Below the pieces are notes generated by a model. It had not been told where the DNA came from. It worked only from the letters and a program-made list of their open reading frames with translations, and searched no databases. Below, piece after piece: positions 1 to 64,000 of a stretch of 64,000 nucleotides of DNA; within the stretch, counting starts at the first letter, position 1, and every line of letters begins with the position of its first letter. The DNA comes from Clostridiales bacterium CCNA10. GTDB taxonomy: Bacteria > Bacillota > Clostridia > Oscillospirales > Oscillospiraceae. The stretch covers positions 1,674,001-1,738,000 of the forward strand of contig AP018533.1 in assembly GCA_003573975.1 (NCBI GenBank). Reading direction: 5' to 3'. The translations under genes and the position numbers were made by a program.

Positions 1-131
1 TTAGAAATTAGGAATTAGGAATTTTATGCCCGGGGGCTTGGCAATTTTACAAATCAGGAGTTAGGAGATGGGAGCTTTGGCGTTCGGCGCGGACGGCCTG
101 CTTGTCGTTCGCCCCATAATTCCTAATTAGA
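1..131. repeat. AT-rich intergenic inverted repeat beside asd
   Basis: The stretch opens with two tandem copies of an AATTAGG-type unit (about 5-23) and closes with the complementary TAATTCCTAATTAG (about 117-130), so the ends can pair. Nothing in between looks coding. It resembles a short dispersed intergenic repeat; whether it recurs in the host genome cannot be seen here. Confidence 0.35.
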
Positions 132-139
132 CCATGGCA

Positions 140-1231
140 TTACTTGCGGTCCATATAGCCCTCAGCGCACAGCAGCTCGGCCAGCAGGACCGCGCCGCCG
201 GCAGCACCCCGGAGGGTGTTGTGGCTCAGGCCCACGAATTTATAGTCGTACTGGGTGTCAGGACGCAGGCGGCCCAGAGAGACGGCCATGCCGCCCTCCA
301 GCTCACGGTCCAGCTTGGCCTGGGGACGGTCGGGCTCCTCGAAATAGTGGAGGAACTGCTTGGGGGCGGAGGGGAGATCCAGCTCCTGAGCGCGGCCCTT
401 GAAGCCGGCCCAGTCCGCCTTGATCTGCTCCATGGAGGGCGCCTCGCCCCGGAAGGAGACGAACACAGCGGCGGTGTGGCCGTTGGACACGGGGACGCGG
501 AGGCACTGGGCGGTGATGGCGGGGCCCTCGGCCTTGACGATCCGGCCGTCCTCCACCTTGCCCCAGACCTTCAGGGGCTCCTGCTCGCTCTTCTCCTCCT
601 CGCCGCCGATGTAGGGGATCAGGTTATCCACCATCTCGGGCCAGCGCTCGAAGGTCTTGCCCGCGCCGGAGATGGCCTGGTAGGTACACACCAGCACCTT
701 GTCGATCCCGTACTTCAGCAGGGGGTGCAGGGCGGGGGCATAGGACTGGATGGAGCAGTTGGACTTGACGGCAATGAAGCCGCGCTGGGTGCCCAGGCGC
801 TTGCGCTGGGCGGCGATGACCTCCAGGTGCTCCGGGTTCATCTCGGGCACCACCATGGGCACATCCTCCGTCCAGCGGTGGGCGGAGTTGTTGGACACCA
901 CGGGGCACTCGGCCTTGGCATAGCGCTCCTCCAGAGCGCGGATCTCGTCCTTCTTCATATCCACGGCACAGAACACAAAGTCCACCATGCCGGCGATCTT
1001 TTCCACATCGGCCTGGGCGTCCATCACCACCAGCTCCTTAGCCTCGGCGGGGATGGGGGTATCCATGGCCCAGCGGCCTGCCACGGCCTGCTCATAGGGC
1101 TGCCCGGCGGAGCGGGGGCTGGCGGCCAGGACGGTCAGCTGGAACCAGGGGTGGTTCTCCATCAGGGTGACGAAGCGCTGACCCACCATGCCGGTGGCGC
1201 CGATGATGCCTACTTTGTACTTCTTTTCCAT
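140..1231 (-). CDS. asd: Aspartate-semialdehyde dehydrogenase (host)
   Basis: Reduces aspartyl phosphate to aspartate semialdehyde with NADPH, the branch point to lysine/diaminopimelate, threonine and methionine. The 363-residue product has the N-terminal dinucleotide-binding GATGMVG, the nucleophile in SNCS (Cys159) and the acid/base His252 in NGHTAAV, in the order and spacing of the family. The ATG at 1231 is chosen because GGAGG lies 9 nt upstream; a TTG two codons earlier sits too close to it. The gene is read leftwards and is preceded by a lysine riboswitch with an intrinsic terminator, so high lysine should switch it off. It is host sequence outside the prophage. Confidence 0.96.
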   Translation of the reverse strand: MEKKYKVGIIGATGMVGQRFVTLMENHPWFQLTVLAASPRSAGQPYEQAVAGRWAMDTPIPAEAKELVVMDAQADVEKIAGMVDFVFCAVDMKKDEIRALEERYAKAECPVVSNNSAHRWTEDVPMVVPEMNPEHLEVIAAQRKRLGTQRGFIAVKSNCSIQSYAPALHPLLKYGIDKVLVCTYQAISGAGKTFERWPEMVDNLIPYIGGEEEKSEQEPLKVWGKVEDGRIVKAEGPAITAQCLRVPVSNGHTAAVFVSFRGEAPSMEQIKADWAGFKGRAQELDLPSAPKQFLHYFEEPDRPQAKLDRELEGGMAVSLGRLRPDTQYDYKFVGLSHNTLRGAAGGAVLLAELLCAEGYMDRK

Positions 1232-1317
1232 TTTCAACTACCTCCATAACGGCTCAGGGCCATTGTATGCCCCTCTGCCGAGATCGATGTGTCCGGAGCC
1301 GGAAATCGTTTCCGCAA

Positions 1318-1359
1318 GAAAAAAAGAAATCAGCGGCTTTTCAAGCGGCTGATTTTGTA
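1318..1359 (-). terminator. Riboswitch-controlled terminator before asd
   Basis: On the minus strand AAATCAGC pairs with GCTGATTT around a small inner stem (1329-1358), followed by a U-rich run (TTTCTTTTTTTCTT). It lies between the lysine aptamer and asd, as expected for transcription attenuation. Confidence 0.8.
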
Positions 1360-1403
1360 CTATAATGTCAGCTGTGGTCTGGCTTCAGACCAGCCGGCAA
1401 AAT

Positions 1404-1598
1404 GTTTACAAAAGCAGACAGCGCTCCATCAGGGTACCGCCCTGATGACAGTCGAAAGGCTGTTGACCCGGCGACCAGGGCCCGCCCCCTCCGGGCAGGG
1501 GGGCCCTTCGGCGGCCTTCCCTTTGGGCGTGGATGGACGGGAACCGGCTCCCTGGCCACGCTTACTGATGTCGGCCGCTACCTCTATCTTGCAAAAAC
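1404..1598 (-). ncRNA. Lysine riboswitch (L box) in the asd leader
   Basis: Read on the minus strand the leader contains the conserved L-box blocks in order: AGATAGAGGTAGCG near 1588, CATCAGTA soon after, then GGCCGCCGAAG (about 1505-1515) and a closing AGCGCTGTCT (about 1417-1427). The 5' and 3' ends pair as a P1 stem around 1584-1598 and 1404-1421. An intrinsic terminator lies between it and asd. Known members sense lysine and terminate transcription of lysine-pathway genes, which suits asd. Open reading frames across this stretch are spurious. Confidence 0.85.
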
Positions 1599-1606
1599 TT
1601 GGGTTT

Positions 1607-1635
1607 ATCCTATCATGTTTGCAGGCGGGTGTCAA
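1607..1635 (-). promoter_or_regulatory. Sigma-A type promoter for the asd leader
   Basis: On the minus strand TTGACA (1630-1635) is followed after 17 nt by TAGGAT (1607-1612), just ahead of the lysine aptamer. On the plus strand a weaker pair, TTGCAA (1589-1594) and TATCAT (1611-1616), could drive the divergent SpoIID-domain gene. Confidence 0.7.
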
Positions 1636-1661
1636 TACGAAACAGAGAAATGGGAGATACG

Positions 1662-3392
1662 ATGAAGGGAATCTTTACACGGCTTGCCGCCGTCCTCCTG
1701 GCTGCGGCGCTGGCGGCCCCGGCAGCACAGGCGGCCGGGACGGAGGCAGATCCGATCAAGGTGGGGCTGGCCTATGGCTCGGGAGCACTGGTCAACGCCA
1801 ACCTGGAGAACAACACCGGATACGGCTCCGGATACCGGCTGGGCTACTTCGACCGGGATCTGGACTTTGTGGAGCTGGGCAGGACCGGCTCCAAAGAGAC
1901 CAGGATCACCATGGTCAAGGCCCAGAACACCTGGGTCAGCGGCTCCTCCTATTCCAATTCCGACAATGGCGGCGCGGTGATCGGCAGCTATCACCTTCAG
2001 GTGGAGACCTGCTCCTCCTATGAGGAGGCGGTCCGGGCGGCGGAGGACTATCCGGATGGCTTTCCCGCCTGGATCGATGGAGAATACCAGGTCCGGTGCG
2101 GGGCCTACGCCACCCGGGAGGAGGCTGAGGACGCCCAGGCCCGCCTGGGGAAGGGGACCATCGCCGGGACCAGCAGCTATGGGGTCAACGTGACCCGGAC
2201 GGGGACGGACGAGATCCTGTTCCAGTTTGACGGCGGGGACGGCTTGGCCCTGGGGGTGATGCCCGACGTCACTGGGGAGGATGAGGTCCGCACCTGGTTC
2301 AAGGGCAACCGCTATTACGGTGGGTTCCGCTATGAACGCATCAGCGGCGGCGATCTGACTGTGGTGAACATCGTGGATCTGGAGACCTATCTCAAGGGCG
2401 TGGTCCCCTATGAGATGAGCAACAGCTGGCCTCTGGAGGCCCTGAAGGTCCAGGCGGTGTGCGCCCGCAGCTATGCCTACAACAATCTCCGCAGCAGCCG
2501 GCACACATCCTATCACTTCGATGTGTGCAACACCACCGACTGTCAGGTCTACTACGGAGCCGGGCCCAACAACGCCAGCTATCAGGCCAACGACCGCACC
2601 GACCGGGCGGTGGAGGAGACGGCGGGGGAGTATGCCCGGTACGACGGACGGGTCATCGAGGCGTTCTACTCCTCCAGCCACGGCGGAGCCAGTGAGAGCG
2701 TCTACCATGTGTGGGGTTCCTCCCTGGAGGACTATCCCTATCTGAAGGGTGTGACCGACCCCTATGAGGCGGATCTGAGCGGGAAAAATCCGTATTCCTC
2801 CTGGACGGTGTCCTATTCGGAGGAGGAGCTGGTACAGCGGCTCCTGTCCAAGGGATACGCCGCCGGGAGCGGGATCGACTCCCTGGAGCTCACCTACTCT
2901 GAACTGGGAAATGTGATCCAGGTCAAGGTGTTCTATGAAAACGGGCAGAGCAACACTCTGAAGCCGGAGAAGATCCGGAGCGCTTTCGGGGTCCCGTCCA
3001 TCCGCTTTACCGTCAACGGAAAGGAGACCGGCTCCGGGAGCCAGAGCGGGAGCGGCGGGCTGTCCGTCAGCGGCGGCGGAGCGCTGGACCCCGGGAAGAA
3101 CTATTTCGTCATCAGCGGCGGCGGGACTGTCTCCCAGGTATCCGGTGAGAAGCTGTATTCTATTTCCGGCTCCGGCACCATCCGGCCGGTGGAGGAGGCG
3201 GGGGAGGACGGCTCCCCGGACGTCCCCTCCGGCGCTCAGGTAACGGTGAGCGGCGGGAGCTTTACCTTCCGGGGCTCCGGAAACGGACATCAGCTGGGCC
3301 TGAGCCAGTACGGCGCGTGGGCCATGGCGGAGCGCGGCTTTTCCTATGACGAGATCATTGAATTTTACTACCCCGGCGCCGTGGTGCGGTGA
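1662..3392 (+). CDS. Secreted SpoIID/LytB-domain protein (host)
   Basis: The 576-residue product begins with a signal peptide (MKGIFTRLAAVLLAAALA). A SPOR-like segment with the pattern of alternating GSYHLQVE and YQVRCGAY strands follows. The SpoIID/LytB core runs from about residue 220 and includes YLKGVVPYEM, ALKVQAVCARSYA, YSSSHGG and the C-terminal GHQLGLSQYGAWAMA. SpoIID proteins are peptidoglycan lytic transglycosylases used in spore engulfment, and LytB relatives act in cell-wall turnover; which role applies here cannot be told. The ATG at 1662 is chosen for the signal peptide and a GGGAGA ribosome site. A Gly/Ser-rich insert (about 470-540) separates core and tail. Confidence 0.9.
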   Translation: MKGIFTRLAAVLLAAALAAPAAQAAGTEADPIKVGLAYGSGALVNANLENNTGYGSGYRLGYFDRDLDFVELGRTGSKETRITMVKAQNTWVSGSSYSNSDNGGAVIGSYHLQVETCSSYEEAVRAAEDYPDGFPAWIDGEYQVRCGAYATREEAEDAQARLGKGTIAGTSSYGVNVTRTGTDEILFQFDGGDGLALGVMPDVTGEDEVRTWFKGNRYYGGFRYERISGGDLTVVNIVDLETYLKGVVPYEMSNSWPLEALKVQAVCARSYAYNNLRSSRHTSYHFDVCNTTDCQVYYGAGPNNASYQANDRTDRAVEETAGEYARYDGRVIEAFYSSSHGGASESVYHVWGSSLEDYPYLKGVTDPYEADLSGKNPYSSWTVSYSEEELVQRLLSKGYAAGSGIDSLELTYSELGNVIQVKVFYENGQSNTLKPEKIRSAFGVPSIRFTVNGKETGSGSQSGSGGLSVSGGGALDPGKNYFVISGGGTVSQVSGEKLYSISGSGTIRPVEEAGEDGSPDVPSGAQVTVSGGSFTFRGSGNGHQLGLSQYGAWAMAERGFSYDEIIEFYYPGAVVR

Positions 3393-3420
3393 GCCGGATG
3401 GACAGAAAGGCGTATGACCA

Positions 3421-4491
3421 TTGAAAACCTCAGATTTTGATTTTTACCTTCCGGAGGAGCTGATCGCTCAGACCCCTCTGGAGCGCCGGGACTCCTCCCG
3501 ACTGCTGACCCTGGACAAGTGCACCGGGGAGATCGCCCACCGGCACTTTTATGAGCTGCCCCAGCTGCTGCGGCCGGGGGACTGCCTGGTGCTGAACAAC
3601 TCCCGGGTCCTGCCAGCCCGGCTGATCGGCCACCGGCTCCCCGGGGGAGGCGCCTGTGAGGTGCTGCTGCTGACCGACAAGGGGGACGGACTCTGGGAGT
3701 GCCTGGTCCGCCCGGGCCGGAAGCTGAAGCCGGGGGCCCAGGTGTCCTTCGGCGAGGGACGCCTCACCGCCACGGTGGAGGCGGAGGCATCCGGCGGGAA
3801 CCGTCTGGTGCGCTTCCACTACCAGGGGATCTTCCTGGAGGTACTGGAGGAGCTGGGCAAGATGCCTCTGCCGCCCTACATCAAGGAGGAGCTTCAGGAC
3901 AATGAGCGGTATCAGACCGTCTACTCCAAGATCAACGGCTCCGCCGCCGCCCCCACCGCCGGCCTGCACTTCACCCCGGAACTGCTCCGGCAGATCCAGG
4001 AGATGGGGGTCAAGCTGTGCTATGTCACCCTCCATGTGGGGCTGGGCACCTTCCGCCCGGTGAAGGCGGAGGACATCTCGGAGCATGAGATGCACTCAGA
4101 ATACTGCATGATCCCAGAGGAGACCGCCCGCACCATCAATGAGACCAAGCGGAACGGCGGCCGGGTCATCTGTGTGGGGACTACCTCCTGCCGGACGGTG
4201 GAGAGCTTTGCCGCCGAGGACGGCACTCTGAAGGAGTCGGCGGGCTGGACCAGCATCTTCATCTATCCCGGCTACCGCTTCAAGGTGCTGGACGCTCTGG
4301 TCACCAATTTCCATCTGCCCCAGTCCACTCTGATCATGCTGGTGTCCGCCCTGGCCGGGCGGGAGCACGTTCTGTCCGCCTATGAGGAGGCTGTGAAGGA
4401 ACGCTACCGCTTCTTCAGCTTTGGAGATGCGATGTTCATTGGAGACGTGATGCCCTCCAAGGCTGAAAACGGCGAAAAGCCCGCAAAATAA
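3421..4491 (+). CDS. queA: tRNA preQ1-34 S-adenosylmethionine ribosyltransferase-isomerase (host)
   Basis: Transfers and isomerises the ribosyl part of SAM onto preQ1 at tRNA position 34, giving epoxyqueuosine. The 356-residue length is normal for QueA. Family motifs are clear: [11 protein letters not shown] near the N-terminus, [12 protein letters not shown], and [11 protein letters not shown] followed by HEMHSEY. The start is TTG at 3421, giving [17 protein letters not shown], the usual QueA beginning. In many Firmicutes tgt follows queA; here the prophage begins instead, so the phage appears to have integrated just downstream of queA. Confidence 0.95.
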
Positions 4492-4687
4492 GGGTTTTTA
4501 GGGAAAACGCCTTAACCGACGCAAAAACCTGAAAAAGCCGCGTGGATAACCGAAAAGCATCACGCATCGTTAGCTTTGAGGGGATGCTTATAAAATTGAA
4601 CAACTTTTTTGGCGCATAATGTTGCGGCGATACTGCATAGACTGCATAAGATGGCCCCGACCTCAGTATATGAGGCCGGGGCTTTTC
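4492..4687. other. Host-prophage junction region (probable attL)
   Basis: Non-coding stretch between host queA and the phage recombinase. Serine recombinases usually sit next to one attachment site, so attL should be here. Candidate landmarks are an AT-rich segment (about 4586-4620) and a direct repeat ACTGCATA (4632-4648). The exact core cannot be set without the right end or an empty site. Confidence 0.5.
4654..4686. terminator. Hairpin terminator beyond the recombinase gene
   Basis: GCCCCG plus CCTCA pairs with TGAGG plus CGGGGC around GTATA, followed on the plus strand by TTTT. The T run favours termination of rightward host transcription from queA; on the minus strand it would follow the recombinase with little U run. 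Confidence 0.6.
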
Positions 4688-6406
4688 TCATGTCTTGTAG
4701 GTGAATGTGTGGGTCGCACCGTTCTTGAATGTGATGGAGGTGACGCGGCCATCGTTCACGACGATGTAGTCTATGATCTGCTGGAGGAAGCTGTGCGGGA
4801 TGGAGGGGTCAATGGCTCGGATGTACTTCTCGTAGTCGATGTAGCGGTCTTCGATCAGCTTGTTCGCCATGATGTAGTAGCTGGCCTTGCCGATGAAGCC
4901 GTCGCCCAGTTCCTCGCTGGACTCTTGGTTCTGCAGTTCCTCAATGCGGGCGTTGACTTCTTCGAGCTGCTTGGTGATCTGGCCGCGCTGCATGACGAAG
5001 TCTTTCTCTGGCATGGCTTCGTCGTCGTAGAGGTACAGGGCGTTCAATCTGGCGAGGGCGTTGTCGAGCTTGCGGCGCCGAGCGCGGAGGGTGTCAATTT
5101 CATGGATGGAGTTGTCATCACCGGAGAAGGCGATTTGCGGGCGGTACTCCACGGCGTCACCGGCAGAACGGAACGCATCGAGAAGCTGGCCCAGAGCGTC
5201 GGTGCTGACGGAGGCCACGTCCTCGAACGCTTCGCCACGGAGCAGCTTACGCTCCAGAACCTCGGGCGTCGTGGCCTCAGAGGAGTTCTTGGAGGCCCTG
5301 ATGATGTTGGCAACGTAGTTCAGGACGAACGGGCCGAGCGTGGTGTCTGAGATGTATTTGTTGGTGCAGGAGGTTCCTTTGCGCCGCCGGCTGCCACAGG
5401 CGTATTGGGAGGGGCGGAAGCCGTTCGCTCGCCGCCGGTCGAGGTTGGCCGTCATGTTGGAGCCGCACTGGCCGCAGCGGAGCAGACCGGCAAAGATGTG
5501 GATGTTCTTCCTGACGTATGTTTTGTGAGAGGGAACGCCGCCGCGCTTGTTCCGAGTCAGCAGGAACCTCATGCGGCAGAATACATCTTCGTTCAGAATG
5601 GGTTCGTGGTGGTTCTCGACGGTGATCCATTCGTCAGAGTCGCGCTTCTCGATGCCCTTGCCGTCTGAGTGGACGTTATAGACATACTGGCCGATGTACC
5701 ACGGGTTTGTCAGGATGGTGCGCACCGTGGTTGGCGTCCATTGGCCGCCCGTCTTCGTGACGATACCGGCGTCGTTGAGGTACTTGGCGACATAGAGCAA
5801 GGACTGGTATTGCTCGTACAGTTCGGCCATGCGGCGGATGGCCTTGGCCTCCTCGGGGACGATGGAGAATGTCTTTGTTTCCTTCGACCACGAATAGCCG
5901 AAGGGGACACGGCCACCATTCCATTGACCGTCTGAGGCACGGGAGAGCATGACGGCCGTGACGCGCTCGGCGGTGGTCTTGCGCTCCAGCTCGGCGAAAA
6001 TCAGGATAATGCGCATCATGGCCTCACCGATGGCGGAGGAGGTGTCGAACTGCTCGTTCTTGGAGACGAAGGTGACGCCGAGGGACTGCAGTTCGTCGTG
6101 CATGGCGGCGAAGTCGATCAGGTTGCGGCTGATACGGTCAATCTTCCAGACGACAAGGTGGGTAAACTCGCCTGTGCGGATGCGATCCATCATGGCCTGA
6201 TATTCTGGGCGGTCTGTGTTCTTGGCCGAGTAGCCGGGGTCTTCAAACACGACGTAGTCGGTGATGCCCAGCACCAGCGTGACATAGGCGATAAGTTCGC
6301 GGCGCTGAACTTTGAGGGAGTCTTTGTCCACCTGCCAATGAGTGGAGACGCGAATATAGATGGCCGCCTTCTTCGCGGCCAGTTTCTCGGCGATGCGAGA
6401 AGCCAT
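4688..6406 (-). CDS. Large serine recombinase (phage integrase)
   Basis: Catalyses integration and excision at att sites. The 572-residue product has an N-terminal resolvase domain with the nucleophile in YIRVST, the arginine-rich motif VVWKIDRISRN, and the FAELERKTTAERV helix. A recombinase domain follows, then a zinc ribbon (CGQCG paired with CGSRRRKGTSC) and a coiled-coil C-terminal region. That architecture is typical of phage large serine integrases. The ATG at 6406 is preceded by AAGGAGG with 7 nt spacing; upstream in-frame codons lack a ribosome site and enter a repeat region. Its position at the prophage edge next to queA supports a role as the integrase. Confidence 0.93.
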   Translation of the reverse strand: MASRIAEKLAAKKAAIYIRVSTHWQVDKDSLKVQRRELIAYVTLVLGITDYVVFEDPGYSAKNTDRPEYQAMMDRIRTGEFTHLVVWKIDRISRNLIDFAAMHDELQSLGVTFVSKNEQFDTSSAIGEAMMRIILIFAELERKTTAERVTAVMLSRASDGQWNGGRVPFGYSWSKETKTFSIVPEEAKAIRRMAELYEQYQSLLYVAKYLNDAGIVTKTGGQWTPTTVRTILTNPWYIGQYVYNVHSDGKGIEKRDSDEWITVENHHEPILNEDVFCRMRFLLTRNKRGGVPSHKTYVRKNIHIFAGLLRCGQCGSNMTANLDRRRANGFRPSQYACGSRRRKGTSCTNKYISDTTLGPFVLNYVANIIRASKNSSEATTPEVLERKLLRGEAFEDVASVSTDALGQLLDAFRSAGDAVEYRPQIAFSGDDNSIHEIDTLRARRRKLDNALARLNALYLYDDEAMPEKDFVMQRGQITKQLEEVNARIEELQNQESSEELGDGFIGKASYYIMANKLIEDRYIDYEKYIRAIDPSIPHSFLQQIIDYIVVNDGRVTSITFKNGATHTFTYKT

Positions 6407-6437
6407 ACGAAGTCCTCCTTTTTCGGGATATTCCATA

Positions 6438-6533
6438 GGAACGTCCGACCAAAAATCCACGGACGTTCCGTGTATAACCGTAACCATACCGTAACCGTAA
6501 CCTATACCGTAAACGTAACGTAACCGTTAGATA
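6438..6533. repeat. Element A: 10-bp inverted repeat followed by CCGTAA iterations
   Basis: GGAACGTCCG (6438-6447) and CGGACGTTCC (6460-6469) form a perfect dyad. They are followed by repeated CCGTAA-type units (6474-6533). Bases 6474-6512 recur at 51308-51341 apart from a 5-nt difference, and the dyad-then-iterations order is the same there. It lies immediately upstream of the recombinase gene. Confidence 0.7.
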
Positions 6534-6574
6534 TAGTTTTGGGGCACCGCTGCTGCGATGCCCCGTATGTGTTT

Positions 6575-7492
6575 TTATTGCGAGACTGATTTTGCGAAGC
6601 CTCTGGCCGCTGCCACAAGCCCCATCGTGCCATCAATCAGGGCGTCAATGCTGAGAGGCAAGACACTGATGGAGCCGTCGGGTGCAGGCTGCATTGAGGC
6701 TGTGTCCGCATAGGGAATGAGGGCCTCGAAGAAACTGTCGGCCTCGGCAGGACCTCGCCCGTTGCTCTGGAGCTGGTGTCGGGTGACACGGGGCTCGGCC
6801 ACCACGTCCGAGCGATGCTGCCCGATGGTGAACTTGAAGAGCTGGTACGGGCGGCCGTCGCCGAGCGGAGCATATTGAACGATGATCTCGCGGCCGATGG
6901 AGACGGCGCTGAAGCCGTCCATGACTTCGAGGGCACCGATGAACTCGGTCACGTCGTCTGGGTCAACGCCTTTTACGGCAGAGAAGCGGTCAATGAGTTC
7001 ACGGCTGGTAAAGACCTTGTGTGCGGAGGCTGAGTCGATGACCTCGAAGAGCAATTCGCCATCAGCCAGCGTCGCGGCGAGAGCCTTGCTGACATTGCCT
7101 TTGTCGGAGAAACCCGCAAGACCGGCGCGAACGAGGACGTCGATGATGTCGGCAGCCTGTCCTTCGGCGCGGTAGAAATGGTCGGCACAGACCTCGTTGA
7201 GCTGCTCCACGCTCCACGCCCGCACAATGGAGGCAACGCGGCGTAGATGCTTGGGATCGGCGTCGGTCGGCGACGCACCGGCAAGGGGAAGGGAGAGCCG
7301 AACGGCGATACAGCCGGTGGGCGAGGTGAACAGGTCGATGCGATACTCACGTCCTACGGTATCGGTGAGGCTGACGCCCTGCCCAATGCAGACGAGGTTT
7401 GTGTAGTTGCTGGGGATGCTGTCCAGACGTTCAACCTCCGAGCCGATTTCGGCAAAGAAGGCAGAACGTCCCAAGTCTTTGCCGAAGATCAT
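6575..7492 (-). CDS. Unknown protein coupled to the repressor
   Basis: 305 residues, no recognised family, no signal peptide or membrane segment. It begins 2 nt after the stop of the repressor gene, so the two are almost certainly translated together and made in the lysogen. The middle (about 130-200) is helical and acidic; the C-terminus contains LPLSIDALIDGTMGLVAAA. No HExxH motif is present, so it is not an ImmA-type peptidase. Expression with the repressor makes immunity, superinfection exclusion or defence plausible, but this rests on position only. Confidence 0.75.
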   Translation of the reverse strand: MIFGKDLGRSAFFAEIGSEVERLDSIPSNYTNLVCIGQGVSLTDTVGREYRIDLFTSPTGCIAVRLSLPLAGASPTDADPKHLRRVASIVRAWSVEQLNEVCADHFYRAEGQAADIIDVLVRAGLAGFSDKGNVSKALAATLADGELLFEVIDSASAHKVFTSRELIDRFSAVKGVDPDDVTEFIGALEVMDGFSAVSIGREIIVQYAPLGDGRPYQLFKFTIGQHRSDVVAEPRVTRHQLQSNGRGPAEADSFFEALIPYADTASMQPAPDGSISVLPLSIDALIDGTMGLVAAARGFAKSVSQ

Positions 7493-7494
7493 GG

Positions 7495-7833
7495 TTAGTT
7501 CTCCTCTCGATATTTTTTGAGTACAGTTTCGACGATGGTACGGTCATCTGGCGAGGCCAGAGCGTACAGAGTGGCAAACTCGCGGACTTCTGTGGGGACT
7601 GCCTCGTAGCGGTCGTTGCTGAGGCCCAGCAGCCAGTCAACAGAAACGCCGAAGTAGCGGGCGAGCCGAACGACGTACTTGAGTTCGGGTTCACGGACGC
7701 CCTGAAGGTATCTCGACAGGGTGGGTGTCGAGACGTTGATCTCTGCGGCGATGTCCTTGGCGTAGAGGCCCCTGCTTTCGATTAGGTCGCGCAGGTTCTT
7801 CTTGAAGGCGGTAAAATCGAGTTCGAGTTCCAT
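7495..7833 (-). CDS. CI-like HTH repressor
   Basis: The 112-residue product carries an N-terminal XRE-type helix-turn-helix (about 20-65: AKDIAAEINVSTPTLSRYLQ, then VVRLARYFGVSVDWLLG), the pattern of phage CI repressors that count on a short C-terminal dimerisation segment. The ATG at 7833 follows AAGGAGA. Transcribed leftwards from its own promoter and divergent from a Cro-like gene, it is the likely immunity repressor. Its probable operators are described at 7941-7956, 8281-8296 and 21264-21279. No peptidase domain is present, so induction would not be by RecA-stimulated self-cleavage. Confidence 0.85.
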   Translation of the reverse strand: MELELDFTAFKKNLRDLIESRGLYAKDIAAEINVSTPTLSRYLQGVREPELKYVVRLARYFGVSVDWLLGLSNDRYEAVPTEVREFATLYALASPDDRTIVETVLKKYREEN

Positions 7834-7868
7834 GATGTGCTTCTCCTTTGCCAGCGTGATTGTTCGTA

Positions 7869-7963
7869 TTAGCCATTGTATAGCTCTTTTGGTAAAATCG
7901 CAAACATTTTTTGCGAGAAAACTGCAAAAAACTATTGACATTAGCCACGTGGATAATTATAAT
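7869..7963. promoter_or_regulatory. Divergent immunity promoters with operator
   Basis: Rightward promoter: TTGACA (7935-7940), 17-nt spacer, TATAAT (7958-7963). The spacer holds the dyad TTAGCCACGTGGATAA (7941-7956). Leftward repressor promoter on the minus strand: TTGCGA (7898-7903), 17 nt, TACAAT (7875-7880), with a half operator TTAGCC at 7869-7874 right after it. This is the layout of a lambda-like genetic switch. Confidence 0.8.
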
Positions 7964-8017
7964 AATCACATAGGTCAATTATCTTCAAAAAAAGATAGGC
8001 AGAAAGGGGTGAACATT

Positions 8018-8236
8018 ATGAAACCACTCGAAATCAAGGGAGCCCGCGCAAGGCTTGGATTTACGCAGAAGTACATGGCAGAGAAGCTCGGCCTCACGGA
8101 AGTCTCCTATGGGAGAAAAGAGAGAGGCGAAGTAGAGTTTACCTTGGATGAAGTCCCGGAGGTCGCCAGCCTGCTCACGCTGAACAATGCGCAGGTGAAC
8201 GACTTTTTCTTCGACGGCAAGTTGCCAACTGGTTAA
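8018..8236 (+). CDS. Cro-like HTH protein
   Basis: 72 residues forming one helix-turn-helix unit (RARLGFTQKYMAEKLGLTEV) with an XRE-like tail ending in NNAQVNDFFFDGKLPTG. The ATG at 8018 follows AAAGGGGTG. It is the first gene rightwards from the strong promoter that contains the operator and is divergent from the repressor, the usual place for Cro. Function as a Cro-type antirepressor is inferred from position and size. Confidence 0.8.
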   Translation: MKPLEIKGARARLGFTQKYMAEKLGLTEVSYGRKERGEVEFTLDEVPEVASLLTLNNAQVNDFFFDGKLPTG

Positions 8237-8269
8237 TCGAGGCCATCATCGGCGTCGGTGTATATTTTT

Positions 8270-8297
8270 TTGCCCGATGATTAGCCGCTTGGATAAT
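8270..8297 (+). promoter_or_regulatory. Promoter with second operator copy
   Basis: TTGCCC (8270-8275), 16 nt, GATAAT (8292-8297). The operator TTAGCCGCTTGGATAA (8281-8296) fills the spacer and overlaps the -10 element. It matches the copy at 7941 at all but three of 16 positions, so a repressor bound here should block this promoter. Confidence 0.7.
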
Positions 8298-8344
8298 TTA
8301 TCTTGCCACTACGGTAATTATAGGTGATTGGAGGCTCAGAGAAA

Positions 8345-8860
8345 ATGGGACGTGACGCTACGAAAGCGGCGGGAAATCCGTGGTATCAAGCCAGAAAAAA
8401 GGCTGCTGAATATGATGACAGGCTATGTAGCCGTGAGAGCGCGGCTGAGCAACTCGGAATGTCGGTATCTTCGCTGGCAGATGCAGAGCTGGGGAACACA
8501 AAGTTCATGCCAGTCGATAAGGCGGTGCTCATGGCTGACAGGTACAACGCCCCGTGGCTGCTGAACCACTACTGCTTGAACGAGTGCCCGATTGGATGCA
8601 GGCATTCGCTCTCCGATGAAGTGGTGGGCATTGACCGCGTGACGGTCAAGCTGCTGAAGAGCCTGAAGACCGAAAAGCTCGGAGATGTCAAGGACACGCT
8701 CCTTGACATCGCGGCTGACGGGAAAATCACCGAAGACGAGAAACCGGCGCTTCAAGAGGTTTTGGCCTACCTCGACGATCTGGCAAAGACCGTGAGCGAG
8801 CTGAAGACCATCGGAGAGATGGCTCTGAACGAAGATGGTGATGCCCATGGATCAAAGTAG
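8345..8860 (+). CDS. Putative DNA-binding regulator
   Basis: 171 residues. The N-terminal half has a helix-turn-helix pattern (SAAEQLGMSVSSLADAELGN) and a Cys/His cluster (NECPIGCRH); the C-terminal half is helical and acidic and may dimerise. The ATG at 8345 follows GGAGG by about 10 nt; an upstream in-frame GTG (8324) lacks a site. The gene has its own operator-bearing promoter and leads the early operon, so a regulatory role is likely but unproven. Confidence 0.75.
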   Translation: MGRDATKAAGNPWYQARKKAAEYDDRLCSRESAAEQLGMSVSSLADAELGNTKFMPVDKAVLMADRYNAPWLLNHYCLNECPIGCRHSLSDEVVGIDRVTVKLLKSLKTEKLGDVKDTLLDIAADGKITEDEKPALQEVLAYLDDLAKTVSELKTIGEMALNEDGDAHGSK

Positions 8861-8999
8861 TCTGATGGCTATACTCGCGGAAGAGTATGGCATCAAAAGC
8901 CCACAGGAGCTTGCGGAGGCTATTCGGCGGATGAAACCGTTGGATCTGGCCCCGTTCTGCGTGACACCTGAGAAAACGAAGGAGGACAAAGCATCATGA
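8847..8999 (+). CDS. Small early protein, unknown
   Basis: 50 residues, MDQSSLMAILAEEYGIKSP then a short helix and PFCVTPEKTKEDKAS. Its stop overlaps the ATG of the next gene (ATGA), and its start overlaps the end of the previous one, so it is a translationally coupled member of the operon. An in-frame ATG at 8841 is an alternative start. No family recognised. Confidence 0.6.
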   Translation: MDQSSLMAILAEEYGIKSPQELAEAIRRMKPLDLAPFCVTPEKTKEDKAS

Positions 9000-9721
9000 C
9001 CCGAATGGAACGGCGAAGAAGACGCCGCCGCATCTTGCGAATCAAGCTGGCGACCACAGCGGCCGTGCTGGCGCTGACCACGGCCAGCATCGTAGCCCTG
9101 ACAGGGGGGGCAGCCGAAACGGTGCCCGAACAAACACCGCAGCCGCCCGCGTTGCAGGCTGAGCCGGTTCTGCTGGTTGCAGAGCACGACAGTACATATC
9201 AGCCCGTCCAGATGACGGCCGAGCCTGCTCAGGAACCGGAACCCGTAGAGGAAGAGGACGAGAACGAGAAAATCGAGGCCGCTCTGCTGGAGCAAGGCTA
9301 TCTGCATGAGGAGATCCCTCTGGACTTCGACCTGCAGTGCCACCTGATTACGGTCTGCGAAGAGTACGGCGTCCCTCAGAGCGTGGCTCTGGGCGTCATT
9401 CAGGCCGAAAGCTCGTTCACGGCCACGGCCTCGAACGGAAGCTGCTACGGCTATATGCAGATCAACAGCATCAATTCCGAATGGCTGTCTGAGAAAATCG
9501 GGGTCACGGATCTGACCGACCCGTACCAGAATATCCGCTCTGGTGTGTTCATCCTGAGCGACCTGTATGGGAAGTACGGGGACTGGCACAAAGCCTTGAT
9601 TTGTTACAACTACGGCGAGGGCGGAGCTCGGGAGCACGTCTTCAGCAAAGGCTACACGACCACGTCGTACAGCCGCACGGTGATGGAATACGCGGACGCA
9701 TGGGCGGAGGTGCTGGCATGA
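8996..9721 (+). CDS. Membrane-anchored lytic transglycosylase (SLT domain)
   Basis: 241 residues. A basic N-terminus (MTRMERRRRRRR) and hydrophobic segment (about 17-40) form a signal anchor. A Pro/Glu-rich linker follows, then an SLT domain from about residue 105 with the catalytic glutamate in VIQAESSF, the GYMQIN motif and ALICYNYGEGGA. It should cleave glycan strands outside the membrane. It sits at the head of the early operon rather than with tail or lysis genes, which is unusual for a phage. Confidence 0.85.
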   Translation: MTRMERRRRRRRILRIKLATTAAVLALTTASIVALTGGAAETVPEQTPQPPALQAEPVLLVAEHDSTYQPVQMTAEPAQEPEPVEEEDENEKIEAALLEQGYLHEEIPLDFDLQCHLITVCEEYGVPQSVALGVIQAESSFTATASNGSCYGYMQINSINSEWLSEKIGVTDLTDPYQNIRSGVFILSDLYGKYGDWHKALICYNYGEGGAREHVFSKGYTTTSYSRTVMEYADAWAEVLA

Positions 9722-9984
9722 TCGACACGGCGAAGCTGAACACCGAGGAGCTGGGAAACATCATCGTGGACGTCCAGAACGAGACCGGCTTCTGGTTCGA
9801 TGTGGATGACATGGTCGCCATCATGCAGCACACCGTCCGCAAGGCAGACCTGAACGGCAAGGACGAGGAGTATGTGCCTCTGCTGTTCAGAAACGAGCTG
9901 GAAGATTATGTGATGCGCGAGAGAATCAATGCGATTGGGAGGAGAAACTTATGTGCGACATCTGTATGCACAGCCCTTGCCTGA
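9718..9984 (+). CDS. Small early protein, unknown
   Basis: 88 residues starting MIDTAKLNTEELGNIIVDVQ, acidic and mostly helical. It starts in an ATGA overlap with the lytic transglycosylase and runs into the next gene, so it belongs to the same coupled operon. No family recognised. Confidence 0.65.
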   Translation: MIDTAKLNTEELGNIIVDVQNETGFWFDVDDMVAIMQHTVRKADLNGKDEEYVPLLFRNELEDYVMRERINAIGRRNLCATSVCTALA

Positions 9985-10199
9985 GCGGCTGCCCAAACGC
10001 GCCAGACCCGACGCCGGTGACGCACTGCTGCTCCTGCGGAGAGCCGATTATTCCCGGCGACGAGTACGGCATCATCGACGGTGAGGCGTGGTGCGAGGAC
10101 TGCTTGGAAGACCTGCCGCTCTGCGTCCTGATACCGAAGCTGGGAGGAGAATGGAGAACCGCGAGCGAGGAGGACATTCCAGATGGATATGACGGTTGA
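9951..10199 (+). CDS. Small cysteine-rich protein, probable zinc binder
   Basis: 82 residues with CDIC, CLSGC, CCSCGE and CEDC clusters, a spacing consistent with one or two structural zinc sites similar to treble-clef or LIM-like fingers. The ATG at 9951 follows GGGAGGAG. Overlaps the genes on both sides. The exact fold and any nucleic-acid role are not known. Confidence 0.7.
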   Translation: MCDICMHSPCLSGCPNAPDPTPVTHCCSCGEPIIPGDEYGIIDGEAWCEDCLEDLPLCVLIPKLGGEWRTASEEDIPDGYDG

Positions 10200-10800
10200 G
10201 GTTCCTGAACTGCCAGAGCTGACGTTCGACGAGGCCAGCCACATCTACCGGCTGAACGGCGACATCATCCCGAGCGTGTCGAAGCTGATGGAGCTGCTGA
10301 AAGACCAGTGCTACGGCGGTATCAGCAAGAGAACGCTTGAGAACGCCGCCATCAAAGGATCTGCGGTGCATAACAGCATCGAGAACTGGATCAAGTTCGG
10401 CATCGACGATATTCCGTCGGAGCATCGCGGCTACTTCAACGGCTTCATGGAGTGGTGGAAGCAGTATAAACCGCGGGTCTTCGGCTCTGAGGTGCGCATC
10501 TACCATAAGCTGATGCGCTACGGCGGGACGATTGACCTGCTCTGCGAGATTGGCGGCCTGCTGGAGCTTATCGACTTCAAGACGACGTACACGCTGCTGG
10601 AAATGGCCTGCGGTGTCCAGCTTGAAGCCTACTCGCAGGCACTTATTTCCCACGGCATCACACCGCAAAGAAAGCACATCCTGCATCTGAAAAAGGACGG
10701 GAAATGGGCGTTCCGCGAGTTCCCGGCCAAAGACCCCGCCAGATGCCGCGTAGTCGGGGCACTGAAATGTCTGTACGACTATGAACAGTCTTACAAATAA
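10183..10800 (+). CDS. PD-(D/E)XK exonuclease, RecT partner
   Basis: 205 residues. Nuclease core motifs are visible: a conserved GSAVHNSIENW helix, GGTIDLLCE (the D), LIDFKTT (the E/DxK equivalent), and VQLEAYSQAL, the pattern of phage RecB/Cas4-like exonucleases. These resect double-stranded ends to give single strands. The single-strand annealing protein RecT lies one gene downstream, so the pair should carry out annealing-type recombination. Start at ATG 10183. Confidence 0.8.
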   Translation: MDMTVEVPELPELTFDEASHIYRLNGDIIPSVSKLMELLKDQCYGGISKRTLENAAIKGSAVHNSIENWIKFGIDDIPSEHRGYFNGFMEWWKQYKPRVFGSEVRIYHKLMRYGGTIDLLCEIGGLLELIDFKTTYTLLEMACGVQLEAYSQALISHGITPQRKHILHLKKDGKWAFREFPAKDPARCRVVGALKCLYDYEQSYK

Positions 10801-10818
10801 ATGAAAAGGAGTGTCAGT

Positions 10819-11565
10819 ATGAACGACGCAAAGACCATCGGAAGCAATGCCCTTGTCCTTGACACCGCAGAAGAGAACGTGACCGTGATGAACGCTGAAG
10901 AGAGCAAGCTCGGCAAAGAAGTCAGCTTGATTGAGCAGCGGGCCGAAGCGGTCGTCGTCGCCTCTGGAGCGGATTTCGAGGACGCTGGCCTGTTCCTGAA
11001 GCAGATCAAGCAGGCCCAGAAGCAGGTCAAGGACTATTGGGAGCCTCTCCGCGTGTCCGCCAAGAAGAGCTACGACGAGGTTCTGAACCACAGAAAGGAA
11101 ATGATTGAGCCTCTGGAAAAGGCGGAGAAGATCGTCAAGACCAAGGTGAACGAGTACAGCGCGGAGCAGGAGCACAAGCGCCGTGAGCAGGAGGAGGCCA
11201 TGCGCCGACTGGCTCAGGCCGAGATCGACCGCCACCTGAATGAAGCTGCCGAAGCCGAGGCTAACGGTGACGCTGTTGGCGCAGAGTACGCTATGGCCGA
11301 AGCCGAGATGATGGAAGGGGTGTCCATCGCCGGTGGCGTCCAGCATCAGACGCCCAAGGTCAAGGGCATCTCCCAGAGCAAGACGTGGGAAATCTGCGAG
11401 TCCGAGTGCGACTGGTCTAAGGTTCCCGTGTCTCTCATTGGCATTGAGCTGCGGCCGGTCGATAAGGCTGCGGTGCTCCGCCTGATTAAGATGTCCAAGG
11501 GCCAGGTCGAGATCCCCGGTATCAAGTTCCGCGAAACCTACACCACCAGCGTCAGCACCCGGTAA
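10819..11565 (+). CDS. Coiled-coil early protein between exonuclease and RecT
   Basis: 248 residues. A long coiled coil (about 45-150, Glu/Lys/Arg-rich with RREQEEAMRRLAQAE) precedes a C-terminal domain with WEICESECDW and IPGIKFRETYTT. Proteins of this kind are common between exonuclease and recT in Firmicute phages, and some are called host-nuclease-inhibitor-like, but no activity can be assigned from sequence. The ATG at 10819 has GGAG 7 nt upstream; an ATG at 10801 touches the previous stop. Confidence 0.7.
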   Translation: MNDAKTIGSNALVLDTAEENVTVMNAEESKLGKEVSLIEQRAEAVVVASGADFEDAGLFLKQIKQAQKQVKDYWEPLRVSAKKSYDEVLNHRKEMIEPLEKAEKIVKTKVNEYSAEQEHKRREQEEAMRRLAQAEIDRHLNEAAEAEANGDAVGAEYAMAEAEMMEGVSIAGGVQHQTPKVKGISQSKTWEICESECDWSKVPVSLIGIELRPVDKAAVLRLIKMSKGQVEIPGIKFRETYTTSVSTR

Positions 11566-11590
11566 AACCGGAGAATAACAGGAGGTCAAC

Positions 11591-12520
11591 ATGAGCAACG
11601 AAAACAAACTGAGCACGGCGCCCGCTGGGGCTGTGGCTCAGAAAACGGCCGGAGGGGGAGCCTTGAGCGTCTTCGCTGACGGCGCGAGCTTCAATACGGC
11701 TCTGCGCATGGCCCAGTGCCTTGCGTCGTCTACGGTAGTCCCCAAGGAGTACCACGGAAACGTCGGCAACTGCATGATCGCTATTGAGATGGCATCTCGC
11801 ATCAACACCAGTCCGATGATGGTGATGCAGAACCTCTACATCGTCAACGGGCGCCCTGCGTGGTCGAGCCAGTGGATCATCGCCATGATTAACAGCAGCC
11901 GCCGGTACAAGACTGAGCTGCAGTTCGAGTTCGGCCGCGACAAAGGCGACGGCGGCCTGAGTTGCCGCGCTTGGGCGGAGGATTACTCCGGCCACAAGGT
12001 CTACGGCCCGAAAATCACGATGAATATGGCGAACGACGAAGGCTGGACGAGTAAAAACGGCAGCAAGTGGAAGACCATGCCCGACGTGATGATCCAGTAC
12101 CGCGCCGCTTCGTTCTTTGGCCGCATGAACTGCCCCGATATGATTATGGGCATTTACAGTCAGGAGGAAGTCCTCGACATGGGCGAGCTTCCGACGGATG
12201 GCTTCGCTCTGGTGGTCGATCCTGCTACCGGCGAAGTGACCGAGGCTGAAAAGGATGAACCCATCACGCAGGATCAGCGTCAGACGCTTTTCAAGATGGC
12301 GACGAGCGCCTTCGGACAGGAAGCGAACGGCGTCCTGAAATCCCTGCTGGCCGCCGAGGGCTACGAGTCCACGGAGGGCCTGCCTACGTCTGTGTATCAC
12401 CGCATCACCGAAAAGGTCATGGAAATGGCTCAGGAGAAGAAACCTGAACCCGAAGCTCCACAGGAAGCCAGCGATACCGTTCCTGCCAGCGACCAGCCCG
12501 ATTTCCCCGGTAAAGAGTGA
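11591..12520 (+). CDS. recT: RecT-family single-strand annealing protein
   Basis: 309 residues. The family core is clear: NCMIAIEMASRINTSPMMVM, GRPAWSSQWIIAMIN, RAWAEDYSGH and MIQYRAASFFGRMN. RecT proteins bind single-stranded DNA and anneal complementary strands or promote invasion, working with a partner exonuclease (here upstream). The C-terminal 50 residues are acidic and Pro-rich, as often seen in single-strand-binding tails. The ribosome site AGGAGG is well placed before ATG 11591. Confidence 0.88.
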   Translation: MSNENKLSTAPAGAVAQKTAGGGALSVFADGASFNTALRMAQCLASSTVVPKEYHGNVGNCMIAIEMASRINTSPMMVMQNLYIVNGRPAWSSQWIIAMINSSRRYKTELQFEFGRDKGDGGLSCRAWAEDYSGHKVYGPKITMNMANDEGWTSKNGSKWKTMPDVMIQYRAASFFGRMNCPDMIMGIYSQEEVLDMGELPTDGFALVVDPATGEVTEAEKDEPITQDQRQTLFKMATSAFGQEANGVLKSLLAAEGYESTEGLPTSVYHRITEKVMEMAQEKKPEPEAPQEASDTVPASDQPDFPGKE

Positions 12521-12565
12521 TGCGATCCGACGGCATAGCCGTCATACAGACAGGCAGGTGAGAAA

Positions 12566-13432
12566 ATGGCATGGATCAGCGTACACGAAAGTATCGACGG
12601 GCCGAAGCTGCGGAATCTGTATAAGCAGCTCGGTTGCTCAAAGTTCGAGGCGACGGGCATCCTGAACTTCTTGTGGTTCTGGGGGCTTACGAACGCTGAG
12701 AGGGACGGGCTCATACTGTATGCAGAAAAAGAGGACATCGAGCGATACCTGTACGGCGTCGGCGCAGGTTGTGTGCTCGATCCGAAGAAAATCGTGGATG
12801 CACTCTTCGATAGCGGCTGGCTCGACTGGTCGCCTCGCGGAATCTGCATCCACGACTGGGAGACTTGGCAAGCCCAATGGCAAAAGGCCAAGGATGCCCG
12901 AGAGCGCGACGCTGCCCGCAAGCGCGAGAGTCGGCGGAACAGCAAAGCGGCGGCCCAAAACGAGGAAAAAGCGGATGCGGCGAAGGACGGTCACACGGAC
13001 GGTCCAGCGGACGGCGAGGAAAAGCAGCTTAAAATCGACGGGGGAGAGACTCCCACAGCCGAAAAAGCGCCGACCGAGCATCCTGAACCGCCGAAGCCCC
13101 CTGCGGAACCGGCAACGCCAAAGTACACGCCGACCTTCGACGAGTTCTGGGACGCATACCCGAAAAAGGCTGAGAAAGGCAACGCCTTCAAGAAGTATCA
13201 GGCCCGCATCCATGAGGGCTTCTCCCCGGAGGAACTGCTGATGGCCGCTCGGAACTATGCGACCCAGTGCAAGAGGCTCGGCACCGAGAAGCAGTACATC
13301 AAGCACCCGAAGACGTTCCTGAGCGACAGCCGGCCGTTCCTTGACTATCTGCCAGATAAGAAGAAGGCCCAGCCGCCCGAGGACGCGGTGCCCGACAACA
13401 AAAATCCGTTTGCGGAATACGGGGAGGAATGA
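12566..13432 (+). CDS. Phage replication organizer (DnaD-like)
   Basis: 288 residues. The N-terminal part (MAWISVHESI... KLRNLYKQLGCSKFEA) is the winged-helix type found in Firmicute phage replisome organizers. A charged linker follows, and the C-terminal TFDEFWDAYPKK plus YIKHPKTFLSD block is typical of replication initiators. It should bind the phage origin and recruit the helicase loader encoded next (4-nt gap). A replication origin may lie in or near this gene, but no iterons were resolved. Confidence 0.82.
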   Translation: MAWISVHESIDGPKLRNLYKQLGCSKFEATGILNFLWFWGLTNAERDGLILYAEKEDIERYLYGVGAGCVLDPKKIVDALFDSGWLDWSPRGICIHDWETWQAQWQKAKDARERDAARKRESRRNSKAAAQNEEKADAAKDGHTDGPADGEEKQLKIDGGETPTAEKAPTEHPEPPKPPAEPATPKYTPTFDEFWDAYPKKAEKGNAFKKYQARIHEGFSPEELLMAARNYATQCKRLGTEKQYIKHPKTFLSDSRPFLDYLPDKKKAQPPEDAVPDNKNPFAEYGEE

Positions 13433-13435
13433 CAA

Positions 13436-14323
13436 ATGCAAGGATTTGACCCGCAGACCATTTTGCCCCGTATTGCCGCCCAAGGGCTTGAACGGCAGGA
13501 GATCCGCCCCGGCGATTGGTTCGACGATGACGGAATGCTCATGTGCGGGAAATGCGGTGAGCCGAGGCAGGGGATGGTGACGGTGTCCGCTCCGACGGAC
13601 GGCGACCCAGCGAACAAGCTGACATTCAAAGCCACCCGTTCCTGCAAGTGCGACCGAGACAAGGAGGCCGCCGAGAAGCAGGCAGAGCAGAACAAAAAGG
13701 ACATGGAGCGTGTTGCCCGTCTGAAAAAGGCAAGCCTCGTGGACGAAAAGTTCCGTGAGGCGTCCTTCGACAGCTTTCAGGTCACGAAATACAACGCCAG
13801 AAATCTGAAGCTGTGCCGCCGATACGCCGAGGCGTTCGACGAGATGGTGTCCAAAAATCAGGGGTTGATTTTCTGGGGAAGTGTTGGCACGGGCAAGAGC
13901 TTTGCGGCGGCCTGCATCGCAAACCACCTGCTGAACCGAGGCATCCCCGTGATGATGACATCTCTTGTGGAGCTGCTGAAACTCATTCAGGACGGCGAGG
14001 AACGGGAAAGCGACATCATCGCTCGGATGAACAGCGCGAAGCTGGTCATCTTCGACGATTTAGGAGCCGAGCGCAACACCGACTATGCGCTTGAGAAGAT
14101 TTACAACATCATCGACAGCCGGTATCGGCGGAAGCTCCCGATGCTCCTGACCACAAACCTGACCATCGACGAGATGAAGGAAGAAGAGGACAGACGGTAC
14201 AGCCGCATTTACGACCGCATCTTCGAGACTTGCTACTCGATGCAGTTCACCGGCCCGAGTTGGCGGAAGAAGGAAGCCAGCCGGCGGTTCACGGAGATGG
14301 AGAAGCTGTTCGATATTGACTGA
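13436..14323 (+). CDS. DnaC-like helicase loader ATPase
   Basis: 295 residues. An N-terminal zinc-binding segment (CGKCGEPRQ ... CKC) is followed by an AAA+ domain with Walker A GSVGTGKS, Walker B LVIFDDLGAE and a downstream sensor region (LLTTNLT). This is the organisation of DnaC/DnaI loaders that place DnaB-type helicase at the origin. It follows directly after the replication organizer, matching that pairing in many phages. Confidence 0.9.
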   Translation: MQGFDPQTILPRIAAQGLERQEIRPGDWFDDDGMLMCGKCGEPRQGMVTVSAPTDGDPANKLTFKATRSCKCDRDKEAAEKQAEQNKKDMERVARLKKASLVDEKFREASFDSFQVTKYNARNLKLCRRYAEAFDEMVSKNQGLIFWGSVGTGKSFAAACIANHLLNRGIPVMMTSLVELLKLIQDGEERESDIIARMNSAKLVIFDDLGAERNTDYALEKIYNIIDSRYRRKLPMLLTTNLTIDEMKEEEDRRYSRIYDRIFETCYSMQFTGPSWRKKEASRRFTEMEKLFDID

Positions 14324-14336
14324 AAGGAGAAGCCAA

Positions 14337-14522
14337 ATGGAAATGAAGCAGCGGGTACAGCATCTTATCGCTGACGTCGAGAGAGCCTGTATCAAGTACA
14401 AGCTGAACATGACGATTTACGACGGGAAGCTCGCGTTCGTCGATCAGGAGAGCCGCCACATCGTTGCAACGTGGGGCCCGCAGTTCAAACTCAGCGAGGA
14501 GCCTGAACATGGCGGGGAGTAA
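14337..14522 (+). CDS. Small early protein, unknown
   Basis: 61 residues with two short predicted helices and a strand pair (TIYDGKLAFVDQESRHIVATW). The ATG at 14337 follows AAAGGAG. Overlaps the next small gene. No family recognised. Confidence 0.6.
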   Translation: MEMKQRVQHLIADVERACIKYKLNMTIYDGKLAFVDQESRHIVATWGPQFKLSEEPEHGGE

Positions 14523-14703
14523 AGAGGTCTTCTACCTCAAAATCGGGAGTGAAGCCGACCGCGTGACGGTCGCCTCGATCCTGTTCCGAAACGGGTATTC
14601 CGTCCAGCCCGTGAAGCAGAAGAAGGACGGGAGAAGCAACGAATACCTCGTCAAGTATTGGATCGGCGAGGCGACGGTGGAAGGAGTTGAGATGCCAAAA
14701 TGA
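14509..14703 (+). CDS. Small early protein, unknown
   Basis: 64 residues, MAGSKEVFYLKIGSEADRVT and further, with an alternating strand-helix pattern resembling a small ferredoxin-like fold. Its stop overlaps the RusA start (AATGA), so it is coupled to it. No family recognised. Confidence 0.6.
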   Translation: MAGSKEVFYLKIGSEADRVTVASILFRNGYSVQPVKQKKDGRSNEYLVKYWIGEATVEGVEMPK

Positions 14704-15119
14704 AAGTGAAGTTCTCCGTTTATGGAGAGCCGCAGGGGAAAGGACGACCGCGCTTTTCAACGGTCTGCGGGCACACCAAGACGCGGACCCCGGATGAAAC
14801 GATCCTGTACGAAAATCTCGTGAAGACCGAATACAGAAATCAGGCTGGATTCCGGTATTCGGACGACGCCATGCTCGATGTCCGTATTACGGCGTACTAC
14901 ACCATACCGAAGTCGGTCAGCAAGAAAAAACAACAGGCGATGCTTGACCATCGCATCCGGCCGATCAAGAAGCCAGATTACGACAATATCGGCAAGGTGA
15001 TCTGCGATTCATTGAACGGCATCGCATACCGAGATGACGCTCAGATCGTAGACGCGCAGATCAGAAAGTTCTATTCGGACACCCCGAAAGTGGTGGTGAC
15101 GATTCAGGAAGCAGAATAG
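14700..15119 (+). CDS. rusA: RusA-like Holliday junction resolvase
   Basis: 139 residues, normal for RusA. The family signature is clear: GEPQGKGRPRF near the start and KPDYDNIGKVICDSLNGIAY followed by RDDAQI, which supplies the catalytic aspartates. It resolves four-way DNA junctions formed during recombination and replication, in keeping with RecT and the exonuclease upstream. Confidence 0.92.
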   Translation: MKVKFSVYGEPQGKGRPRFSTVCGHTKTRTPDETILYENLVKTEYRNQAGFRYSDDAMLDVRITAYYTIPKSVSKKKQQAMLDHRIRPIKKPDYDNIGKVICDSLNGIAYRDDAQIVDAQIRKFYSDTPKVVVTIQEAE

Positions 15120-15128
15120 GAGGAAGCC

Positions 15129-15842
15129 ATGAAGAAACTCGCAAAACTCAGCCCCGGCAGCATTTTCAACTTTGCCGGTGAAAAGTTCGTTGTTATGGAA
15201 CAGCGTGACGGCGCCGCGTTCGTCCTGCTGGCTCAGAGCAAGGAGTCCTGCCCGTTCAACGACAAGGACGATGCGGAGAACCGCAACGACTACACTTGCT
15301 CCACCTTGAAGGAGCGCATCGACAAGTGGGTGGAGGCCCTGCCTCGCACCTCGGAGGAGGCCGCGGCCATTCTCCCGTTTGAGGTAGATCTGAGCTGCAC
15401 CGACCGTAGCAAGAGCTACGGCACCATCACGGTCAAGGCGGCGCCCCTGACGCTTTGGCAGTACGGCCAGTTCAAGGAGTTGATTCCGCTGAACGAGGAT
15501 GACTGGTACTGGCTCGTCACGCCTTGGGCGTGTCGGTGGCTCCGCTCCCCGAACACCGACTACACCAACAACGTGTGGGTCGTCTACACCGATGGCTACT
15601 GCAGCCGCAGCAGCGCATCCAACTCGTACGGCATCCGCCCCGCTTTGCTTCTTAACTCTGACCTCTTGGTCTCTTTGGACGACGAGGTTGAGGATGATTG
15701 CTGCGGCGAATGCGACTGCTGCGGCGGCAAGGGCCTGCCCAGCCTCGACGGCATCAGCACGGCGACGCTGCTGGAGGAGATCCAGCGCAGAGCGATGCGG
15801 GCCGGCTCGGTCTTCATGGGTGAGGATGGGACGGACGAATGA
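15129..15842 (+). CDS. DUF6273-like protein with DGR variable region (remote target)
   Basis: 237 residues with no signal peptide. Residues 1-180 look like a DUF6273-type domain: strands near the start, a central helix, then the terminal WLRSP ... GIRPALLL block. Residues 136-173 are encoded by a variable repeat that aligns base for base with the DGR template at 61571-61684, with 14 internal changes, all at template adenines. A C-terminal extension has CCGECDCCGG and a helical acidic tail. It lies in the early operon between rusA and a zinc-finger gene, 46 kb from the reverse transcriptase. The ligand is unknown; the fold is probably C-type-lectin-like as in other DGR targets. Confidence 0.85.
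   Translation: MKKLAKLSPGSIFNFAGEKFVVMEQRDGAAFVLLAQSKESCPFNDKDDAENRNDYTCSTLKERIDKWVEALPRTSEEAAAILPFEVDLSCTDRSKSYGTITVKAAPLTLWQYGQFKELIPLNEDDWYWLVTPWACRWLRSPNTDYTNNVWVVYTDGYCSRSSASNSYGIRPALLLNSDLLVSLDDEVEDDCCGECDCCGGKGLPSLDGISTATLLEEIQRRAMRAGSVFMGEDGTDE
15534..15647 (+). repeat. DGR variable repeat VR2 (remote)
   Basis: Aligns without gaps to TR 61571-61684. Fourteen internal substitutions all fall on template A (to G, T or C). The only other differences are the first base and the C-to-T in the terminal CGCTTTG, which is shared with VR1 and so marks the IMH end. Confidence 0.9.
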
Positions 15843-16069
15843 GGAATCTGGAGTTTAGCGGCTATTGGGAAGGCGAAGCCGTGTACTCGTGCGACTGCTG
15901 CGGCAAAGACGTTTCGTTCCCGTTCGATAGCGAGGACATCGACTCGAAGGCCCACCGGAAAGAGCTGCGGGAGCGGCTCGGATGGATCACGACGAAGGTG
16001 GATGGCGAGTGGCACGACTTCTGCTGTGAAGCCTGCCGAAACAAGTACATCCGCGACACGACAAAATGA
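15839..16069 (+). CDS. Small zinc-finger protein
   Basis: 76 residues with two cysteine clusters, CDCCGK and FCCEACRNKY, typical of a single zinc site. It starts in an ATGA overlap with the DGR target gene, so the two are translationally coupled; a functional link with the diversified protein is possible but only inferred. Confidence 0.7.
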   Translation: MRNLEFSGYWEGEAVYSCDCCGKDVSFPFDSEDIDSKAHRKELRERLGWITTKVDGEWHDFCCEACRNKYIRDTTK

Positions 16070-16083
16070 AGGAGGAAAATACC

Positions 16084-17073
16084 ATGAGCAAGGACTATTC
16101 TCTGTCCCTGAGAGGCGAGGCTTTCAACAGCCTGTGCGCTGACTTCGACACCACGCTCCGTGACGTGCTGGCTGGCATGATCGAGACGGAGCAGAACACC
16201 GGCGAGATCAACATTAAGGTCAAAATCACCCTCACCGATGACTCGGCCCCTGACTACACCGTGGCCGGCGGCCATCAGACCAGAGAGGTGACGAAGCCGA
16301 AGTTCGACCACACCGTTGCCTACGTCATCCAGCGCAAGGAGAAGAAGAGCGGCAGCTTCTCCGGTAACTTCGAGCTGGTCTTCGACAAGGCCAGTGGACA
16401 GTATTTCTACCGCGACATCGACAACGGCCAGACCACACTCTTTGATGGTGACGGCGATTCTGCTGACTTCGCCAACACCCAATATGACGTCGTTGACGAA
16501 GGCCCCAGAGGGCTTCCTGCGGCCCATGAGAGTAGCGTAATCAACGGGGAGGAAGTTGCACCCGCAGACGCAGAGGATGCCACTCCTGACGCTGCTGGCG
16601 AGTTTGAGGAGGAAACCATCGACCCCGCGTATGATCCGTCCAAGCCATTCGGCTGGCTCCGCCAGTTCATCGGCGAAACGATGAACGTCACCGAGGCGAT
16701 GGGCAACTACACCGTCCGTACGCAGGGCAACAAGGTCGTCCTGTCCTCTGCGACCAGCCCCGAGAACCCGTTCTACTGCTCCGCTGAGAAGCTGAGCCCC
16801 CATGTCGGTCACGCCGTCGTGTGCGTCGGCTATGGCGATGACGAGATCGTGAACATCTCCATTGAGTGTGAGGATTGCAGCGAGGTTCTGTTCGACATCG
16901 ACTCTCCTCATGTCGGCATGGAGGATGCCGCCGAGGAAGCGGCTTCGGGCGAAGAGGAGCCGACCGAGGAGACGGATGCGACCGACGCTGCCGCAGAGGA
17001 AGAGCCTGTCACCGAGGAGCCTGCTGACGAGAACGAGCCCAACGGCTACGAGTACGACGAACCCGAGGCGTAA
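16084..17073 (+). CDS. Acidic early protein, unknown
   Basis: 329 residues. Residues 1-130 form an alpha/beta segment with SLSLRGEAFNSLCADFD and YVIQRKEKKSGSFSGNFE; the C-terminal third is very acidic and low-complexity (EEEPTEETDATDAAAEEE). The ATG at 16084 follows AAGGAGG. Acidic tails of this kind are common in DNA mimics and in proteins binding single-strand-binding partners, but no family is recognised. Confidence 0.65.
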   Translation: MSKDYSLSLRGEAFNSLCADFDTTLRDVLAGMIETEQNTGEINIKVKITLTDDSAPDYTVAGGHQTREVTKPKFDHTVAYVIQRKEKKSGSFSGNFELVFDKASGQYFYRDIDNGQTTLFDGDGDSADFANTQYDVVDEGPRGLPAAHESSVINGEEVAPADAEDATPDAAGEFEEETIDPAYDPSKPFGWLRQFIGETMNVTEAMGNYTVRTQGNKVVLSSATSPENPFYCSAEKLSPHVGHAVVCVGYGDDEIVNISIECEDCSEVLFDIDSPHVGMEDAAEEAASGEEEPTEETDATDAAAEEEPVTEEPADENEPNGYEYDEPEA

Positions 17074-17106
17074 CGAACCGCGATTTGAGCAGAGAGGAGG
17101 GCAGGC

Positions 17107-17835
17107 ATGAAAAGCCCAATCGACATAGTGCGAGGCAGGATCGTTGACATCGACAAGCACGGCATCGTGACCATCAAGGCCAGATACGACGACTGGCCGA
17201 TGCTCCTGAAGCGCGAGTATAAGGAGTGCAATATCCAGATGATCGACAGCCGCCCGCTGTCCGACAAGCAGAGGCGCACCTGCTACAAGCTCATTCGGGA
17301 GATCTCGAACTACACCGGCATGGGGCTCGACCCGACCAAGGAGTACATGAAGCTGAAGTTCATCGCAGAAGACCTGCAGGAGACGGCTGACCAGATGTTC
17401 TCCCTGAGCAACGCCCCTATGAGCCTTGTGTGTGCGTTCCAGCGGTTTTTGGTGCGGTTCATCCTCGACTGGGACATTCCGTGCAGCTTCTCTCTGCTCG
17501 ATTTCGTGGATGATGTTCAGGACTATGTGTACGCTTGCTTGGTGAGCAAGAAGTGCTGCATCTGCGGGAAACCGTGCGACCTGCACCACGTCGATCATGT
17601 CGGCGCGGGCCGCGACCGTGAGGAGATCATTCACGAGGGAATGGAGGTGCTCCCGCTTTGCAGGGAGCACCATTCCGAAGTCCACGTGATAGGGTGGCTG
17701 ACGTTCCAGAAGAAGCACCACCTCACGAGAGGCGTCCTGCTGGATAAGCACCTGTGCAAGCTATACAGACTGAAACGAAAGGAAGAAACCGAGAATGCTG
17801 AACAAGATAATCTTGATGGGCAGATTGACCCGTGA
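17107..17835 (+). CDS. Putative HNH nuclease of phage recombination operons
   Basis: 242 residues resembling the putative-HNHc-nuclease family found near ssb in Firmicute phages. The C-terminal half has CCICGKPCDLHHVDHVG (zinc ligands plus catalytic His) and LCREHHSEVHVIG. The N-terminal half is a small barrel followed by helices. It overlaps ssb by 41 nt, which fits a shared role in DNA processing. Confidence 0.82.
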   Translation: MKSPIDIVRGRIVDIDKHGIVTIKARYDDWPMLLKREYKECNIQMIDSRPLSDKQRRTCYKLIREISNYTGMGLDPTKEYMKLKFIAEDLQETADQMFSLSNAPMSLVCAFQRFLVRFILDWDIPCSFSLLDFVDDVQDYVYACLVSKKCCICGKPCDLHHVDHVGAGRDREEIIHEGMEVLPLCREHHSEVHVIGWLTFQKKHHLTRGVLLDKHLCKLYRLKRKEETENAEQDNLDGQIDP

Positions 17836-18235
17836 CCCCGAACTGAGGCGCACCGGAAGCGGGACGGCCGTGACCTCGTTTGCGCTGGCCGTTGGCCGCG
17901 ACTTCAAGGGGCAGGGCGGCGAGAAAGAAACGGACTTCATCGACGTGGTCGCGTGGAGAAACACCGCCGAGTTCGTGAGCAAGTATTTCACGAAGGGGCG
18001 CATGGCCGTCGTGGAAGGCCGGCTCCAGATCCGCGACTGGAAGGACAAGGAGGGCAATAACCGCCGCAGCGCGGAGGTTGTGGCTGACAATGTCTATTTC
18101 GGGGACAGCAACAAGGACGGCGGTAATCGGTCTGGAGGCGGAAGCTACGGTGGCAGCTACGACAACAGCTACCAGCAGCCCAGCGGAGATTTTTCCGAGA
18201 TTCCCGATGACGACGCCGGCGAACTGCCGTTCTGA
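17795..18235 (+). CDS. ssb: Single-stranded DNA-binding protein
   Basis: 146 residues. The OB-fold is clear: LNKIILMGRLTRDPELR, GTAVTSFALAVGR, TDFIDVVAWRNTAEFVSKYF, GRLQIRDWKDKEGNNRR and VVADNVYF. A Gly/Ser/Tyr-rich linker leads to the acidic tip DDDAGELPF, the motif that SSB uses to bind partner proteins. Its first codons overlap the nuclease gene. Confidence 0.95.
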   Translation: MLNKIILMGRLTRDPELRRTGSGTAVTSFALAVGRDFKGQGGEKETDFIDVVAWRNTAEFVSKYFTKGRMAVVEGRLQIRDWKDKEGNNRRSAEVVADNVYFGDSNKDGGNRSGGGSYGGSYDNSYQQPSGDFSEIPDDDAGELPF

Positions 18236-18249
18236 TAGGAGAGCATCGA

Positions 18250-19020
18250 ATGGAAAAGAGTAAGATCGAGTGGTGCGACAGCACATGGAACCCCGTGAGC
18301 GGCTGCTACCATCCATGCCCGTACTGTTACGCCAGATCGACGGCGAATCGCTTCAAAGGCTGCGACTGTGCGGCCGGCGGAGAGACCGACGAGAATGTGG
18401 TGTACCTGAAGGAACGGCTGACTGTTACCAGCAAGGACGGCGTCGTCCGAAATGCGGCGTACCCCTTCGGCTTCACGCCTACGTTCCATGAGTACCGCCT
18501 CAATGACCCGCTGACGAAGGGGTTCGGCAAGACAATTTTCGTCTGTTCGATGGCTGACCTGTTCGGGGATTGGGTGCCTGACGAGTGGATCAAGAAGGTG
18601 TTCGACGCCTGCAAGGCTGCCTCCGGGCACAGATACCTGTTCCTCACCAAAAACCCAGCGCGTTACATCCGACTGTACGAGGCGGGCCTGCTGCCTGCCG
18701 GCGACGAGTTCTGGTACGGCTCAACGACGACCGAGCGCGATGTGCCGATGTTCTGGTCGGACGAACACCACACCTTCGCCAGCATCGAGCCGATTTTGGG
18801 GCCTCTGGGCAATCCCAAGAAGGACATTATGGAGTCGATGGACTGGTTCATCCTCGGCGCGGAGACGGGCAACCGCAAGGATAAGGTCGTCCCGAAGCGC
18901 GAGTGGATCGAGGGCGTGGTCGAGCAGGCCAAGGCGCTCGGCAAGCCGGTCTTCATGAAGGACAGCATGAAGCCCATTTGGGGGGACGACATTATCACAG
19001 AGTTTCCGTGGAGCGAGTGA
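18250..19020 (+). CDS. Phage Gp37/Gp68-like protein (DUF5131)
   Basis: 256 residues. The family signature IEWCDSTWNPVSGC is followed by a CxxxCxxC cluster (CYHPCPYC) like that of radical-SAM enzymes, and by FVCSMADLFG and FILGAETG further on. The biochemical function of this family is not settled; an iron-sulphur cluster and SAM use are suggested by the motif. Immediate neighbours are ssb and rtcB. Confidence 0.85.
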   Translation: MEKSKIEWCDSTWNPVSGCYHPCPYCYARSTANRFKGCDCAAGGETDENVVYLKERLTVTSKDGVVRNAAYPFGFTPTFHEYRLNDPLTKGFGKTIFVCSMADLFGDWVPDEWIKKVFDACKAASGHRYLFLTKNPARYIRLYEAGLLPAGDEFWYGSTTTERDVPMFWSDEHHTFASIEPILGPLGNPKKDIMESMDWFILGAETGNRKDKVVPKREWIEGVVEQAKALGKPVFMKDSMKPIWGDDIITEFPWSE

Positions 19021-19032
19021 AAGGAAAAGACG

Positions 19033-20205
19033 ATGACCAATGATGTGAAGATTTTTGCGAAGACCATCGAGCAGGAAGCGACGGAGCAGATCGAGAAGCT
19101 GTCCCGCCATCCCGTGAGTGACGGCTCCAAGGTACGGATCATGCCCGACGTTCACGCCGGCGCTGGGTGTACTATCGGAACGACGATGACCATTCACGAC
19201 CGCGTCTGCCCGAACCTCGTGGGCGTGGACATCGGCTGCGGTATGCTGGCCGTCAAGCTGGGGCGGGTGAGGCTCGACCTTGACGAGCTGGACAAGGCCA
19301 TCCGCTGGAATGTGCCGGCCGGTTTCTGTACTCACAACTACCCGAAGGAGTGGTTCGACCTGAGCGGCCTGAAATGCGTCGGCATCGACAACAGCCGTGC
19401 GCTCCTCAGCATCGGGACGCTCGGCGGTGGCAATCACTTCATCGAGGTTGACAAGGATAAGAGCGGCGGCCTCTGGCTGGTGATCCACACCGGCAGCCGA
19501 AAGCTCGGCCTTGAGGTGGCGAACTGGCATCAGCACAGAGCGATGGAGGCCATGACGAAGCCCACCAGCGAGGAAATCAGCCGTGTCGTCGCCGAGTACA
19601 AGGCTGCTGGCCGACAGAAGGAAATCGCCGGTGCGCTGGAAGAACTGAGAAAGCAGCACAGCGACTTCGGAGTACCCGACCTCGCGTACCTGACCGGCGA
19701 GCTGATGGATGACTACCTGAGCGACATGGAAATCATCCAGCGTTACGCGGAGGCCAACCGTCAGGCCATCGCAAAGGCCATCCTGAAAGCTATGCACATC
19801 GTCCCACAGGAGCAGTTTACGACCGTGCACAACTACATTGACCACGAGAGCATGATCCTGCGGAAAGGCGCCGTGTCTGCCAAGAAGGGCGAGCGCCTGA
19901 TTATTCCGATGAATATGCGCGACGGTTCTCTGGTCTGTGTCGGCAAGGGCAACGACGATTGGAACCAGTCGGCGCCGCATGGAGCTGGCCGCCTGATGTC
20001 CCGCAGCAAGGCCCGCGAGTCAATTTCTCTCGGAGCCTACCGAGAGACGATGCGGAACGTGCATAGCTCCTGTATCAGCTACGACACCATAGACGAGGCG
20101 CCGTTCGCCTACAAGGACATGAAGGAGATCATGGGCTGCATCGGCCCGACCTGCGACGTGCTGGAGATTATCAAGCCCATCTACAACTTCAAAGCATCGT
20201 CATAA
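19033..20205 (+). CDS. rtcB: RtcB RNA ligase
   Basis: 390 residues. RtcB motifs are present: MPDVHAGAGCTIGTT, VGVDIGCGM (metal-binding Asp and Cys), GGGNHFIEVD, HTGSR, and PHGAGRLMSR, which holds the histidine that is guanylylated. RtcB joins RNA ends with 2',3'-cyclic phosphate to 5'-OH ends, as produced when anticodon nucleases cut tRNA. In a phage with its own tRNA genes, repair of tRNA cut by host defence is a likely job, inferred from the reaction. Confidence 0.93.
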   Translation: MTNDVKIFAKTIEQEATEQIEKLSRHPVSDGSKVRIMPDVHAGAGCTIGTTMTIHDRVCPNLVGVDIGCGMLAVKLGRVRLDLDELDKAIRWNVPAGFCTHNYPKEWFDLSGLKCVGIDNSRALLSIGTLGGGNHFIEVDKDKSGGLWLVIHTGSRKLGLEVANWHQHRAMEAMTKPTSEEISRVVAEYKAAGRQKEIAGALEELRKQHSDFGVPDLAYLTGELMDDYLSDMEIIQRYAEANRQAIAKAILKAMHIVPQEQFTTVHNYIDHESMILRKGAVSAKKGERLIIPMNMRDGSLVCVGKGNDDWNQSAPHGAGRLMSRSKARESISLGAYRETMRNVHSSCISYDTIDEAPFAYKDMKEIMGCIGPTCDVLEIIKPIYNFKASS

Positions 20206-20217
20206 GGAGGGATAGTC

Positions 20218-20550
20218 ATGGGAAAGAACGGATACCTGCAACGGCAGAGGAACACGGTCAACGTCTACCGGCAGGCTGAGAAAGAGACGTACATCCAGTT
20301 TATGACCGATACGCTCATTCTCACCTTGAACGACCCAGCCGTCATGGGGAAGGATGTCTTCGGCGAGAAGCGCATCCGCCGCGTGGTGGAGGCGTGGGGC
20401 AAGGTCTTCGACAAGTACCACGGCGCTCTGGAAAAGGGCGACGAGCAGGACTATTGGCAGATCAAGATGGACATGAACTTGAAAGGCATCCTCGGAGAGA
20501 AGGACTTTGAGCCCTTCGAGAAGAGGTATGAGTGGGTCAAGCAGGCGTGA
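20218..20550 (+). CDS. Small helical early protein, unknown
   Basis: 110 residues, mostly helical (IRRVVEAWGKVFDKYHGALE). The ATG at 20218 follows AAGGAGG after the rtcB stop. No family recognised; a position just before the late regulator suggests a minor replication or regulatory role. Confidence 0.65.
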   Translation: MGKNGYLQRQRNTVNVYRQAEKETYIQFMTDTLILTLNDPAVMGKDVFGEKRIRRVVEAWGKVFDKYHGALEKGDEQDYWQIKMDMNLKGILGEKDFEPFEKRYEWVKQA

Positions 20551-20599
20551 GCCTCGCGGGGCCAGAGCGAAAGTGAGGTGAACGGGGCTTCCGAACTCT

Positions 20600-21118
20600 A
20601 TGAACGAGGAAAAACACTACGACGTCGAGGCCGTCAAGCAACGGCTGATAGACCTCCGTGATCTGAGGCGTGAAATCGAAAATCAGTCCGAGAGGCTGGA
20701 GCGGTTGGAGACGAAGCTGGTAGGCGTGGGAGCCCAAGCCCTCACGGATATGCCAAAATCGCCGAGCCCATCCAACGACCGCATCTCAGACTTGATGCAG
20801 CAGAAGTTCGACCTTGAGGAAGACATCCGGGCGACGCTGGAACACAGACGGCGGGAGAGGATGTTCTTCGAGAAAATCATCCGTCGGCTGAAACACTCCG
20901 ACGAGCGGGCTGTCATCCGAAGCCGATACCTCGACGGGGCAAGCTGGGGCGATGTGGTGGATCTGCTGTACGGGGACGAGGAGGATCTGTTGGAACGGGA
21001 GGATATGTACCGCAAGCGGGTGTTCAAACTCCACGGCAGAGCTTTATTGAGCATGGCCCAGTACATCGAAGATAACGGCCTGATGTGGAACCCCGACGAC
21101 TACGACGAAACTGAATAG
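20600..21118 (+). CDS. DUF1492/ArpU-like late transcription regulator
   Basis: 172 residues. A long N-terminal coiled coil (about 10-95) is followed by a sigma-70 region 4-like helix-turn-helix (DERAVIRSRYLDGASWGDVVDLL). Proteins of this kind end the early operon of many Firmicute phages and activate late structural genes. A strong terminator follows directly. Which late promoter it acts on is not visible. Confidence 0.78.
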   Translation: MNEEKHYDVEAVKQRLIDLRDLRREIENQSERLERLETKLVGVGAQALTDMPKSPSPSNDRISDLMQQKFDLEEDIRATLEHRRRERMFFEKIIRRLKHSDERAVIRSRYLDGASWGDVVDLLYGDEEDLLEREDMYRKRVFKLHGRALLSMAQYIEDNGLMWNPDDYDETE

Positions 21119-21126
21119 GAAACCGA

Positions 21127-21155
21127 GAGCAGGCTTTGCGGCCTGCTCTTTTTCT
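21127..21155 (+). terminator. Early operon terminator
   Basis: GAGCAGGC pairs with GCCTGCTC around TTTGCG and is followed by TTTTTCT. It ends the early operon right after the late-regulator gene. Confidence 0.9.
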
Positions 21156-21224
21156 GCCTGCACAGAGTATTAACGGAATGATTTATAATTAGAGAAATAA
21201 TATGAAATAATTAACGTAAATCTA

Positions 21225-21279
21225 TTGACTTAGGTAGGTAACGCAGTATAATATACTCATAAGATAACCAGATGGATAA
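21225..21279 (+). promoter_or_regulatory. Strong promoter with third operator-like dyad
   Basis: TTGACT (21225-21230), 16 nt, TATAAT (21247-21252). ATAACCAGATGGATAA (21264-21279) just downstream matches the immunity operator TTAGCCACGTGGATAA at 12 of 16 positions, including the whole GGATAA half; another ATAACCAG follows at 21285. A bound repressor would lie on the start region. This would place the small-gene cluster to the right under lysogenic control. Confidence 0.65.
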
Positions 21280-21308
21280 TTTGAGATAACCAGTAGGAGG
21301 AAATAACG

Positions 21309-21677
21309 ATGACCAGATTTCAGATGGAACTCAGCGGAAAGCTCGGCCAGTTCTGGCAGACCGAAGCCCAGAAGGAACTTGAGTGTGTGAAGTCCGACTT
21401 GGACTCGTGCAAGATTACCATTGACGCCGACGGCGTTGCCCGTAACAGCATTGGCCGTGCGCTGGCTGACGATATGCTCGAAAAGGTTGAGCTGGTCGCT
21501 CCTGACTGCGTGAACGTGTCCGCCACTCGCGCTACCTACGAAGCAGAGGTGCGGGAGGCTCTGAAAGGTTATGCCAGTCGGCAGCCCAGCGGCGAAGAGA
21601 TGCACGAAATGAGATCGGCTTTCGGCGCCGGAACTACGGTGGTCGATGTCCTGAGCGGAAGGAGATATGCGGTATGA
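21309..21677 (+). CDS. First gene of the small-gene cluster, unknown
   Basis: 122 residues, MTRFQMELSGKLGQFWQTEA onwards, helical with no membrane segment. The ATG follows AGGAGGAAAT. It is the promoter-proximal gene of a long coupled cluster and overlaps the next start. No family recognised. Confidence 0.65.
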   Translation: MTRFQMELSGKLGQFWQTEAQKELECVKSDLDSCKITIDADGVARNSIGRALADDMLEKVELVAPDCVNVSATRATYEAEVREALKGYASRQPSGEEMHEMRSAFGAGTTVVDVLSGRRYAV

Positions 21678-21970
21678 AAAATGGCGGCTGGGTTCGGTGG
21701 AGACATTGGACAGAGAACGGACTGGTAGCGTTCGGGCAAATGCCGATCCGAGATGTTGGGCAGGAGCTTCAGAAGTTCGAGGCTGAAGCCCTCAAGATTC
21801 TGAAAGAGACCGGCGCAGACCACGTCCTGTACGGCGTGAAGGAATACGACAGCGACGGGAATCTGGATACGGTTCGCTTCTATCTTGAACCGATGTCGGA
21901 GCAGGAGTTCGAGGATCGCGTTGTGAAGAACAGCGCAGGGATGACGGTCTATGCCGTACATAAGAGATAA
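21674..21970 (+). CDS. Small protein, unknown
   Basis: 98 residues. An alpha/beta pattern with GGWVRWRHWTENGLVAFGQM, VLYGVKEYDSDGNLDTVRF and a terminal MTVYAVHKR. Starts in an ATGA overlap with the previous gene. No family recognised. Confidence 0.6.
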   Translation: MKNGGWVRWRHWTENGLVAFGQMPIRDVGQELQKFEAEALKILKETGADHVLYGVKEYDSDGNLDTVRFYLEPMSEQEFEDRVVKNSAGMTVYAVHKR

Positions 21971-21983
21971 GGAGGAATGCGAA

Positions 21984-22283
21984 ATGAAACTGAAGGACAT
22001 GGTGGAACTGTTGTCAAACAACGATGCCTGTGTGGTACTGAAGGTGAAAGACGGGCAGGAAATGAACCTGATCTCGCTCGGTTGCTTCAATGGCGATGAA
22101 GTGATGATGCGCCTGACGAAAGGAAGAGATGTGACCTGCACGTTGTTCCGAAAGAACGGCAAGAGCTTCTCGTGGCACTGGGGCATCGGCGGCTACACGC
22201 TCGTATCGGATCAGGTGTGGCGAATGGGCCAGCTCATTCAGAGTTGTATCGAGAATGACTTCGGCATCAAGTGTAAGTATTGA
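21984..22283 (+). CDS. Small protein, unknown
   Basis: 99 residues starting MKLKDMVELLSNNDACVVLK, strand-rich. The ATG at 21984 follows AAGGAGG; longer upstream reading lacks a site. No family recognised. Confidence 0.6.
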   Translation: MKLKDMVELLSNNDACVVLKVKDGQEMNLISLGCFNGDEVMMRLTKGRDVTCTLFRKNGKSFSWHWGIGGYTLVSDQVWRMGQLIQSCIENDFGIKCKY

Positions 22284-22296
22284 GGAGGGAGAAGAC

Positions 22297-22512
22297 ATGA
22301 TTCTGAAAGTCCGGGACGAGCAGGACTTCAACATCAGTATGAACCTGAACATCAACTACGAGCTGGAGTATATCGAGCTGACCGTCAATGTCTGGAACAA
22401 GAAGGCGCACACCCAGCAGACGAAGACGTTTACGGCAAGCCGCTTCTCAGAAGCGCTGGCCTACTACCGCCAGCAGGAGACATTTCTGTTTGGCGCAGGA
22501 GAGCAGGCATGA
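22297..22512 (+). CDS. Small protein, unknown
   Basis: 71 residues, MILKVRDEQDFNISMNLNIN, with two strand-rich segments and a C-terminal helix. The ATG follows GGAGGGAGAAGAC. Its stop overlaps the next ATG (ATGA). No family recognised. Confidence 0.6.
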   Translation: MILKVRDEQDFNISMNLNINYELEYIELTVNVWNKKAHTQQTKTFTASRFSEALAYYRQQETFLFGAGEQA

Positions 22513-22979
22513 GGTTTTATACAGCGCAGCCTGCCAGCAGGGTATCCGCAATCAAATGCGGAAAGGACGTCGTTCCTGATTGGTCGAAGCATCCTCTGGC
22601 AGACCCGAATGCAAAAGCGTATCGGTATCTATTGGATACGTTTAACGAGCACAACGCGACAAGTGCTCTGGGGCTTATCTTTGGCTACGCCTTTGAGAAC
22701 CTTAATGCGCTTCGCGAAGCTGTCCGAAAGGCCGGTATGCCGTCCGGGGCATATTTCCCCGGCAGAGAAATGCTGGTGGTGAATGTGCCGGAGGAGATTC
22801 CAACACTCACAGTAGATTTCTACCGTTTCAGCGACCTTATTTTTGGCTTCGGAGATTCGATGATTTTGCCGCTTGCCAAACGGGATTTGCTGAAGCCGAA
22901 CGGTAAGATGTTTGAGCTGCCAGTAACGCATATCCCGCTCATCAAGGCGGAATGGGTCACGAAAATTGTTGGTCAATAA
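22509..22979 (+). CDS. Unknown protein, possible catalytic alpha/beta fold
   Basis: 156 residues starting MRFYTAQPASRVSAIKCGKD. A hydrophobic central strand-helix region (LGLIFGYAFENLNALREAV) and MPSGAYFPGREMLVVNVP suggest a compact enzyme-like domain, but no known motif set was matched. Coupled to the gene before it. Confidence 0.6.
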   Translation: MRFYTAQPASRVSAIKCGKDVVPDWSKHPLADPNAKAYRYLLDTFNEHNATSALGLIFGYAFENLNALREAVRKAGMPSGAYFPGREMLVVNVPEEIPTLTVDFYRFSDLIFGFGDSMILPLAKRDLLKPNGKMFELPVTHIPLIKAEWVTKIVGQ

Positions 22980-23010
22980 CCCCCACCAAATCTAACGATT
23001 TGGAAGGGGC

Positions 23011-23094
23011 TTGCGGGCAACCGTATATGACATTGGGCATGACGAGCCGACCGTTATCCATCACTACAATTTAGACGAGGAGGAAGAAGCATGA
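23011..23094 (+). CDS. Possible leader peptide or remnant
   Basis: A TTG-started frame of 27 residues (RATVYDIGHDEPTVIHHYNL then DEEEEA) ends in an ATGA overlap with the next gene. The amino-acid pattern looks protein-like, but no ribosome site fits the TTG well. It may be a decayed or mis-started gene. A hairpin-like CCAAATC/GATTTGG sits just upstream (22985-23003). Confidence 0.3.
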   Translation: MRATVYDIGHDEPTVIHHYNLDEEEEA

Positions 23095-23957
23095 GCAGAC
23101 GCCTGACAAAAGAACTGATACTGCAGTGGCTCAAGGAGGCTGGCGGCTGGGAGGCAGGGCACAACGAGCTCTTCGAGTACAAGCACTGGAGCCTCGGCAT
23201 TCACAAGGAGGACGACAGCTACCAGCCGTTCACGTTCGGGGTTGCTGGGCACCACAAGGGAACGGCGGAAACCATCGGCAGGCGCTATCGGAGCATTGAG
23301 GAGGCCATGTTGCACGTGGTCAACGGCTTCAATGAAAACGCCAACGCCAGAAATCCGTATGCGTCACTCGACGAAGCGGTGAACGACCCGCTTGGCTGGC
23401 TGGCACGGGTCAACACCAAGATCAGCTACCTTTACCGTGACGCAGACAACTACAAGGTTCGCCACGAAGTCGTGATTGCCGGCAGCGTGAGCGAGGAACA
23501 GGAAAAGGCCATCGAGGACAGCCTCGATGAAGGCGTTTACTTCATCCCGTCGCAGGTCGGTTTGCCTGATGACCGTTTTGGCAACGTCACCGAGGCGGAC
23601 CATCCGTGGTTTGAGTGGGTAGACGTTGAGCCTACCGCCGACCGGCCGACGCTCCATGTGACAGCGGAGGAACTGACGGCCAAGTTCGTGGACGCTGCGA
23701 ATGGCTGGATGGAGTCCACGGACGCGCCGGTGGACGGTCTGCGCCCGTACAGCGTGACAGTCCGAGAAACGCTGTCCAGAAGCGTGATTATTTGGGCTGA
23801 CGGACGTGAAGATGCCGAAGAAAAGGCGGCAGACCTGAGTAACGACGGAACCATCAGCCTGACGGATCAGGATTTCATCGACCGCGAGATCGAATGCAAC
23901 GGCGTGGCTGGGGCATACGACCTGAGCACATTCAAGCAGTACGGCAAGGAGGAGTGA
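23091..23957 (+). CDS. Protein with C-terminal DpnD/PcfM-like domain
   Basis: 288 residues. The last 70 (SVTVRETLSRSVIIWADG, then EDAEEKAADLS and DFIDREIECN) match the pattern of the DpnD/PcfM family, small domains found on phages and plasmids. The N-terminal part includes a motif-poor alpha/beta region with GWEAGHNELFEYKHW. The activity of DpnD/PcfM domains is not established. Confidence 0.7.
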   Translation: MSRRLTKELILQWLKEAGGWEAGHNELFEYKHWSLGIHKEDDSYQPFTFGVAGHHKGTAETIGRRYRSIEEAMLHVVNGFNENANARNPYASLDEAVNDPLGWLARVNTKISYLYRDADNYKVRHEVVIAGSVSEEQEKAIEDSLDEGVYFIPSQVGLPDDRFGNVTEADHPWFEWVDVEPTADRPTLHVTAEELTAKFVDAANGWMESTDAPVDGLRPYSVTVRETLSRSVIIWADGREDAEEKAADLSNDGTISLTDQDFIDREIECNGVAGAYDLSTFKQYGKEE

Positions 23958-23959
23958 AT

Positions 23960-24397
23960 ATGGCATACGAAATTGAACTGCACTACGGCTTCGAGAGAAG
24001 CCACGATACCTACGAAACCTACCACGCTTTCGAGGCGACAGACATCGAAGAAGAGGTGGATGACGCCGCCATCGAAGCGAAACTCGCTGACCTGCTCGAC
24101 TGCAGCCCGGACGACGAGGACTTCGACTGCAAATCCATGCGCATCACCCTGCCTGAGAGAACGGTGGAGCGCATACGAGCGGAGGGCTATGCGGCCGGTA
24201 GAGTCGGCATACTGGCCCAGATGATTGAGGGGCCGTGGAACAACGACGCCTGCAAGGGTTACGTCATCATGGCAATGGAACGTGCTGGCCTTGACCCGGA
24301 GATGATCCGCAAGGTCAGTAGTGCGATGACCGACTGCTTCGACGATACCACGGTCGCGGAGGCCAGCCGGTACTACGTGAAAGGAGCGGTTCGATGA
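23960..24397 (+). CDS. Small acidic protein, unknown
   Basis: 145 residues, MAYEIELHYGFERSHDTYET, acidic in the first half and helical in the second (GRVGILAQMIEGPWNNDACK). The ATG at 23960 follows AAGGAGGAG. Overlaps the next gene by ATGA. No family recognised. Confidence 0.6.
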   Translation: MAYEIELHYGFERSHDTYETYHAFEATDIEEEVDDAAIEAKLADLLDCSPDDEDFDCKSMRITLPERTVERIRAEGYAAGRVGILAQMIEGPWNNDACKGYVIMAMERAGLDPEMIRKVSSAMTDCFDDTTVAEASRYYVKGAVR

Positions 24398-24726
24398 ACG
24401 ACGAGACTACACGGATTGCCGAGCGGTACGGCATCACCGAAAAATGTGCATCGCTTGAGCGCGACCTGTTAAGCATCGACGGTGTGACCAGCGTGGAGTT
24501 TGACCTGAACGGGTTCCTTGATGACATTCATCAGGTAATCGTTCTGGTCGGGTACGATTTCCACATCGTCACAAGAAAGCTGCGGCTTGCAGTTGACGTG
24601 GTGAACACGGCGTATCTGCACGGACTCGAAGAGTCTGGCGACAGGATCGAGGACTACGGTGAGCACCTGTACCTCGTTTTCAACTGCGGCCCGAGCTGGC
24701 CGAAGAAAGGAGAAGCTGAAACATGA
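24394..24726 (+). CDS. Small protein, unknown
   Basis: 110 residues. A central strand-helix pattern (VEFDLNGFLDDIHQVIVLVG) suggests an alpha/beta sandwich. Coupled to both neighbours by ATGA overlaps. No family recognised. Confidence 0.6.
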   Translation: MNDETTRIAERYGITEKCASLERDLLSIDGVTSVEFDLNGFLDDIHQVIVLVGYDFHIVTRKLRLAVDVVNTAYLHGLEESGDRIEDYGEHLYLVFNCGPSWPKKGEAET

Positions 24727-25184
24727 GCGACTATGAGACGTTCCAACTGCAGTGGATGATCGACCACGGGCATTCTCTGCGTGAGCTGATGGAGGAGCTG
24801 CAAAGCCTTCAGTACGACGACCCCGAGGACAGCGACCAGATTTCAACCCCGGTCACGGAACTGTTCGAGAGGTGGGGGCAGGACAGAGGGTTCGGGTCTG
24901 AAATCTGGCCTTGCGAAGCCGAGTACGAGGGCTGCGAGGGCAAAGACGCGGCTGGTGGGAAAATCATTCTGCTTTTCAGCGATGATGATGGCGTGTTCGA
25001 CACGGCTTTGTATCGCGTCAGAAACTACGACGGCAACAGGTTCGCACAGAGCCTCGGGAACGCAGAGATGAAGTGGAGGCACAGTGAAGATGAATACTTT
25101 GACTTTGTGCTTACTTCGCTCCGAGAGGACGGGTACGACATCGAGGAGATAGAGGATTACGAAGTATTCGACATGGGCATATAG
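24723..25184 (+). CDS. Acidic protein, unknown
   Basis: 153 residues, strongly acidic, with GKIILLFSDDDGVFD as the only hydrophobic core stretch and an acidic end (IEEIEDYEVFDMGI). Could be a DNA-mimic type protein, but that is only a charge argument. Coupled to the previous gene. Confidence 0.6.
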   Translation: MSDYETFQLQWMIDHGHSLRELMEELQSLQYDDPEDSDQISTPVTELFERWGQDRGFGSEIWPCEAEYEGCEGKDAAGGKIILLFSDDDGVFDTALYRVRNYDGNRFAQSLGNAEMKWRHSEDEYFDFVLTSLREDGYDIEEIEDYEVFDMGI

Positions 25185-25197
25185 GAGGAGACACGGA

Positions 25198-25737
25198 ATG
25201 AACCAGTCAAAGTATATCTACCTGCTGGCCGGCCCGTCTGGCTCAGGCAAATCCAGCGTCGCCCGCAAAATAACGGAGTGGTACGGCTTCAAAGAGGTGT
25301 GGTCGTACACCGAACGTCCGCCTCGATACGCCGGAGAGCCAGGTCACATCTTCGTGACACCGGAAGAGTTCGACGCCGCTGGCCCGATGTGCGCGTTCAC
25401 GCGCTACAACGGCTACCGCTACGGGGTGCCACAGTCGGAGATTGACAGCAGCCTTCTGTACGTCATTGACCCCGCTGGCATCGAATACATGAAAAACCAC
25501 TATGCGGGAAGCAAGGGTATTGCGGTGATCGGGATATGGGCGCCCGAAGAAGTGAGAAGGGAGCGCATGATTTCCAGAGGCGACGCCCCTGCGATGGTAG
25601 ATGAACGCCTGCGTATCGACGCAGAAGAGTTCAAAACGCTGCACCTCATGTCGGATGTGTGGCTCCGTAACATGGATTTGGACGTTACGGCTGAAATGGC
25701 AAGCGCCTATATTTTTGCAAAGGAGAAGCAGGCATGA
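25198..25737 (+). CDS. Guanylate-kinase-like P-loop nucleotide kinase
   Basis: 179 residues. Walker A GPSGSGKSS, followed by the guanylate-kinase-like SYTERPPRYAGEPGH and FVTPEEFDA, and a downstream YRYGVPQSEID. It should phosphorylate a nucleoside monophosphate; the substrate is not certain and a modified-nucleotide kinase is possible. The arginine-rich lid (EEVRRERMISRGD) is present, so it is likely active. Confidence 0.82.
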   Translation: MNQSKYIYLLAGPSGSGKSSVARKITEWYGFKEVWSYTERPPRYAGEPGHIFVTPEEFDAAGPMCAFTRYNGYRYGVPQSEIDSSLLYVIDPAGIEYMKNHYAGSKGIAVIGIWAPEEVRRERMISRGDAPAMVDERLRIDAEEFKTLHLMSDVWLRNMDLDVTAEMASAYIFAKEKQA

Positions 25738-26255
25738 GCAGAACGAAGATCGAGCGGCGCTACCGCAAGATGCAGGCCGACGCGAAGGCGTTCGGCGCGG
25801 AGCTTCTGACCGAGGAGAGCATTTTCATTGACGATGACCACCTCGATTGCGTGTGGTACGGCGGCCATATCGGCGGCCTGAGATACAAGGGCTATGAGGT
25901 GTCCGTCGAGGTACATGGAGACGTCGAGATTACCGGCTTCATGAACGGCCACGATTTCCTGTATAAGAACAAGCAGAACACCGGCGCGATGAACATGGCG
26001 GCGTCTGACACTCTGAGAACTACCTTCAAGAGTGACGCAGAGCTGTGGGATGCCCTAAATGCAGACGAAGAGGCTGAAAACAAGGTGGCCTTTGAGAACA
26101 ATAGCTGGATTGAGGCATTTGTGAAAGACCCGAAAGGGCATTGGCACGGGTCGAGCGTCGTGGATGACGCGGACGACGTGCTGGACGCCTGCGGAGGTAT
26201 TTCTGGATGGATCGACTGGCTCAATGAAAACTACATCAAGGAGGATAAGGCATGA
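25734..26255 (+). CDS. Unknown protein of the small-gene cluster
   Basis: 173 residues, MSRTKIERRYRKMQADAKAF, then strand-rich (HIGGLRYKGYEVSVEVHGDV) and a C-terminal helical tail with GHWHGSSVVDDADDVLDACG. Starts in an ATGA overlap with the kinase. No family recognised. Confidence 0.6.
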   Translation: MSRTKIERRYRKMQADAKAFGAELLTEESIFIDDDHLDCVWYGGHIGGLRYKGYEVSVEVHGDVEITGFMNGHDFLYKNKQNTGAMNMAASDTLRTTFKSDAELWDALNADEEAENKVAFENNSWIEAFVKDPKGHWHGSSVVDDADDVLDACGGISGWIDWLNENYIKEDKA

Positions 26256-26539
26256 GCAAACACATCACTCGGGAGGTTTGGGCGGCGGCCGGGGACTTCT
26301 ACAAAGCGGCACAGCCCGGAGACACCGTGGACGAGCAGATCGTCAATGACTTCCGCGACTGCGTCCCGCCCGCATCCATGTCGAGCGGGTATCTGCAGGT
26401 GGGCGAGGCATACGACCACATGGTAGACGAGAATGGCCGTTGGCGCCCGACGTTTATGACGTTCACCTTCAAGGATGGCGTCTGGGTCTACTGCGGATGC
26501 TGCTTCCACGGCGAAACCGTTCACCGCCAGCGCATTTGA
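26252..26539 (+). CDS. Last gene of the small-gene cluster, unknown
   Basis: 95 residues, ending VWVYCGCCFHGETVHRQRI with a CGCC cluster that may bind metal. Coupled to the gene before it. No family recognised. About 180 nt without a gene follow before metK. Confidence 0.6.
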   Translation: MSKHITREVWAAAGDFYKAAQPGDTVDEQIVNDFRDCVPPASMSSGYLQVGEAYDHMVDENGRWRPTFMTFTFKDGVWVYCGCCFHGETVHRQRI

Positions 26540-26723
26540 ATACCTGTATCGGGGAGTAAAAGACAGGAAAAGAGACAAAAAGAGAGTAACAAGAATTGAT
26601 GGGGAGCGAACGGGATTGAAGTTCACCATCAACCTGTATTATCGTGTAGCATAGAAAATCTGGAGAGTCCGAGGGGGACAAGAAATCCAGACGAAACGGA
26701 AAGACAACAAGGAGGTTCAACGC
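26540..26723 (+). promoter_or_regulatory. metK leader with stem-loop
   Basis: No gene. A possible weak promoter (TTGAAG, 15 nt, TATTAT) ends near 26641. A stem TCTGGA/TCCAGA encloses an inner GTCC/GGAC pair (about 26661-26695), ending before AAGGAGG of metK. The shape hints at control of metK translation, but it does not match a SAM riboswitch class I can recognise. Confidence 0.4.
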
Positions 26724-27893
26724 ATGAGCAAGATACTCTTCACTTCGGAATCGGTCACGGAAGGCCATCCCGATAAAGTGTGCGACCGCATCTCTGACGC
26801 AGTGCTCGACGAGGTCATGAAGCATGACCCGAATGGCCGTGTGGCCTGCGAGACCTGCTGCACGACCGGCATGGTGCTGGTCATGGGCGAGATCAGCACG
26901 GAGCATTACATCGACTTTGCCGGTATCGCCCGCGGCGTCCTGAAGGACATCGGCTATGACAGCCCCAAGGCGGGATTTGACGGCAACACCTGCGCGGTGA
27001 TGGTAGCTATCGACGAGCAGAGCCCCGACATCGCAATGGGAACCAACGATGGAGTCGGCGGAGCGGGGGATCAGGGAATGATGTTCGGCTACGCCTGTAA
27101 CGAGACACCGGATCTGATGCCCCTGCCTATCACGCTGGCGAATAAGATGGCATACCTGCTGATGAAGAAGAGAAAGGACGGCACGATCCCTCACATCCTC
27201 CCCGATGGAAAGACACAGGTGACGGTGGAGTATGACGAGGGGGGCAACCCGGTACGGGTTGACACCGTCGTCATCTCTACCCAGCATGAGGAGTGCGTCG
27301 CACCCGAGGATCTGGAGGAGCCTCTGAAGGAGCACGTCATCAAGCCCGTCCTCGACGAGCTGCTGACCTACCAGCCCAATATGGACGTTGACACCTACGC
27401 CCTGTTCATCAATCCCACGGGTCGCTTCGTCAAGGGCGGCCCTGCCGCAGACTCGGGCCTCACCGGGCGCAAGATCATCGTGGACACCTACGGCGGCTAT
27501 GCCGCGCACGGTGGCGGCGCCTTCTCCGGCAAAGACCCCACTAAGGTTGACCGCTCCGCAGCGTATGCAGCCCGCCACATTGCAAAGAACATCGTGGCCG
27601 CTGGCATCGCTGACAAGTGTCAGGTTCAGCTTGCCTACGCCATCGGTGTTGCGCATCCCGTGAGCATCCGCGTCGATACCTACGGCACCGGCAAGTACGC
27701 CGAGAATAAGATCTGCGACGCCGTCGAGGCCGTCTACGATCTGACCCCAAGAGGCATTATCAACTGGCTTGACCTGCGTAAGCCCGTCTACAAGAACACC
27801 TCCGCCTACGGCCACTTCGGCAACGTCATCGGCGAGGAGCGTACTTGGGAGAAGACGGACGCTGCAGAGAAGCTGCTCGAAGCCATCAAGTAA
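26724..27893 (+). CDS. metK: S-adenosylmethionine synthetase (phage-encoded)
   Basis: Makes SAM from ATP and methionine. The 389-residue length is normal. The active-site blocks are intact: [16 protein letters not shown] at the N-terminus, [31 protein letters not shown], the phosphate loop [16 protein letters not shown], and the C-terminal YGHFG. All expected catalytic residues visible in these motifs are kept, so it is likely active. A complete metK in a phage is unusual. It precedes a nucleosidase that would remove the by-product of methylation and a DNA methyltransferase-like gene. Confidence 0.96.
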
Positions 27894-27901
27894 GCGCAAC
27901 A

Positions 27902-28027
27902 GACCCAGCAAGGCGCTGCTTGGTGAGAACCCCTGAGTATCACAACCACACGGCGCCTGAGGGCCTGAAACCTGTATCGAAAACGCCACGACGGCGGAAC
28001 GGTGAGGCGGAGGGCCATCGGCTGGGT
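27902..28027 (+). ncRNA. Structured RNA candidate downstream of metK
   Basis: The stretch is closed by ACCCAGC (27902-27908) pairing with GCTGGGT (about 28020-28027), with an inner stem AGGCGC/GCGCCT and further GC-rich segments. No reading frame of note. A 125-nt stem-closed domain between two genes of the SAM block could be a riboswitch-like or antisense RNA. The fold is hand-drawn and does not match a named family. Confidence 0.4.
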
Positions 28028-28124
28028 ATGTGTCACCCCTAAAAAGGGATTTCACAGCCTGCCGCAGCGAGGCGCGAGGCATCCGAACAAGGTCACAAAA
28101 ATGCGTAGCGACACCGTAAAACCT

Positions 28125-28152
28125 TGCTTTAGGTAGGCCGTATGGTACAATA
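28125..28152 (+). promoter_or_regulatory. Promoter before the DUF488-like gene and RNA array
   Basis: TTGCTT (28125-28130), 16 nt, TACAAT (28147-28152), about 28 nt before the ATG at 28180. It could also transcribe the tRNA-like array. Confidence 0.6.
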
Positions 28153-28179
28153 AAGTAAAGATATTCAGGAGGCAATCAC

Positions 28180-28635
28180 ATGGCAATTATGACAGGTCGG
28201 TATAGCAACAAGGAACTCCGAAACGATGGGTATTATCCCGTCGGCATCAGCGTCGGCAAGCCCAGATTTTCAACTGGGTACGAGATCCGTGAACAGTGCT
28301 ACGCGCTGGCTCCGCGGTACGATATGCTGAAGCTGGGCTATGAGGAGTACAAGGCCGAGTATTTCAAGAAGCTGGATAAGATCGGCGTCGATAAGATTAT
28401 CGGCATCGTCCAGCGGCTTGACGCCAAGGCTCAGGAGGAGGACAAGAAGCTGGTTCTGCTCTGCTTTGAGGACATCCGTAAGCCTGAGAACTGGTGCCAC
28501 CGCACGTTGTTTGCGGAGTGGTGGCTGGCCCACACCGGCGAGGTCATCGAGGAGATGCCTGAGGCTGACGCTTTGAAGCAGCCTAAGGCGGCAAAACCGC
28601 CTGAAGAGAAAGTTGAGCAACTGAGCCTGCTGTAA
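28180..28635 (+). CDS. DUF488-like protein
   Basis: 151 residues. The C-terminal VLLCFEDIRKPENWCHRTLF followed by AEWWLAHTG is the hallmark of DUF488, a small alpha/beta family with conserved Cys and His-Arg. The N-terminal half has a YYPVGISVGKPRF segment. Function of the family is not established. The start at ATG 28180 follows CAGGAGG. A variety of phages carry it near DNA-modification genes. Confidence 0.7.
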   Translation: MAIMTGRYSNKELRNDGYYPVGISVGKPRFSTGYEIREQCYALAPRYDMLKLGYEEYKAEYFKKLDKIGVDKIIGIVQRLDAKAQEEDKKLVLLCFEDIRKPENWCHRTLFAEWWLAHTGEVIEEMPEADALKQPKAAKPPEEKVEQLSLL

Positions 28636-28650
28636 CCGGCAGGCCGGTGA

Positions 28651-28807
28651 TGTGCGGTGGCGGAATAGGTAGACGCAGCAAGGGTATGCGGCGCAGAAGG
28701 GCACAACAGAACGCAGACCTATTGGGGTTAAGTAGCTACCTCGGACGGGAAGAAAGCACGTTGTACGCTGCCTGCGCTATGCGGGGTGACAAATCCCCGC
28801 CCGCACA
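28651..28807 (+). ncRNA. 157-nt tRNA-Leu-like element with enlarged interior
   Basis: The ends TGTGCGG and CCGCACA form a 7-bp acceptor-like stem. A class-II type D arm (GCG..AATAGGTAGA..CGC) follows the 5' side and a GCGGGG/CCCCGC T-arm-like hairpin precedes the 3' side. In between, instead of an anticodon arm, about 100 nt can pair as GCGCAG (28691-28696) with CTGCGC (28772-28777) and ACAAC with GTTGT. No anticodon can be assigned and CCA is not encoded. It could be a degenerate tRNA-Leu, or a tRNA-like RNA with an extended arm. Confidence 0.45.
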
Positions 28808-28815
28808 TCAGATAC

Positions 28816-28889
28816 CCGGAACTGGTGAAAGAGCATCACGCCCTCTATCCTTGAGGGAGTTCCTACCTTGCAAGTAGGGTTCCGGTCCA
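28816..28889 (+). ncRNA. tRNA-Gly-like RNA 1 lacking tRNA hallmarks
   Basis: All four stems are perfect: acceptor CCGGAAC/GTTCCGG, D arm GTGA/TCAC, anticodon stem CCCTC/GAGGG, T stem CCTAC/GTAGG, then T73 and encoded CCA. The anticodon loop is TATCCTT (position 33 is A, 34-36 TCC), the D loop AAGAGCA has no GG, and the T loop is CTTGCAA, not TTCRANN. U73 with C35 and C36 are glycyl-tRNA synthetase identity features. A normal ribosomal role is doubtful. Confidence 0.75.
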
Positions 28890-28892
28890 TAT

Positions 28893-28969
28893 ACGGGCGA
28901 ATGTCCCAAGGTGGCGACACGGTCTCCAAAACCGCGTGTGGTGGGTTCGATTCCCAACCGTCCGTGCCA
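28893..28969 (+). tRNA. tRNA-Trp (anticodon CCA), slightly irregular
   Basis: Acceptor ACGGGCG/CGTCCGT (one G-U), discriminator G and encoded CCA. The D loop keeps GG, the anticodon loop is CTCCAAA as in tRNA-Trp, and the T loop is TTCGATT. Departures: an A-C pair at the top of the anticodon stem, one base short between the D and anticodon stems, and one bulged A in the T stem. Only 3 nt separate it from the tRNA-Gly-like RNA before it. Confidence 0.75.
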
Positions 28970-28994
28970 TAGGCCCCGACCATCGGGGCAACAT

Positions 28995-29067
28995 CCGGGA
29001 ATAGTGAAAGGTATCACGCTCGGCATCCTGTCGAGAGTTTCCGCCCCATAAGCGGATTCCCGGTCCA
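28995..29067 (+). ncRNA. tRNA-Gly-like RNA 2 lacking tRNA hallmarks
   Basis: Acceptor CCGGGAA/TTCCCGG, D arm GTGA/TCAC with loop AAGGTA, anticodon stem CTCGG/TCGAG with loop CATCCTG (A33, 34-36 TCC), T stem TCCGC/GCGGA with loop CCCATAA, then T73 and CCA. Arms can be laid over those of the other two, base for base, except for compensatory stem changes. A small hairpin (GCCCCGA/TCGGGGC, 28973-28989) separates it from tRNA-Trp. Confidence 0.75.
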
Positions 29068-29070
29068 TAT

Positions 29071-29144
29071 CCGGGCCTGGTGAAAGTGCATCATTCCTGC
29101 CTACCCGGCAGGCGTTCCAGCCTCGCAAGCTGGGGCCCGGTCCA
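29071..29144 (+). ncRNA. tRNA-Gly-like RNA 3 lacking tRNA hallmarks
   Basis: Acceptor CCGGGCC/GGCCCGG, D arm GTGA/TCAT with loop AAGTGCA, anticodon stem CCTGC/GCAGG with loop CTACCCG (here U33, 34-36 ACC), T stem CCAGC/GCTGG with loop CTCGCAA, then T73 and CCA. Three nt after RNA 2, and followed at 29151 by a strong terminator that ends the array. Confidence 0.75.
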
Positions 29145-29150
29145 GAATAC

Positions 29151-29185
29151 GAGAAAGGCAGTCGGAGAACCGGCTGCCTTTTCTC
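29151..29185 (+). terminator. Terminator of the tRNA-like array
   Basis: GAGAAAGGCAG pairs with CTGCCTTTTCTC (one bulged T) around a smaller TCGG/CCGG inner stem. Placed 6 nt after the last CCA. Confidence 0.8.
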
Positions 29186-29205
29186 TTGCATCGAGGAGTG
29201 ACTCC

Positions 29206-29877
29206 ATGAGGAAGATCGGACTGATCGTAGCAGTCGAGGAAGAGGCCATGCGCCAGAAATACGGCGAAGGCTACGATTTGAACGACGGCTACGGCACAGT
29301 GCTTTATCAAACCGCCAAAAGCCAAGTCTACGCCCTGTATAGCGGCGCAGGTGAGATTTTCGCGGCCGCCGCAACACAATACCTTATCGACCGCTACGAA
29401 GTCGCTACGGTCCTTAATTACGGCGTAGTGGGAGGCTGCAGAGACGACCTGATGGCTGACGAGCCATGCCTCGTTGACTGCGTGGTGCATTGGCAGTACG
29501 ACCTATCCGACGTGGACGGTGTGCCTGTTGGTCGGTACACGGAGTACACAGACCGACGGCTCCCGACCAACGAGCGTCTCATGGAGGCAGCCAGCCGAGT
29601 GTTTCCGAACCTGCGTCATGTGTGCTGCGCCTCTGGCGATAAGTTCATGGGCAAGGCGGAGGAGAAGCTCTGGCTCAACAAAGAGTTCGGCGCGGATGTG
29701 TGCGACATGGAAGCAGCGGCGATCCTGCTGACCTGTGACCGCAACAGCGTCCCGTGTCTGATGATAAAGACGGTAGCCGACAGCGTTAGGGGTGGCGCTG
29801 CGGAATACTGGAATGAGAAGGGCAGGACAGCGATGACCTGTCTGGACATCGTCGATAAGCTGATCGACGAGATGTAA
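29206..29877 (+). CDS. MTA/SAH nucleosidase-like nucleoside phosphorylase family protein
   Basis: 223 residues of the PNP/UDP-phosphorylase fold. MRKIGLIVAVEEEAM is the typical start of MTA/SAH nucleosidases, YSGAGEIFAAAAT carries the glycine-rich phosphate/ribose site, VLNYGVVGGC the second core strand, CDMEAAAI the ribose-binding Met-Glu, and a DS near the purine site (TVADS) is kept. Such enzymes split adenine from S-adenosylhomocysteine or methylthioadenosine. Next to metK and a methyltransferase, removal of SAH is the most sensible role. Exact substrate is not proven. Confidence 0.85.
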   Translation: MRKIGLIVAVEEEAMRQKYGEGYDLNDGYGTVLYQTAKSQVYALYSGAGEIFAAAATQYLIDRYEVATVLNYGVVGGCRDDLMADEPCLVDCVVHWQYDLSDVDGVPVGRYTEYTDRRLPTNERLMEAASRVFPNLRHVCCASGDKFMGKAEEKLWLNKEFGADVCDMEAAAILLTCDRNSVPCLMIKTVADSVRGGAAEYWNEKGRTAMTCLDIVDKLIDEM

Positions 29878-29895
29878 GTGAAGACCACGTCTGAG

Positions 29896-29928
29896 AGGTG
29901 ACGGCCGCAAGGCCGCCGCCTCTTTTTC
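29896..29928 (+). terminator. Terminator after the nucleosidase gene
   Basis: GAGGTGACGGCC pairs with GGCCGCCGCCTC around GCAA, followed by TTTTT. It separates the nucleosidase from the methyltransferase-like gene. Confidence 0.85.
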
Positions 29929-29959
29929 GTGTTCTCGAAACCGATAGGAGGTCAGTACA

Positions 29960-31354
29960 ATGGCGTTTTTTATGGACCCCGGAGCGATGTTCCTCGGGTG
30001 CCTGAACGGTGTTGAGCAGAAGTTTTTGATTGAGCTCATTAAGACCGCTCGGCGTTCTGGGTACACGCGGTTCGTAGAGCCATGCGCCGGTACATTCGCT
30101 ATGGCGAATCTGGCAGTCCAGTCGGGGTTCAAGCCTGAGCAGATCGAAACCAGCGACGTGAACATGATGACCTCGGTGATGGGCTACGCCATCACGGGCC
30201 AGTCTCTCGAACCGCTGCAGATCCACGCGCAGGGCTTCTCCGATGAAGAGCTGTTAGACCCGGCCGTAGCTCTGTACGCGCAAATCTATCTGCGGACATC
30301 GAAGAGCGCAGGGAACGAGTATTTCCACAACATCCTGCGCGACCTGCACGACAGGCGTGAAGAGCACATCGAGAGCATACGCCGACAGCTTGAGGCCACG
30401 AAGAGCCTGCTCGGTGGTATGAGCTACCGCCCGCTGGATATGTGGGATCATCTCCGCGAGGTGAAGGACGACCCGCATACGATCATCGTGGCGAACCCGC
30501 CGACGTATTTCGCCGGCTATGAAAAGTTCTACGACACGCAGGGCAAGATGACTTGGAAAGAGCCACCCTACGGTATGTTCGACCCTGAGACCGGCCATCA
30601 GCAGCTCTACGACATGATGATGGACGCTCCCGCTCTGCTCCTGTGCTATCAGGAGAAACGGGCAGGTGAGGCCGTCGGCCACACCATCTTTGCCCGCTCT
30701 GGGACGCGCGCCGACCTGAACTCGTATATCACGACGAACAGGGAAGAGGAAGCGGTGGCCCTTGCCAAAGGGAAGAAAATCAAGCGCCCGCAGGAGGGCA
30801 AGCTGGAGCCTCTGAAATGCAGTATGCTCCCGCTCGACTATGAGATCACAGAGGAGAGCGACATCCGAATTATCCAGATCGCCGGCGCCAACGCGCAGTA
30901 TTACCGGATGCTCTGGACGCACAACTTCGTAGGCTCGCAGGCGACCTACAACCGCGCTGTCCTGATCGACGGCTATGTGGCCGCGGTCTTCGGCATCTCG
31001 AAGATGGCTGCGGACTCCATCTTTGTGTGGTACGTCATGAAGGCACCGCACAAGCTGTACCGCCTCGGCCGTCTCTGCTATATGCTGGCCCAGAACCAGA
31101 GCTTCGTGGACACGCTGCTCGACGACATCGACCAAGAGAAGGTCACGAAGATGCGGACAGCCATGCTCACGAAGTACGCCGAGAACAAAGAGGTTCGCGG
31201 CATCATGAAGCTGGTCAACCGGCAGGAGGACGCGAAGAACGGGTACAAGCTGACCTATGAGGCCGCCCTTGTGGCTGGCCGTGACGAGAAGGCTACGTTG
31301 GCCGAATGGCTGAGGAGGGAGAAACAATGGCAGCAGAAGAGAGCACAGCAATGA
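29960..31354 (+). CDS. DNA methyltransferase-like protein (NPP-type)
   Basis: 464 residues. FVEPCAGTFAMA is a SAM-binding motif I, and VANPPTYF is motif IV in the NPPY position of amino-methyltransferases, with tyrosine one place later than usual. TSDVNMM resembles motif II. A long C-terminal half (about 250-464) without known motifs may be the target-recognition domain. Adenine or cytosine N-methylation is expected; no restriction partner is present, so self-protection or epigenetic control is likely. It overlaps the ParB-domain gene. Confidence 0.75.
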   Translation: MAFFMDPGAMFLGCLNGVEQKFLIELIKTARRSGYTRFVEPCAGTFAMANLAVQSGFKPEQIETSDVNMMTSVMGYAITGQSLEPLQIHAQGFSDEELLDPAVALYAQIYLRTSKSAGNEYFHNILRDLHDRREEHIESIRRQLEATKSLLGGMSYRPLDMWDHLREVKDDPHTIIVANPPTYFAGYEKFYDTQGKMTWKEPPYGMFDPETGHQQLYDMMMDAPALLLCYQEKRAGEAVGHTIFARSGTRADLNSYITTNREEEAVALAKGKKIKRPQEGKLEPLKCSMLPLDYEITEESDIRIIQIAGANAQYYRMLWTHNFVGSQATYNRAVLIDGYVAAVFGISKMAADSIFVWYVMKAPHKLYRLGRLCYMLAQNQSFVDTLLDDIDQEKVTKMRTAMLTKYAENKEVRGIMKLVNRQEDAKNGYKLTYEAALVAGRDEKATLAEWLRREKQWQQKRAQQ

Positions 31355-32238
31355 GCTACGAGAAGATTTACGACATGGGCACCGGCCTGATTATCGCCAA
31401 AGTCCAGCTTGATAAGGTGCGGGAGCAGGACATCAACGCCCGCATCATGAGGAAGGAAATGCAGGATCAGCTCACCGCGAACATCAAGAACCGCGGCCAG
31501 CTTGAGAGCCTGCCCCTGCTGGTGGAGAAAGACGGCGTTCTGGAGATTATCTCCGGCCACCACCGCATCAAGAGCGCCCGCGCCGCCGGCATGAAGGAGA
31601 TTATCGCCATCATCGACGTGAGCGGCCTGTCCCGCTCCAAGATTGCATCGAAGCAGTTGGCCCACAACGCCATCAGCGGTTTCGATGACCCGTCCATCCT
31701 GCGCGAGATCTGCAAGATGCTCGACGACGTGGATGATATGCTGGAGAGCTTCATCGGCAAGGACATCATGGAGGAGCCTCTGGAGCAGTACGATAAGCTG
31801 CTGTCCCCGGCGGTGCATTTCGACTTCAAGAACATCACGTTTTCGTTCCTGCCGCATCAGGTGAAGGACATGGATGCGCTGGTGAAGAATCTTGAGTCCT
31901 CGGCACCTGAGATTATCGGTGTCGCGCCCTACGAGCAGTGCAAGCAGTTCATCGAGGCGCTGGCCCGCTACCAGAAGTTCTCCGACATCCGCAACGTCGG
32001 CGCCGCCATCCACTCCATGATTGAGAGCGTCACGGAGAAGATGGACGAGGTCGGCTTCAAGGACGACGAGGAGTGGACGTATCTGACGAAGATTTTCGGC
32101 AGCAACGCCATCCCTGCGGAGTCTGCAGCTACCATTACGAAGGCCATCAAGAAGGCCGAGAAGGACGGTGCCATCACGAGCAAGAACCGCTGGCAGTTGA
32201 TCGAAATGCTTGCCACCGAATATCTGGCAGGAAAGTGA
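31327..32238 (+). CDS. ParB-domain protein coupled to the methyltransferase
   Basis: 303 residues. The ParB/sulfiredoxin-like N-terminus is clear: LIIAKVQLDKVREQDINAR, IKNRGQLESLPLLVE and IISGHHRIKSARAAG. Phage proteins pairing a ParB-type domain with a DNA methyltransferase are frequent just before terminase genes, and some are nucleases or DNA-binding adaptors. The ATG at 31327 follows GGAGGGAG inside the methyltransferase gene, so the two are co-translated. No ParA partner is present, so plasmid-type partition is unlikely. Confidence 0.78.
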   Translation: MAAEESTAMSYEKIYDMGTGLIIAKVQLDKVREQDINARIMRKEMQDQLTANIKNRGQLESLPLLVEKDGVLEIISGHHRIKSARAAGMKEIIAIIDVSGLSRSKIASKQLAHNAISGFDDPSILREICKMLDDVDDMLESFIGKDIMEEPLEQYDKLLSPAVHFDFKNITFSFLPHQVKDMDALVKNLESSAPEIIGVAPYEQCKQFIEALARYQKFSDIRNVGAAIHSMIESVTEKMDEVGFKDDEEWTYLTKIFGSNAIPAESAATITKAIKKAEKDGAITSKNRWQLIEMLATEYLAGK

Positions 32239-32248
32239 GTGATGTGAT

Positions 32249-32725
32249 ATGCCGGCCCTCAGCAAGTACAATCCCGAATACCACGACGATTGGGCTTGGT
32301 CGCTGGCAATCAAGGGAGCCACGAACGACGAGATTGCCGAGGCTTTCGGCATCTCGACGCGCACCTTTATTCGCTGGAAGCAGGAGCATGAGAGCCTGAA
32401 CGACGCAGTCGAGCGAGGAAAGAACATCGCCGACTCTAAGGTCGAGAAGGCACTTTATCAAAGGGCTTTGGGCTACCAGATTACCGACACCGAGAAAACA
32501 ATCGACATGGATAAGGATGGCAACCCGAAGCCCGTCCGCATCAAGAACACGACGAAGAACATAGTGCCAGACACTATGGCAATTATGTATTGGCTGAACA
32601 ACCGCAAGCGTACCCAGTGGGCGCAGCGGCAGGAAGTCGCCCTCTCCGCCGGCGATGATTCCGAAGATGTTCTGATCTATCTCCCCGCAAACGGCAGGGA
32701 CGATGGCGACCAGCAAGAGTCCTGA
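32249..32725 (+). CDS. terS: Terminase small subunit
   Basis: 158 residues. A helix-turn-helix (NDEIAEAFGISTRTFIRWKQ) for packaging-site binding is followed by a helical region and a charged C-terminus with a PDTMAIMYWLNNR segment, typical of Firmicute phage small terminases. It overlaps the large subunit gene by 23 nt. Confidence 0.88.
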   Translation: MPALSKYNPEYHDDWAWSLAIKGATNDEIAEAFGISTRTFIRWKQEHESLNDAVERGKNIADSKVEKALYQRALGYQITDTEKTIDMDKDGNPKPVRIKNTTKNIVPDTMAIMYWLNNRKRTQWAQRQEVALSAGDDSEDVLIYLPANGRDDGDQQES

Positions 32726-34127
32726 GAGAAAAGTCCGTGTGCTGAAGCCGCAGTTCGGCCCGCAAGAGAAGTTTCTTGCGACCCCTGCGGACATCTGCAT
32801 CTACGGCGGAGCGGCCGGTGGCGGCAAGACCTACGGCCTGCTGCTGTCGGCATTGAGATACAAGAATGTCAAGGGCTTCGGCTGCACGATCTTCAGGAAG
32901 AACTACAAGCAGATTTTCGCCCAAGGCGGCCTGTGGGATGAAGCCCAGAAGATGTACCACGGTATCAACGGGGCACAGCGGAAAATCTCGGATGGCACGT
33001 GGTCGTTTCGGGATAAGGACGGCAACGAGGTTTCCAAGGTGTCCTTTGCGCACATCGAGCGTTCGGAGGAGCTGGACAACTGGCAGGGCGCTCAGATCTG
33101 CGAGATCGGCTTCGACGAGCTGACGCATTTCAGCGAGGAGATTTTCTTCTATATGCTGTCCCGTAACCGTTCGACCTGCGGCGTCAGGCCGTTCGTTCGA
33201 GCGACCTGCAACCCTGACGCCGATAGCTGGGTGGCGAAGTTCATCGCATGGTGGATCGACCAAGACACCGGCTATCCCATCCCTGAGCGGTCTGGCCTCA
33301 TTCGCTACATGATTCGGCGCGACGAGGTCGTTTACTGGGCGGACACCAGAGAGGAACTCTGGGAACGCTTCAATTTGACCACACCGGAAGAGAAGAACGA
33401 GCCGAAGTCGGTGACGTTCATCATGTCTTCCGTGTACGACAACCAAGAGCTGCTGCGTATCGACCCCGGCTACCTGTCCAACCTGAAGGCGCTGTCGGTC
33501 ATCCAGCGCGAGCGACTCCTCAAAGGCAACTGGAAGATCAGGGCCGCCGCCGGCCTGTTCTTCAAGAGAACGCAGCTTGGCGAGATCCTGACCATCATGC
33601 CGCAGGACGTCATCCAGTGGGTTCGCTGCTGGGACTTGGCGGCAACCGAGAAGACCGAGAACGGCGACCCGGCCTATACCGCTGGCGTCCTGATGGGCAA
33701 GCGGAAGAACGGCCGATACGTCATCGCGGACGTCATCAACAAGCAGATGAACGCCTCCGATGTGCGAAAGACGATAAAGCTGACTGCTCAGGCAGACCGT
33801 GCGGCGTACAAGCGCGTCCGCGTCCGCCTGCCGAAAGACCCCGGACAAGCCGGCAAAGAGCAGGCCGAGTCCTACATCAAGTTCCTGTCTGGCTTCGACG
33901 TTACGGCCATCGCTGAAAGTGGCAGCAAAGAGGCCAGAGCCGAGCCTATGGCCGCACAATGGCAGGCCGGCAACTTCGACATCATGTATGGCGAGTGGAA
34001 CGAGGCGTATCTTACGCAGCTTGAGAACTTCCCAGACGGAAAGTTCAAGGATATGGTCGATGCAAGCGCCAACGCATTTGCGGAGATCGAAACGAAGACG
34101 GCGTTCAACGTCGGCAACCTGATTTGA
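32703..34127 (+). CDS. terL: Terminase large subunit
   Basis: 474 residues. The ATPase domain has Walker A GGAAGGGKTYG and Walker B IGFDELTHF. The C-terminal RNase H-like nuclease has CWDLAATEK and AESGSKEARA around the metal site. It packages phage DNA into the prohead through the portal encoded next. The start codon ATG 32703 lies inside terS. Confidence 0.94.
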   Translation: MATSKSPERKVRVLKPQFGPQEKFLATPADICIYGGAAGGGKTYGLLLSALRYKNVKGFGCTIFRKNYKQIFAQGGLWDEAQKMYHGINGAQRKISDGTWSFRDKDGNEVSKVSFAHIERSEELDNWQGAQICEIGFDELTHFSEEIFFYMLSRNRSTCGVRPFVRATCNPDADSWVAKFIAWWIDQDTGYPIPERSGLIRYMIRRDEVVYWADTREELWERFNLTTPEEKNEPKSVTFIMSSVYDNQELLRIDPGYLSNLKALSVIQRERLLKGNWKIRAAAGLFFKRTQLGEILTIMPQDVIQWVRCWDLAATEKTENGDPAYTAGVLMGKRKNGRYVIADVINKQMNASDVRKTIKLTAQADRAAYKRVRVRLPKDPGQAGKEQAESYIKFLSGFDVTAIAESGSKEARAEPMAAQWQAGNFDIMYGEWNEAYLTQLENFPDGKFKDMVDASANAFAEIETKTAFNVGNLI

Positions 34128-34144
34128 GAAAGAGGTGAGAGGGT

Positions 34145-37111
34145 ATGGACGACAGACGCAAAGACCAAGCCGAGCGCATCGTGAAGAGGTACGCCCACCT
34201 GATCGAGATGCAGACCGGCAAGGCCGTTCGCCCCTACCGAGCCGACGGCTACGTGAACATGATGAACAAGTACGGCACGAGCAAGGACACCACGGAAGGG
34301 TATCGGTTCCGTGCCGAGCCTGTGGTTCCCGATGAACTGCTCACCATGTACTACGAGGGCAACGGCCTGTTTGCGAAAATCATCGACACGCCCGCAGAGG
34401 AGGCCATCAAGCACGGCTTCACGCTGGAGAGCACCAAAGACCAGAAAATCGAGGACTTCTATACGGAGGCCCTCGACGAGCTGGACTGGGAAGAAACGGC
34501 CATGACCGCCATCCGCTGGGCGCGGCTCTTCGGAGGTTCCATCGCCGTGATGATGATTAACGACGGCCGCGGCATCGACGAGCCTCTGGACTGGCGCAAC
34601 ATCCGGTCGATTGACGATATTCGCGTCTATGACCGCTCGGTGATCCAGCCCGACTACCAGAGTATGTTCTCCTACGACCCGCGTGACCCGTTCCGCACCA
34701 GAGGCTCCCGCCTCGGTATGCCCGAGTTCTACCACGTGACGAGCCGCACCGGTTCGTTCACCGTTCACGACAGCCGGTGTCTGGTGTTTCAGAACGGCAT
34801 CTTGCCCGAGAACACGACCAATTCGATTTACCAGCTATGGGGCATCCCCGAGTATGTGCGAATCAACAGGGCCATCCGTGACGCGGAAGTGGCCCACGGC
34901 AGCGCAACGAAGCTGCTCGACCGCTCCGTTCAGGCGGTCTACAAGATGAAGGATCTGGCCGCAGAGCTTGCCACCGAAGAGGGCGAGGACAGAGTCTTGC
35001 GCCGTCTGCAGACGATTGACATGGCCCGCGGCCTGCTGAACAGCATTACCATTGACAGCGAAGGCGAGGACTACGACTTCAGGCAGTTCCAGTTTAGCGG
35101 CGTCTCCGACGTCATCGACTCGACCTGCAACTTCCTGTCGGCGCTGACCTCGATTCCGCAGACAATCCTTTTTGGCCGTTCACCGGCAGGCATGAACGCT
35201 ACCGGCGACGCTGATTTGGAAAACTGGTACAACTATCTGGAGCGCATCCAGAAGCGCATGGTGAAGAAGAACCTGCGCTATCTGCTGTCGGTCATTTTCC
35301 AAGCTGGCGTCCGTACCGGCGAGGTCGATGAAGTGCCGAAGATCAAGGTGGAGTTCAACCCCCTGTGGTCGCTCAGCGACACGGAACAGGCAGACCTCGA
35401 CCAGAAGCGGGCACAGACGCAGTTCACCAGAGCGCAGACCGCCCAACTCTACATCGACAAGCAGGTTATCGACCCGAGCGAGGTTCGCGCCAAGCTGGCC
35501 GACAGCGAGGAGTTCGACGTCGAGAATATGCTCGACGAATACGACGACGAGGATCTGTTCCCCGACGAGCCTGCAGAGGGCGGTCAGGTTTCCGGTGACG
35601 TTGGGCAGAGCATTTTCGAGCAGGGCCAGTTCGCTGACTATGCCGAGGGCACCAGCACCGAAGAGCACAAGAAAGACCCCGGCGGAGACGGTGAAGCTCC
35701 CGCCGCCGCACCTGCTGCGACCAAGTTGCCGCAGGACATGAGCGACGAGGAACGTCAACAGTCAGCCGCCAATGCCCCGCAAAATCGCGCTAAAGCCTCG
35801 GTACAGGATGTCCAGGGTGATGGGAATACATCTACACCCGAAGATATAAAAGCCTGTGTAGGCGTTCTGGTGGTCTCTCAGGGCAAGGTTCTGAGCGGAA
35901 CCAGAAAGACGGAGTTCGGCCACGGCCTGATTTGTGGCCCCGGCGGTCACATCAAGGAAGGCGAATCTCCGAAGCAGGCGGCGTTCCGTGAAGCAGAGGA
36001 AGAGTTCGGCATCAGCCCGAAAGAGCTGATCCCGCTCGGCCGAGGCCCTATGGAGCCTGACACCGGCATTCAGCCGTACATCTTCCTGTGTACTGCGTAC
36101 GAAGGCGAGCCGAATTGCGTGGACGGTGAAATGGCTGACCCGCAGTTCAGAACGCTGGAGGAAATCGAGCTGCTGACCCCGTCGCTGTTCCAGCCGTTTG
36201 CGGATGACGTGAAGCTCCTGAAAGCGGCGCTCCGAGGTGAACGCGACCCTTTTGAAGAGGATGGCGGACCGGGGAGTGGCAATTTTGGACACAAGGGACG
36301 CAAAGGTGAGATTGGCGGCTCGGAGGAACGCGACGGAAACACCTCCCCATATAACGGCGAAACCAGCCACGGACTCGAAAGAGGTGTTTACTCTGCAAAG
36401 AAATCAGAGTGGAGTAAGAATGCTGGACGCGAACTGAGTGACCGTGAAGTGCAAGAAATGGTCGATGCGACATCGGACTACACAAGGAACTATAAGGATG
36501 TCGTGGCGGCTTCTGCTGGTTACTCGGGTGTATATGCGACGCGTGGTTCACTGATGGACAGTGAAGAAAAGGCTACCGCCGAAAAGAACGCAGCAGCCAT
36601 TGAAAAGGCGATTTCACTCTCGGACAAGTACGCCGGTACGACCAAACGTGCGATGACGATGGACAAGGATACCTTTGACAAGTTCGTCGCAGAGGCGTCA
36701 GGAGGTAGCACGTTCGGACTCGGCCATCTGTCGAGCTGGTCTACTGGGGACGACGCGATAAAGAGAGTGTTCAGATCCAGAGATGGTGATGACCCTGATT
36801 CGTACAACGTTGTGCTCGAATGCAAGTCGAAGAGCGGCGTCTCCATCAAGGATGTGGCTGATGTTGACATGGATGAAGTCCTGTATTCCAAGAGGGCAAA
36901 ATTCAAGGTTGTTAATACTGACCCTGATTATTCCGTCGGGAAATATAAGGCCGTGAAACTTACGCTTGAGGAAGTCGACAGCAGAGGTGATTCCTCCAAT
37001 CTCGACGGTGGCCCCGGTTCTGGCAACTTCGGACACGAAGGAGTCCCTGGACAAGTGGGCGGCTCCACACCACCCCTGACGCCTACTGCCTCGAAGTTGT
37101 TTCAGAGGTAG
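34145..37111 (+). CDS. Portal protein fused to Nudix and ADP-ribosyltransferase-like domains
   Basis: 988 residues, about twice a normal portal. Residues 1-480 are a DUF1073-type portal (TPAEEAIKHGF, ARLFGGSIAVMM, SIPQTILFGRSPAGMN). A low-complexity linker follows. Residues about 570-690 are a Nudix hydrolase with an intact Nudix box (starts G600, REAEEEFGI at its end). Residues about 780-930 look like an R-S-E ADP-ribosyltransferase: R831 in TKRAMTMD, LSSWSTGDD near 865, and DEVLYSKRAKFKV near 909. Two near-identical GGPGSGNFGH...GGS segments (about 706 and 953) flank the transferase part. Both added domains bind nucleotides of the NAD type, so head-borne effectors delivered with DNA are possible. 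Confidence 0.85.
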   Translation: MDDRRKDQAERIVKRYAHLIEMQTGKAVRPYRADGYVNMMNKYGTSKDTTEGYRFRAEPVVPDELLTMYYEGNGLFAKIIDTPAEEAIKHGFTLESTKDQKIEDFYTEALDELDWEETAMTAIRWARLFGGSIAVMMINDGRGIDEPLDWRNIRSIDDIRVYDRSVIQPDYQSMFSYDPRDPFRTRGSRLGMPEFYHVTSRTGSFTVHDSRCLVFQNGILPENTTNSIYQLWGIPEYVRINRAIRDAEVAHGSATKLLDRSVQAVYKMKDLAAELATEEGEDRVLRRLQTIDMARGLLNSITIDSEGEDYDFRQFQFSGVSDVIDSTCNFLSALTSIPQTILFGRSPAGMNATGDADLENWYNYLERIQKRMVKKNLRYLLSVIFQAGVRTGEVDEVPKIKVEFNPLWSLSDTEQADLDQKRAQTQFTRAQTAQLYIDKQVIDPSEVRAKLADSEEFDVENMLDEYDDEDLFPDEPAEGGQVSGDVGQSIFEQGQFADYAEGTSTEEHKKDPGGDGEAPAAAPAATKLPQDMSDEERQQSAANAPQNRAKASVQDVQGDGNTSTPEDIKACVGVLVVSQGKVLSGTRKTEFGHGLICGPGGHIKEGESPKQAAFREAEEEFGISPKELIPLGRGPMEPDTGIQPYIFLCTAYEGEPNCVDGEMADPQFRTLEEIELLTPSLFQPFADDVKLLKAALRGERDPFEEDGGPGSGNFGHKGRKGEIGGSEERDGNTSPYNGETSHGLERGVYSAKKSEWSKNAGRELSDREVQEMVDATSDYTRNYKDVVAASAGYSGVYATRGSLMDSEEKATAEKNAAAIEKAISLSDKYAGTTKRAMTMDKDTFDKFVAEASGGSTFGLGHLSSWSTGDDAIKRVFRSRDGDDPDSYNVVLECKSKSGVSIKDVADVDMDEVLYSKRAKFKVVNTDPDYSVGKYKAVKLTLEEVDSRGDSSNLDGGPGSGNFGHEGVPGQVGGSTPPLTPTASKLFQR

Positions 37112-37122
37112 ATGGGAAATAA

Positions 37123-37153
37123 GCAGAGCGGACAGTGACCGCCCTGCTTTTCT
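37123..37153 (+). terminator. Terminator between portal fusion and head gene
   Basis: GCAG plus GCGG pairs with CCGC plus CTGC around ACAGTGA, followed by TTTTCTT. A terminator inside the head operon is unusual and may attenuate or insulate the fused cargo gene. Confidence 0.7.
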
Positions 37154-37185
37154 TATGCCCGCAACCCATCGCCAAACCTGCGTAA

Positions 37186-38124
37186 ATGACCGTAAAGGGG
37201 GCTTTGTCTTTGACCAACAACCAATACCAAGAGGTGGTTAAAAAGGCTGTACGCCCCAAGTTTCGGGGGAATAGACCCCTTCCTGCGAAGACCACCCCGC
37301 AATACCCGCAATCTGCAGAGCGTGAGTACCGGCGCATCGCCGGCGCCTATATGCGGCTGCTGAACGAGGAACTGAAGAAGAAACTGCCCGCCATGATGAA
37401 CGAGTACAAGCGGGAACGGCGTGGAGACTCCCGACTGGATGACAGCCGCGACCTCGACGCCCGCATCCGTCAGATGCTTCAGGAAGTATCTGCAGCTCTG
37501 GAAAAGCACATCGCGCAGTTCGGCCTCGACAGCAAAATCCAGCAGATCGCCAAGATGACGCAGAACACCTCGGTACGAGAGTGGAAACGCGCCGTCAAGG
37601 ACACGCTGGGCATCGACATTCTGGACGACTACTACTCGGGCGAGCTGTACGAGCAGGCCATCCAAAGGTGGATCGCCGAGAACGTGGCCTACATCAAGAG
37701 CCTGCCGACCGAGACGCTTGGCAATATGCGGCAAATCATTCTGGATGGCTACTTGAACGGGCGACCGATCCGTGACATCCAGAAGGACATCCAGAGCGAG
37801 TACGGCACGTCCAAGCGCCACGCCCAGCTTTTGGCCCGTGACCAGCTTGCGACGTTGAACGCACAGATCACGAAGATGCAGCAGACCGACGCCGGCTGCA
37901 AGAAGTATCGGTGGTCTACGTCCCACGATTCCCGCGTCCGCCCGTGCCATGCGGCGCTGAACGGGAAGACCTTCGATTGGAACGACCCGCCTGAGATGTG
38001 GTACGACACCAAGGCTGGCCGAGTCTACACCGGCCGCAAATGCCACCCCGGCGAGGATTACTGTTGCCGCTGTGTGGCAATCCCCGTGTTCGACTACGAC
38101 GGGGTGAATATCCCCATGAAATAA
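37186..38124 (+). CDS. Mu gpF-like minor head protein
   Basis: 312 residues. The C-terminal half has the family's features: ARDQLATLNAQITKMQQ, YRWSTSHDSRVRPCHAALNG, GRKCHPGEDYCCRCVAIP. These proteins connect portal and head during assembly. The listed start ATG 37186 has no ribosome site, while TTG at 37210 follows AAGGGGGC by 9 nt and may be the true start. Confidence 0.88.
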   Translation: MTVKGALSLTNNQYQEVVKKAVRPKFRGNRPLPAKTTPQYPQSAEREYRRIAGAYMRLLNEELKKKLPAMMNEYKRERRGDSRLDDSRDLDARIRQMLQEVSAALEKHIAQFGLDSKIQQIAKMTQNTSVREWKRAVKDTLGIDILDDYYSGELYEQAIQRWIAENVAYIKSLPTETLGNMRQIILDGYLNGRPIRDIQKDIQSEYGTSKRHAQLLARDQLATLNAQITKMQQTDAGCKKYRWSTSHDSRVRPCHAALNGKTFDWNDPPEMWYDTKAGRVYTGRKCHPGEDYCCRCVAIPVFDYDGVNIPMK

Positions 38125-38144
38125 TCAGGCGAGGAGGAGAGGAC

Positions 38145-38324
38145 ATGGAAACGAAAGAGAAGATCAAGGTCTTCATCGACTTCCAGAACGGTAAGACCGT
38201 TTGCATCTGCAAGCGCAGCCGCAAACGCTGCGGCAAGAACTGTTCGCCTGAGGTAGTCGAGAGGGATAAGTTCGCTGAATGGGAACGCACCTTCCGTCGT
38301 GACCGCTTCGGAAAGAGCGAATAG
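38145..38324 (+). CDS. Small basic protein, unknown
   Basis: 59 residues, METKEKIKVFIDFQNGKTVC then CKRSRKRCGKNC, with four cysteines in two pairs that could bind zinc. The ATG at 38145 follows GAGGAGGAGA. No family recognised. Confidence 0.6.
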   Translation: METKEKIKVFIDFQNGKTVCICKRSRKRCGKNCSPEVVERDKFAEWERTFRRDRFGKSE

Positions 38325-38336
38325 GTGGTGAGTGCG

Positions 38337-38426
38337 ATGACCAGATATAGACCCACCCGAAGCCGTGACGCCCCCATAGGGGTGCACCCGGCGCCAAATT
38401 CAGAAGAAAGGAAGGAAGAGCCGTGA
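38337..38426 (+). CDS. Possible small protein in head operon
   Basis: 29 residues (MTRYRPTRSRDAPIGVHPAP then NSEERKEEP) ending in an overlap with the next start (GTG 38423). The ribosome site is GGTGGTGAG, weak. Either a real short gene or an accidental frame. Confidence 0.35.
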   Translation: MTRYRPTRSRDAPIGVHPAPNSEERKEEP

Positions 38427-38737
38427 AGAACGCTTGTGCAATCAGCAGTCTTGCACGTCAGCTTGGCAAGGTGAGCGAAAAGCTCGACTCTCTCGCTATG
38501 GGAGTGCAGGATGTGGAGCAGAACGCCCCTGACCTGACCGACGTGTATCAGGGTTTGCTTCTCGACGAGATCGAGCACGTCCAGATTTTGACGCTGGAAC
38601 TCACCAAAGCCGTTGTGGCTGCGGCAGAGGAAACCAACGCCGACGAGGGCGGAAGCGTCTTCGCTGCCGGCGACCTGACCGCTGAAAAGGCCGGGGACGG
38701 TGACGGAGACAACGGGCAGAGTGAGGAGAAGAAGTGA
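38423..38737 (+). CDS. Helical head-region protein, unknown
   Basis: 104 residues with helical N-terminus (SLARQLGKVSEKLDSLAMGV) and acidic Gly-rich end. The GTG start follows GAAGGAAGAG. Located between the Mu F-like protein and protease, where small accessory head proteins are common. No family recognised. Confidence 0.55.
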   Translation: MKNACAISSLARQLGKVSEKLDSLAMGVQDVEQNAPDLTDVYQGLLLDEIEHVQILTLELTKAVVAAAEETNADEGGSVFAAGDLTAEKAGDGDGDNGQSEEKK

Positions 38738-38776
38738 TGCTCACGCTGCAGAACACTCCGAAAGGAGGTGGGCCCA

Positions 38777-40261
38777 ATGAGTGAGGCCCCGAAATTATCT
38801 CAGGTGATCCGTCTGGACAGCCTCCCGCTGAACCAGACGTATTTCACTCCCGAAGGCTACCTGATGGACAGGCCGATCCTGACCAGCACGGGTATCTTCG
38901 AGTATACCAACCCTGACGGGAGCGTCAGGAGGGAGCTTCGGCTCCCTGAGGAAGTCTTCGCTGCTGAGAGTCTTGCCTCGTATCAGGGCAAGCCCATCAT
39001 CATCACGCATGATGCGGGTCTGGTGGACAAGGACAACGTCCAGAAGCATCAGATCGGCACCATTCTGACGGAAGGGTATCGAAGCGGGGATGACGTCCGT
39101 GCGGAGATCGTTATTCACAACACCGACGAGATGCGGTATTGCGGCCTGAAGGAGCTGTCCCTCGGCTACAATCTGACGCTCGATGAAACGCCGGGTGAGT
39201 GGAACGGCCAGCACTACGACGCCATCCAGCGGGACATCCGCATCAACCACTTGGCCTTGGTCCGGGAAGCCAGAGCCGGTGAACAGGCGCGGTTAAATAT
39301 TGATGGCCGTGATCCTGCAAGAACTCTCAAAGGAGGAAAAGTCATGAAGAAGAAAAATGCTCCCAAGAATACTCGTCGCGCTGATGGCGTTCTGTCCCCG
39401 GAAGAGCTCGCCAAGGCCATCGAGGAGTACAAGGCCCGCCGCGCTCAGCGCCTCGCCGCCAAGACCGACGAGGACCCCACCGAGGGTACTGATCCCGTAG
39501 TCAGCGCCAAGCCCACCAACGCCCCCGCTGCCGCGCAGGATGACGACGATACCGTTGTCGCTCCCGCCGGTCAGGAGCCCCAGACTGTCGAGGATAAGGT
39601 GGCGGCTGTCAAGGACAACCGTGACCGCCGCGATGCTGACGGCGACCCTGAGGATCTGGAGTCCGCGAAGGGCGTCATTGCCAATCAGGACGAGGACATG
39701 GACATCCTGTTCGACATCATCGACACTCTGCTCGCGCAGAAGGAGTTCGACGAGGCTGGCTGCACCGATCCTCAGACCGACGAGGGTGATGACACCACCG
39801 ACGAGAACAACGACGAGGGCGACGACGACACCGACAATCAGGACAGCGACGATGACCCCATCCCCACCGCTACGCCCGCTGACCACACTCAGGGCGAAGT
39901 CCTGAACGCCGACGGCATCGACGCCATCATCCGCCAGCGCGTGAAGATCGGCATGATTGGCAAGGCCCTGAACCTCGACGGCGTTGAGGATATGAGCATC
40001 TCTGCCGCCAAGAAGGCCATCATCAAGGCTGTGCGTCCCGAGATGCGTCTGGACGGCAAGAGCGATGCGTTCGTGAACGCTGCGTTCGAGTATGCCGTCG
40101 CCGATGTCGAGTCCCGCTCCAAGAAGGACGTCGGCTACCAGAAGAAGCAGATGTTCAACCGCGACTCTCGCACCCCTGTCAGCAACGGCGTCGGTTCTGC
40201 TGATTCCGCCCGTCAGAAGATGATCGAGCGTCGCCAGAATAGAGCAAAGGAGGAAAAGTAA
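38777..40261 (+). CDS. DUF2213-type prohead protease with scaffold tail
   Basis: 494 residues. The N-terminal 190 (RLDSLPLNQTYFTPEGYLM, IITHDAGLVDKDNV, ELSLGYNLTLDE, NHLALVREARAG) are DUF2213, a phage head maturation protease type. The rest is acidic, Asp/Glu-rich and helical, like a scaffold. The ATG at 38777 follows AAAGGAGGT. An internal in-frame start with a near-perfect ribosome site (39344) separates the scaffold part, as in lambda C/Nu3. Confidence 0.85.
   Translation: MSEAPKLSQVIRLDSLPLNQTYFTPEGYLMDRPILTSTGIFEYTNPDGSVRRELRLPEEVFAAESLASYQGKPIIITHDAGLVDKDNVQKHQIGTILTEGYRSGDDVRAEIVIHNTDEMRYCGLKELSLGYNLTLDETPGEWNGQHYDAIQRDIRINHLALVREARAGEQARLNIDGRDPARTLKGGKVMKKKNAPKNTRRADGVLSPEELAKAIEEYKARRAQRLAAKTDEDPTEGTDPVVSAKPTNAPAAAQDDDDTVVAPAGQEPQTVEDKVAAVKDNRDRRDADGDPEDLESAKGVIANQDEDMDILFDIIDTLLAQKEFDEAGCTDPQTDEGDDTTDENNDEGDDDTDNQDSDDDPIPTATPADHTQGEVLNADGIDAIIRQRVKIGMIGKALNLDGVEDMSISAAKKAIIKAVRPEMRLDGKSDAFVNAAFEYAVADVESRSKKDVGYQKKQMFNRDSRTPVSNGVGSADSARQKMIERRQNRAKEEK
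39344..40261 (+). CDS. Nested in-frame scaffold protein (internal start)
   Basis: 305 residues made by starting inside the protease gene. The site CAAAGGAGGAAAAGTC directly precedes ATGAAGAAGAAA at 39344, in the same frame as the protease. The product is an acidic, helical scaffold-like chain without the protease domain. This follows the known pattern of proteases with nested scaffolds; actual translation is inferred from the ribosome site. Confidence 0.7.
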   Translation: MKKKNAPKNTRRADGVLSPEELAKAIEEYKARRAQRLAAKTDEDPTEGTDPVVSAKPTNAPAAAQDDDDTVVAPAGQEPQTVEDKVAAVKDNRDRRDADGDPEDLESAKGVIANQDEDMDILFDIIDTLLAQKEFDEAGCTDPQTDEGDDTTDENNDEGDDDTDNQDSDDDPIPTATPADHTQGEVLNADGIDAIIRQRVKIGMIGKALNLDGVEDMSISAAKKAIIKAVRPEMRLDGKSDAFVNAAFEYAVADVESRSKKDVGYQKKQMFNRDSRTPVSNGVGSADSARQKMIERRQNRAKEEK

Positions 40262-40262
40262 C

Positions 40263-40793
40263 ATGAGTGCTCAGACCAAGTACGGCTATTCCACCCCTAT
40301 TGGCGCGGCTGGCGGTATCGTTGATGTCGCGCCGCACCAGATCGACACTTTCCTCAATGAAGAGGAGAACGGCGTCCTGAAGTTCGGCGCGGGCGTCGTT
40401 CAGGGCAGCAAGCCCGGTGTCAATATCGCCCTGCCCAAGAAGGCCGCTACCGCCGCCAAGTTCGAGGGCATCACCACCAACAACCGCACCACCGAGTACG
40501 ATCTGGAGGGCAAGCTCGCCGTTCGTAAGGGTGCTGCCGTTGGCGTCATGCGCTACGGCAAGATTTATGGCCGCGTGGCTGAGGGCGTCGAGCCTGCCTA
40601 CGGTGACAGCGTTTACCTGATTACCGAGGGCGAAGAGGCTGGCTGCTTCACCAACGAGGCTGGCACCCCTGCTTCTGGCGAAGGCCATCAGGGCGACCCC
40701 GCCACCATCGCCGTCAAGGCCCGCTTTGTCGGCGGCGTCGATACCAACGCCCAGATTGCCCCGATTGAGCTGTTCAATCAGGCTCAGGCGTAA
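40263..40793 (+). CDS. Capsid decoration/cement protein
   Basis: 176 residues: SAQTKYGYSTPIGAAGGIVD, a strand-rich core with GAGVVQGSKPGVNIALPKK and DSVYLITEGEEAGCFT. Its size, content and place just before the major capsid gene match head decoration proteins (DUF2190-like). The start follows AAAGGAGGAAAAGTAAC. Confidence 0.72.
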   Translation: MSAQTKYGYSTPIGAAGGIVDVAPHQIDTFLNEEENGVLKFGAGVVQGSKPGVNIALPKKAATAAKFEGITTNNRTTEYDLEGKLAVRKGAAVGVMRYGKIYGRVAEGVEPAYGDSVYLITEGEEAGCFTNEAGTPASGEGHQGDPATIAVKARFVGGVDTNAQIAPIELFNQAQA

Positions 40794-40813
40794 GAAAAGG
40801 AGGAACGTGAATT

Positions 40814-41851
40814 ATGGCTACCAAAAAGCACATGAACTATGATAGCGACGAGGCCATGACCCTGCGGGGCTCCAAGATCCCCAAGGCTATCATGGCTTCC
40901 GAGGGCACTCGCTTCGATAGTGCCGAGGATGCTTCCGTCTTTTTCGCCCGTGAACTCGACCACGTCAAGGCTCAGTCCTACGACGTCGAGTACCCCGAAC
41001 TGACGGCCCTGCACCTGTTCCCGCAGAGCTCCGAGGCCGACCCCGGCGCGGAGACCATCACCTACTACACCTACGACAAGACCGGTCTGGCGAAGATTAT
41101 CGACAACTACTCCACCGACCTGCCCCGTGCGGACGTGACCGGCAAGCCCAGCTTCGCCAAGATCAAGTCCATTGGCGACAGCTACGGCTACTCCGCTCAG
41201 GAGATGCGGGCTTCTCGTCTGGCTGGCAAGTCTCTGGACGCCCGCAAGGGTGAGTCCGCTCGTTACCAGATCGACGCCCTGACCAACAAGATCGCATGGT
41301 GCGGCGACGAGGAAAGCGGCCTGATGGGCGTTCTGTCCGACGGTCAGAATATTCCCCTCTACACCATCGGCGCCAATGCCAGCGGCAAGACCAAGTGGGC
41401 CGACAAGTCCGCCGACGAGATCCTCGCCGACGTGAACGGCATGGCGAAGCAGGTTGCAAAGATCACCAAGAACGTCGAGCGCCCCGATACCCTGTGTGTC
41501 CCCGCTGACGTGTTCATGGACATCTCCACCCGCCGCATTCCCGACACCAGCACTACGGTTCTGGCGTTCATTCAGGAGCACGCTCCGTACATCAAGAACG
41601 TCGTGTCTACCGCTGAGCTGGATGCCGACTCTCCCGAGACCAACCCCTACGCGACCAGCGGCAACCCCCAGGGCGTGGCATTCCTGTTCAAGAACGACCC
41701 CCGCAAGCTGACTCTGGAGAACCCGATGCCGTTCTACCAGTACCCCCTGCAGGTCGAGAAGCTGGAGACCATCATTCTCTGCGAGGCCCGCACCGCTGGC
41801 GTCATCGTCTACTACCCGCTGTCCGCTCTGATCGCGGTCGGCGTGTCCTAA
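40814..41851 (+). CDS. Major capsid protein (DUF2184-like)
   Basis: 345 residues. FFARELDHVKAQSYDVEYPE, AKIKSIGDSYGYSAQEMRAS, IDALTNKIAWCGDEESGLMG and YQYPLQVEKLETIILCEART form the DUF2184 major capsid pattern of HK97-fold heads. It is the largest single head protein after the scaffold, as expected. Ribosome site AGGAGG is well placed. Confidence 0.88.
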   Translation: MATKKHMNYDSDEAMTLRGSKIPKAIMASEGTRFDSAEDASVFFARELDHVKAQSYDVEYPELTALHLFPQSSEADPGAETITYYTYDKTGLAKIIDNYSTDLPRADVTGKPSFAKIKSIGDSYGYSAQEMRASRLAGKSLDARKGESARYQIDALTNKIAWCGDEESGLMGVLSDGQNIPLYTIGANASGKTKWADKSADEILADVNGMAKQVAKITKNVERPDTLCVPADVFMDISTRRIPDTSTTVLAFIQEHAPYIKNVVSTAELDADSPETNPYATSGNPQGVAFLFKNDPRKLTLENPMPFYQYPLQVEKLETIILCEARTAGVIVYYPLSALIAVGVS

Positions 41852-41867
41852 GAGGGGAAAATTTTTG

Positions 41868-41897
41868 TGGGGAGGTTGCCACGCGGCAATCTCCCCA
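41868..41897 (+). terminator. Stem-loop after the major capsid gene
   Basis: TGGGGAGGTTGCC pairs with GGCAATCTCCCCA (one G-T) around ACGC. Little U run follows, so it may stabilise mRNA or attenuate rather than fully stop transcription, keeping capsid mRNA abundant. Confidence 0.6.
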
Positions 41898-41978
41898 TAA
41901 CATTTGCGTCAATCGAGAATAACGTCAGGCTGTCGAGGAGCCACCCTGCGGCAGCCCACGAATAACAGGAGGTTCATC

Positions 41979-42347
41979 ATGAAGATCAGAAATAAGGGCT
42001 CCAAGATTATCAACATCGGCACGACGATCCTCATGCCCGATGCGTCTATGGACATCAACGAGGCCACTCTCAAGCTGCCCGCCATTCAGGCGTTCATCGC
42101 CAAGGGGCTGCTGGAGACCGACGAGAGCGACGCCGCCTTCCAGAAGGCCGTCGAAGAGGCTGCTGCGAGAAAGCTGGAAGAGGATGCCAAGGTGAAGGCC
42201 GAGGCAGAAGCCAAGGCAAAGGCCGAAGCTGACGCGAAGGCCAAGGCTGAAGCGGAAGCTGCTGCCAAGAAGGCCGCAGAGGATAAGGCCAAGGCTGACG
42301 CCGCCAAGAAGGCCGCTGCCGCAAAGGCTGCCGACGAGAACAAGTAA
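41979..42347 (+). CDS. Ala/Lys/Glu-rich coiled-coil head protein
   Basis: 122 residues. A short globular N-terminus (MKIRNKGSKIINIGTTILMP) resembles small connector-type domains. The C-terminal 60 residues are an AEAKAKAEADAKAKAEAEA-type coiled coil. The ATG at 41979 follows CAGGAGG. Low-complexity repeats may vary in length between relatives. Confidence 0.65.
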   Translation: MKIRNKGSKIINIGTTILMPDASMDINEATLKLPAIQAFIAKGLLETDESDAAFQKAVEEAAARKLEEDAKVKAEAEAKAKAEADAKAKAEAEAAAKKAAEDKAKADAAKKAAAAKAADENK

Positions 42348-42889
<542 letters not shown>

Positions 42890-42890
<1 letters not shown>

Positions 42891-43345
42891 TGGCGTTGAG
42901 CATTTCAGACCTGACGCCTGAGGGCAGAAGGTATTTCGAGCAACTGCAGAAGCTCTCCCGGCTTGAAGTGCAGGTCGGGTTCCAAGAGGGCCAGACCTAC
43001 GAAGACGGCACATCCCTTGCGGACGTGGCCGCGTACAACGAACTCGGCACCTCTGACAGCCCAGCCAGACCGTTCATGCGACAGAGCTTCGAGAACCACG
43101 AGCCCGAACTGAAAGCGGCCTGTGAGCAGGTCAACAAGACGCTGGCCGAGGGCGGCACGACCGAAAAGGCCCTAAAGGATTTGGGCGTCTTCTGCAAGGG
43201 CCTTGTGCAGCAGGAGATCGTCGATGGCGGCTTCGTGGCGAATAAGCCATCCACCATCAAGAAGAAAAAGTCCGAGCAGCCGTTGATAGACACCGGCCAC
43301 ATGAGGCAGTCGGTTGACTTCGTCATCAAGGAACGAGGTGATTGA
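42890..43345 (+). CDS. HK97 gp10-like head-tail protein
   Basis: 151 residues. VQVGFQEGQTYEDGTSLADV, AAYNELGTSDSPARPFMRQ and PLIDTGHMRQSV are the hallmark segments of the HK97-gp10/tail-completion group, which sits at the neck. The start overlaps the connector stop. Confidence 0.85.
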
Positions 43346-43347
43346 CC

Positions 43348-43898
43348 GTGAACATTACGCTGTTCAACAAGAAATACTGGGTACGCCGGTTCAAAGAGCC
43401 GCAGAACATTCGCGGTTACATCACCGCAGACCACGAGGACTTTGTTGCCAGCCTGCATATCCATCCGATGGGTTCGGATGCGATGCTGGCGCTGCCTGAG
43501 GGCGAACGCAAGATGAAGCATCTGGAAGGCCACGGAACCGATGTGCTGATACCGGCCAGCGAAGCTACCGGCATCAAGGGCGACCTGTTGTACTACATGG
43601 GCGACTGGTACGAGTGTACCGCCGCCCAGCCGTGGGATCATACGGTGCTGTCGCACTTGAACTATCAGTTTTGCCTCGTGCCGACAGACGGCGCACGGGC
43701 TTCGGACATCGAAGACCCGCCGCAGGATGACCCAGCAACAGCGGGGAAGACCCAGCAGGAGATCCCGCCCATTACGAATTTCCCCATTGCGTCCGCAGAC
43801 ACCGTCGGCGTGGTGCGCATCAAGGACGATTCCGGGCTGGTGGTTGACGAGGAGGGCTTCTTGTCGCTCGCAAAGCCGACCGACGGAGGTGATACGCC

Positions 43899-43902
<4 letters not shown>
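43348..43902 (+). CDS. Neck or minor head protein with fibre-type tail motif
   Basis: 184 residues. The N-terminal region (NKKYWVRRFKEPQNIRGYIT, GSDAMLALPEGERKMKHLEG) looks like a head-closure protein. The C-terminus ends in ADTVGVVRIKDDSGLVVDEE, the second copy of the strand motif of the connector. GTG 43348 follows GAGG by 9 nt; a TTG at 43342 is less likely. Confidence 0.65.
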
Positions 43903-46200
<2,298 letters not shown>

Positions 46201-46218
46201 GGAAGGAGGAACTGAGAG

Positions 46219-46635
46219 ATGGGTAAGATCAAGACCTACAACCCGAAGGAAGTCACGATTGCGCTCGGCAACCACATTGTTGCCGGCTACGCCGACGACA
46301 GCTTTATCACCATCGACCCGAACGGCGACGGCGTCACCAAGAAGGTCGGTTGCGACGGCGAGATCGTCCGCAGCATCAGCCCCGATGATACCTACATCGT
46401 GAAGCTGACCGTGCTGCAGACCTCCGAGACGAACAGCTTCCTGCAGAACCGCTTCAAGCAGGATCGTCAGACCGGCGACGGTATGTTCCCGATCCTGATT
46501 AAAGACCTGAAGGGCGGTATGGTGTTCAGTTCCGACGCGGCATGGCCCGCCAAGCCCGCATCCCGCGGCTTCGGCAAAGAGTCCAACAACCGCGAGTGGG
46601 AGCTGCACACCGGCTCTGGCGAGTTGACCGAGTAA
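46219..46635 (+). CDS. Tail tube protein (DUF3277-like)
   Basis: 138 residues: YNPKEVTIALGNHIVAGYAD, VGCDGEIVRSISPDDTYIV and the C-terminal GKESNNREWELHTGSGELTE. DUF3277 is the tube partner of DUF3383 sheaths. Ribosome site GGAAGGAGGAA. Confidence 0.9.
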   Translation: MGKIKTYNPKEVTIALGNHIVAGYADDSFITIDPNGDGVTKKVGCDGEIVRSISPDDTYIVKLTVLQTSETNSFLQNRFKQDRQTGDGMFPILIKDLKGGMVFSSDAAWPAKPASRGFGKESNNREWELHTGSGELTE

Positions 46636-46645
46636 GCAACGCAAA

Positions 46646-46670
46646 GAGGCCGTCCGTAAAGGGCGGCCTC
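46646..46670 (+). terminator. Stem-loop after the tube gene
   Basis: GAGGCCGTCC pairs with GGGCGGCCTC around GTAAA. No U run, so attenuation or mRNA end protection is more likely than a full stop. Confidence 0.55.
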
Positions 46671-46699
46671 TACCGTACATAACGAGGGGGTTATGAACT

Positions 46700-47254
46700 A
46701 TGAGAAGAATGCAGACGATTGAGAAGGTCATCGGGGAGAACACGTTCTACATCCGCCCGTTCGGCGCCTTTGCGGCGGCGAACATCAGCGGTGAACTGGC
46801 CGCCTTGCTGTCCCCGATTTTGGCGGGCATCGCCCCGCTGTTTGGCGGCCTCGACACAGGAGACAACGACTCTGGCACCGAAGCGAACCCGCTGGATATG
46901 GACATTGAGGAGGCTATGCCTGCCATCAGCAGCGCACTCTCTACGATTTCCGGTGACAAGGTCGAGCGCATGATGCGCCGCCTGCTGATCGACCAGCAGA
47001 ATATCAGCGTTCAGGGCGAGGACACCGACGGCAACACCGTCATTCTGGATAAAGACCTTGCCGACGAGGTGTTCTGCGGCGAACTGCAGGATATGTTCAT
47101 CCTGTGCTACGAAGTTATCAAGCTGAACTTCAAGGGTTTTTTCAAGAGAGTCGGAATCCAATCTGGCAGCCTTATCGACAAGCTGCGGAAGGGGACTCCG
47201 ACATCCGAAAATGGGGAGACTTCGACTTCGGACGCTTCAGCGAGCTTGAGCTGA
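46700..47254 (+). CDS. Tail assembly chaperone, short form
   Basis: 184 residues: QTIEKVIGENTFYIRPFGAF and ISGDKVERMMRRLLIDQQN, followed by a region close to the slippery site. Tail assembly chaperones bind the tape measure and are made in a short and a frameshifted long form. The slippery GGGTTTTTTC lies at 47134-47143, and the -1 frame continues to 47412. Confidence 0.82.
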   Translation: MRRMQTIEKVIGENTFYIRPFGAFAAANISGELAALLSPILAGIAPLFGGLDTGDNDSGTEANPLDMDIEEAMPAISSALSTISGDKVERMMRRLLIDQQNISVQGEDTDGNTVILDKDLADEVFCGELQDMFILCYEVIKLNFKGFFKRVGIQSGSLIDKLRKGTPTSENGETSTSDASASLS

Positions 47255-47412
47255 GAATGTACTCGCTTATCAAAGCGGGTATTGCCACGAAGTCCGAGTT
47301 GGACGAAGCCTACACCCTCGACGAAGCTCTGAAGCTGTACGCGCTGTATAGCATGGACAGGGACATCGAGCGGTTCCAAGCCGAGGAGATGCAGGCCGAA
47401 ATGGGTAGATAA
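47134..47412 (+). CDS. Frameshifted extension of the tail assembly chaperone
   Basis: A -1 shift at the heptamers G GGT TTT (47134-47140) and T TTT TTC (47137-47143) joins the short form to FQESRNPIWQPYRQAAEGDS and on to EMQAEMGR, giving a long form of about 237 residues. The extension alone would start without a good ribosome site. This is the conserved G/GT-type frameshift of tailed phages. Confidence 0.82.
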   Translation, partial: GFFQESRNPIWQPYRQAAEGDSDIRKWGDFDFGRFSELELRMYSLIKAGIATKSELDEAYTLDEALKLYALYSMDRDIERFQAEEMQAEMGR

Positions 47413-47443
47413 AAAGCCCGCTCCGCGTGGGAGCGAGCTTTTC
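47411..47443. terminator. Bidirectional terminator
   Basis: AAAAGC and CGCTCC pair with GGGAGCG and AGCTTTTT around GCGT. A runs before and T runs after serve both directions: end of the chaperone transcript and end of the minus-strand gene. Confidence 0.85.
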
Positions 47444-47453
47444 CATTTGCACC

Positions 47454-47810
47454 TCAGTACATGATGCGGACGAGGGCTTTGTAGTTGTCGGCGTCAAGAG
47501 AACACAAAGCCTTAGTCCCGTCTTTGAAGATGATTGAGACAGTGTAATCGCTGTTCTTTTTGGCGGAGTTAGCTCCAGCGATGGCGCCAATTCCGCCAAA
47601 GAGTGCTGCGCCAACAGCGCCGCGGGCCACGCCGCTGCCCATGCTGGAATTGCCCTCCTGCATGACCAGCTCGTAGTGGTCTACGGTAGTCTTGTTGATG
47701 AAGGTCTTCTTCGCACCGAAGAATTTGTTCTCGGTAATGAGAAGCCCTTTTTTGTCGCCCTTGAACGAAATCAGGCCGCTGTAATCACCGGCGAGAACCG
47801 TGTTTGCCAT
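47454..47810 (-). CDS. Minus-strand cargo gene with glycine-zipper segment
   Basis: 118 residues. A strand-rich N-terminus (AGDYSGLISFKGDKKGLLIT) and C-terminus (YTVSIIFKDGTKALCSLDA) flank a small hydrophobic glycine-zipper (GVARGAVGAALFGGIGAIAG), like small PH-like or membrane-associated bacterial proteins. It is the only gene on the minus strand between 7.8 kb and 64 kb. It has its own promoter, ribosome site (AGAGGAG) and terminator, so it is probably expressed in the lysogen. Confidence 0.75.
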   Translation of the reverse strand: MANTVLAGDYSGLISFKGDKKGLLITENKFFGAKKTFINKTTVDHYELVMQEGNSSMGSGVARGAVGAALFGGIGAIAGANSAKKNSDYTVSIIFKDGTKALCSLDADNYKALVRIMY

Positions 47811-47857
47811 GATCGTGTGCTCCTCTCTGAATTATAGCCTTGCGGCTTATGAGTGAT

Positions 47858-47886
47858 ATTCTATCAGCTTTGAGCGGTACGGTCAA
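47858..47886 (-). promoter_or_regulatory. Promoter of the minus-strand cargo gene
   Basis: On the minus strand TTGACC (47881-47886), 17 nt, TAGAAT (47858-47863). It matches a sigma-A promoter well and sits about 50 nt before the start. Confidence 0.75.
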
Positions 47887-47928
47887 CACGGAGCGGTAAA
47901 ATCTGCCATGAAAGGAGGGCGATTGCTC

Positions 47929-50271
47929 ATGACGATTGTGAAGTTTATCAACGAGGTTGGCTTCAAAGTACGCGAAGGCGACGTAAAAAAAGTCAACGGA
48001 ACAATCTCTGACATCAAGAGCACCGCGACGAAACTTCTCGGCGCAATCGGCATCGGGTTCAGCCTGACCAAGATCAACGCCCTCGTGGAAGAGTTCGGGC
48101 GCGTCAATGAACAGGTCAAGAACTCAACCGCCGCGCTCGGAGACCAAGCTGAGATTCAGAAGAAAATCATGGAGTCTGCTCGGCAAACGCGAAGCAGCTA
48201 TGCGGAAACTGCAGGAGTGATTTCCGACCTCGTGCACGAAAGCCCAGAGCTGTTTGGCAACATCGACGAAGCGGTCAAGTTCAATAATGCGGCAACAATG
48301 CTGTTTAAGTCCGCTGGTAAGACGAATGAAGATATTGCCGGTCTTATGGAGGCAATTAACAAGTCCTTCGCCAAGGGCTATGTTGACAGCGAAACAATCA
48401 GCCAGCTTTTGGAGCGTTCACCCGAAGCGGTAGAACTGCTCAACAAGAAGCTCGGCACGACCTCCGATAAACTGGAAGAGATGGCATCGTCCAGAACTAT
48501 GACGGTCGCAGATCTGAAGGCTGCGTTCGTAGACAATGCCAACACCATTGAGCAAAAGTTTGGAGGCGTACAGTACAGAATCACAGACGCCTTGACCGTC
48601 ATCCGAAGCGAATGGGGACTCTGGCTGACGCAGATGGACAGTACGCTTGGAGTGACGAACACTATCGCCAATGCGATGGTGAAGTTCTCCGACACGGCAA
48701 TGCGCGTCATGAACCGCGTCCGAAATGCTGTCGTATGGCTCAACGACAAGCTCGGCGGATCTGGGAATCTGCTGAAACTACTGGCCATTGCGGCAGGCGC
48801 ACTACTATTCGCGTTCAAGTTCGACAAGATTACAAGTGGTGTGGCAGCCATCATCAAGGGGCTAAAGGGAATCAACAAAGAAGCTCTTTTGATGGCGGCA
48901 AAAATCATCATTGTTGCTCTGCTGGTGGAGGATTTCATCAACTTCATGCAGGGCAACAACTCCCTGCTCGGAAGCCTGCTTGAAAGGGCGGGCGTTGACG
49001 TGGATAAGTTCCGCGCCAACATCATCAAGATTTGGGAGAACATCAAGACCATTCTGACCGCCGTATGGAAGGGCATCAAAAATGTGGCGATCCCGATTTT
49101 TCAAGGCATCTGGAGCGTCATCAAGACGGTGTTCGAGGCCATCGGCAAGATTATAGATAAAATCGCCCCGCAGTTCGCAAACCTTGCTGACCAGATTGCG
49201 AACGGCAACATCGACACAGATAAGTGGGTGAAGGTCGGCGAGGCCATCGCAAAAATCATCGCCGTCATCATAGGCGTCGTAGCTGCCGTCAAGACCGTCA
49301 TCGCCGTGGTGCGAACGGTCACTTCGGTCGTGAAAGGCGTCTCGGCGGTGATCTCGTTCGTGTCCAGCCCTGTCGGCCTTGTAATTCTGGCGATTATGGC
49401 CCTGATTGCCGTAGGCATCCTGCTCTACAAGAACTGGGATAAAATCAAAGCCTTTGCCATTCGCATTTGGACGGCCATCAAGGATTTCTTCGTCAACATC
49501 TTCACGTCGATTGGGAACTTCTTCACGAGCATCTGGGAAGGCATCAGCACGTTCTTTTCCAGCGTGTGGAACGGCATCAAAGAGACGGTGTCCGGTGCGG
49601 TTTCCGCCGTCTGGGAGACCATCTCCACGGTGTTCTCGACGATCTGGGAGTTCATCTCCGGTGTCGCTACCAACATCTGGACGGCCATCACGACGGCGTT
49701 TACGAATATCCTGTCGGGCATCACCGGCACGATTGGAAACATCAAGGACAGCATCGTGACCGGCTTCACCGCCGCAATCGACTGGATCAAGAGTCTACCT
49801 GCCCAGGCGTTACAGTGGGGCGCCGACATTATCAACAACATTGTCGAGGGAATCAAGGGAGCGGTCGGCAAGGTCGGCGAGGCCGTTTCCGGTGTCGCCA
49901 GCAAGATCAAGGGCTTCCTCGGCTTTTCCGAACCGGACGAAGGCCCGTTGAGTGACTTCCACACCTATATGCCTGACATGATCGACCTGATGACCAAGGG
50001 CATCAGCGCGGGCAAGGCCAAGGTACGCGATGCGCTCGGCGCTCTGACGGGCGATATGTCCATTATGGCGCAGGCCAACGTAGCCAGCCCCACCACGGCG
50101 CGGACGGCTATGGGCAGCAACAGCGTCAGCAAGAGCGTCGTGCAGAACGTGAACATCAACAACAAGTTCGAGGGCGACCGTGCCGGCCAGCAGAAGTCCG
50201 CAGCGGCGATGGATAAGGCCGCAGGCGACTCTACGGGCGAGATGGCCCGCGCCCTCGCGTATGCAAGGTAG
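47929..50271 (+). CDS. Tail tape measure protein
   Basis: 780 residues. The N-terminal region has a tape-measure core (GRVNEQVKNSTAALGDQAEI, NAATMLFKSAGKTNEDIAGL, LLERSPEAVELLNKKLGTTS). Several hydrophobic segments (about 280-340 and 455-505) and repeats of ISTVFSTIWEFISGV-type follow. It sets tail length and channels DNA. The ATG at 47929 follows AAAGGAGG; an upstream ATG (47908) lies before that site. The tail should be short to medium in length by this size. Confidence 0.92.
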   Translation: MTIVKFINEVGFKVREGDVKKVNGTISDIKSTATKLLGAIGIGFSLTKINALVEEFGRVNEQVKNSTAALGDQAEIQKKIMESARQTRSSYAETAGVISDLVHESPELFGNIDEAVKFNNAATMLFKSAGKTNEDIAGLMEAINKSFAKGYVDSETISQLLERSPEAVELLNKKLGTTSDKLEEMASSRTMTVADLKAAFVDNANTIEQKFGGVQYRITDALTVIRSEWGLWLTQMDSTLGVTNTIANAMVKFSDTAMRVMNRVRNAVVWLNDKLGGSGNLLKLLAIAAGALLFAFKFDKITSGVAAIIKGLKGINKEALLMAAKIIIVALLVEDFINFMQGNNSLLGSLLERAGVDVDKFRANIIKIWENIKTILTAVWKGIKNVAIPIFQGIWSVIKTVFEAIGKIIDKIAPQFANLADQIANGNIDTDKWVKVGEAIAKIIAVIIGVVAAVKTVIAVVRTVTSVVKGVSAVISFVSSPVGLVILAIMALIAVGILLYKNWDKIKAFAIRIWTAIKDFFVNIFTSIGNFFTSIWEGISTFFSSVWNGIKETVSGAVSAVWETISTVFSTIWEFISGVATNIWTAITTAFTNILSGITGTIGNIKDSIVTGFTAAIDWIKSLPAQALQWGADIINNIVEGIKGAVGKVGEAVSGVASKIKGFLGFSEPDEGPLSDFHTYMPDMIDLMTKGISAGKAKVRDALGALTGDMSIMAQANVASPTTARTAMGSNSVSKSVVQNVNINNKFEGDRAGQQKSAAAMDKAAGDSTGEMARALAYAR

Positions 50272-50280
50272 GTGACGTAG

Positions 50281-50892
50281 ATGGCAAGAGCAAAAAGACC
50301 TGTCACCATTGCAGGCATCGAGTTCGACGCGCTTATCAGCGAGGAGCACGGCTACGAGGCTACCGTTCCTGAGTATGCCGTTGAGAGCGGCTTCTCCGTC
50401 AGCGACGCGATCATCCACGGCGCCGAAACGCTGAACATGGTTCTCTATGTCACCGATACTCCGGTCACATGGAGAAGCCACAGCGGGCGCGGCCGTGTTG
50501 AGCAGGTCACGAAGCGGCTGGAGGAACTGTACTACGCCGCCGAGCCGGTCACAATCGTCACCAGCGACGCCACCTACACCAGCATGGCGATTGAGAACCT
50601 GACCATCAGCAAGAGCGCCGAGGTAGGCTACGCCCGAGAGATCCCAATTTCGTTCCGCAAGATTCGCATTACGACGGCGCGGACGGCGACCATCCCCGCC
50701 AGCTACGGCAAGAGCGGTGCGACCGCCGCTTCTGCAGGCACGGCCAACACGTCCAGCGGGAGCAGCGGAAGCTCAGGCTCCGGTGGCTCCGGTTCGGGTT
50801 CTGGCTCTGGCAGCGGCTCGGGCAGCGGCTCCGGCAACAGCAAGTCGAGCATCCTCTATGGTGCCGCAAAGTCAATCGGCCTGATTTCATGA
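50281..50892 (+). CDS. Baseplate protein with Dit-like N-terminus and Gly-Ser tail
   Basis: 203 residues. The first 140 (VTIAGIEFDALISEEHGYEA, AETLNMVLYVTDTPVTW, YTSMAIENLTISKSAEVGY) are typical of phage proteins downstream of the tape measure that adapt tube to hub. A (GS)n tract (about 150-190) and SSILYGAAKSIGLIS end follow. The tract may vary in length by slippage. Confidence 0.75.
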   Translation: MARAKRPVTIAGIEFDALISEEHGYEATVPEYAVESGFSVSDAIIHGAETLNMVLYVTDTPVTWRSHSGRGRVEQVTKRLEELYYAAEPVTIVTSDATYTSMAIENLTISKSAEVGYAREIPISFRKIRITTARTATIPASYGKSGATAASAGTANTSSGSSGSSGSGGSGSGSGSGSGSGSGSGNSKSSILYGAAKSIGLIS

Positions 50893-50905
50893 GGAGGGAA
50901 ACGAG

Positions 50906-51226
50906 ATGGAATACACGATCATCGAAGTCCCAGACCTCAACGACAGCATGAGCCGTGTCGTTCTGAGTGGAAAGGCGTATCTGATTCGGTTCACATGGAA
51001 CGACCGCGGCGGCTTCTGGAAGTTCGGCCTCTACGACACGCAGAGCCAACCCATCGTCATTGGCATCAAGATTGTGCCGAGGTTCCCGATGAACCTGTTC
51101 TACGGCGTGACCGCGCTGCCGAGCGGTGTTTTCGGTGTGATGACCAAGCTGGAGCACATCGGGAGGAATGATTTTCTCGACGGGAAGGCCAGTTTCGTAT
51201 TCTGCCCTGCGGAAGATAGCGACTGA
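50906..51226 (+). CDS. Baseplate plug protein
   Basis: 106 residues: YTIIEVPDLNDSMSRVVLSG, YLIRFTWNDRGGFWKFGLY and PMNLFYGVTALPSGVFGVM match the baseplate-plug-like (DUF6983-type) family located between Dit-like and hub proteins. Followed by a 239-nt gap holding element B. Confidence 0.75.
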   Translation: MEYTIIEVPDLNDSMSRVVLSGKAYLIRFTWNDRGGFWKFGLYDTQSQPIVIGIKIVPRFPMNLFYGVTALPSGVFGVMTKLEHIGRNDFLDGKASFVFCPAEDSD

Positions 51227-51243
51227 CCCACTTTTCTATCAGT

Positions 51244-51388
51244 CCTACGGACTGTCCGCGGACGCTCCGTGGGATGGTCACACATGAAATCCGAGGACAG
51301 TCCGCGCATAACCGTAACCGTAACCGTAACCTATACCGTAATCTAACCTAACCAGTAAATATATTTGGTGTGCGTTTTGCAAACGCAC
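51244..51388. repeat. Element B: inverted repeats followed by CCGTAA iterations
   Basis: Within an AT-rich gap: CCTACGGA/TCCGTGGG hairpin (51244-51273), long-range dyad CGGACTGTCC (51248-51257) with GGACAGTCCG (51295-51304), CCGTAA iterations (51308-51341) and a hairpin GTGCGTTT/AAACGCAC (51369-51388). The iterations equal element A apart from 5 nt. Base composition is unlike the flanking tail genes. Confidence 0.7.
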
Positions 51389-51465
51389 GAGCGTGTTTTC
51401 TTTGCTTATTTTTCGTGATTTTGCTTTTTGAGCAAAGTCGTTTGTAAAACGAGAGGGGGATTTTG

Positions 51466-52329
51466 ATGTCTGCGAACTTCGACAGAGAGTATCGCTTGGC
51501 TGCAGGTAAAGCCGGCGGCATGGGCTTCGAGATCGGCGAGAAGTCGAAGAGCCAGCCCGTCCCGCTGCACATCAATTTCTCCATTGAGCGCACCGACCTT
51601 GAAACGCAGAACACGGGGCGCGTGACCGTCTGGAACTTGAACAAGGAGCACCTTGCCACTCTGGACGAAAAGGACTGCGTCCTGTCCCTGAAGGCGGGCT
51701 ACGGAAGCCGTATGCCGCTGATTTTCGCCGGCATCGTCACAAACTGCGTCACGACCCACGACGGCGCAGACCGCAAGACGGAGATCGAGGTGGTAGACAA
51801 CCTCGTCGAGATCCGCGATACCTACGTCACGATTTCGTATGTTGGCACGGTGAACTGGAAGACCATCTTCGACGATGTGGCAAATCAGATGGGTGTGGCG
51901 GTGACGTATTCGTACAACGCTGAGTTTGCCGACATCGCCAACGGCTTCAGCTTTGTCGGCCTTGCCCGCGACATCATGACGAAGGGCTGCGCCTGCTGCG
52001 GCCTCGTGTGGAGTCTGCAGAACGGCGTCATGCAGGTCAAGAAGCCGGGGGATGTCATGAGCCGTGAGGTCTTCGTTCTCTCTGAGGACTCTGGGCTGCT
52101 GGGCATCCCTGCCCGCGTCACCGAGGCCAACTCCGAAACGAGCGATAAGACCAGCATCGGGTGGGAGGTCGAGTTCTTCCTGAACGGGGCCATCCACATT
52201 GACGACTATGTGAAGCTGGAGAGCAAAACCGTCACGGGCTATTTCCGCGTCGCCAAGCTGACGCAGGCCGGGGACAACATCTCCGGTGACTGGACGTGCA
52301 CGGCGCGACTTATGGAGGTGCAGGGGTAA
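51466..52329 (+). CDS. Baseplate hub protein
   Basis: 287 residues. INFSIERTDLETQNTGRVTV, LSLKAGYGSRMPLIFAGIVT and VEFFLNGAIHIDDYVKLESK match the hub (gp27-like, GpD-type) group. It forms the ring under the tape measure to which the spike attaches. The ATG at 51466 follows GAGAGGGGGA; element B is immediately upstream. Its stop overlaps the spike start. Confidence 0.82.
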   Translation: MSANFDREYRLAAGKAGGMGFEIGEKSKSQPVPLHINFSIERTDLETQNTGRVTVWNLNKEHLATLDEKDCVLSLKAGYGSRMPLIFAGIVTNCVTTHDGADRKTEIEVVDNLVEIRDTYVTISYVGTVNWKTIFDDVANQMGVAVTYSYNAEFADIANGFSFVGLARDIMTKGCACCGLVWSLQNGVMQVKKPGDVMSREVFVLSEDSGLLGIPARVTEANSETSDKTSIGWEVEFFLNGAIHIDDYVKLESKTVTGYFRVAKLTQAGDNISGDWTCTARLMEVQG

Positions 52330-52856
52330 TGATGCAGGAGTTTGTGCAGGAGATCCAAAACACCGTCCAGCGTGGGCTTCGCGGCATCCATACGGCCATG
52401 CCGGGGCAGATCGTCAGCTTTGACGCCGCAAAGGGCGTCGCAACGGTCAAGCCCGCGATGAAGTTCAAGAAACCGGACGGGAAGACGATGGATTTCCCAC
52501 AAGTCACCGGCGTTCCGGTCGTGTTCCCACAGGGAGCAGGGCAGGGCGCAACGATTGCGTTTCCGGTCAAGCCCGGAGACGGCTGCCTTCTGGTGGTGGC
52601 CGAGCAGAGCCTCGACTACTGGCAGTACGGGCAGGAAACCAGCACGGATCTGGCCTTCGACATGACGAATGCAATCTGCATTCCCGGCCTGTTTGCACAG
52701 GGCAACCCTGCCGTAGCGGACGCCTGCGCTCAAAACGCGGTCATCGTCGATGTGAAGGGAACCCGCCTGACCGTCAAGGGAGGCTCCGTGACGATTTCTG
52801 CGCCCGAAGTCACCGTTGAAGGCAACCTGACTGTGACCGGCAGCCTGTCGTATTAG
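52329..52856 (+). CDS. Baseplate spike protein (Gp138-like)
   Basis: 175 residues. An OB-like N-terminal domain (MPGQIVSFDAAKGVATVKP, VPVVFPQGAGQGATIAFPV) and a short beta-helix end (VKGTRLTVKGGSVTISAPEV, TVEGNLTVTGSLSY) are the Gp138 spike pattern. A short spike rather than a long needle fits a compact baseplate. After it, 52857-52977 holds only a small hairpin and a 30-residue frame of doubtful reality. Confidence 0.88.
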   Translation: MMQEFVQEIQNTVQRGLRGIHTAMPGQIVSFDAAKGVATVKPAMKFKKPDGKTMDFPQVTGVPVVFPQGAGQGATIAFPVKPGDGCLLVVAEQSLDYWQYGQETSTDLAFDMTNAICIPGLFAQGNPAVADACAQNAVIVDVKGTRLTVKGGSVTISAPEVTVEGNLTVTGSLSY

Positions 52857-52977
52857 GCCCGTAGAAGGCCGCTACGAGTTTTCAGGCGAAAGCAACAATC
52901 TACACCCATGAGGCGCTACGACACCGTCTGGGTGATTTCTGGCGATTCCAGACTACTTCTGGGAGGGGGTATTCACC

Positions 52978-53331
52978 GTGTTAGACATCAGACTGAATGA
53001 GGACGGCGATATTGCCATCTCCAAGAATGGCGACATCTCCACGACGGAGAGCGTCAGACAGGCCGTAATGATTCGGCTGCGCTGGATTTATGACGAGTGG
53101 CGGCTCGGCCCTGAGCTGGGCTTCCCATGGTTCGAGGAAGTGTTCATCAAGAACCCGAACACCATCAAGATTAAAACGCTCGTGAGAGACGAGATCCTGA
53201 AAGTGAAGGAGGTCAAAGCGGCGACGGTCACATCGGTCGATTACAACCCGGCAAAGCGAACGGCGACGTTCCGCTACACCGTCACCGTAGGAGAGGACAC
53301 GTTTAGAGAGGAGGTAACGCTGTATGGCTGA
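52978..53331 (+). CDS. Baseplate wedge protein (gp25-like)
   Basis: 117 residues. MLDIRLNEDGDIAISKNGD, VMIRLRWIYDEWRLGPELGF and the EVFIKNPNTIKIKTLV stretch are typical of gp25/W-like wedge proteins in Firmicute myophages (DUF2634-like). GTG start at 52978 after GGGAGGGGG. Overlaps baseplate J. Confidence 0.85.
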   Translation: MLDIRLNEDGDIAISKNGDISTTESVRQAVMIRLRWIYDEWRLGPELGFPWFEEVFIKNPNTIKIKTLVRDEILKVKEVKAATVTSVDYNPAKRTATFRYTVTVGEDTFREEVTLYG

Positions 53332-54829
53332 TTATGGCCTGACCCCACAGGGGCCGAATATCAAGCGGCTGGATGTCATTCTGGAAGAGATGCACTCGGG
53401 CCTGTCTGAGAAATGGGGCGTGAATACGCGCCAGAACCCCGAGTCCCTGCTGAACCACCTGCTGACGAACGTGGCCGACGCCATCGCCGACCTCTGGGAG
53501 TTCGGCGAAGCGGTGTACTTCTCGCAGTACCCGGCCACTGCAGAGGGGCGGAGCCTCGACAATGCCGCCCAGTATGGCGGCTCCACCCGTGAGGCGGCCG
53601 CGAAGTCGTACTACCCGATTCATTGCACCGGCAAGGACGGAACGAAGCTGGCCGCCGGTACGCGGATTTCCTCCGCGACGAACCCGACAACCTATCTGAG
53701 TATCACGGACACGAGAGAAATCAGCCGTACGTCGTTCAATCGTGCCTGCATCAAAATCGCGTCCCTCGGAACAGAGAGTGTTTACACCGTAGCCATCAAT
53801 GGCGCGGTGTTTTCTTATAGCCCGACGGCGGCGGACACGCTCACGGTGCTGAAAGGCATCGCGGCGGCCATCACCGACGAGAAGTTCACGGCCTCCGTGG
53901 ACGAGACGAATGAGTTCCTGAACATCGAGGCGGCAGACATTGCCTCGAACAATGTGCTGATTCTCTCCGAGAACCTGACCACGGAGACGGTGACGTCGAT
54001 TATCACCTTCGGCACCGAAGAGAACGGCGACATCCTGATTCCTGGCGGGGTCATTACGAACATCGTCAACGCCGACGCTGGCCTGCTGGCCGTCGAGAAC
54101 CTCTGCGGCTACATCGCGGGCCGTGACGAAGAGACGGACGTTGAGTTCCGCCAGTCCTACGCGGACAAAATCTTCAACCGTTCGAGCAATATGCTTGAGA
54201 GCATCCGCTCCGCAATCCTGCTGAACGTGCAGGGCGTCCGCAGCGTCGCCCCGTATGAGAACGCAACGCACCAATGGTATGTGGACGGCACCTATCTGGA
54301 CGTGAAGGACGTGACCGAAACACCTGCAGGCGACATCGTCCGTCCGCCGCACAGCGTCGAGATCGTGGTAGATGGCGGCGACTCGAAGGAAATCGCGCAG
54401 CAGATCCTCGCCAACAAAGCGGGCGGCATCAACACGGTCGGCGAGACCGTCGTGGTTCTGCCCGGTGAGTACGACGAGGAAATCACGATCCGGTTCAATC
54501 GGCCGACGACGATTTACACATGGTTCCGCCTTGGCATCACGCTCAACCGCTCCGAGGCTTTGCCACCGAACTACGTTGACCTGCTGAGAGAGGTCGTCCT
54601 GGAGAACATGGACGCTCTGGATGCTGGCAAGGATGTCGTTCCGCAGCAGTTCATGAGCCAGCTTTATCGAGCTTGCTCGGGCATCAGCTATATCGACATT
54701 CAGCTTTACGCTTCGGCGGACGCCTCCGATGAAAAACCCTCCAAGTACCCCGACCGCAGTAAGAACATTACGGCGCGTCAGCGGGCCTACACCAAGGAGG
54801 AGATGATCGAGGTGGAGATTGATGGCTGA
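53324..54829 (+). CDS. Baseplate J-like protein
   Basis: 501 residues. LSEKWGVNTRQNPESLLNHL, AATAEGRSLDNAAQYGGSTR, AGTRISSATNPTTYLSI, and the C-terminal GRDEETDVEFRQSYADKIF are baseplate J motifs. J forms the wedge arms that join hub and fibres. It overlaps gene neighbours on both sides. Confidence 0.93.
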   Translation: MADYGLTPQGPNIKRLDVILEEMHSGLSEKWGVNTRQNPESLLNHLLTNVADAIADLWEFGEAVYFSQYPATAEGRSLDNAAQYGGSTREAAAKSYYPIHCTGKDGTKLAAGTRISSATNPTTYLSITDTREISRTSFNRACIKIASLGTESVYTVAINGAVFSYSPTAADTLTVLKGIAAAITDEKFTASVDETNEFLNIEAADIASNNVLILSENLTTETVTSIITFGTEENGDILIPGGVITNIVNADAGLLAVENLCGYIAGRDEETDVEFRQSYADKIFNRSSNMLESIRSAILLNVQGVRSVAPYENATHQWYVDGTYLDVKDVTETPAGDIVRPPHSVEIVVDGGDSKEIAQQILANKAGGINTVGETVVVLPGEYDEEITIRFNRPTTIYTWFRLGITLNRSEALPPNYVDLLREVVLENMDALDAGKDVVPQQFMSQLYRACSGISYIDIQLYASADASDEKPSKYPDRSKNITARQRAYTKEEMIEVEIDG

Positions 54830-55820
54830 TTATGTAGCGACCCTGAAAAACGACCTTGTCGAGCAGTTCCGGGGCAAGGCCAATATCGAGGCGCTCATGG
54901 AAGTCATAGGCGCCCAGCTTCAGCAGGTGTATGACTTCTACGACCAGCTTCGGCAGGACAGGGGAGTACATACAGCCGTTGGCAAGCAACTGGACGGTGT
55001 CGGTGACATCGTCGTGATGACCAGAATGGAGGCCGGCAAGCTCGCTGGCGACCCGATCCCGTTCGAGGTCATCGACGACGAAACCTACCGTCGGTATCTG
55101 ATTTACAAAATCCTGAAAAACACCTGCGATTGCACCTACCCGGACATCATCAAGGCGTTTCGGATGTTCTGGGATCGGCCTCTGTACTACAAGGAAGATC
55201 CTGCAGAACCCGCGACGATGATTTTTGATACCGGCGAAATGGATGGCACCGTCGATACGACGCCGCTGTTCACCACGCCGCTGCTCCGCGCCGCTGGCGT
55301 TACCTTGAAGCTCTACGCTCGGACGAAGACCGAGATGGAGACGGCAAAGCTCTACATTCTGAGCGGCCTCGGCTTTGCCGTCACGGAAACGCTGCTGCCC
55401 ATCCTCGAACGCGATATTGATTACCGCGCCCATGTGTACGTCAGGGGCGGGTATTCGACCATCGCCGAGGACACGCTCCCCGGCGTCGAGCGAGACTATA
55501 AGTTTGGCTTCAAACTCCATCTGGGCGCCGGTCTGCAGGCGGTCTTGGAGAGTACGCTGCCCAATCAGGAGCGCGAAGTGTCCTATGACACCTCTGTTTG
55601 CGCTGGAAGCGCGGTTCAGAGCGTCATGGAAACGAGAATCACCGACATGGTGATGAAGTCGGGGAAGATGGCCTCACCGCAACGGTCTGCTGCGAAGCGC
55701 ACGAAACTCCAAAACCTCCGAGCCGTCGCGGATCGCTTGAAGCGAGAAAGCACAGCAGAGGGCAGGAGCGCCCCGAAAGCAGAGTCCAACAAAACGATTG
55801 AAGGAGGAACACAGAAATGA
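54822..55820 (+). CDS. Tail protein I-like (DUF2612-like)
   Basis: 332 residues. KNDLVEQFRGKANIEALMEV and DGVGDIVVMTRMEAGKLAGD followed by YRRYLIYKILKNTCDCTYPD are the DUF2612/gpI pattern. The C-terminal third adds two repeated LLPILERDIDYRAHVYVRGG-type segments and a basic tail. It links J with fibre proteins. Confidence 0.82.
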   Translation: MADYVATLKNDLVEQFRGKANIEALMEVIGAQLQQVYDFYDQLRQDRGVHTAVGKQLDGVGDIVVMTRMEAGKLAGDPIPFEVIDDETYRRYLIYKILKNTCDCTYPDIIKAFRMFWDRPLYYKEDPAEPATMIFDTGEMDGTVDTTPLFTTPLLRAAGVTLKLYARTKTEMETAKLYILSGLGFAVTETLLPILERDIDYRAHVYVRGGYSTIAEDTLPGVERDYKFGFKLHLGAGLQAVLESTLPNQEREVSYDTSVCAGSAVQSVMETRITDMVMKSGKMASPQRSAAKRTKLQNLRAVADRLKRESTAEGRSAPKAESNKTIEGGTQK

Positions 55821-56851
55821 GCTACTATGGCGGAACCGTAACAGTCGCCGGCCGAAATCTCATTACGAGCCTCATGGCTGGGAAGACGATTGAGTTCACC
55901 CGCATCATGGTCGGCTCTGGCGCCATGCCCGAAGGTGTTGAGCCTATCGACATGGTCGCGCTGGTCACTCCGGTTGCGGAGGGCGTTTCGTCCGTCGCGA
56001 CTGTGGAGAACGGCGTACTGAGCATGGTGGTCGAATACCGCAACGACCTGAACGGCGGTTTGCAGGAGGGCTTCTGGCTCCGCGAGTTTGGCGTATTCGC
56101 CAAGACCGAGGACACCGAGGAAATCCTGCTCTACTACGCAACGCTGGGCGACAGCCCGCAGCCGGTCAATGCCTACAAGGATAACCGCATTGACATTCGG
56201 CGCTATCCCATTTCGATTGCCCTTGAGTTGGATGCCGATGTCCAGATTACCTACAACCCCGGCGCGTTCATCACGTCCGCTGAGGCTGAGGAGCTGGTAC
56301 GGACGATGGTTCAGGAGGCGATCAGCGGTGTCGGCACCGCAATCATCAAAGACATCACGATTCCCCACACCGGCTGGACATGGCAGGAGGAGAATCCTGA
56401 TGAACAGGGCGCGTGGGACATGGACGAGTATCGCTACTACGTCGATGTTCCCGTGACGGAGGCTGCGGAAACGCAGTTCCCGAACGTCGCTCTGCATAAA
56501 GCGGCCCTTGAGACCGCGAAAAACGCTGGCCTTTGCCCGACGGTGCAGACCCTTGCCGGTGTGCTGCGCTTCTGGGCAAAGAGAAGTCCTGACGAGGATA
56601 TGGAGGCGACAATCGCCCTCGTATCTCCCGGTGCCAGCAGCAGTGGGGGAGGCGGAGGCTCGACCTATGTGCTGCCCGTGGCTACGGCAACGCGGCTCGG
56701 CGGCGTAAAGATCGGCAAAGGTATCTCTGTGGCAGCGGACGGCACGATCACCGCATCGACCAGCGGCGTCAGCCCCGACGACATGGCCTCCACCGAAGAC
56801 ACGGAATCCATGCTGGACGAAGTCTTCCCCTCTGAGGACGAGAACCCCTAA
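55817..56851 (+). CDS. Tail fibre N-terminal protein (DUF3751-like)
   Basis: 344 residues. The first 160 (TVTVAGRNLITSLMAGKTIE, GLQEGFWLREFGVFAKTEDT) are a DUF3751 fibre attachment domain. A helical linker, a Gly-rich GSSSGGGGGS-like stretch and the LGGVKIGKGISVAADGTI motif follow. The last 20 residues end TESMLDEVFPSEDENP, an end shared with two other fibre proteins here. Confidence 0.82.
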   Translation: MSYYGGTVTVAGRNLITSLMAGKTIEFTRIMVGSGAMPEGVEPIDMVALVTPVAEGVSSVATVENGVLSMVVEYRNDLNGGLQEGFWLREFGVFAKTEDTEEILLYYATLGDSPQPVNAYKDNRIDIRRYPISIALELDADVQITYNPGAFITSAEAEELVRTMVQEAISGVGTAIIKDITIPHTGWTWQEENPDEQGAWDMDEYRYYVDVPVTEAAETQFPNVALHKAALETAKNAGLCPTVQTLAGVLRFWAKRSPDEDMEATIALVSPGASSSGGGGGSTYVLPVATATRLGGVKIGKGISVAADGTITASTSGVSPDDMASTEDTESMLDEVFPSEDENP

Positions 56852-56885
56852 ACTACCGGCAAAGACCATTGAGAGGAGCGATTAA

Positions 56886-58334
56886 ATGGCATACGACACC
56901 TCTAAACTCGCAAGCCTTCAGGCTCTGAAAGACACGGCTACCCGTATCAAGAAAGAGTATCTGGCGGCTATCTCCAAGGCGGGTCACGCTTCATTCCAGA
57001 AGGCCGAAGCTATCCCGACCGCGGAGGAGGCACAGGAGAATATCCTGTACCTTGTTAAGAACACCGAGACAAGCCACTACGACATCTACGCTCTGGTAGA
57101 CGGTGCGGTGGAACTGCTGGATGACACCACGGTCAATCTCGACGGTTGCGTGACCGACGAAGAGCTGGCAACGGCTCTGGCTGGTCTGGGCGGCGGCGCA
57201 CTCTATGAGGGCACGAAGTCCGACCTGTCCGCATCCGACAGCAGCGTCATCGAGGCGTACTTCGCGGCGCACACCGACATTACCCCGAAGGCGGGCGATG
57301 TGTTCGTCGTGACCACCACCGTCGGCGGCAAGGAGTACGAGAAGTCTGCGTACCAGTACACCGGCGAGGCGTGGGAAGCGATGACCGGCAACGTGGACGC
57401 CGACAAGGTCATCATGCGCGAGAACCTGATGCTGGCGGGCGATTACGACCGCATCGGCAACTGGACGAAGGACAAGAACGGCACGGCCACAAAGGAAGTG
57501 TCCGGCAAGTCCGTCGCGGCGATCCTGAAAGACCTGACCTCCAAGACCCTCCAGCCGACTATCACCGCGAACCCGTCCATCAACGGCTTCGGCCTGAGCG
57601 GTGCGGGTGCAGTGGAAGCCGGTACTGCGGTTGCAACCGCGTCCTATCTGGCTGCCAACCTGAACCCCGGTTCCTACAAGTACGGCCCCAAGGCCGGTAC
57701 TGGCGTCGTGGCGTCCAACTGGAAGGTTGAGCGTATCACCGACGGCGGCGCTGAGCAGGTGGCATCCGTGGACGCCGCGTCCCTGCCTGCTGGCAGCGAC
57801 AACAACGGCGGCAACGGCTTCATCATCGGCGACGCTGGCGGCGCTAACGCTGTGGCAAGCCTGAAGTACCGCGTGACAGCGACGCACGGTGCTGGTGTGC
57901 AGGCCGAGGACAACCTCGGCGGCGCGTCCAACCCCGCTGTTGCGATTGCGGCTGGGTCTAAGACGAAGGACTCCGCTGCGTACACGCCGTTCCGCAACTA
58001 CTTCTTCGGCGCAACCGCTGAGAAGCCGGCTCTGGACAGTGCGTACATCCGCGGCCTGACCAAGTCTGGCAAGGCGTACACTCCCGGCGTCATTACCGTC
58101 AATGTTCCCGCGGGTGCGAATCGCGTTGTGATCGCCTGCATCGCCGGCAAGACCGGTGTCAAAAAGGTCATCAACGAGACTGCGCTGAATGCCGATGTGA
58201 CCGATACCTTCACCAAGAAGACTGTCGCCGTCGAAGGCGCAAACGGCTACACCGCGAAGGACTACAATGCGTGGGTTTTCGAGCCGGCCGTTCCGTACGA
58301 GAACGCTGCCGTCCTGAAAGTCACGCTCGGTTGA
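56886..58334 (+). CDS. Tail appendage protein with N-terminal helix
   Basis: 482 residues. The N-terminus MAYDTSKLASLQALKDTATR is paralogous to that of the 58710-59789 gene. EAQENILYLVKNTETSHYD is a strand unit also seen in fibre proteins. The rest is strand-rich with Gly, Asn and Ala, probably a fibre shaft or adhesin. Host-binding is likely but unproven. Confidence 0.75.
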   Translation: MAYDTSKLASLQALKDTATRIKKEYLAAISKAGHASFQKAEAIPTAEEAQENILYLVKNTETSHYDIYALVDGAVELLDDTTVNLDGCVTDEELATALAGLGGGALYEGTKSDLSASDSSVIEAYFAAHTDITPKAGDVFVVTTTVGGKEYEKSAYQYTGEAWEAMTGNVDADKVIMRENLMLAGDYDRIGNWTKDKNGTATKEVSGKSVAAILKDLTSKTLQPTITANPSINGFGLSGAGAVEAGTAVATASYLAANLNPGSYKYGPKAGTGVVASNWKVERITDGGAEQVASVDAASLPAGSDNNGGNGFIIGDAGGANAVASLKYRVTATHGAGVQAEDNLGGASNPAVAIAAGSKTKDSAAYTPFRNYFFGATAEKPALDSAYIRGLTKSGKAYTPGVITVNVPAGANRVVIACIAGKTGVKKVINETALNADVTDTFTKKTVAVEGANGYTAKDYNAWVFEPAVPYENAAVLKVTLG

Positions 58335-58350
58335 GAGGAGGGAATGAAAT

Positions 58351-58662
58351 ATGGCAGTCATTAACACCCAGAATAGCTACGCCAAGATGGAGTTCCCGCT
58401 GACGATCAAGCGGCAGGATGCGTTCAGCATCGACCCCACCGAGATCTGGCCCTCTCTTGAGGCTGCTCAGGAGTACGCGCAGACCAACCCCACAGCTTAC
58501 GTCGGCCAGAAACTCTCTGTCGTCGTGGATGGCGTGTCCACGCCGTATCAGATCAAGAACGCGGCCGGTGAGCTGGAACCCCTCGGCGGTACGCCTGCGA
58601 CCGACGAGGAAGTAGCAGAGATGTTTAACGAAGTGTTCAATTCTGGGGCAACCGGGAACTGA
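58351..58662 (+). CDS. Small fibre-associated protein
   Basis: 103 residues. A strand region (YAKMEFPLTIKRQDAFSID, AYVGQKLSVVVDGVSTPYQI) ends ATDEEVAEMFNEVFNSG, the shared C-terminal motif. Probably assembles with the fibre proteins on either side. Confidence 0.68.
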   Translation: MAVINTQNSYAKMEFPLTIKRQDAFSIDPTEIWPSLEAAQEYAQTNPTAYVGQKLSVVVDGVSTPYQIKNAAGELEPLGGTPATDEEVAEMFNEVFNSGATGN

Positions 58663-58709
58663 TGCTGCGGTGAACAAATATTTTTAATCATCATTAGGAG
58701 GAAAACACA

Positions 58710-59789
58710 ATGGCTTACGACAACACCCATCTGGTAAAACTGGCAGCCCTCAAGGCTCTGGCTGAGAAGGTGAAGAGCGACTACGCTCTGAAGGCTGATT
58801 TGACCGCTCTGAGCGGCCGCGTCGATAACCTCGTCGCTGCTGGCGGCGAGCCCAACGTCCTGACCGGCATCAAGGTCAACGGCACCCTGCTGGATCTGAC
58901 TGAGAAGATTGCCGACATCCTGATCGCTGAGGGCAAGACCAACGGCACCATCGCCGCCAACGGTGTTGATGTCCCCGTTCACGGTCTGGCTGCTCTGGCT
59001 TACAAGGCCGAGGTTTCCGAGACTGAGCTGGCGAAGGCTCTGAAGGATGCCATCGACGCCAAGGCAAAGCAGGCCGACCTCGACACTCTGACCGGTGAGG
59101 GCGAAGGCTCCATCAAGAAGATGATCGACGACGCCTTCAATGACTTCTCCACCAAGGTCAGCGATGACGGTGTCGTCAACTCTTACAAGGAGTTGATCGA
59201 CTGGGCCGCAACCCACGGCGCTGAGGCGACCAAACTGACGAAGGGCATCTCTGAGAATAAGACCGCCATCGCCAACCTGAAGAAGTATGTCGGTACTCTG
59301 CCCGAAGGTGCGACTGCCACCGATGTCGTCGGTTACATCGCCGAGGCGATTGCCGCTCTGAGCATCGGCGACTACGCCAAGACCACCGAGGTCACTGCTG
59401 CCATCAACACCGCTCTGGCCGATTACGCCAAGACGAGCGATGTCAACACCGGTCTGGGTAAGAAGGCCGACAAGGTCGCCAAGGCCACCAACGGCAACTT
59501 CGCTGCTCTGGACGCTGACGGCAACCTCAAGGACTCCGGCAAGAAGGCGGCTGACTTCGTTGCCGCTGAGGCTGGCAAGCGTCTGATGACCGACGCCGAG
59601 GGCACCAAGCTCGGCGGCGTGGCTGAGGGTGCCACCAAGGTCGAGGCGTCCGAGACCAACGGCAACGTCAAGATCAACGGCGTTGACACCAAGGTTTACA
59701 CCGAACCCTCTGATGTCGTGCATGGCGCTATCGCCACCGACACTGAGGTGACCGAGATGCTGAACGAGGTCTTTGCCGCCACCGTCTGA
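58710..59789 (+). CDS. Tail fibre-like protein with coiled-coil shaft
   Basis: 359 residues, MAYDNTHLVKLAALKALAEK, then long Ala/Lys/Asp-rich helical repeats and strand segments (EGATKVEASETNGNVKING). Ends IATDTEVTEMLNEVFAATV. Repeat-built trimeric shaft is likely. The Ala/Lys/Asp-rich codon pattern makes antisense frames long; those are not genes. Confidence 0.75.
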   Translation: MAYDNTHLVKLAALKALAEKVKSDYALKADLTALSGRVDNLVAAGGEPNVLTGIKVNGTLLDLTEKIADILIAEGKTNGTIAANGVDVPVHGLAALAYKAEVSETELAKALKDAIDAKAKQADLDTLTGEGEGSIKKMIDDAFNDFSTKVSDDGVVNSYKELIDWAATHGAEATKLTKGISENKTAIANLKKYVGTLPEGATATDVVGYIAEAIAALSIGDYAKTTEVTAAINTALADYAKTSDVNTGLGKKADKVAKATNGNFAALDADGNLKDSGKKAADFVAAEAGKRLMTDAEGTKLGGVAEGATKVEASETNGNVKINGVDTKVYTEPSDVVHGAIATDTEVTEMLNEVFAATV

Positions 59790-59814
59790 GCGTAATCACA
59801 GCGTAGACTGAAAA

Positions 59815-59839
59815 GGGGCGAGGGCAAACCCCTCGCCCC
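59815..59839 (+). terminator. Stem-loop after the fibre gene
   Basis: GGGGCGAGGG pairs with CCCCTCGCCCC around CAAA. No U run after it; attenuation or mRNA end protection is likely. Confidence 0.6.
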
Positions 59840-59868
59840 GTGATTATCCATCTTGGAGGTAGTAACGC

Positions 59869-60279
59869 ATGGGTAAATTGACATACCTGAACCATCTGAA
59901 AGCCTGTGCGGAAGCGGCGAAGAGCTTTACGAACGGTCTGGTAGCCAATCTGGCGCAGACCGTGACGGAAGCGATGCAGGAAATGGAGGACGTGAAGGCC
60001 GACAAGCAGCACACGAAGGCAATCACGATTCCGACTACCGGCTGGGGAATCGACGAGAACTCGGAAGATTATCCGAGTTATTGCGACATCGTTGTGGCGG
60101 GAATCACGGCGAAAGACCGTGTTGACATTGCCATTGCGCCGAACAGTCAGGCAGCGGCTATCGCCTGCGGGATGTCTCCGACCAACCAGACGTTGGCGGG
60201 GAAGATCCGCGTATGGGCGAAGACCGCTCCGGCCGCCGCTATTTCCGCGGAATACTGGCTGAATCAGGGAAAGGAGTAA
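59869..60279 (+). CDS. Fibre-region protein, unknown
   Basis: 136 residues. A helical N-terminus (LNHLKACAEAAKSFTNGLVA) is followed by a strand domain that resembles the middle part of the 55817-56851 protein (TIPTTGWGIDE with PTNQTLAGKIRVWAKTAP, against IPHTGWTWQEE with PTVQTLAGVLRFWAKRSP). So the two share a small carrier domain. Confidence 0.65.
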   Translation: MGKLTYLNHLKACAEAAKSFTNGLVANLAQTVTEAMQEMEDVKADKQHTKAITIPTTGWGIDENSEDYPSYCDIVVAGITAKDRVDIAIAPNSQAAAIACGMSPTNQTLAGKIRVWAKTAPAAAISAEYWLNQGKE

Positions 60280-60288
60280 CCGGACGAT

Positions 60289-60675
60289 ATGGCTTATGGA
60301 ACCGTAAATGTCGGTCAGGCTCAGACCGATGACAGCAAGTATCTGACCACCGAACAGGTCGGTACGCCGAGTGGGCTCGCAACGCTGGACGCGAACGGCA
60401 AACTGACCGCATCTCAGCGCCCCGACGTTGATGCTTACACGAGGAAACAGACCGACGATCTCGTCGATCAGGATGTGGCGGCGCACAACGAAAATGCTTC
60501 CGCTCACGGCGACATCCGCGCTTCCATCGCGGCTGTTGATGCAGCCGTAAAGGCAATCGAGCTGAAGTACGGCACGGAGATCACGAAAAATCCGTTCAGC
60601 GTCGGCTTCACCGACCTGAGTGCGGTCAACGTGACCGGCGTATGGAACGCATCGCTGGGCAGGATCGAGTTCTGA
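60289..60675 (+). CDS. Fibre-region protein, unknown
   Basis: 128 residues: YGTVNVGQAQTDDSKYLTTE, an internal helix (AHNENASAHGDIRASIAAVD) and a C-terminal strand. Similar helical-strand patterns are typical of fibre tips or chaperones. Coupled to the next gene by TGATG. No family recognised. Confidence 0.62.
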   Translation: MAYGTVNVGQAQTDDSKYLTTEQVGTPSGLATLDANGKLTASQRPDVDAYTRKQTDDLVDQDVAAHNENASAHGDIRASIAAVDAAVKAIELKYGTEITKNPFSVGFTDLSAVNVTGVWNASLGRIEF

Positions 60676-60929
60676 TGGCAGAGGAAATCATTTTCTCGCG
60701 CCCCGCTGATGAAATTTCCTGCATCATCGGGAACCTGTTCTCAGCGATCACGCCTCCGTGCGACCTCAGACGCAGCACCGATCTTGTCATCTGCGGTATG
60801 ACCCACGCTCAAAATTATGGGACGCTGACCGTCAAGAGCGACTGCTGCATTTTCATCGGCGAGCCTGAAGATCTGGCCGCCGTATTAAACGGGCAATGCC
60901 TGGAAAGGAAGTGCAGACATGGCCGATAA
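60675..60929 (+). CDS. Small fibre-region protein, unknown
   Basis: 84 residues: MAEEIIFSRPADEISCIIGN, VICGMTHAQNYGTLTVKSDC, cysteine-containing. Coupled to both neighbours, including the Avd-like gene. No family recognised. Confidence 0.6.
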   Translation: MAEEIIFSRPADEISCIIGNLFSAITPPCDLRRSTDLVICGMTHAQNYGTLTVKSDCCIFIGEPEDLAAVLNGQCLERKCRHGR

Positions 60930-61509
60930 GGAGTTTCTGCTTGGCAACAGAGCAAGGGAGCTTCTGAAGTACACCAAGCAGGCGACGAGAGTTGTCTCCG
61001 GCGACATCAGCAAGGCCGACGTTCGAGCAATTATCACACGGGTTGCCGAGCTCGACGACATCTGCGATGTCAAGATGGTCTGCCAAGAGGTCGTACACGT
61101 CCTTGACACCAAGGACAAAGAGGGCTTCACAAAGAGTACCTTCCGAATGTATGGAGAGGATATGCGCGAAACCGCGAAAAAGATCCTGACGGACATCCAT
61201 CGCGCCAACAACACGAACTTCGTGGTGGCGTATGAGGATAGAATCCACAAGATCGAGGAAGTGGTGGACGGCTGCTCCCTGCTGCTGGAGTATATCACGA
61301 TCTGTATGGACGAAGGCATCATCAGCGTGAAGAAGGCAGGCGTCTGGACCAAGAAAGTCACAGACGTCAAGTATATGGCGATGGCGTGGCTGAAGGGAGA
61401 CCGCGGCAGAGCCAACAAGCTCCGTTCGGAAGCGAAGGAAAAGGAGGACAGAAGCCTTTACAATCTGGTGATGTCCGCCTGCTCCGCAGCCCAGTCCGCA
61501 CGGAAGTAA
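60919..61509 (+). CDS. Avd-like accessory protein of the DGR
   Basis: 196 residues, four to five helices with a basic C-terminal half (KKVTDVKYMAMAWLKGDRGR, ANKLRSEAKEKE). The fold pattern, size above Bordetella Avd, and place directly before the template repeat match DGR accessory proteins, which form a positively charged barrel that holds reverse transcriptase and template RNA. Sequence identity to known Avd was not checked; position is the main evidence. It overlaps the gene before it by 11 nt. Confidence 0.65.
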   Translation: MADKEFLLGNRARELLKYTKQATRVVSGDISKADVRAIITRVAELDDICDVKMVCQEVVHVLDTKDKEGFTKSTFRMYGEDMRETAKKILTDIHRANNTNFVVAYEDRIHKIEEVVDGCSLLLEYITICMDEGIISVKKAGVWTKKVTDVKYMAMAWLKGDRGRANKLRSEAKEKEDRSLYNLVMSACSAAQSARK

Positions 61510-61520
61510 TCAGGGTTCAT

Positions 61521-61928
61521 GGCGGAGGCATCCGCCTTGAGTTAGGGTATGACTCGCATCGGCCGCCAACTGGTGGCTCCGCTCCCCGAACACCAACAAC
61601 ACCAACAACGTGTGGAACGTCAACACCAATGGCAACTACAACAACAACAACGCATCCAACTCGAACGGCATCCGCCCCGCTCTGATGGAAAGTGAGATTA
61701 GTAATCCCTCCGATGGGACGAACACAGTACACCATCATCAAAGGGAGTCATATCCTGTCGCCCGTCTGTGCATGGATGGACGATAAACACATCACACCGA
61801 GGCTCGCCATCCCGGCTTGGATGCTGCGGCTGCCGGGGGCAAGACGACCGGTGTTAGGAGTGATGGCTGGTCTGGAGCTTGCCCTATACCCAGACCAGAG
61901 GAAGCAACAACAGCAAAGAAGCGAGTTT
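61521..61928 (+). ncRNA. DGR template RNA region (TR plus spacer)
   Basis: The non-coding stretch between the Avd-like gene and the reverse transcriptase. It holds a short hairpin GGCGGA/TCCGCC (61521-61536), the template repeat (61571-61684), a 180-nt spacer and a 9-bp hairpin CTGGTCTGG/CCAGACCAG (61867-61898). In DGRs the RNA that primes and templates reverse transcription spans TR and downstream spacer; ends here are approximate. Confidence 0.7.
61571..61684 (+). repeat. DGR template repeat (TR)
   Basis: 114 bases aligning with VR1 (63666-63779) and VR2 (15534-15647) without gaps. It is adenine-rich, with AAC/AAT codons where the variable repeats have other residues. The terminal CGCTCTG differs from CGCTTTG in both variable repeats, the expected IMH*/IMH difference that marks the donor. 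Confidence 0.92.
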
Positions 61929-63134
61929 ATGACCTATCAAGAGATGTGCAGCTTTGAAACGCTGTACGCAGCTTACTTGGAGGCCAGAAAGCGGAAACGG
62001 TCAAAGCCGGGAACCGCCCAGTACGAGGCGAATGTTCTGGCCTGTACCGAGAAGCTGTCAACGATCCTGAGCACCAAGACCTACGTTCCGAGCAGGTTTG
62101 AGGTGTTTTATGTCTATGAGCCGAAGAAGCGGCTCGTCCAAGCACCCGCGTTCGTGGACAAAGTCGTCCTCCACGCGGTCGTGGACAACATCCTGTATGA
62201 AGCCATCACGAAGAGCTTCATTCGGGACAATTTCGCCAGTCAGACCGGTAAGGGCACCAACGATGGTTTGATGCGGCTGAAGCAGCACATGGTCGATTAC
62301 TACCGGCGAGAGAAGCGCGGAACCGATGGGTGGATTCTCAAAGGAGACGTGCATCACTTCTTCGCCAGCATCGACCACGACAAGCTGAAACGCAAGCTGA
62401 AGGCGCTGCTCGATAAGCGTGGCGTAGACCCGCAGATCTATGACCTGCTGTGCGTCTACATCAATACGACCGACGGGCTGCCCCTCGGCTACCAGACCAG
62501 CCAGCTACTCGCCCTGATGTTTCTGGACGAGTTCGACCACCTGATGAAAGAGAAATACCGCCTGAAGTATTACGGGCGATACATGGATGACTTCTACGTC
62601 ATCCTCTCAGACAAACAGCGGTTGAAGGAGATCCTGAAGGACATTCGGGCGCTGATGGACGGCTGGGGTTTGGAGCTGAACCAGAAGACTGGCATCTTTC
62701 CGCTGAGGAACGGCATCGACTTCCTCGGCTTCCATTCGTACATTACCGAAAGCGGCGGCATCATCCAGAAACTTCGACGGGACAGCATCCAGCGAATCCG
62801 TGCGAAGGTGAAGTTCTGGGAGGAAGCCTACAAGCGCGGTGAGGTTACGAAGGACGCTATCCTCCAGAGTTTCGGAGCGTGGGACGCACACGCGGCATAC
62901 GGCGATACGCACGAGCTGCGGGCGAAATACGCAAAGAAGGTGGAGGCTATCATCGGTGAGCCGGTGGAGATCCACCGGAAACTCAACGGAAACCGTGCGG
63001 TACGCGATAAGCGAAGGCTTTGCCAATGCCGCAACCTCTACAAGAAACAGCATCAGAACAGGGAGACGGAGAAATCCGGCTCCTTTTCTTATGCCCAACG
63101 CCCCACGGACGTTCCTCCGTGGGCTGACTCTTAA
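61929..63134 (+). CDS. DGR reverse transcriptase
   Basis: 401 residues. Catalytic YMDD at 218-221 and the paired aspartate in GDVHHFFASID (D140). LGYQTSQ at 186-192 has the SQ form of the conserved motif that marks DGR enzymes (other RT groups have SP). LELNQKTGIFPLRNGIDFLG follows. It copies TR RNA with adenine-specific errors and the cDNA replaces VR. The ATG at 61929 is preferred, since earlier in-frame ATGs lie in the TR spacer; its own ribosome site is weak. The 9-bp hairpin just upstream may gate translation. Confidence 0.95.
   Translation: MTYQEMCSFETLYAAYLEARKRKRSKPGTAQYEANVLACTEKLSTILSTKTYVPSRFEVFYVYEPKKRLVQAPAFVDKVVLHAVVDNILYEAITKSFIRDNFASQTGKGTNDGLMRLKQHMVDYYRREKRGTDGWILKGDVHHFFASIDHDKLKRKLKALLDKRGVDPQIYDLLCVYINTTDGLPLGYQTSQLLALMFLDEFDHLMKEKYRLKYYGRYMDDFYVILSDKQRLKEILKDIRALMDGWGLELNQKTGIFPLRNGIDFLGFHSYITESGGIIQKLRRDSIQRIRAKVKFWEEAYKRGEVTKDAILQSFGAWDAHAAYGDTHELRAKYAKKVEAIIGEPVEIHRKLNGNRAVRDKRRLCQCRNLYKKQHQNRETEKSGSFSYAQRPTDVPPWADS
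63102..63123 (+). repeat. 8-bp hairpin in the end of the reverse transcriptase gene
   Basis: CCCACGGA (63102-63109) and TCCGTGGG (63116-63123) form a perfect stem around CGTTCC. The unit CCACGGACGTTCC also occurs in element A. It ends 20 nt before the target's ribosome site, so it may be a terminator-like or regulatory hairpin between RT and target. Confidence 0.65.
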
Positions 63135-63158
63135 CTCTTATCAAGGAGGAAAAACGAA

Positions 63159-64000
63159 ATGGCAAATGTGCTTTTGAGCACCAAGGCCGTCGGCAGCACC
63201 GTCAAGCTGAAAGTCAACGGTACGGCAAAAGAGTTCATCGTCGTCCATCAGGGCAAGCCGAGTTCTCTGTACGATAACTCCTGCGACGGCACTTGGCTGT
63301 TGATGAAGGACATCTACGAGAACAGACAGTGGCACAACTCGAATGTGAACAATCTGGAGAACAGTACCATCCACAGCTATCTGAATGGAACGTTCCTCAA
63401 CCTGTTTGAGAGCAACATCAGGGACGCAATCAAGCAGGTAAAGCTCCCGTATCGCAAGAACGGTGGTTCCGGCGGCTCGGATCAGAGCGGCGCTAACGGC
63501 CTGCTCTGCAAGATTTTCCTGCTGTCCGGCTACGAGATTGGCTTCACGACCAGCGACAACTCCTACTTCCCGGTAGACGGTGCGAAGCTGTCCTACTTCG
63601 AGGCCGGAACCGGTTCGTCTGCGCTGAACAAGCGCATTGCGTACCTGAACGGCTCGGCCGCCGTCTGGTGGCTCCGCTCCCCGCTCACCCGCTACACCAA
63701 CGACGTGTGGTACGTCACTACCAATGGCTACTGCGACGACTACTACGCATCCAACTCGAGCGGCATCCGCCCCGCTTTGATTCTTCCCTCTACACTCTTG
63801 GTCTCTGATGACGGCACCGTATCCACGAATACGCCCCCGACCATCACCAGTACCAGCGGTGCGAGTGGCGTGAACCTCGGCAGTAAGACGGCGGCGTTCA
63901 GCTTCAAGTACACGCCCAACGATGCCGACGGCGACAAGCTGACGGTCACGGAAAAGCTGGACGGTGTCGTGAAGAAGACGCGCACGAATGTCACCAGCGG
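63159..64000 (+). CDS. DGR target protein with DUF6273-like domain (partial)
   Basis: 281 residues visible; continues beyond the window. The ATG follows AAGGAGGA. Residues 1-210 are a DUF6273-type domain: WLLMKDIYENRQWH, KLPYRKNGGSGGSD, and the terminal WWLRSP...GIRPALIL block. Residues 170-207 are encoded by VR1. From about 220 an Ig-like or cadherin-like segment follows (FSFKYTPNDADGDKLTVTEK), suggesting a surface-exposed stalked protein. Late gene, next to tail genes: probably a receptor-binding or adhesin part of the virion. Confidence 0.9.
   Translation, partial: MANVLLSTKAVGSTVKLKVNGTAKEFIVVHQGKPSSLYDNSCDGTWLLMKDIYENRQWHNSNVNNLENSTIHSYLNGTFLNLFESNIRDAIKQVKLPYRKNGGSGGSDQSGANGLLCKIFLLSGYEIGFTTSDNSYFPVDGAKLSYFEAGTGSSALNKRIAYLNGSAAVWWLRSPLTRYTNDVWYVTTNGYCDDYYASNSSGIRPALILPSTLLVSDDGTVSTNTPPTITSTSGASGVNLGSKTAAFSFKYTPNDADGDKLTVTEKLDGVVKKTRTNVTS
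63666..63779 (+). repeat. DGR variable repeat VR1
   Basis: Aligns without gaps to TR 61571-61684. Fifteen substitutions are at template A; only one (C to T, next to a changed A) is not. The terminal CGCTTTG is the IMH. Changed codons are mainly template AAC/AAT, giving Leu, Arg, Tyr, Asp, Thr, Cys and Ser in place of Asn or Tyr. Confidence 0.93.

What the first reader, a model, noticed from the sequence alone, without database searches (positions are those of the whole stretch)
28816..29144. Three tandem tRNA-shaped RNAs with glycine identity but without tRNA hallmarks
Elements at 28816-28889, 28995-29067 and 29071-29144 each form perfect acceptor, D, anticodon and T stems with encoded CCA. 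Conserved U73 and C35/C36 are glycyl-tRNA synthetase determinants. All three lack G18G19 and T54T55C56, and two lack U33. The stems co-vary between the copies, so the shapes are selected. Similar losses of D-loop GG occur in staphylococcal tRNA-Gly used for cell-wall synthesis rather than translation. A non-translational glycyl donor, a decoy for anticodon nucleases, or a synthetase titrator are all possible.
Basis: partly seen in the sequence, partly recalled or inferred. Interest (0 to 1): 0.93.

Follow-up and report, generated by a model that had tools for sequence, protein, structure and literature searches.

The report
Phage tRNAs paired with DNA-modifying enzyme
Three odd glycine tRNAs in a gut-bacterium prophage belong to a phage gene module in which a tRNA for glycine, lysine or arginine sits beside a DNA-modifying-type enzyme, which suggests that these phages may use charged tRNAs to hang amino acids on their DNA.

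Summary
One detail fails: the middle element keeps a GG in its D-loop. They are not isolated. They sit between a DUF488-like gene and a gene for a Dam-like/GNAT-like fusion, followed by ParB_N and terminase genes. In homologous phages the same gap holds a tRNA in 52 of 54 enzyme clusters (main clade), and its identity follows the enzyme tree: Gly (17), Lys (24), Arg (11). The tRNAs share a C1-G72, C2-G71 acceptor end (55 of 57; host tRNAs 2 of 50) whatever their amino acid. They keep the anticodon that synthetases read but often lose U33, loop length or elbow motifs used on the ribosome. The GNAT half folds like GNATs, phage Mu Mom among them, and lacks the usual CoA motif at its place. Best reading: a dedicated aminoacyl-tRNA donates its amino acid to phage DNA, probably to adenine. 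The tRNA-enzyme partnership is shown by comparison only; charging and chemistry are inferred. A distant enzyme clade shows the link only weakly. I found no such system in print, but two likely relevant papers were not held.

The parts
28816..28889 (+). tRNA-Gly(UCC)-like element 1; A33, U73, CCA, D-loop AAGAGCA, T-loop CTTGCAA
28893..28969 (+). tRNA-Trp(CCA) with ordinary T-loop, between elements 1 and 2; also present in relative L179/L115
28995..29067 (+). tRNA-Gly(UCC)-like element 2; A33, U73, CCA, D-loop AAGGTA (GG kept), T-loop CCCATAA
29071..29144 (+). tRNA-Gly(ACC)-like element 3; U33, U73, CCA, D-loop AAGTGCA, T-loop CTCGCAA
29154..29185 (+). terminator-like hairpin with T-rich tail after the array
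   Evidence: read by eye; not tested as a terminator
28180..28635 (+). DUF488-like gene (phrog_2450; weak Pfam DUF488-N3a match, below cut-off), upstream border of the tRNA slot
29206..29877 (+). PNP_UDP_1 / MTA-SAH-nucleosidase-like gene between the array and the enzyme gene; a hit in only 2 of 45 relatives, neither known to be in this place
29960..31354 (+). Dam-like (PF22555) + GNAT-like (PF22559) fusion enzyme, proposed user of the charged tRNAs
31306..32238 (+). ParB_N-domain gene (Pfam match just under the curated cut-off), next to the enzyme gene in relatives
32249..32725 (+). HTH gene in the terminase-small-subunit position
   Evidence: the gene in the same position is annotated terminase small subunit in FP_Brigit, kinship not tested
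32703..34127 (+). terminase large subunit
26724..27893 (+). S-adenosylmethionine synthetase, upstream; hit in 8 of 45 main-clade relatives with at least 1.5 kb upstream held, a lower bound because the gene lies about 3 kb upstream

Best explanation
The three elements are phage-encoded tRNAs charged with glycine by the host synthetase and kept away from the ribosome, whose glycyl group is handed by the GNAT half of the neighbouring Dam-like/GNAT enzyme to a base of the phage DNA (probably adenine, by the Dam-like half). DUF488-like and ParB_N proteins are further parts of the module. In sister phages the same system uses tRNA-Lys or tRNA-Arg, so the amino acid put on DNA would differ by enzyme clade. 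Shown here by comparison: the tRNAs, the conserved module, the identity-enzyme co-segregation, the shared acceptor end, the predicted folds. Inferred: transcription, charging, use as donor, DNA as acceptor, the base and bond.
Against: No chemistry, charging or transcript was tested. C1-G72 replaces the G1-C72 pair that counts for glycylation by E. coli and Thermus GlyRS (PMC9976931, passages), so charging may be poor or need a phage factor. For Mom the literature seen gives an acyl-CoA such as glycyl-CoA as donor, not a tRNA (PMC7824862, passages). In the distant enzyme clade (16 clusters) only 3 have a tRNA-Gly within 400 nt upstream, 2 more at about 2.5 kb, 1 at 4.4 kb, 1 elsewhere on the record, and motif IV is FPPTY instead of NPPTY. 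L202, in the Lys clade, has a tRNA with a 6-nt loop read as Arg(UCU). Most Arg tRNAs keep canonical D and T loops (9 of 11 each), so translation is not excluded for them. Mom is tied with ordinary acetyltransferases in the fold search, and the CoA-motif test had no positive control. Identity switches are few, so the residue switches have no statistical weight.
Confidence: 0.55

Rival explanations
1. They are ordinary, if divergent, phage tRNAs that help translate phage genes, kept beside late genes by synteny.
For: Anticodons are real codon readers; a normal tRNA-Trp lies in the same array; most Arg and some Lys slot tRNAs look nearly canonical; three slot stretches also hold a tRNA-Met or tRNA-Ser.
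Against: The Dam-like/GNAT gene predicts their place across phages whose other genes differ; next to the enzyme Gly, Lys and Arg dominate and each is tied to an enzyme clade; 6-nt anticodon loops, lost U33, 5-nt T-loops and C1-G72 are poor for the ribosome.
Confidence: 0.17
2. The enzyme acts on the tRNA, not on DNA: the GNAT half acylates the charged tRNA (as TacT does) or the Dam-like half methylates it, making a signal, a toxin or a resistant tRNA.
Against: Best fold matches of the N-terminal half are DNA adenine methyltransferases; the CoA motif is missing at its usual place in 60 of 60; the gene lies with ParB_N and terminase genes.
Confidence: 0.12
3. Decoys or substitutes against host anticodon nucleases, or titrators of the glycyl-tRNA synthetase.
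For: The prophage encodes RtcB, an RNA-repair ligase; loops can be cut yet the tRNA need not work in translation.
Against: Does not explain the link to one enzyme gene, the Gly/Lys/Arg switch with enzyme clade, or the shared acceptor end. RtcB was found in 0 of 45 main-clade loci, but the flanks held do not reach its place in the window, so this counts for little.
Confidence: 0.08
4. Structured DNA or RNA signal for packaging or late gene control (pac-like repeats before the terminase genes), with tRNA form inherited but not used.
For: Position upstream of the terminase genes and three direct repeats in the window.
Against: Copy number varies from one to three; tRNA form, discriminator and anticodon are conserved; in L183-L186, which have related terminases but no Dam/GNAT hit, no tRNA was found.
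Confidence: 0.05

Closest known systems
Phage Mu Mom (GNAT-fold DNA adenine modification)
   Different: Mom is a single-domain protein without an adjoining tRNA (recalled) and is described with an acyl-CoA donor such as glycyl-CoA (PMC7824862 passages); here the GNAT is fused to a Dam-like domain and tied to a tRNA gene. Other GNATs match as well, so the match is not specific.
Staphylococcal non-proteinogenic tRNA-Gly for pentaglycine bridges (FemXAB)
   Same: Gly-tRNAs with altered D and T loops that leave translation (recalled).
   Different: Acceptor there is peptidoglycan; here the neighbour is a DNA-type enzyme and Lys and Arg versions exist.
GNAT aminoacyl-tRNA acetyltransferase toxins (TacT, AtaT)
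   Same: A GNAT that recognises charged tRNA-Gly by U73 and G71 (PMC9976931 passages).
   Different: They use acetyl-CoA (recalled); the CoA motif is missing here, and the gene lies beside phage terminase genes and is fused to a Dam-like domain.
Thymidine hypermodification with glycine (N-alpha-glycinylthymidine) in Pseudomonas phages
   Same: Glycine on phage DNA (recalled).
   Different: There free glycine reacts with an activated thymidine, no tRNA (recalled).
Aminoacyl-tRNA-dependent transferases (L/F transferase, MprF, PEARL ligases)
   Same: Use charged tRNA as donor outside the ribosome; several have GNAT-like folds (recalled).
   Different: None acts on DNA bases as far as I know.

Membership tests
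Elongator tRNA-Gly | Cloverleaf with CCA, NCC anticodon, U73 | tested here: met
Elongator tRNA-Gly | T54 T55 C56 T-loop and U33 | tested here: not met
   Full 7-nt TTCRA T-loop in 1 of 22 Gly slot tRNAs and in none of the three; U33 in 13 of 22 and one of three
Elongator tRNA-Gly | G1-C72 pair | tested here: not met
   5' CC in 21 of 22 Gly slot tRNAs, all three here; requirement from PMC9976931 passages
Elongator tRNA-Gly | Charged and used on ribosomes | not testable with these tools
   needs RNA work
Mom family of DNA-modifying GNATs | GNAT fold | tested here: met
Mom family of DNA-modifying GNATs | Closer to Mom than to other GNATs by fold or sequence | tested here: inconclusive
Mom family of DNA-modifying GNATs | Adds a group to DNA adenine | not testable with these tools
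   needs nucleoside analysis
DNA adenine N6-methyltransferase (Dam) | Dam fold with [DN]PP[YFW]-type motif IV (motif recalled) | tested here: inconclusive
Non-proteinogenic tRNA-Gly of staphylococci | Fem-type peptidyltransferase partner | tested here: inconclusive
   No Fem-type family among the window proteins scanned; not every window gene was scanned

The most novel reading that the evidence does not exclude
A tRNA-coupled DNA modification system: phages encode one or more dedicated tRNAs for glycine, lysine or arginine, the host charges them, and a Dam-GNAT enzyme that recognises their common C1-G72/C2-G71 acceptor end transfers the amino acid to bases of the phage genome, so that amino acids become part of DNA, with the amino acid set by the tRNA-enzyme pair. 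Mu Mom, whose donor is to my knowledge unsettled, may work the same way with host Gly-tRNA.
Probability: 0.5. Interest if true: 0.97.

Novelty: categorically new. Interest (0 to 1): 0.9.

Why it matters
If right, aminoacyl-tRNA would be a donor for DNA chemistry, a use not known to me, and three amino acids would be on offer, two of them positively charged (which could shield DNA from nucleases or ease packing). It would explain a class of phage tRNAs that make little sense for translation, give a tool for writing amino acids on DNA, and bring the question of the Mom donor within reach of a direct test. Even without the chemistry, the fixed pairing of a tRNA gene with one enzyme family, with identity switching in step, is a clear and testable comparative fact.

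Tried and rejected
Rejected: chance or decay of tRNA genes; packaging signal, decoy and titrator as main explanations (see rivals). First wide DNA pattern gave 72 viral stretches, of which my scanner confirmed only L063; the second gave 73, of which only some proved real on the later pattern; the third, with both ends fixed, gave 17 stretches, which read as tRNA-shaped (one mispair in L118 and in L181). TerL as bait in genomes gave 7 loci, of which 2 (L187, L189) carry the enzyme. Bacterial genomes: 1 of 391 class genomes (own) and 2 of 400 family genomes (own and G595/L320, which has three Gly elements) carry the enzyme. Phage and plasmid records: 3 and 4 hits. A first parser for loop features failed on rows with extra 3' bases and was replaced; L229 still did not parse. 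GG and TTCRA counts are crude text matches and are not used. Three Arg assignments (L263, L311, L198) and four further rows (L240, L229 as Lys; L231, L249 as Gly) were read by eye; L249 parses ambiguously. Three short clusters (L119, L190, L318) are too short for the tree and were put in the main clade by sequence. My first CoA-motif test looked at a fixed residue range that misses the place in the shorter proteins; it was redone on alignment columns (0 of 60 at the place; a chance match elsewhere in the C-terminal half in 3 of 60), still without known GNATs as positive control. Possible D-loop/T-loop kissing (GC/GC against GU/AU) rests on one change only and is not claimed. Fem and L/F transferase do not appear in the fold lists shown; that does not exclude them.

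Literature: ten searches; no listed paper, judged by title and start of abstract, links a tRNA with this enzyme family or with DNA modification. Passages read: PMC7824862, PMC12704722, PMC9976931, PMC9503650, PMC8670742, PMC6483171. Not held, so recalled only: Iyer et al. 2013 on DNA-modification systems, Burroughs and Aravind 2023 on the rhodanese-phosphatase superfamily (which I think covers DUF488), Karambelkar et al. 2020 on Mom. The Dam/GNAT/DUF488/ParB gene set may be predicted in one of them; I could not check whether the tRNA is mentioned.

Full report
Where it is. The window is part of a 3.56-Mb bacterial chromosome (G000:C1:1674001-1738000) and holds a contractile-tail prophage (terminase, portal, protease, sheath, tape measure, baseplate). 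The three elements lie between a DUF488-like gene (28180-28635) and a gene at 29960-31354, just before the terminase genes.

The elements. They read UCC, UCC and ACC, carry U73 and CCA, and two lack U33. On 17 distinct elements the four stems pair in 99.4% of cells; 14 of 21 pairs change on both sides in a compensating way; no shuffle of 500 reaches this, and sliding the partners destroys it. The anticodon and T stems, which the collecting pattern left free, account for 10 of these 14 pairs. So the shape is under selection.

The same slot elsewhere. Searching viral contigs with the protein, not with the RNA, plus phage and plasmid records and genomes, gave, with the window and with loci that the RNA pattern had also fetched, 145 loci that fall into 70 clusters at 98% identity. 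The tree splits them into a main clade and a distant clade; with the fragments too short for the tree these are 54 and 16 clusters. In the main clade a tRNA lies on the same strand within 1.25 kb upstream in 52 of 54 clusters: 51 in the count plus L190, whose tRNA equals that of L194 and was dropped as a duplicate. The misses are L178, which has only 99 nt upstream, and L202, whose tRNA lies 1.9 kb upstream. For ValentiniPuff (L198) the tRNA lies at the far end of the record, 100 nt before gene 1 if the ends join. The rest of the same loci is nearly free of tRNAs: ARAGORN 7 in 451,383 nt (six of them one array in L182) against 35 in 53,976 nt of slot, and my scanner 0 in 949,815 strand-bases against 39 in the slot. 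Terminase relatives without a Dam/GNAT hit (L183-L186) showed no tRNA.

Identity follows the enzyme. The slot tRNA is Gly in 17 clusters, Lys in 24 and Arg in 11 (30 named by ARAGORN; 15 by my scanner; 7 by eye). In the main clade Arg enzymes form one group of 10 tree rows, Gly enzymes one group (15 rows and the unlabelled L178, SH-aLRT 100) nested in the Lys enzymes, and the labels need 4 changes on 55 labelled rows; with 'none' as a fourth state 8 changes against a shuffled mean of 35.1, 0 of 200 as low (near-copies make part of this). The one conflict is L202, a Lys-clade enzyme with a 6-nt anticodon loop that reads as UCU, or as a damaged CUU. FP_Brigit, a Faecalibacterium phage, has an unannotated tRNA-Lys in the slot.

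What the tRNAs keep and lose. Kept: anticodon (NCC in 21 of 22 Gly; CUU or UUU in 23 of 23 parsed Lys), discriminator (U in 22 of 22 Gly, A in 22 of 23 Lys; mixed U and A in Arg), and C1-C2 at the 5' end (55 of 57 over all three identities; 2 of 50 distinct host tRNAs, both tRNA-Pro, from 30 of the 95 host places). Lost or loosened: U33 (kept in 13 of 22 Gly, 19 of 23 Lys, 4 of 11 Arg), anticodon loop length (6 nt in 3 of 11 Arg), a full 7-nt TTCRA T-loop (1 of 22 Gly, 3 of 23 Lys, 9 of 11 Arg), GG in the D-loop (3 of 22, 9 of 23, 9 of 11). What a synthetase reads in the anticodon is kept and what the ribosome uses is often dispensed with, least so in the Arg group; what is common to all three identities is the acceptor end, the part that an enzyme shared by all would touch. 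Against easy charging: bacterial GlyRS uses G1-C72 (PMC9976931 passages), and here it is C1-G72.

The rest of the module. ParB_N follows the enzyme in 41 of 41 main and 15 of 15 distant loci with enough sequence; a DUF488-like gene was found in 41 of 45 and 10 of 15 (the four main misses are Arg-type); SAM synthetase in 8 of 45, a lower bound. Enzyme columns that differ between Gly and Lys clades include 357 (W/M), 359 (V/G), 374 (Y/T) and 402 (M/Q, with E in 9 of 9 Arg enzymes); by the secondary structure they fall on two strands and a helix of the GNAT half, which fits a pocket made smaller for glycine, but other columns, some in the Dam half, differ too and the switches are too few for a test.

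Distant clade. Here the link is weaker: tRNA-Gly within 400 nt upstream in L273, L275 and L277, about 2.5 kb upstream in Peribacillus phage-plasmids L200 and L201, 4.4 kb in L264, elsewhere on the record for L278; no tRNA-Gly seen for the other nine, five of which lie on records of 5 to 10 kb (L266, whose record was not searched, among them). Its motif IV reads FPPTY, not NPPTY.

Reading. The simplest account is that a charged tRNA is the substrate of the Dam/GNAT enzyme and that the amino acid ends up on phage DNA before packaging. Steps shown: the RNAs' selected shape, the fixed partnership, the co-switching identity, the common acceptor end, the folds. Steps inferred: transcription, charging by host synthetases, release from translation, transfer, DNA and adenine as acceptor. 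The function of DUF488-like and ParB_N proteins is open. I put 0.55 on the donor-to-DNA account and about 0.8 on the wider claim that these tRNAs serve the Dam/GNAT module rather than translation.

Noticed in passing
window 28648-28812; L177 from about 5106; L320 minus strand about 4243-4128: A tRNA-Leu-like RNA with paired acceptor ends, a Leu-type D-arm and a T-arm with loop TGACAAAT or TGGAAAT, but a long stretch in place of the anticodon arm; kept in three phages beside the array (predicted energies -63 and -75 kcal/mol in two). Could be an intron-bearing or tmRNA-like RNA.
   Followed up: partly
window 19033-20205: Phage-encoded RtcB-type RNA ligase, possible RNA repair.
   Followed up: no
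window 61692-63134: Reverse transcriptase gene whose best NCBIfam scores are group II maturases and Drt3a, below their cut-offs; towards the tail-gene end of the prophage.
   Followed up: no
window 26724-27893 and 29206-29877: SAM synthetase and an MTA/SAH-nucleosidase-like gene flank the array: making SAM and clearing its by-product would fit a busy SAM-using enzyme.
   Followed up: partly
window 34145-37111: Portal-like protein with a region matching nudix hydrolase families.
   Followed up: no
window 1411-1594, minus strand: Lysine riboswitch, probably of the host chromosome.
   Followed up: no
L087 1283-1359, host genome G000: tRNA-shaped hit with T-loop ATCGTTA near a host tRNA; may be a register effect.
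   Followed up: no
FP_Brigit MG711465.1 and ValentiniPuff MH825712.1: The annotated stretches seen of both deposited genomes list no feature for the slot tRNA that ARAGORN finds.
   Followed up: yes
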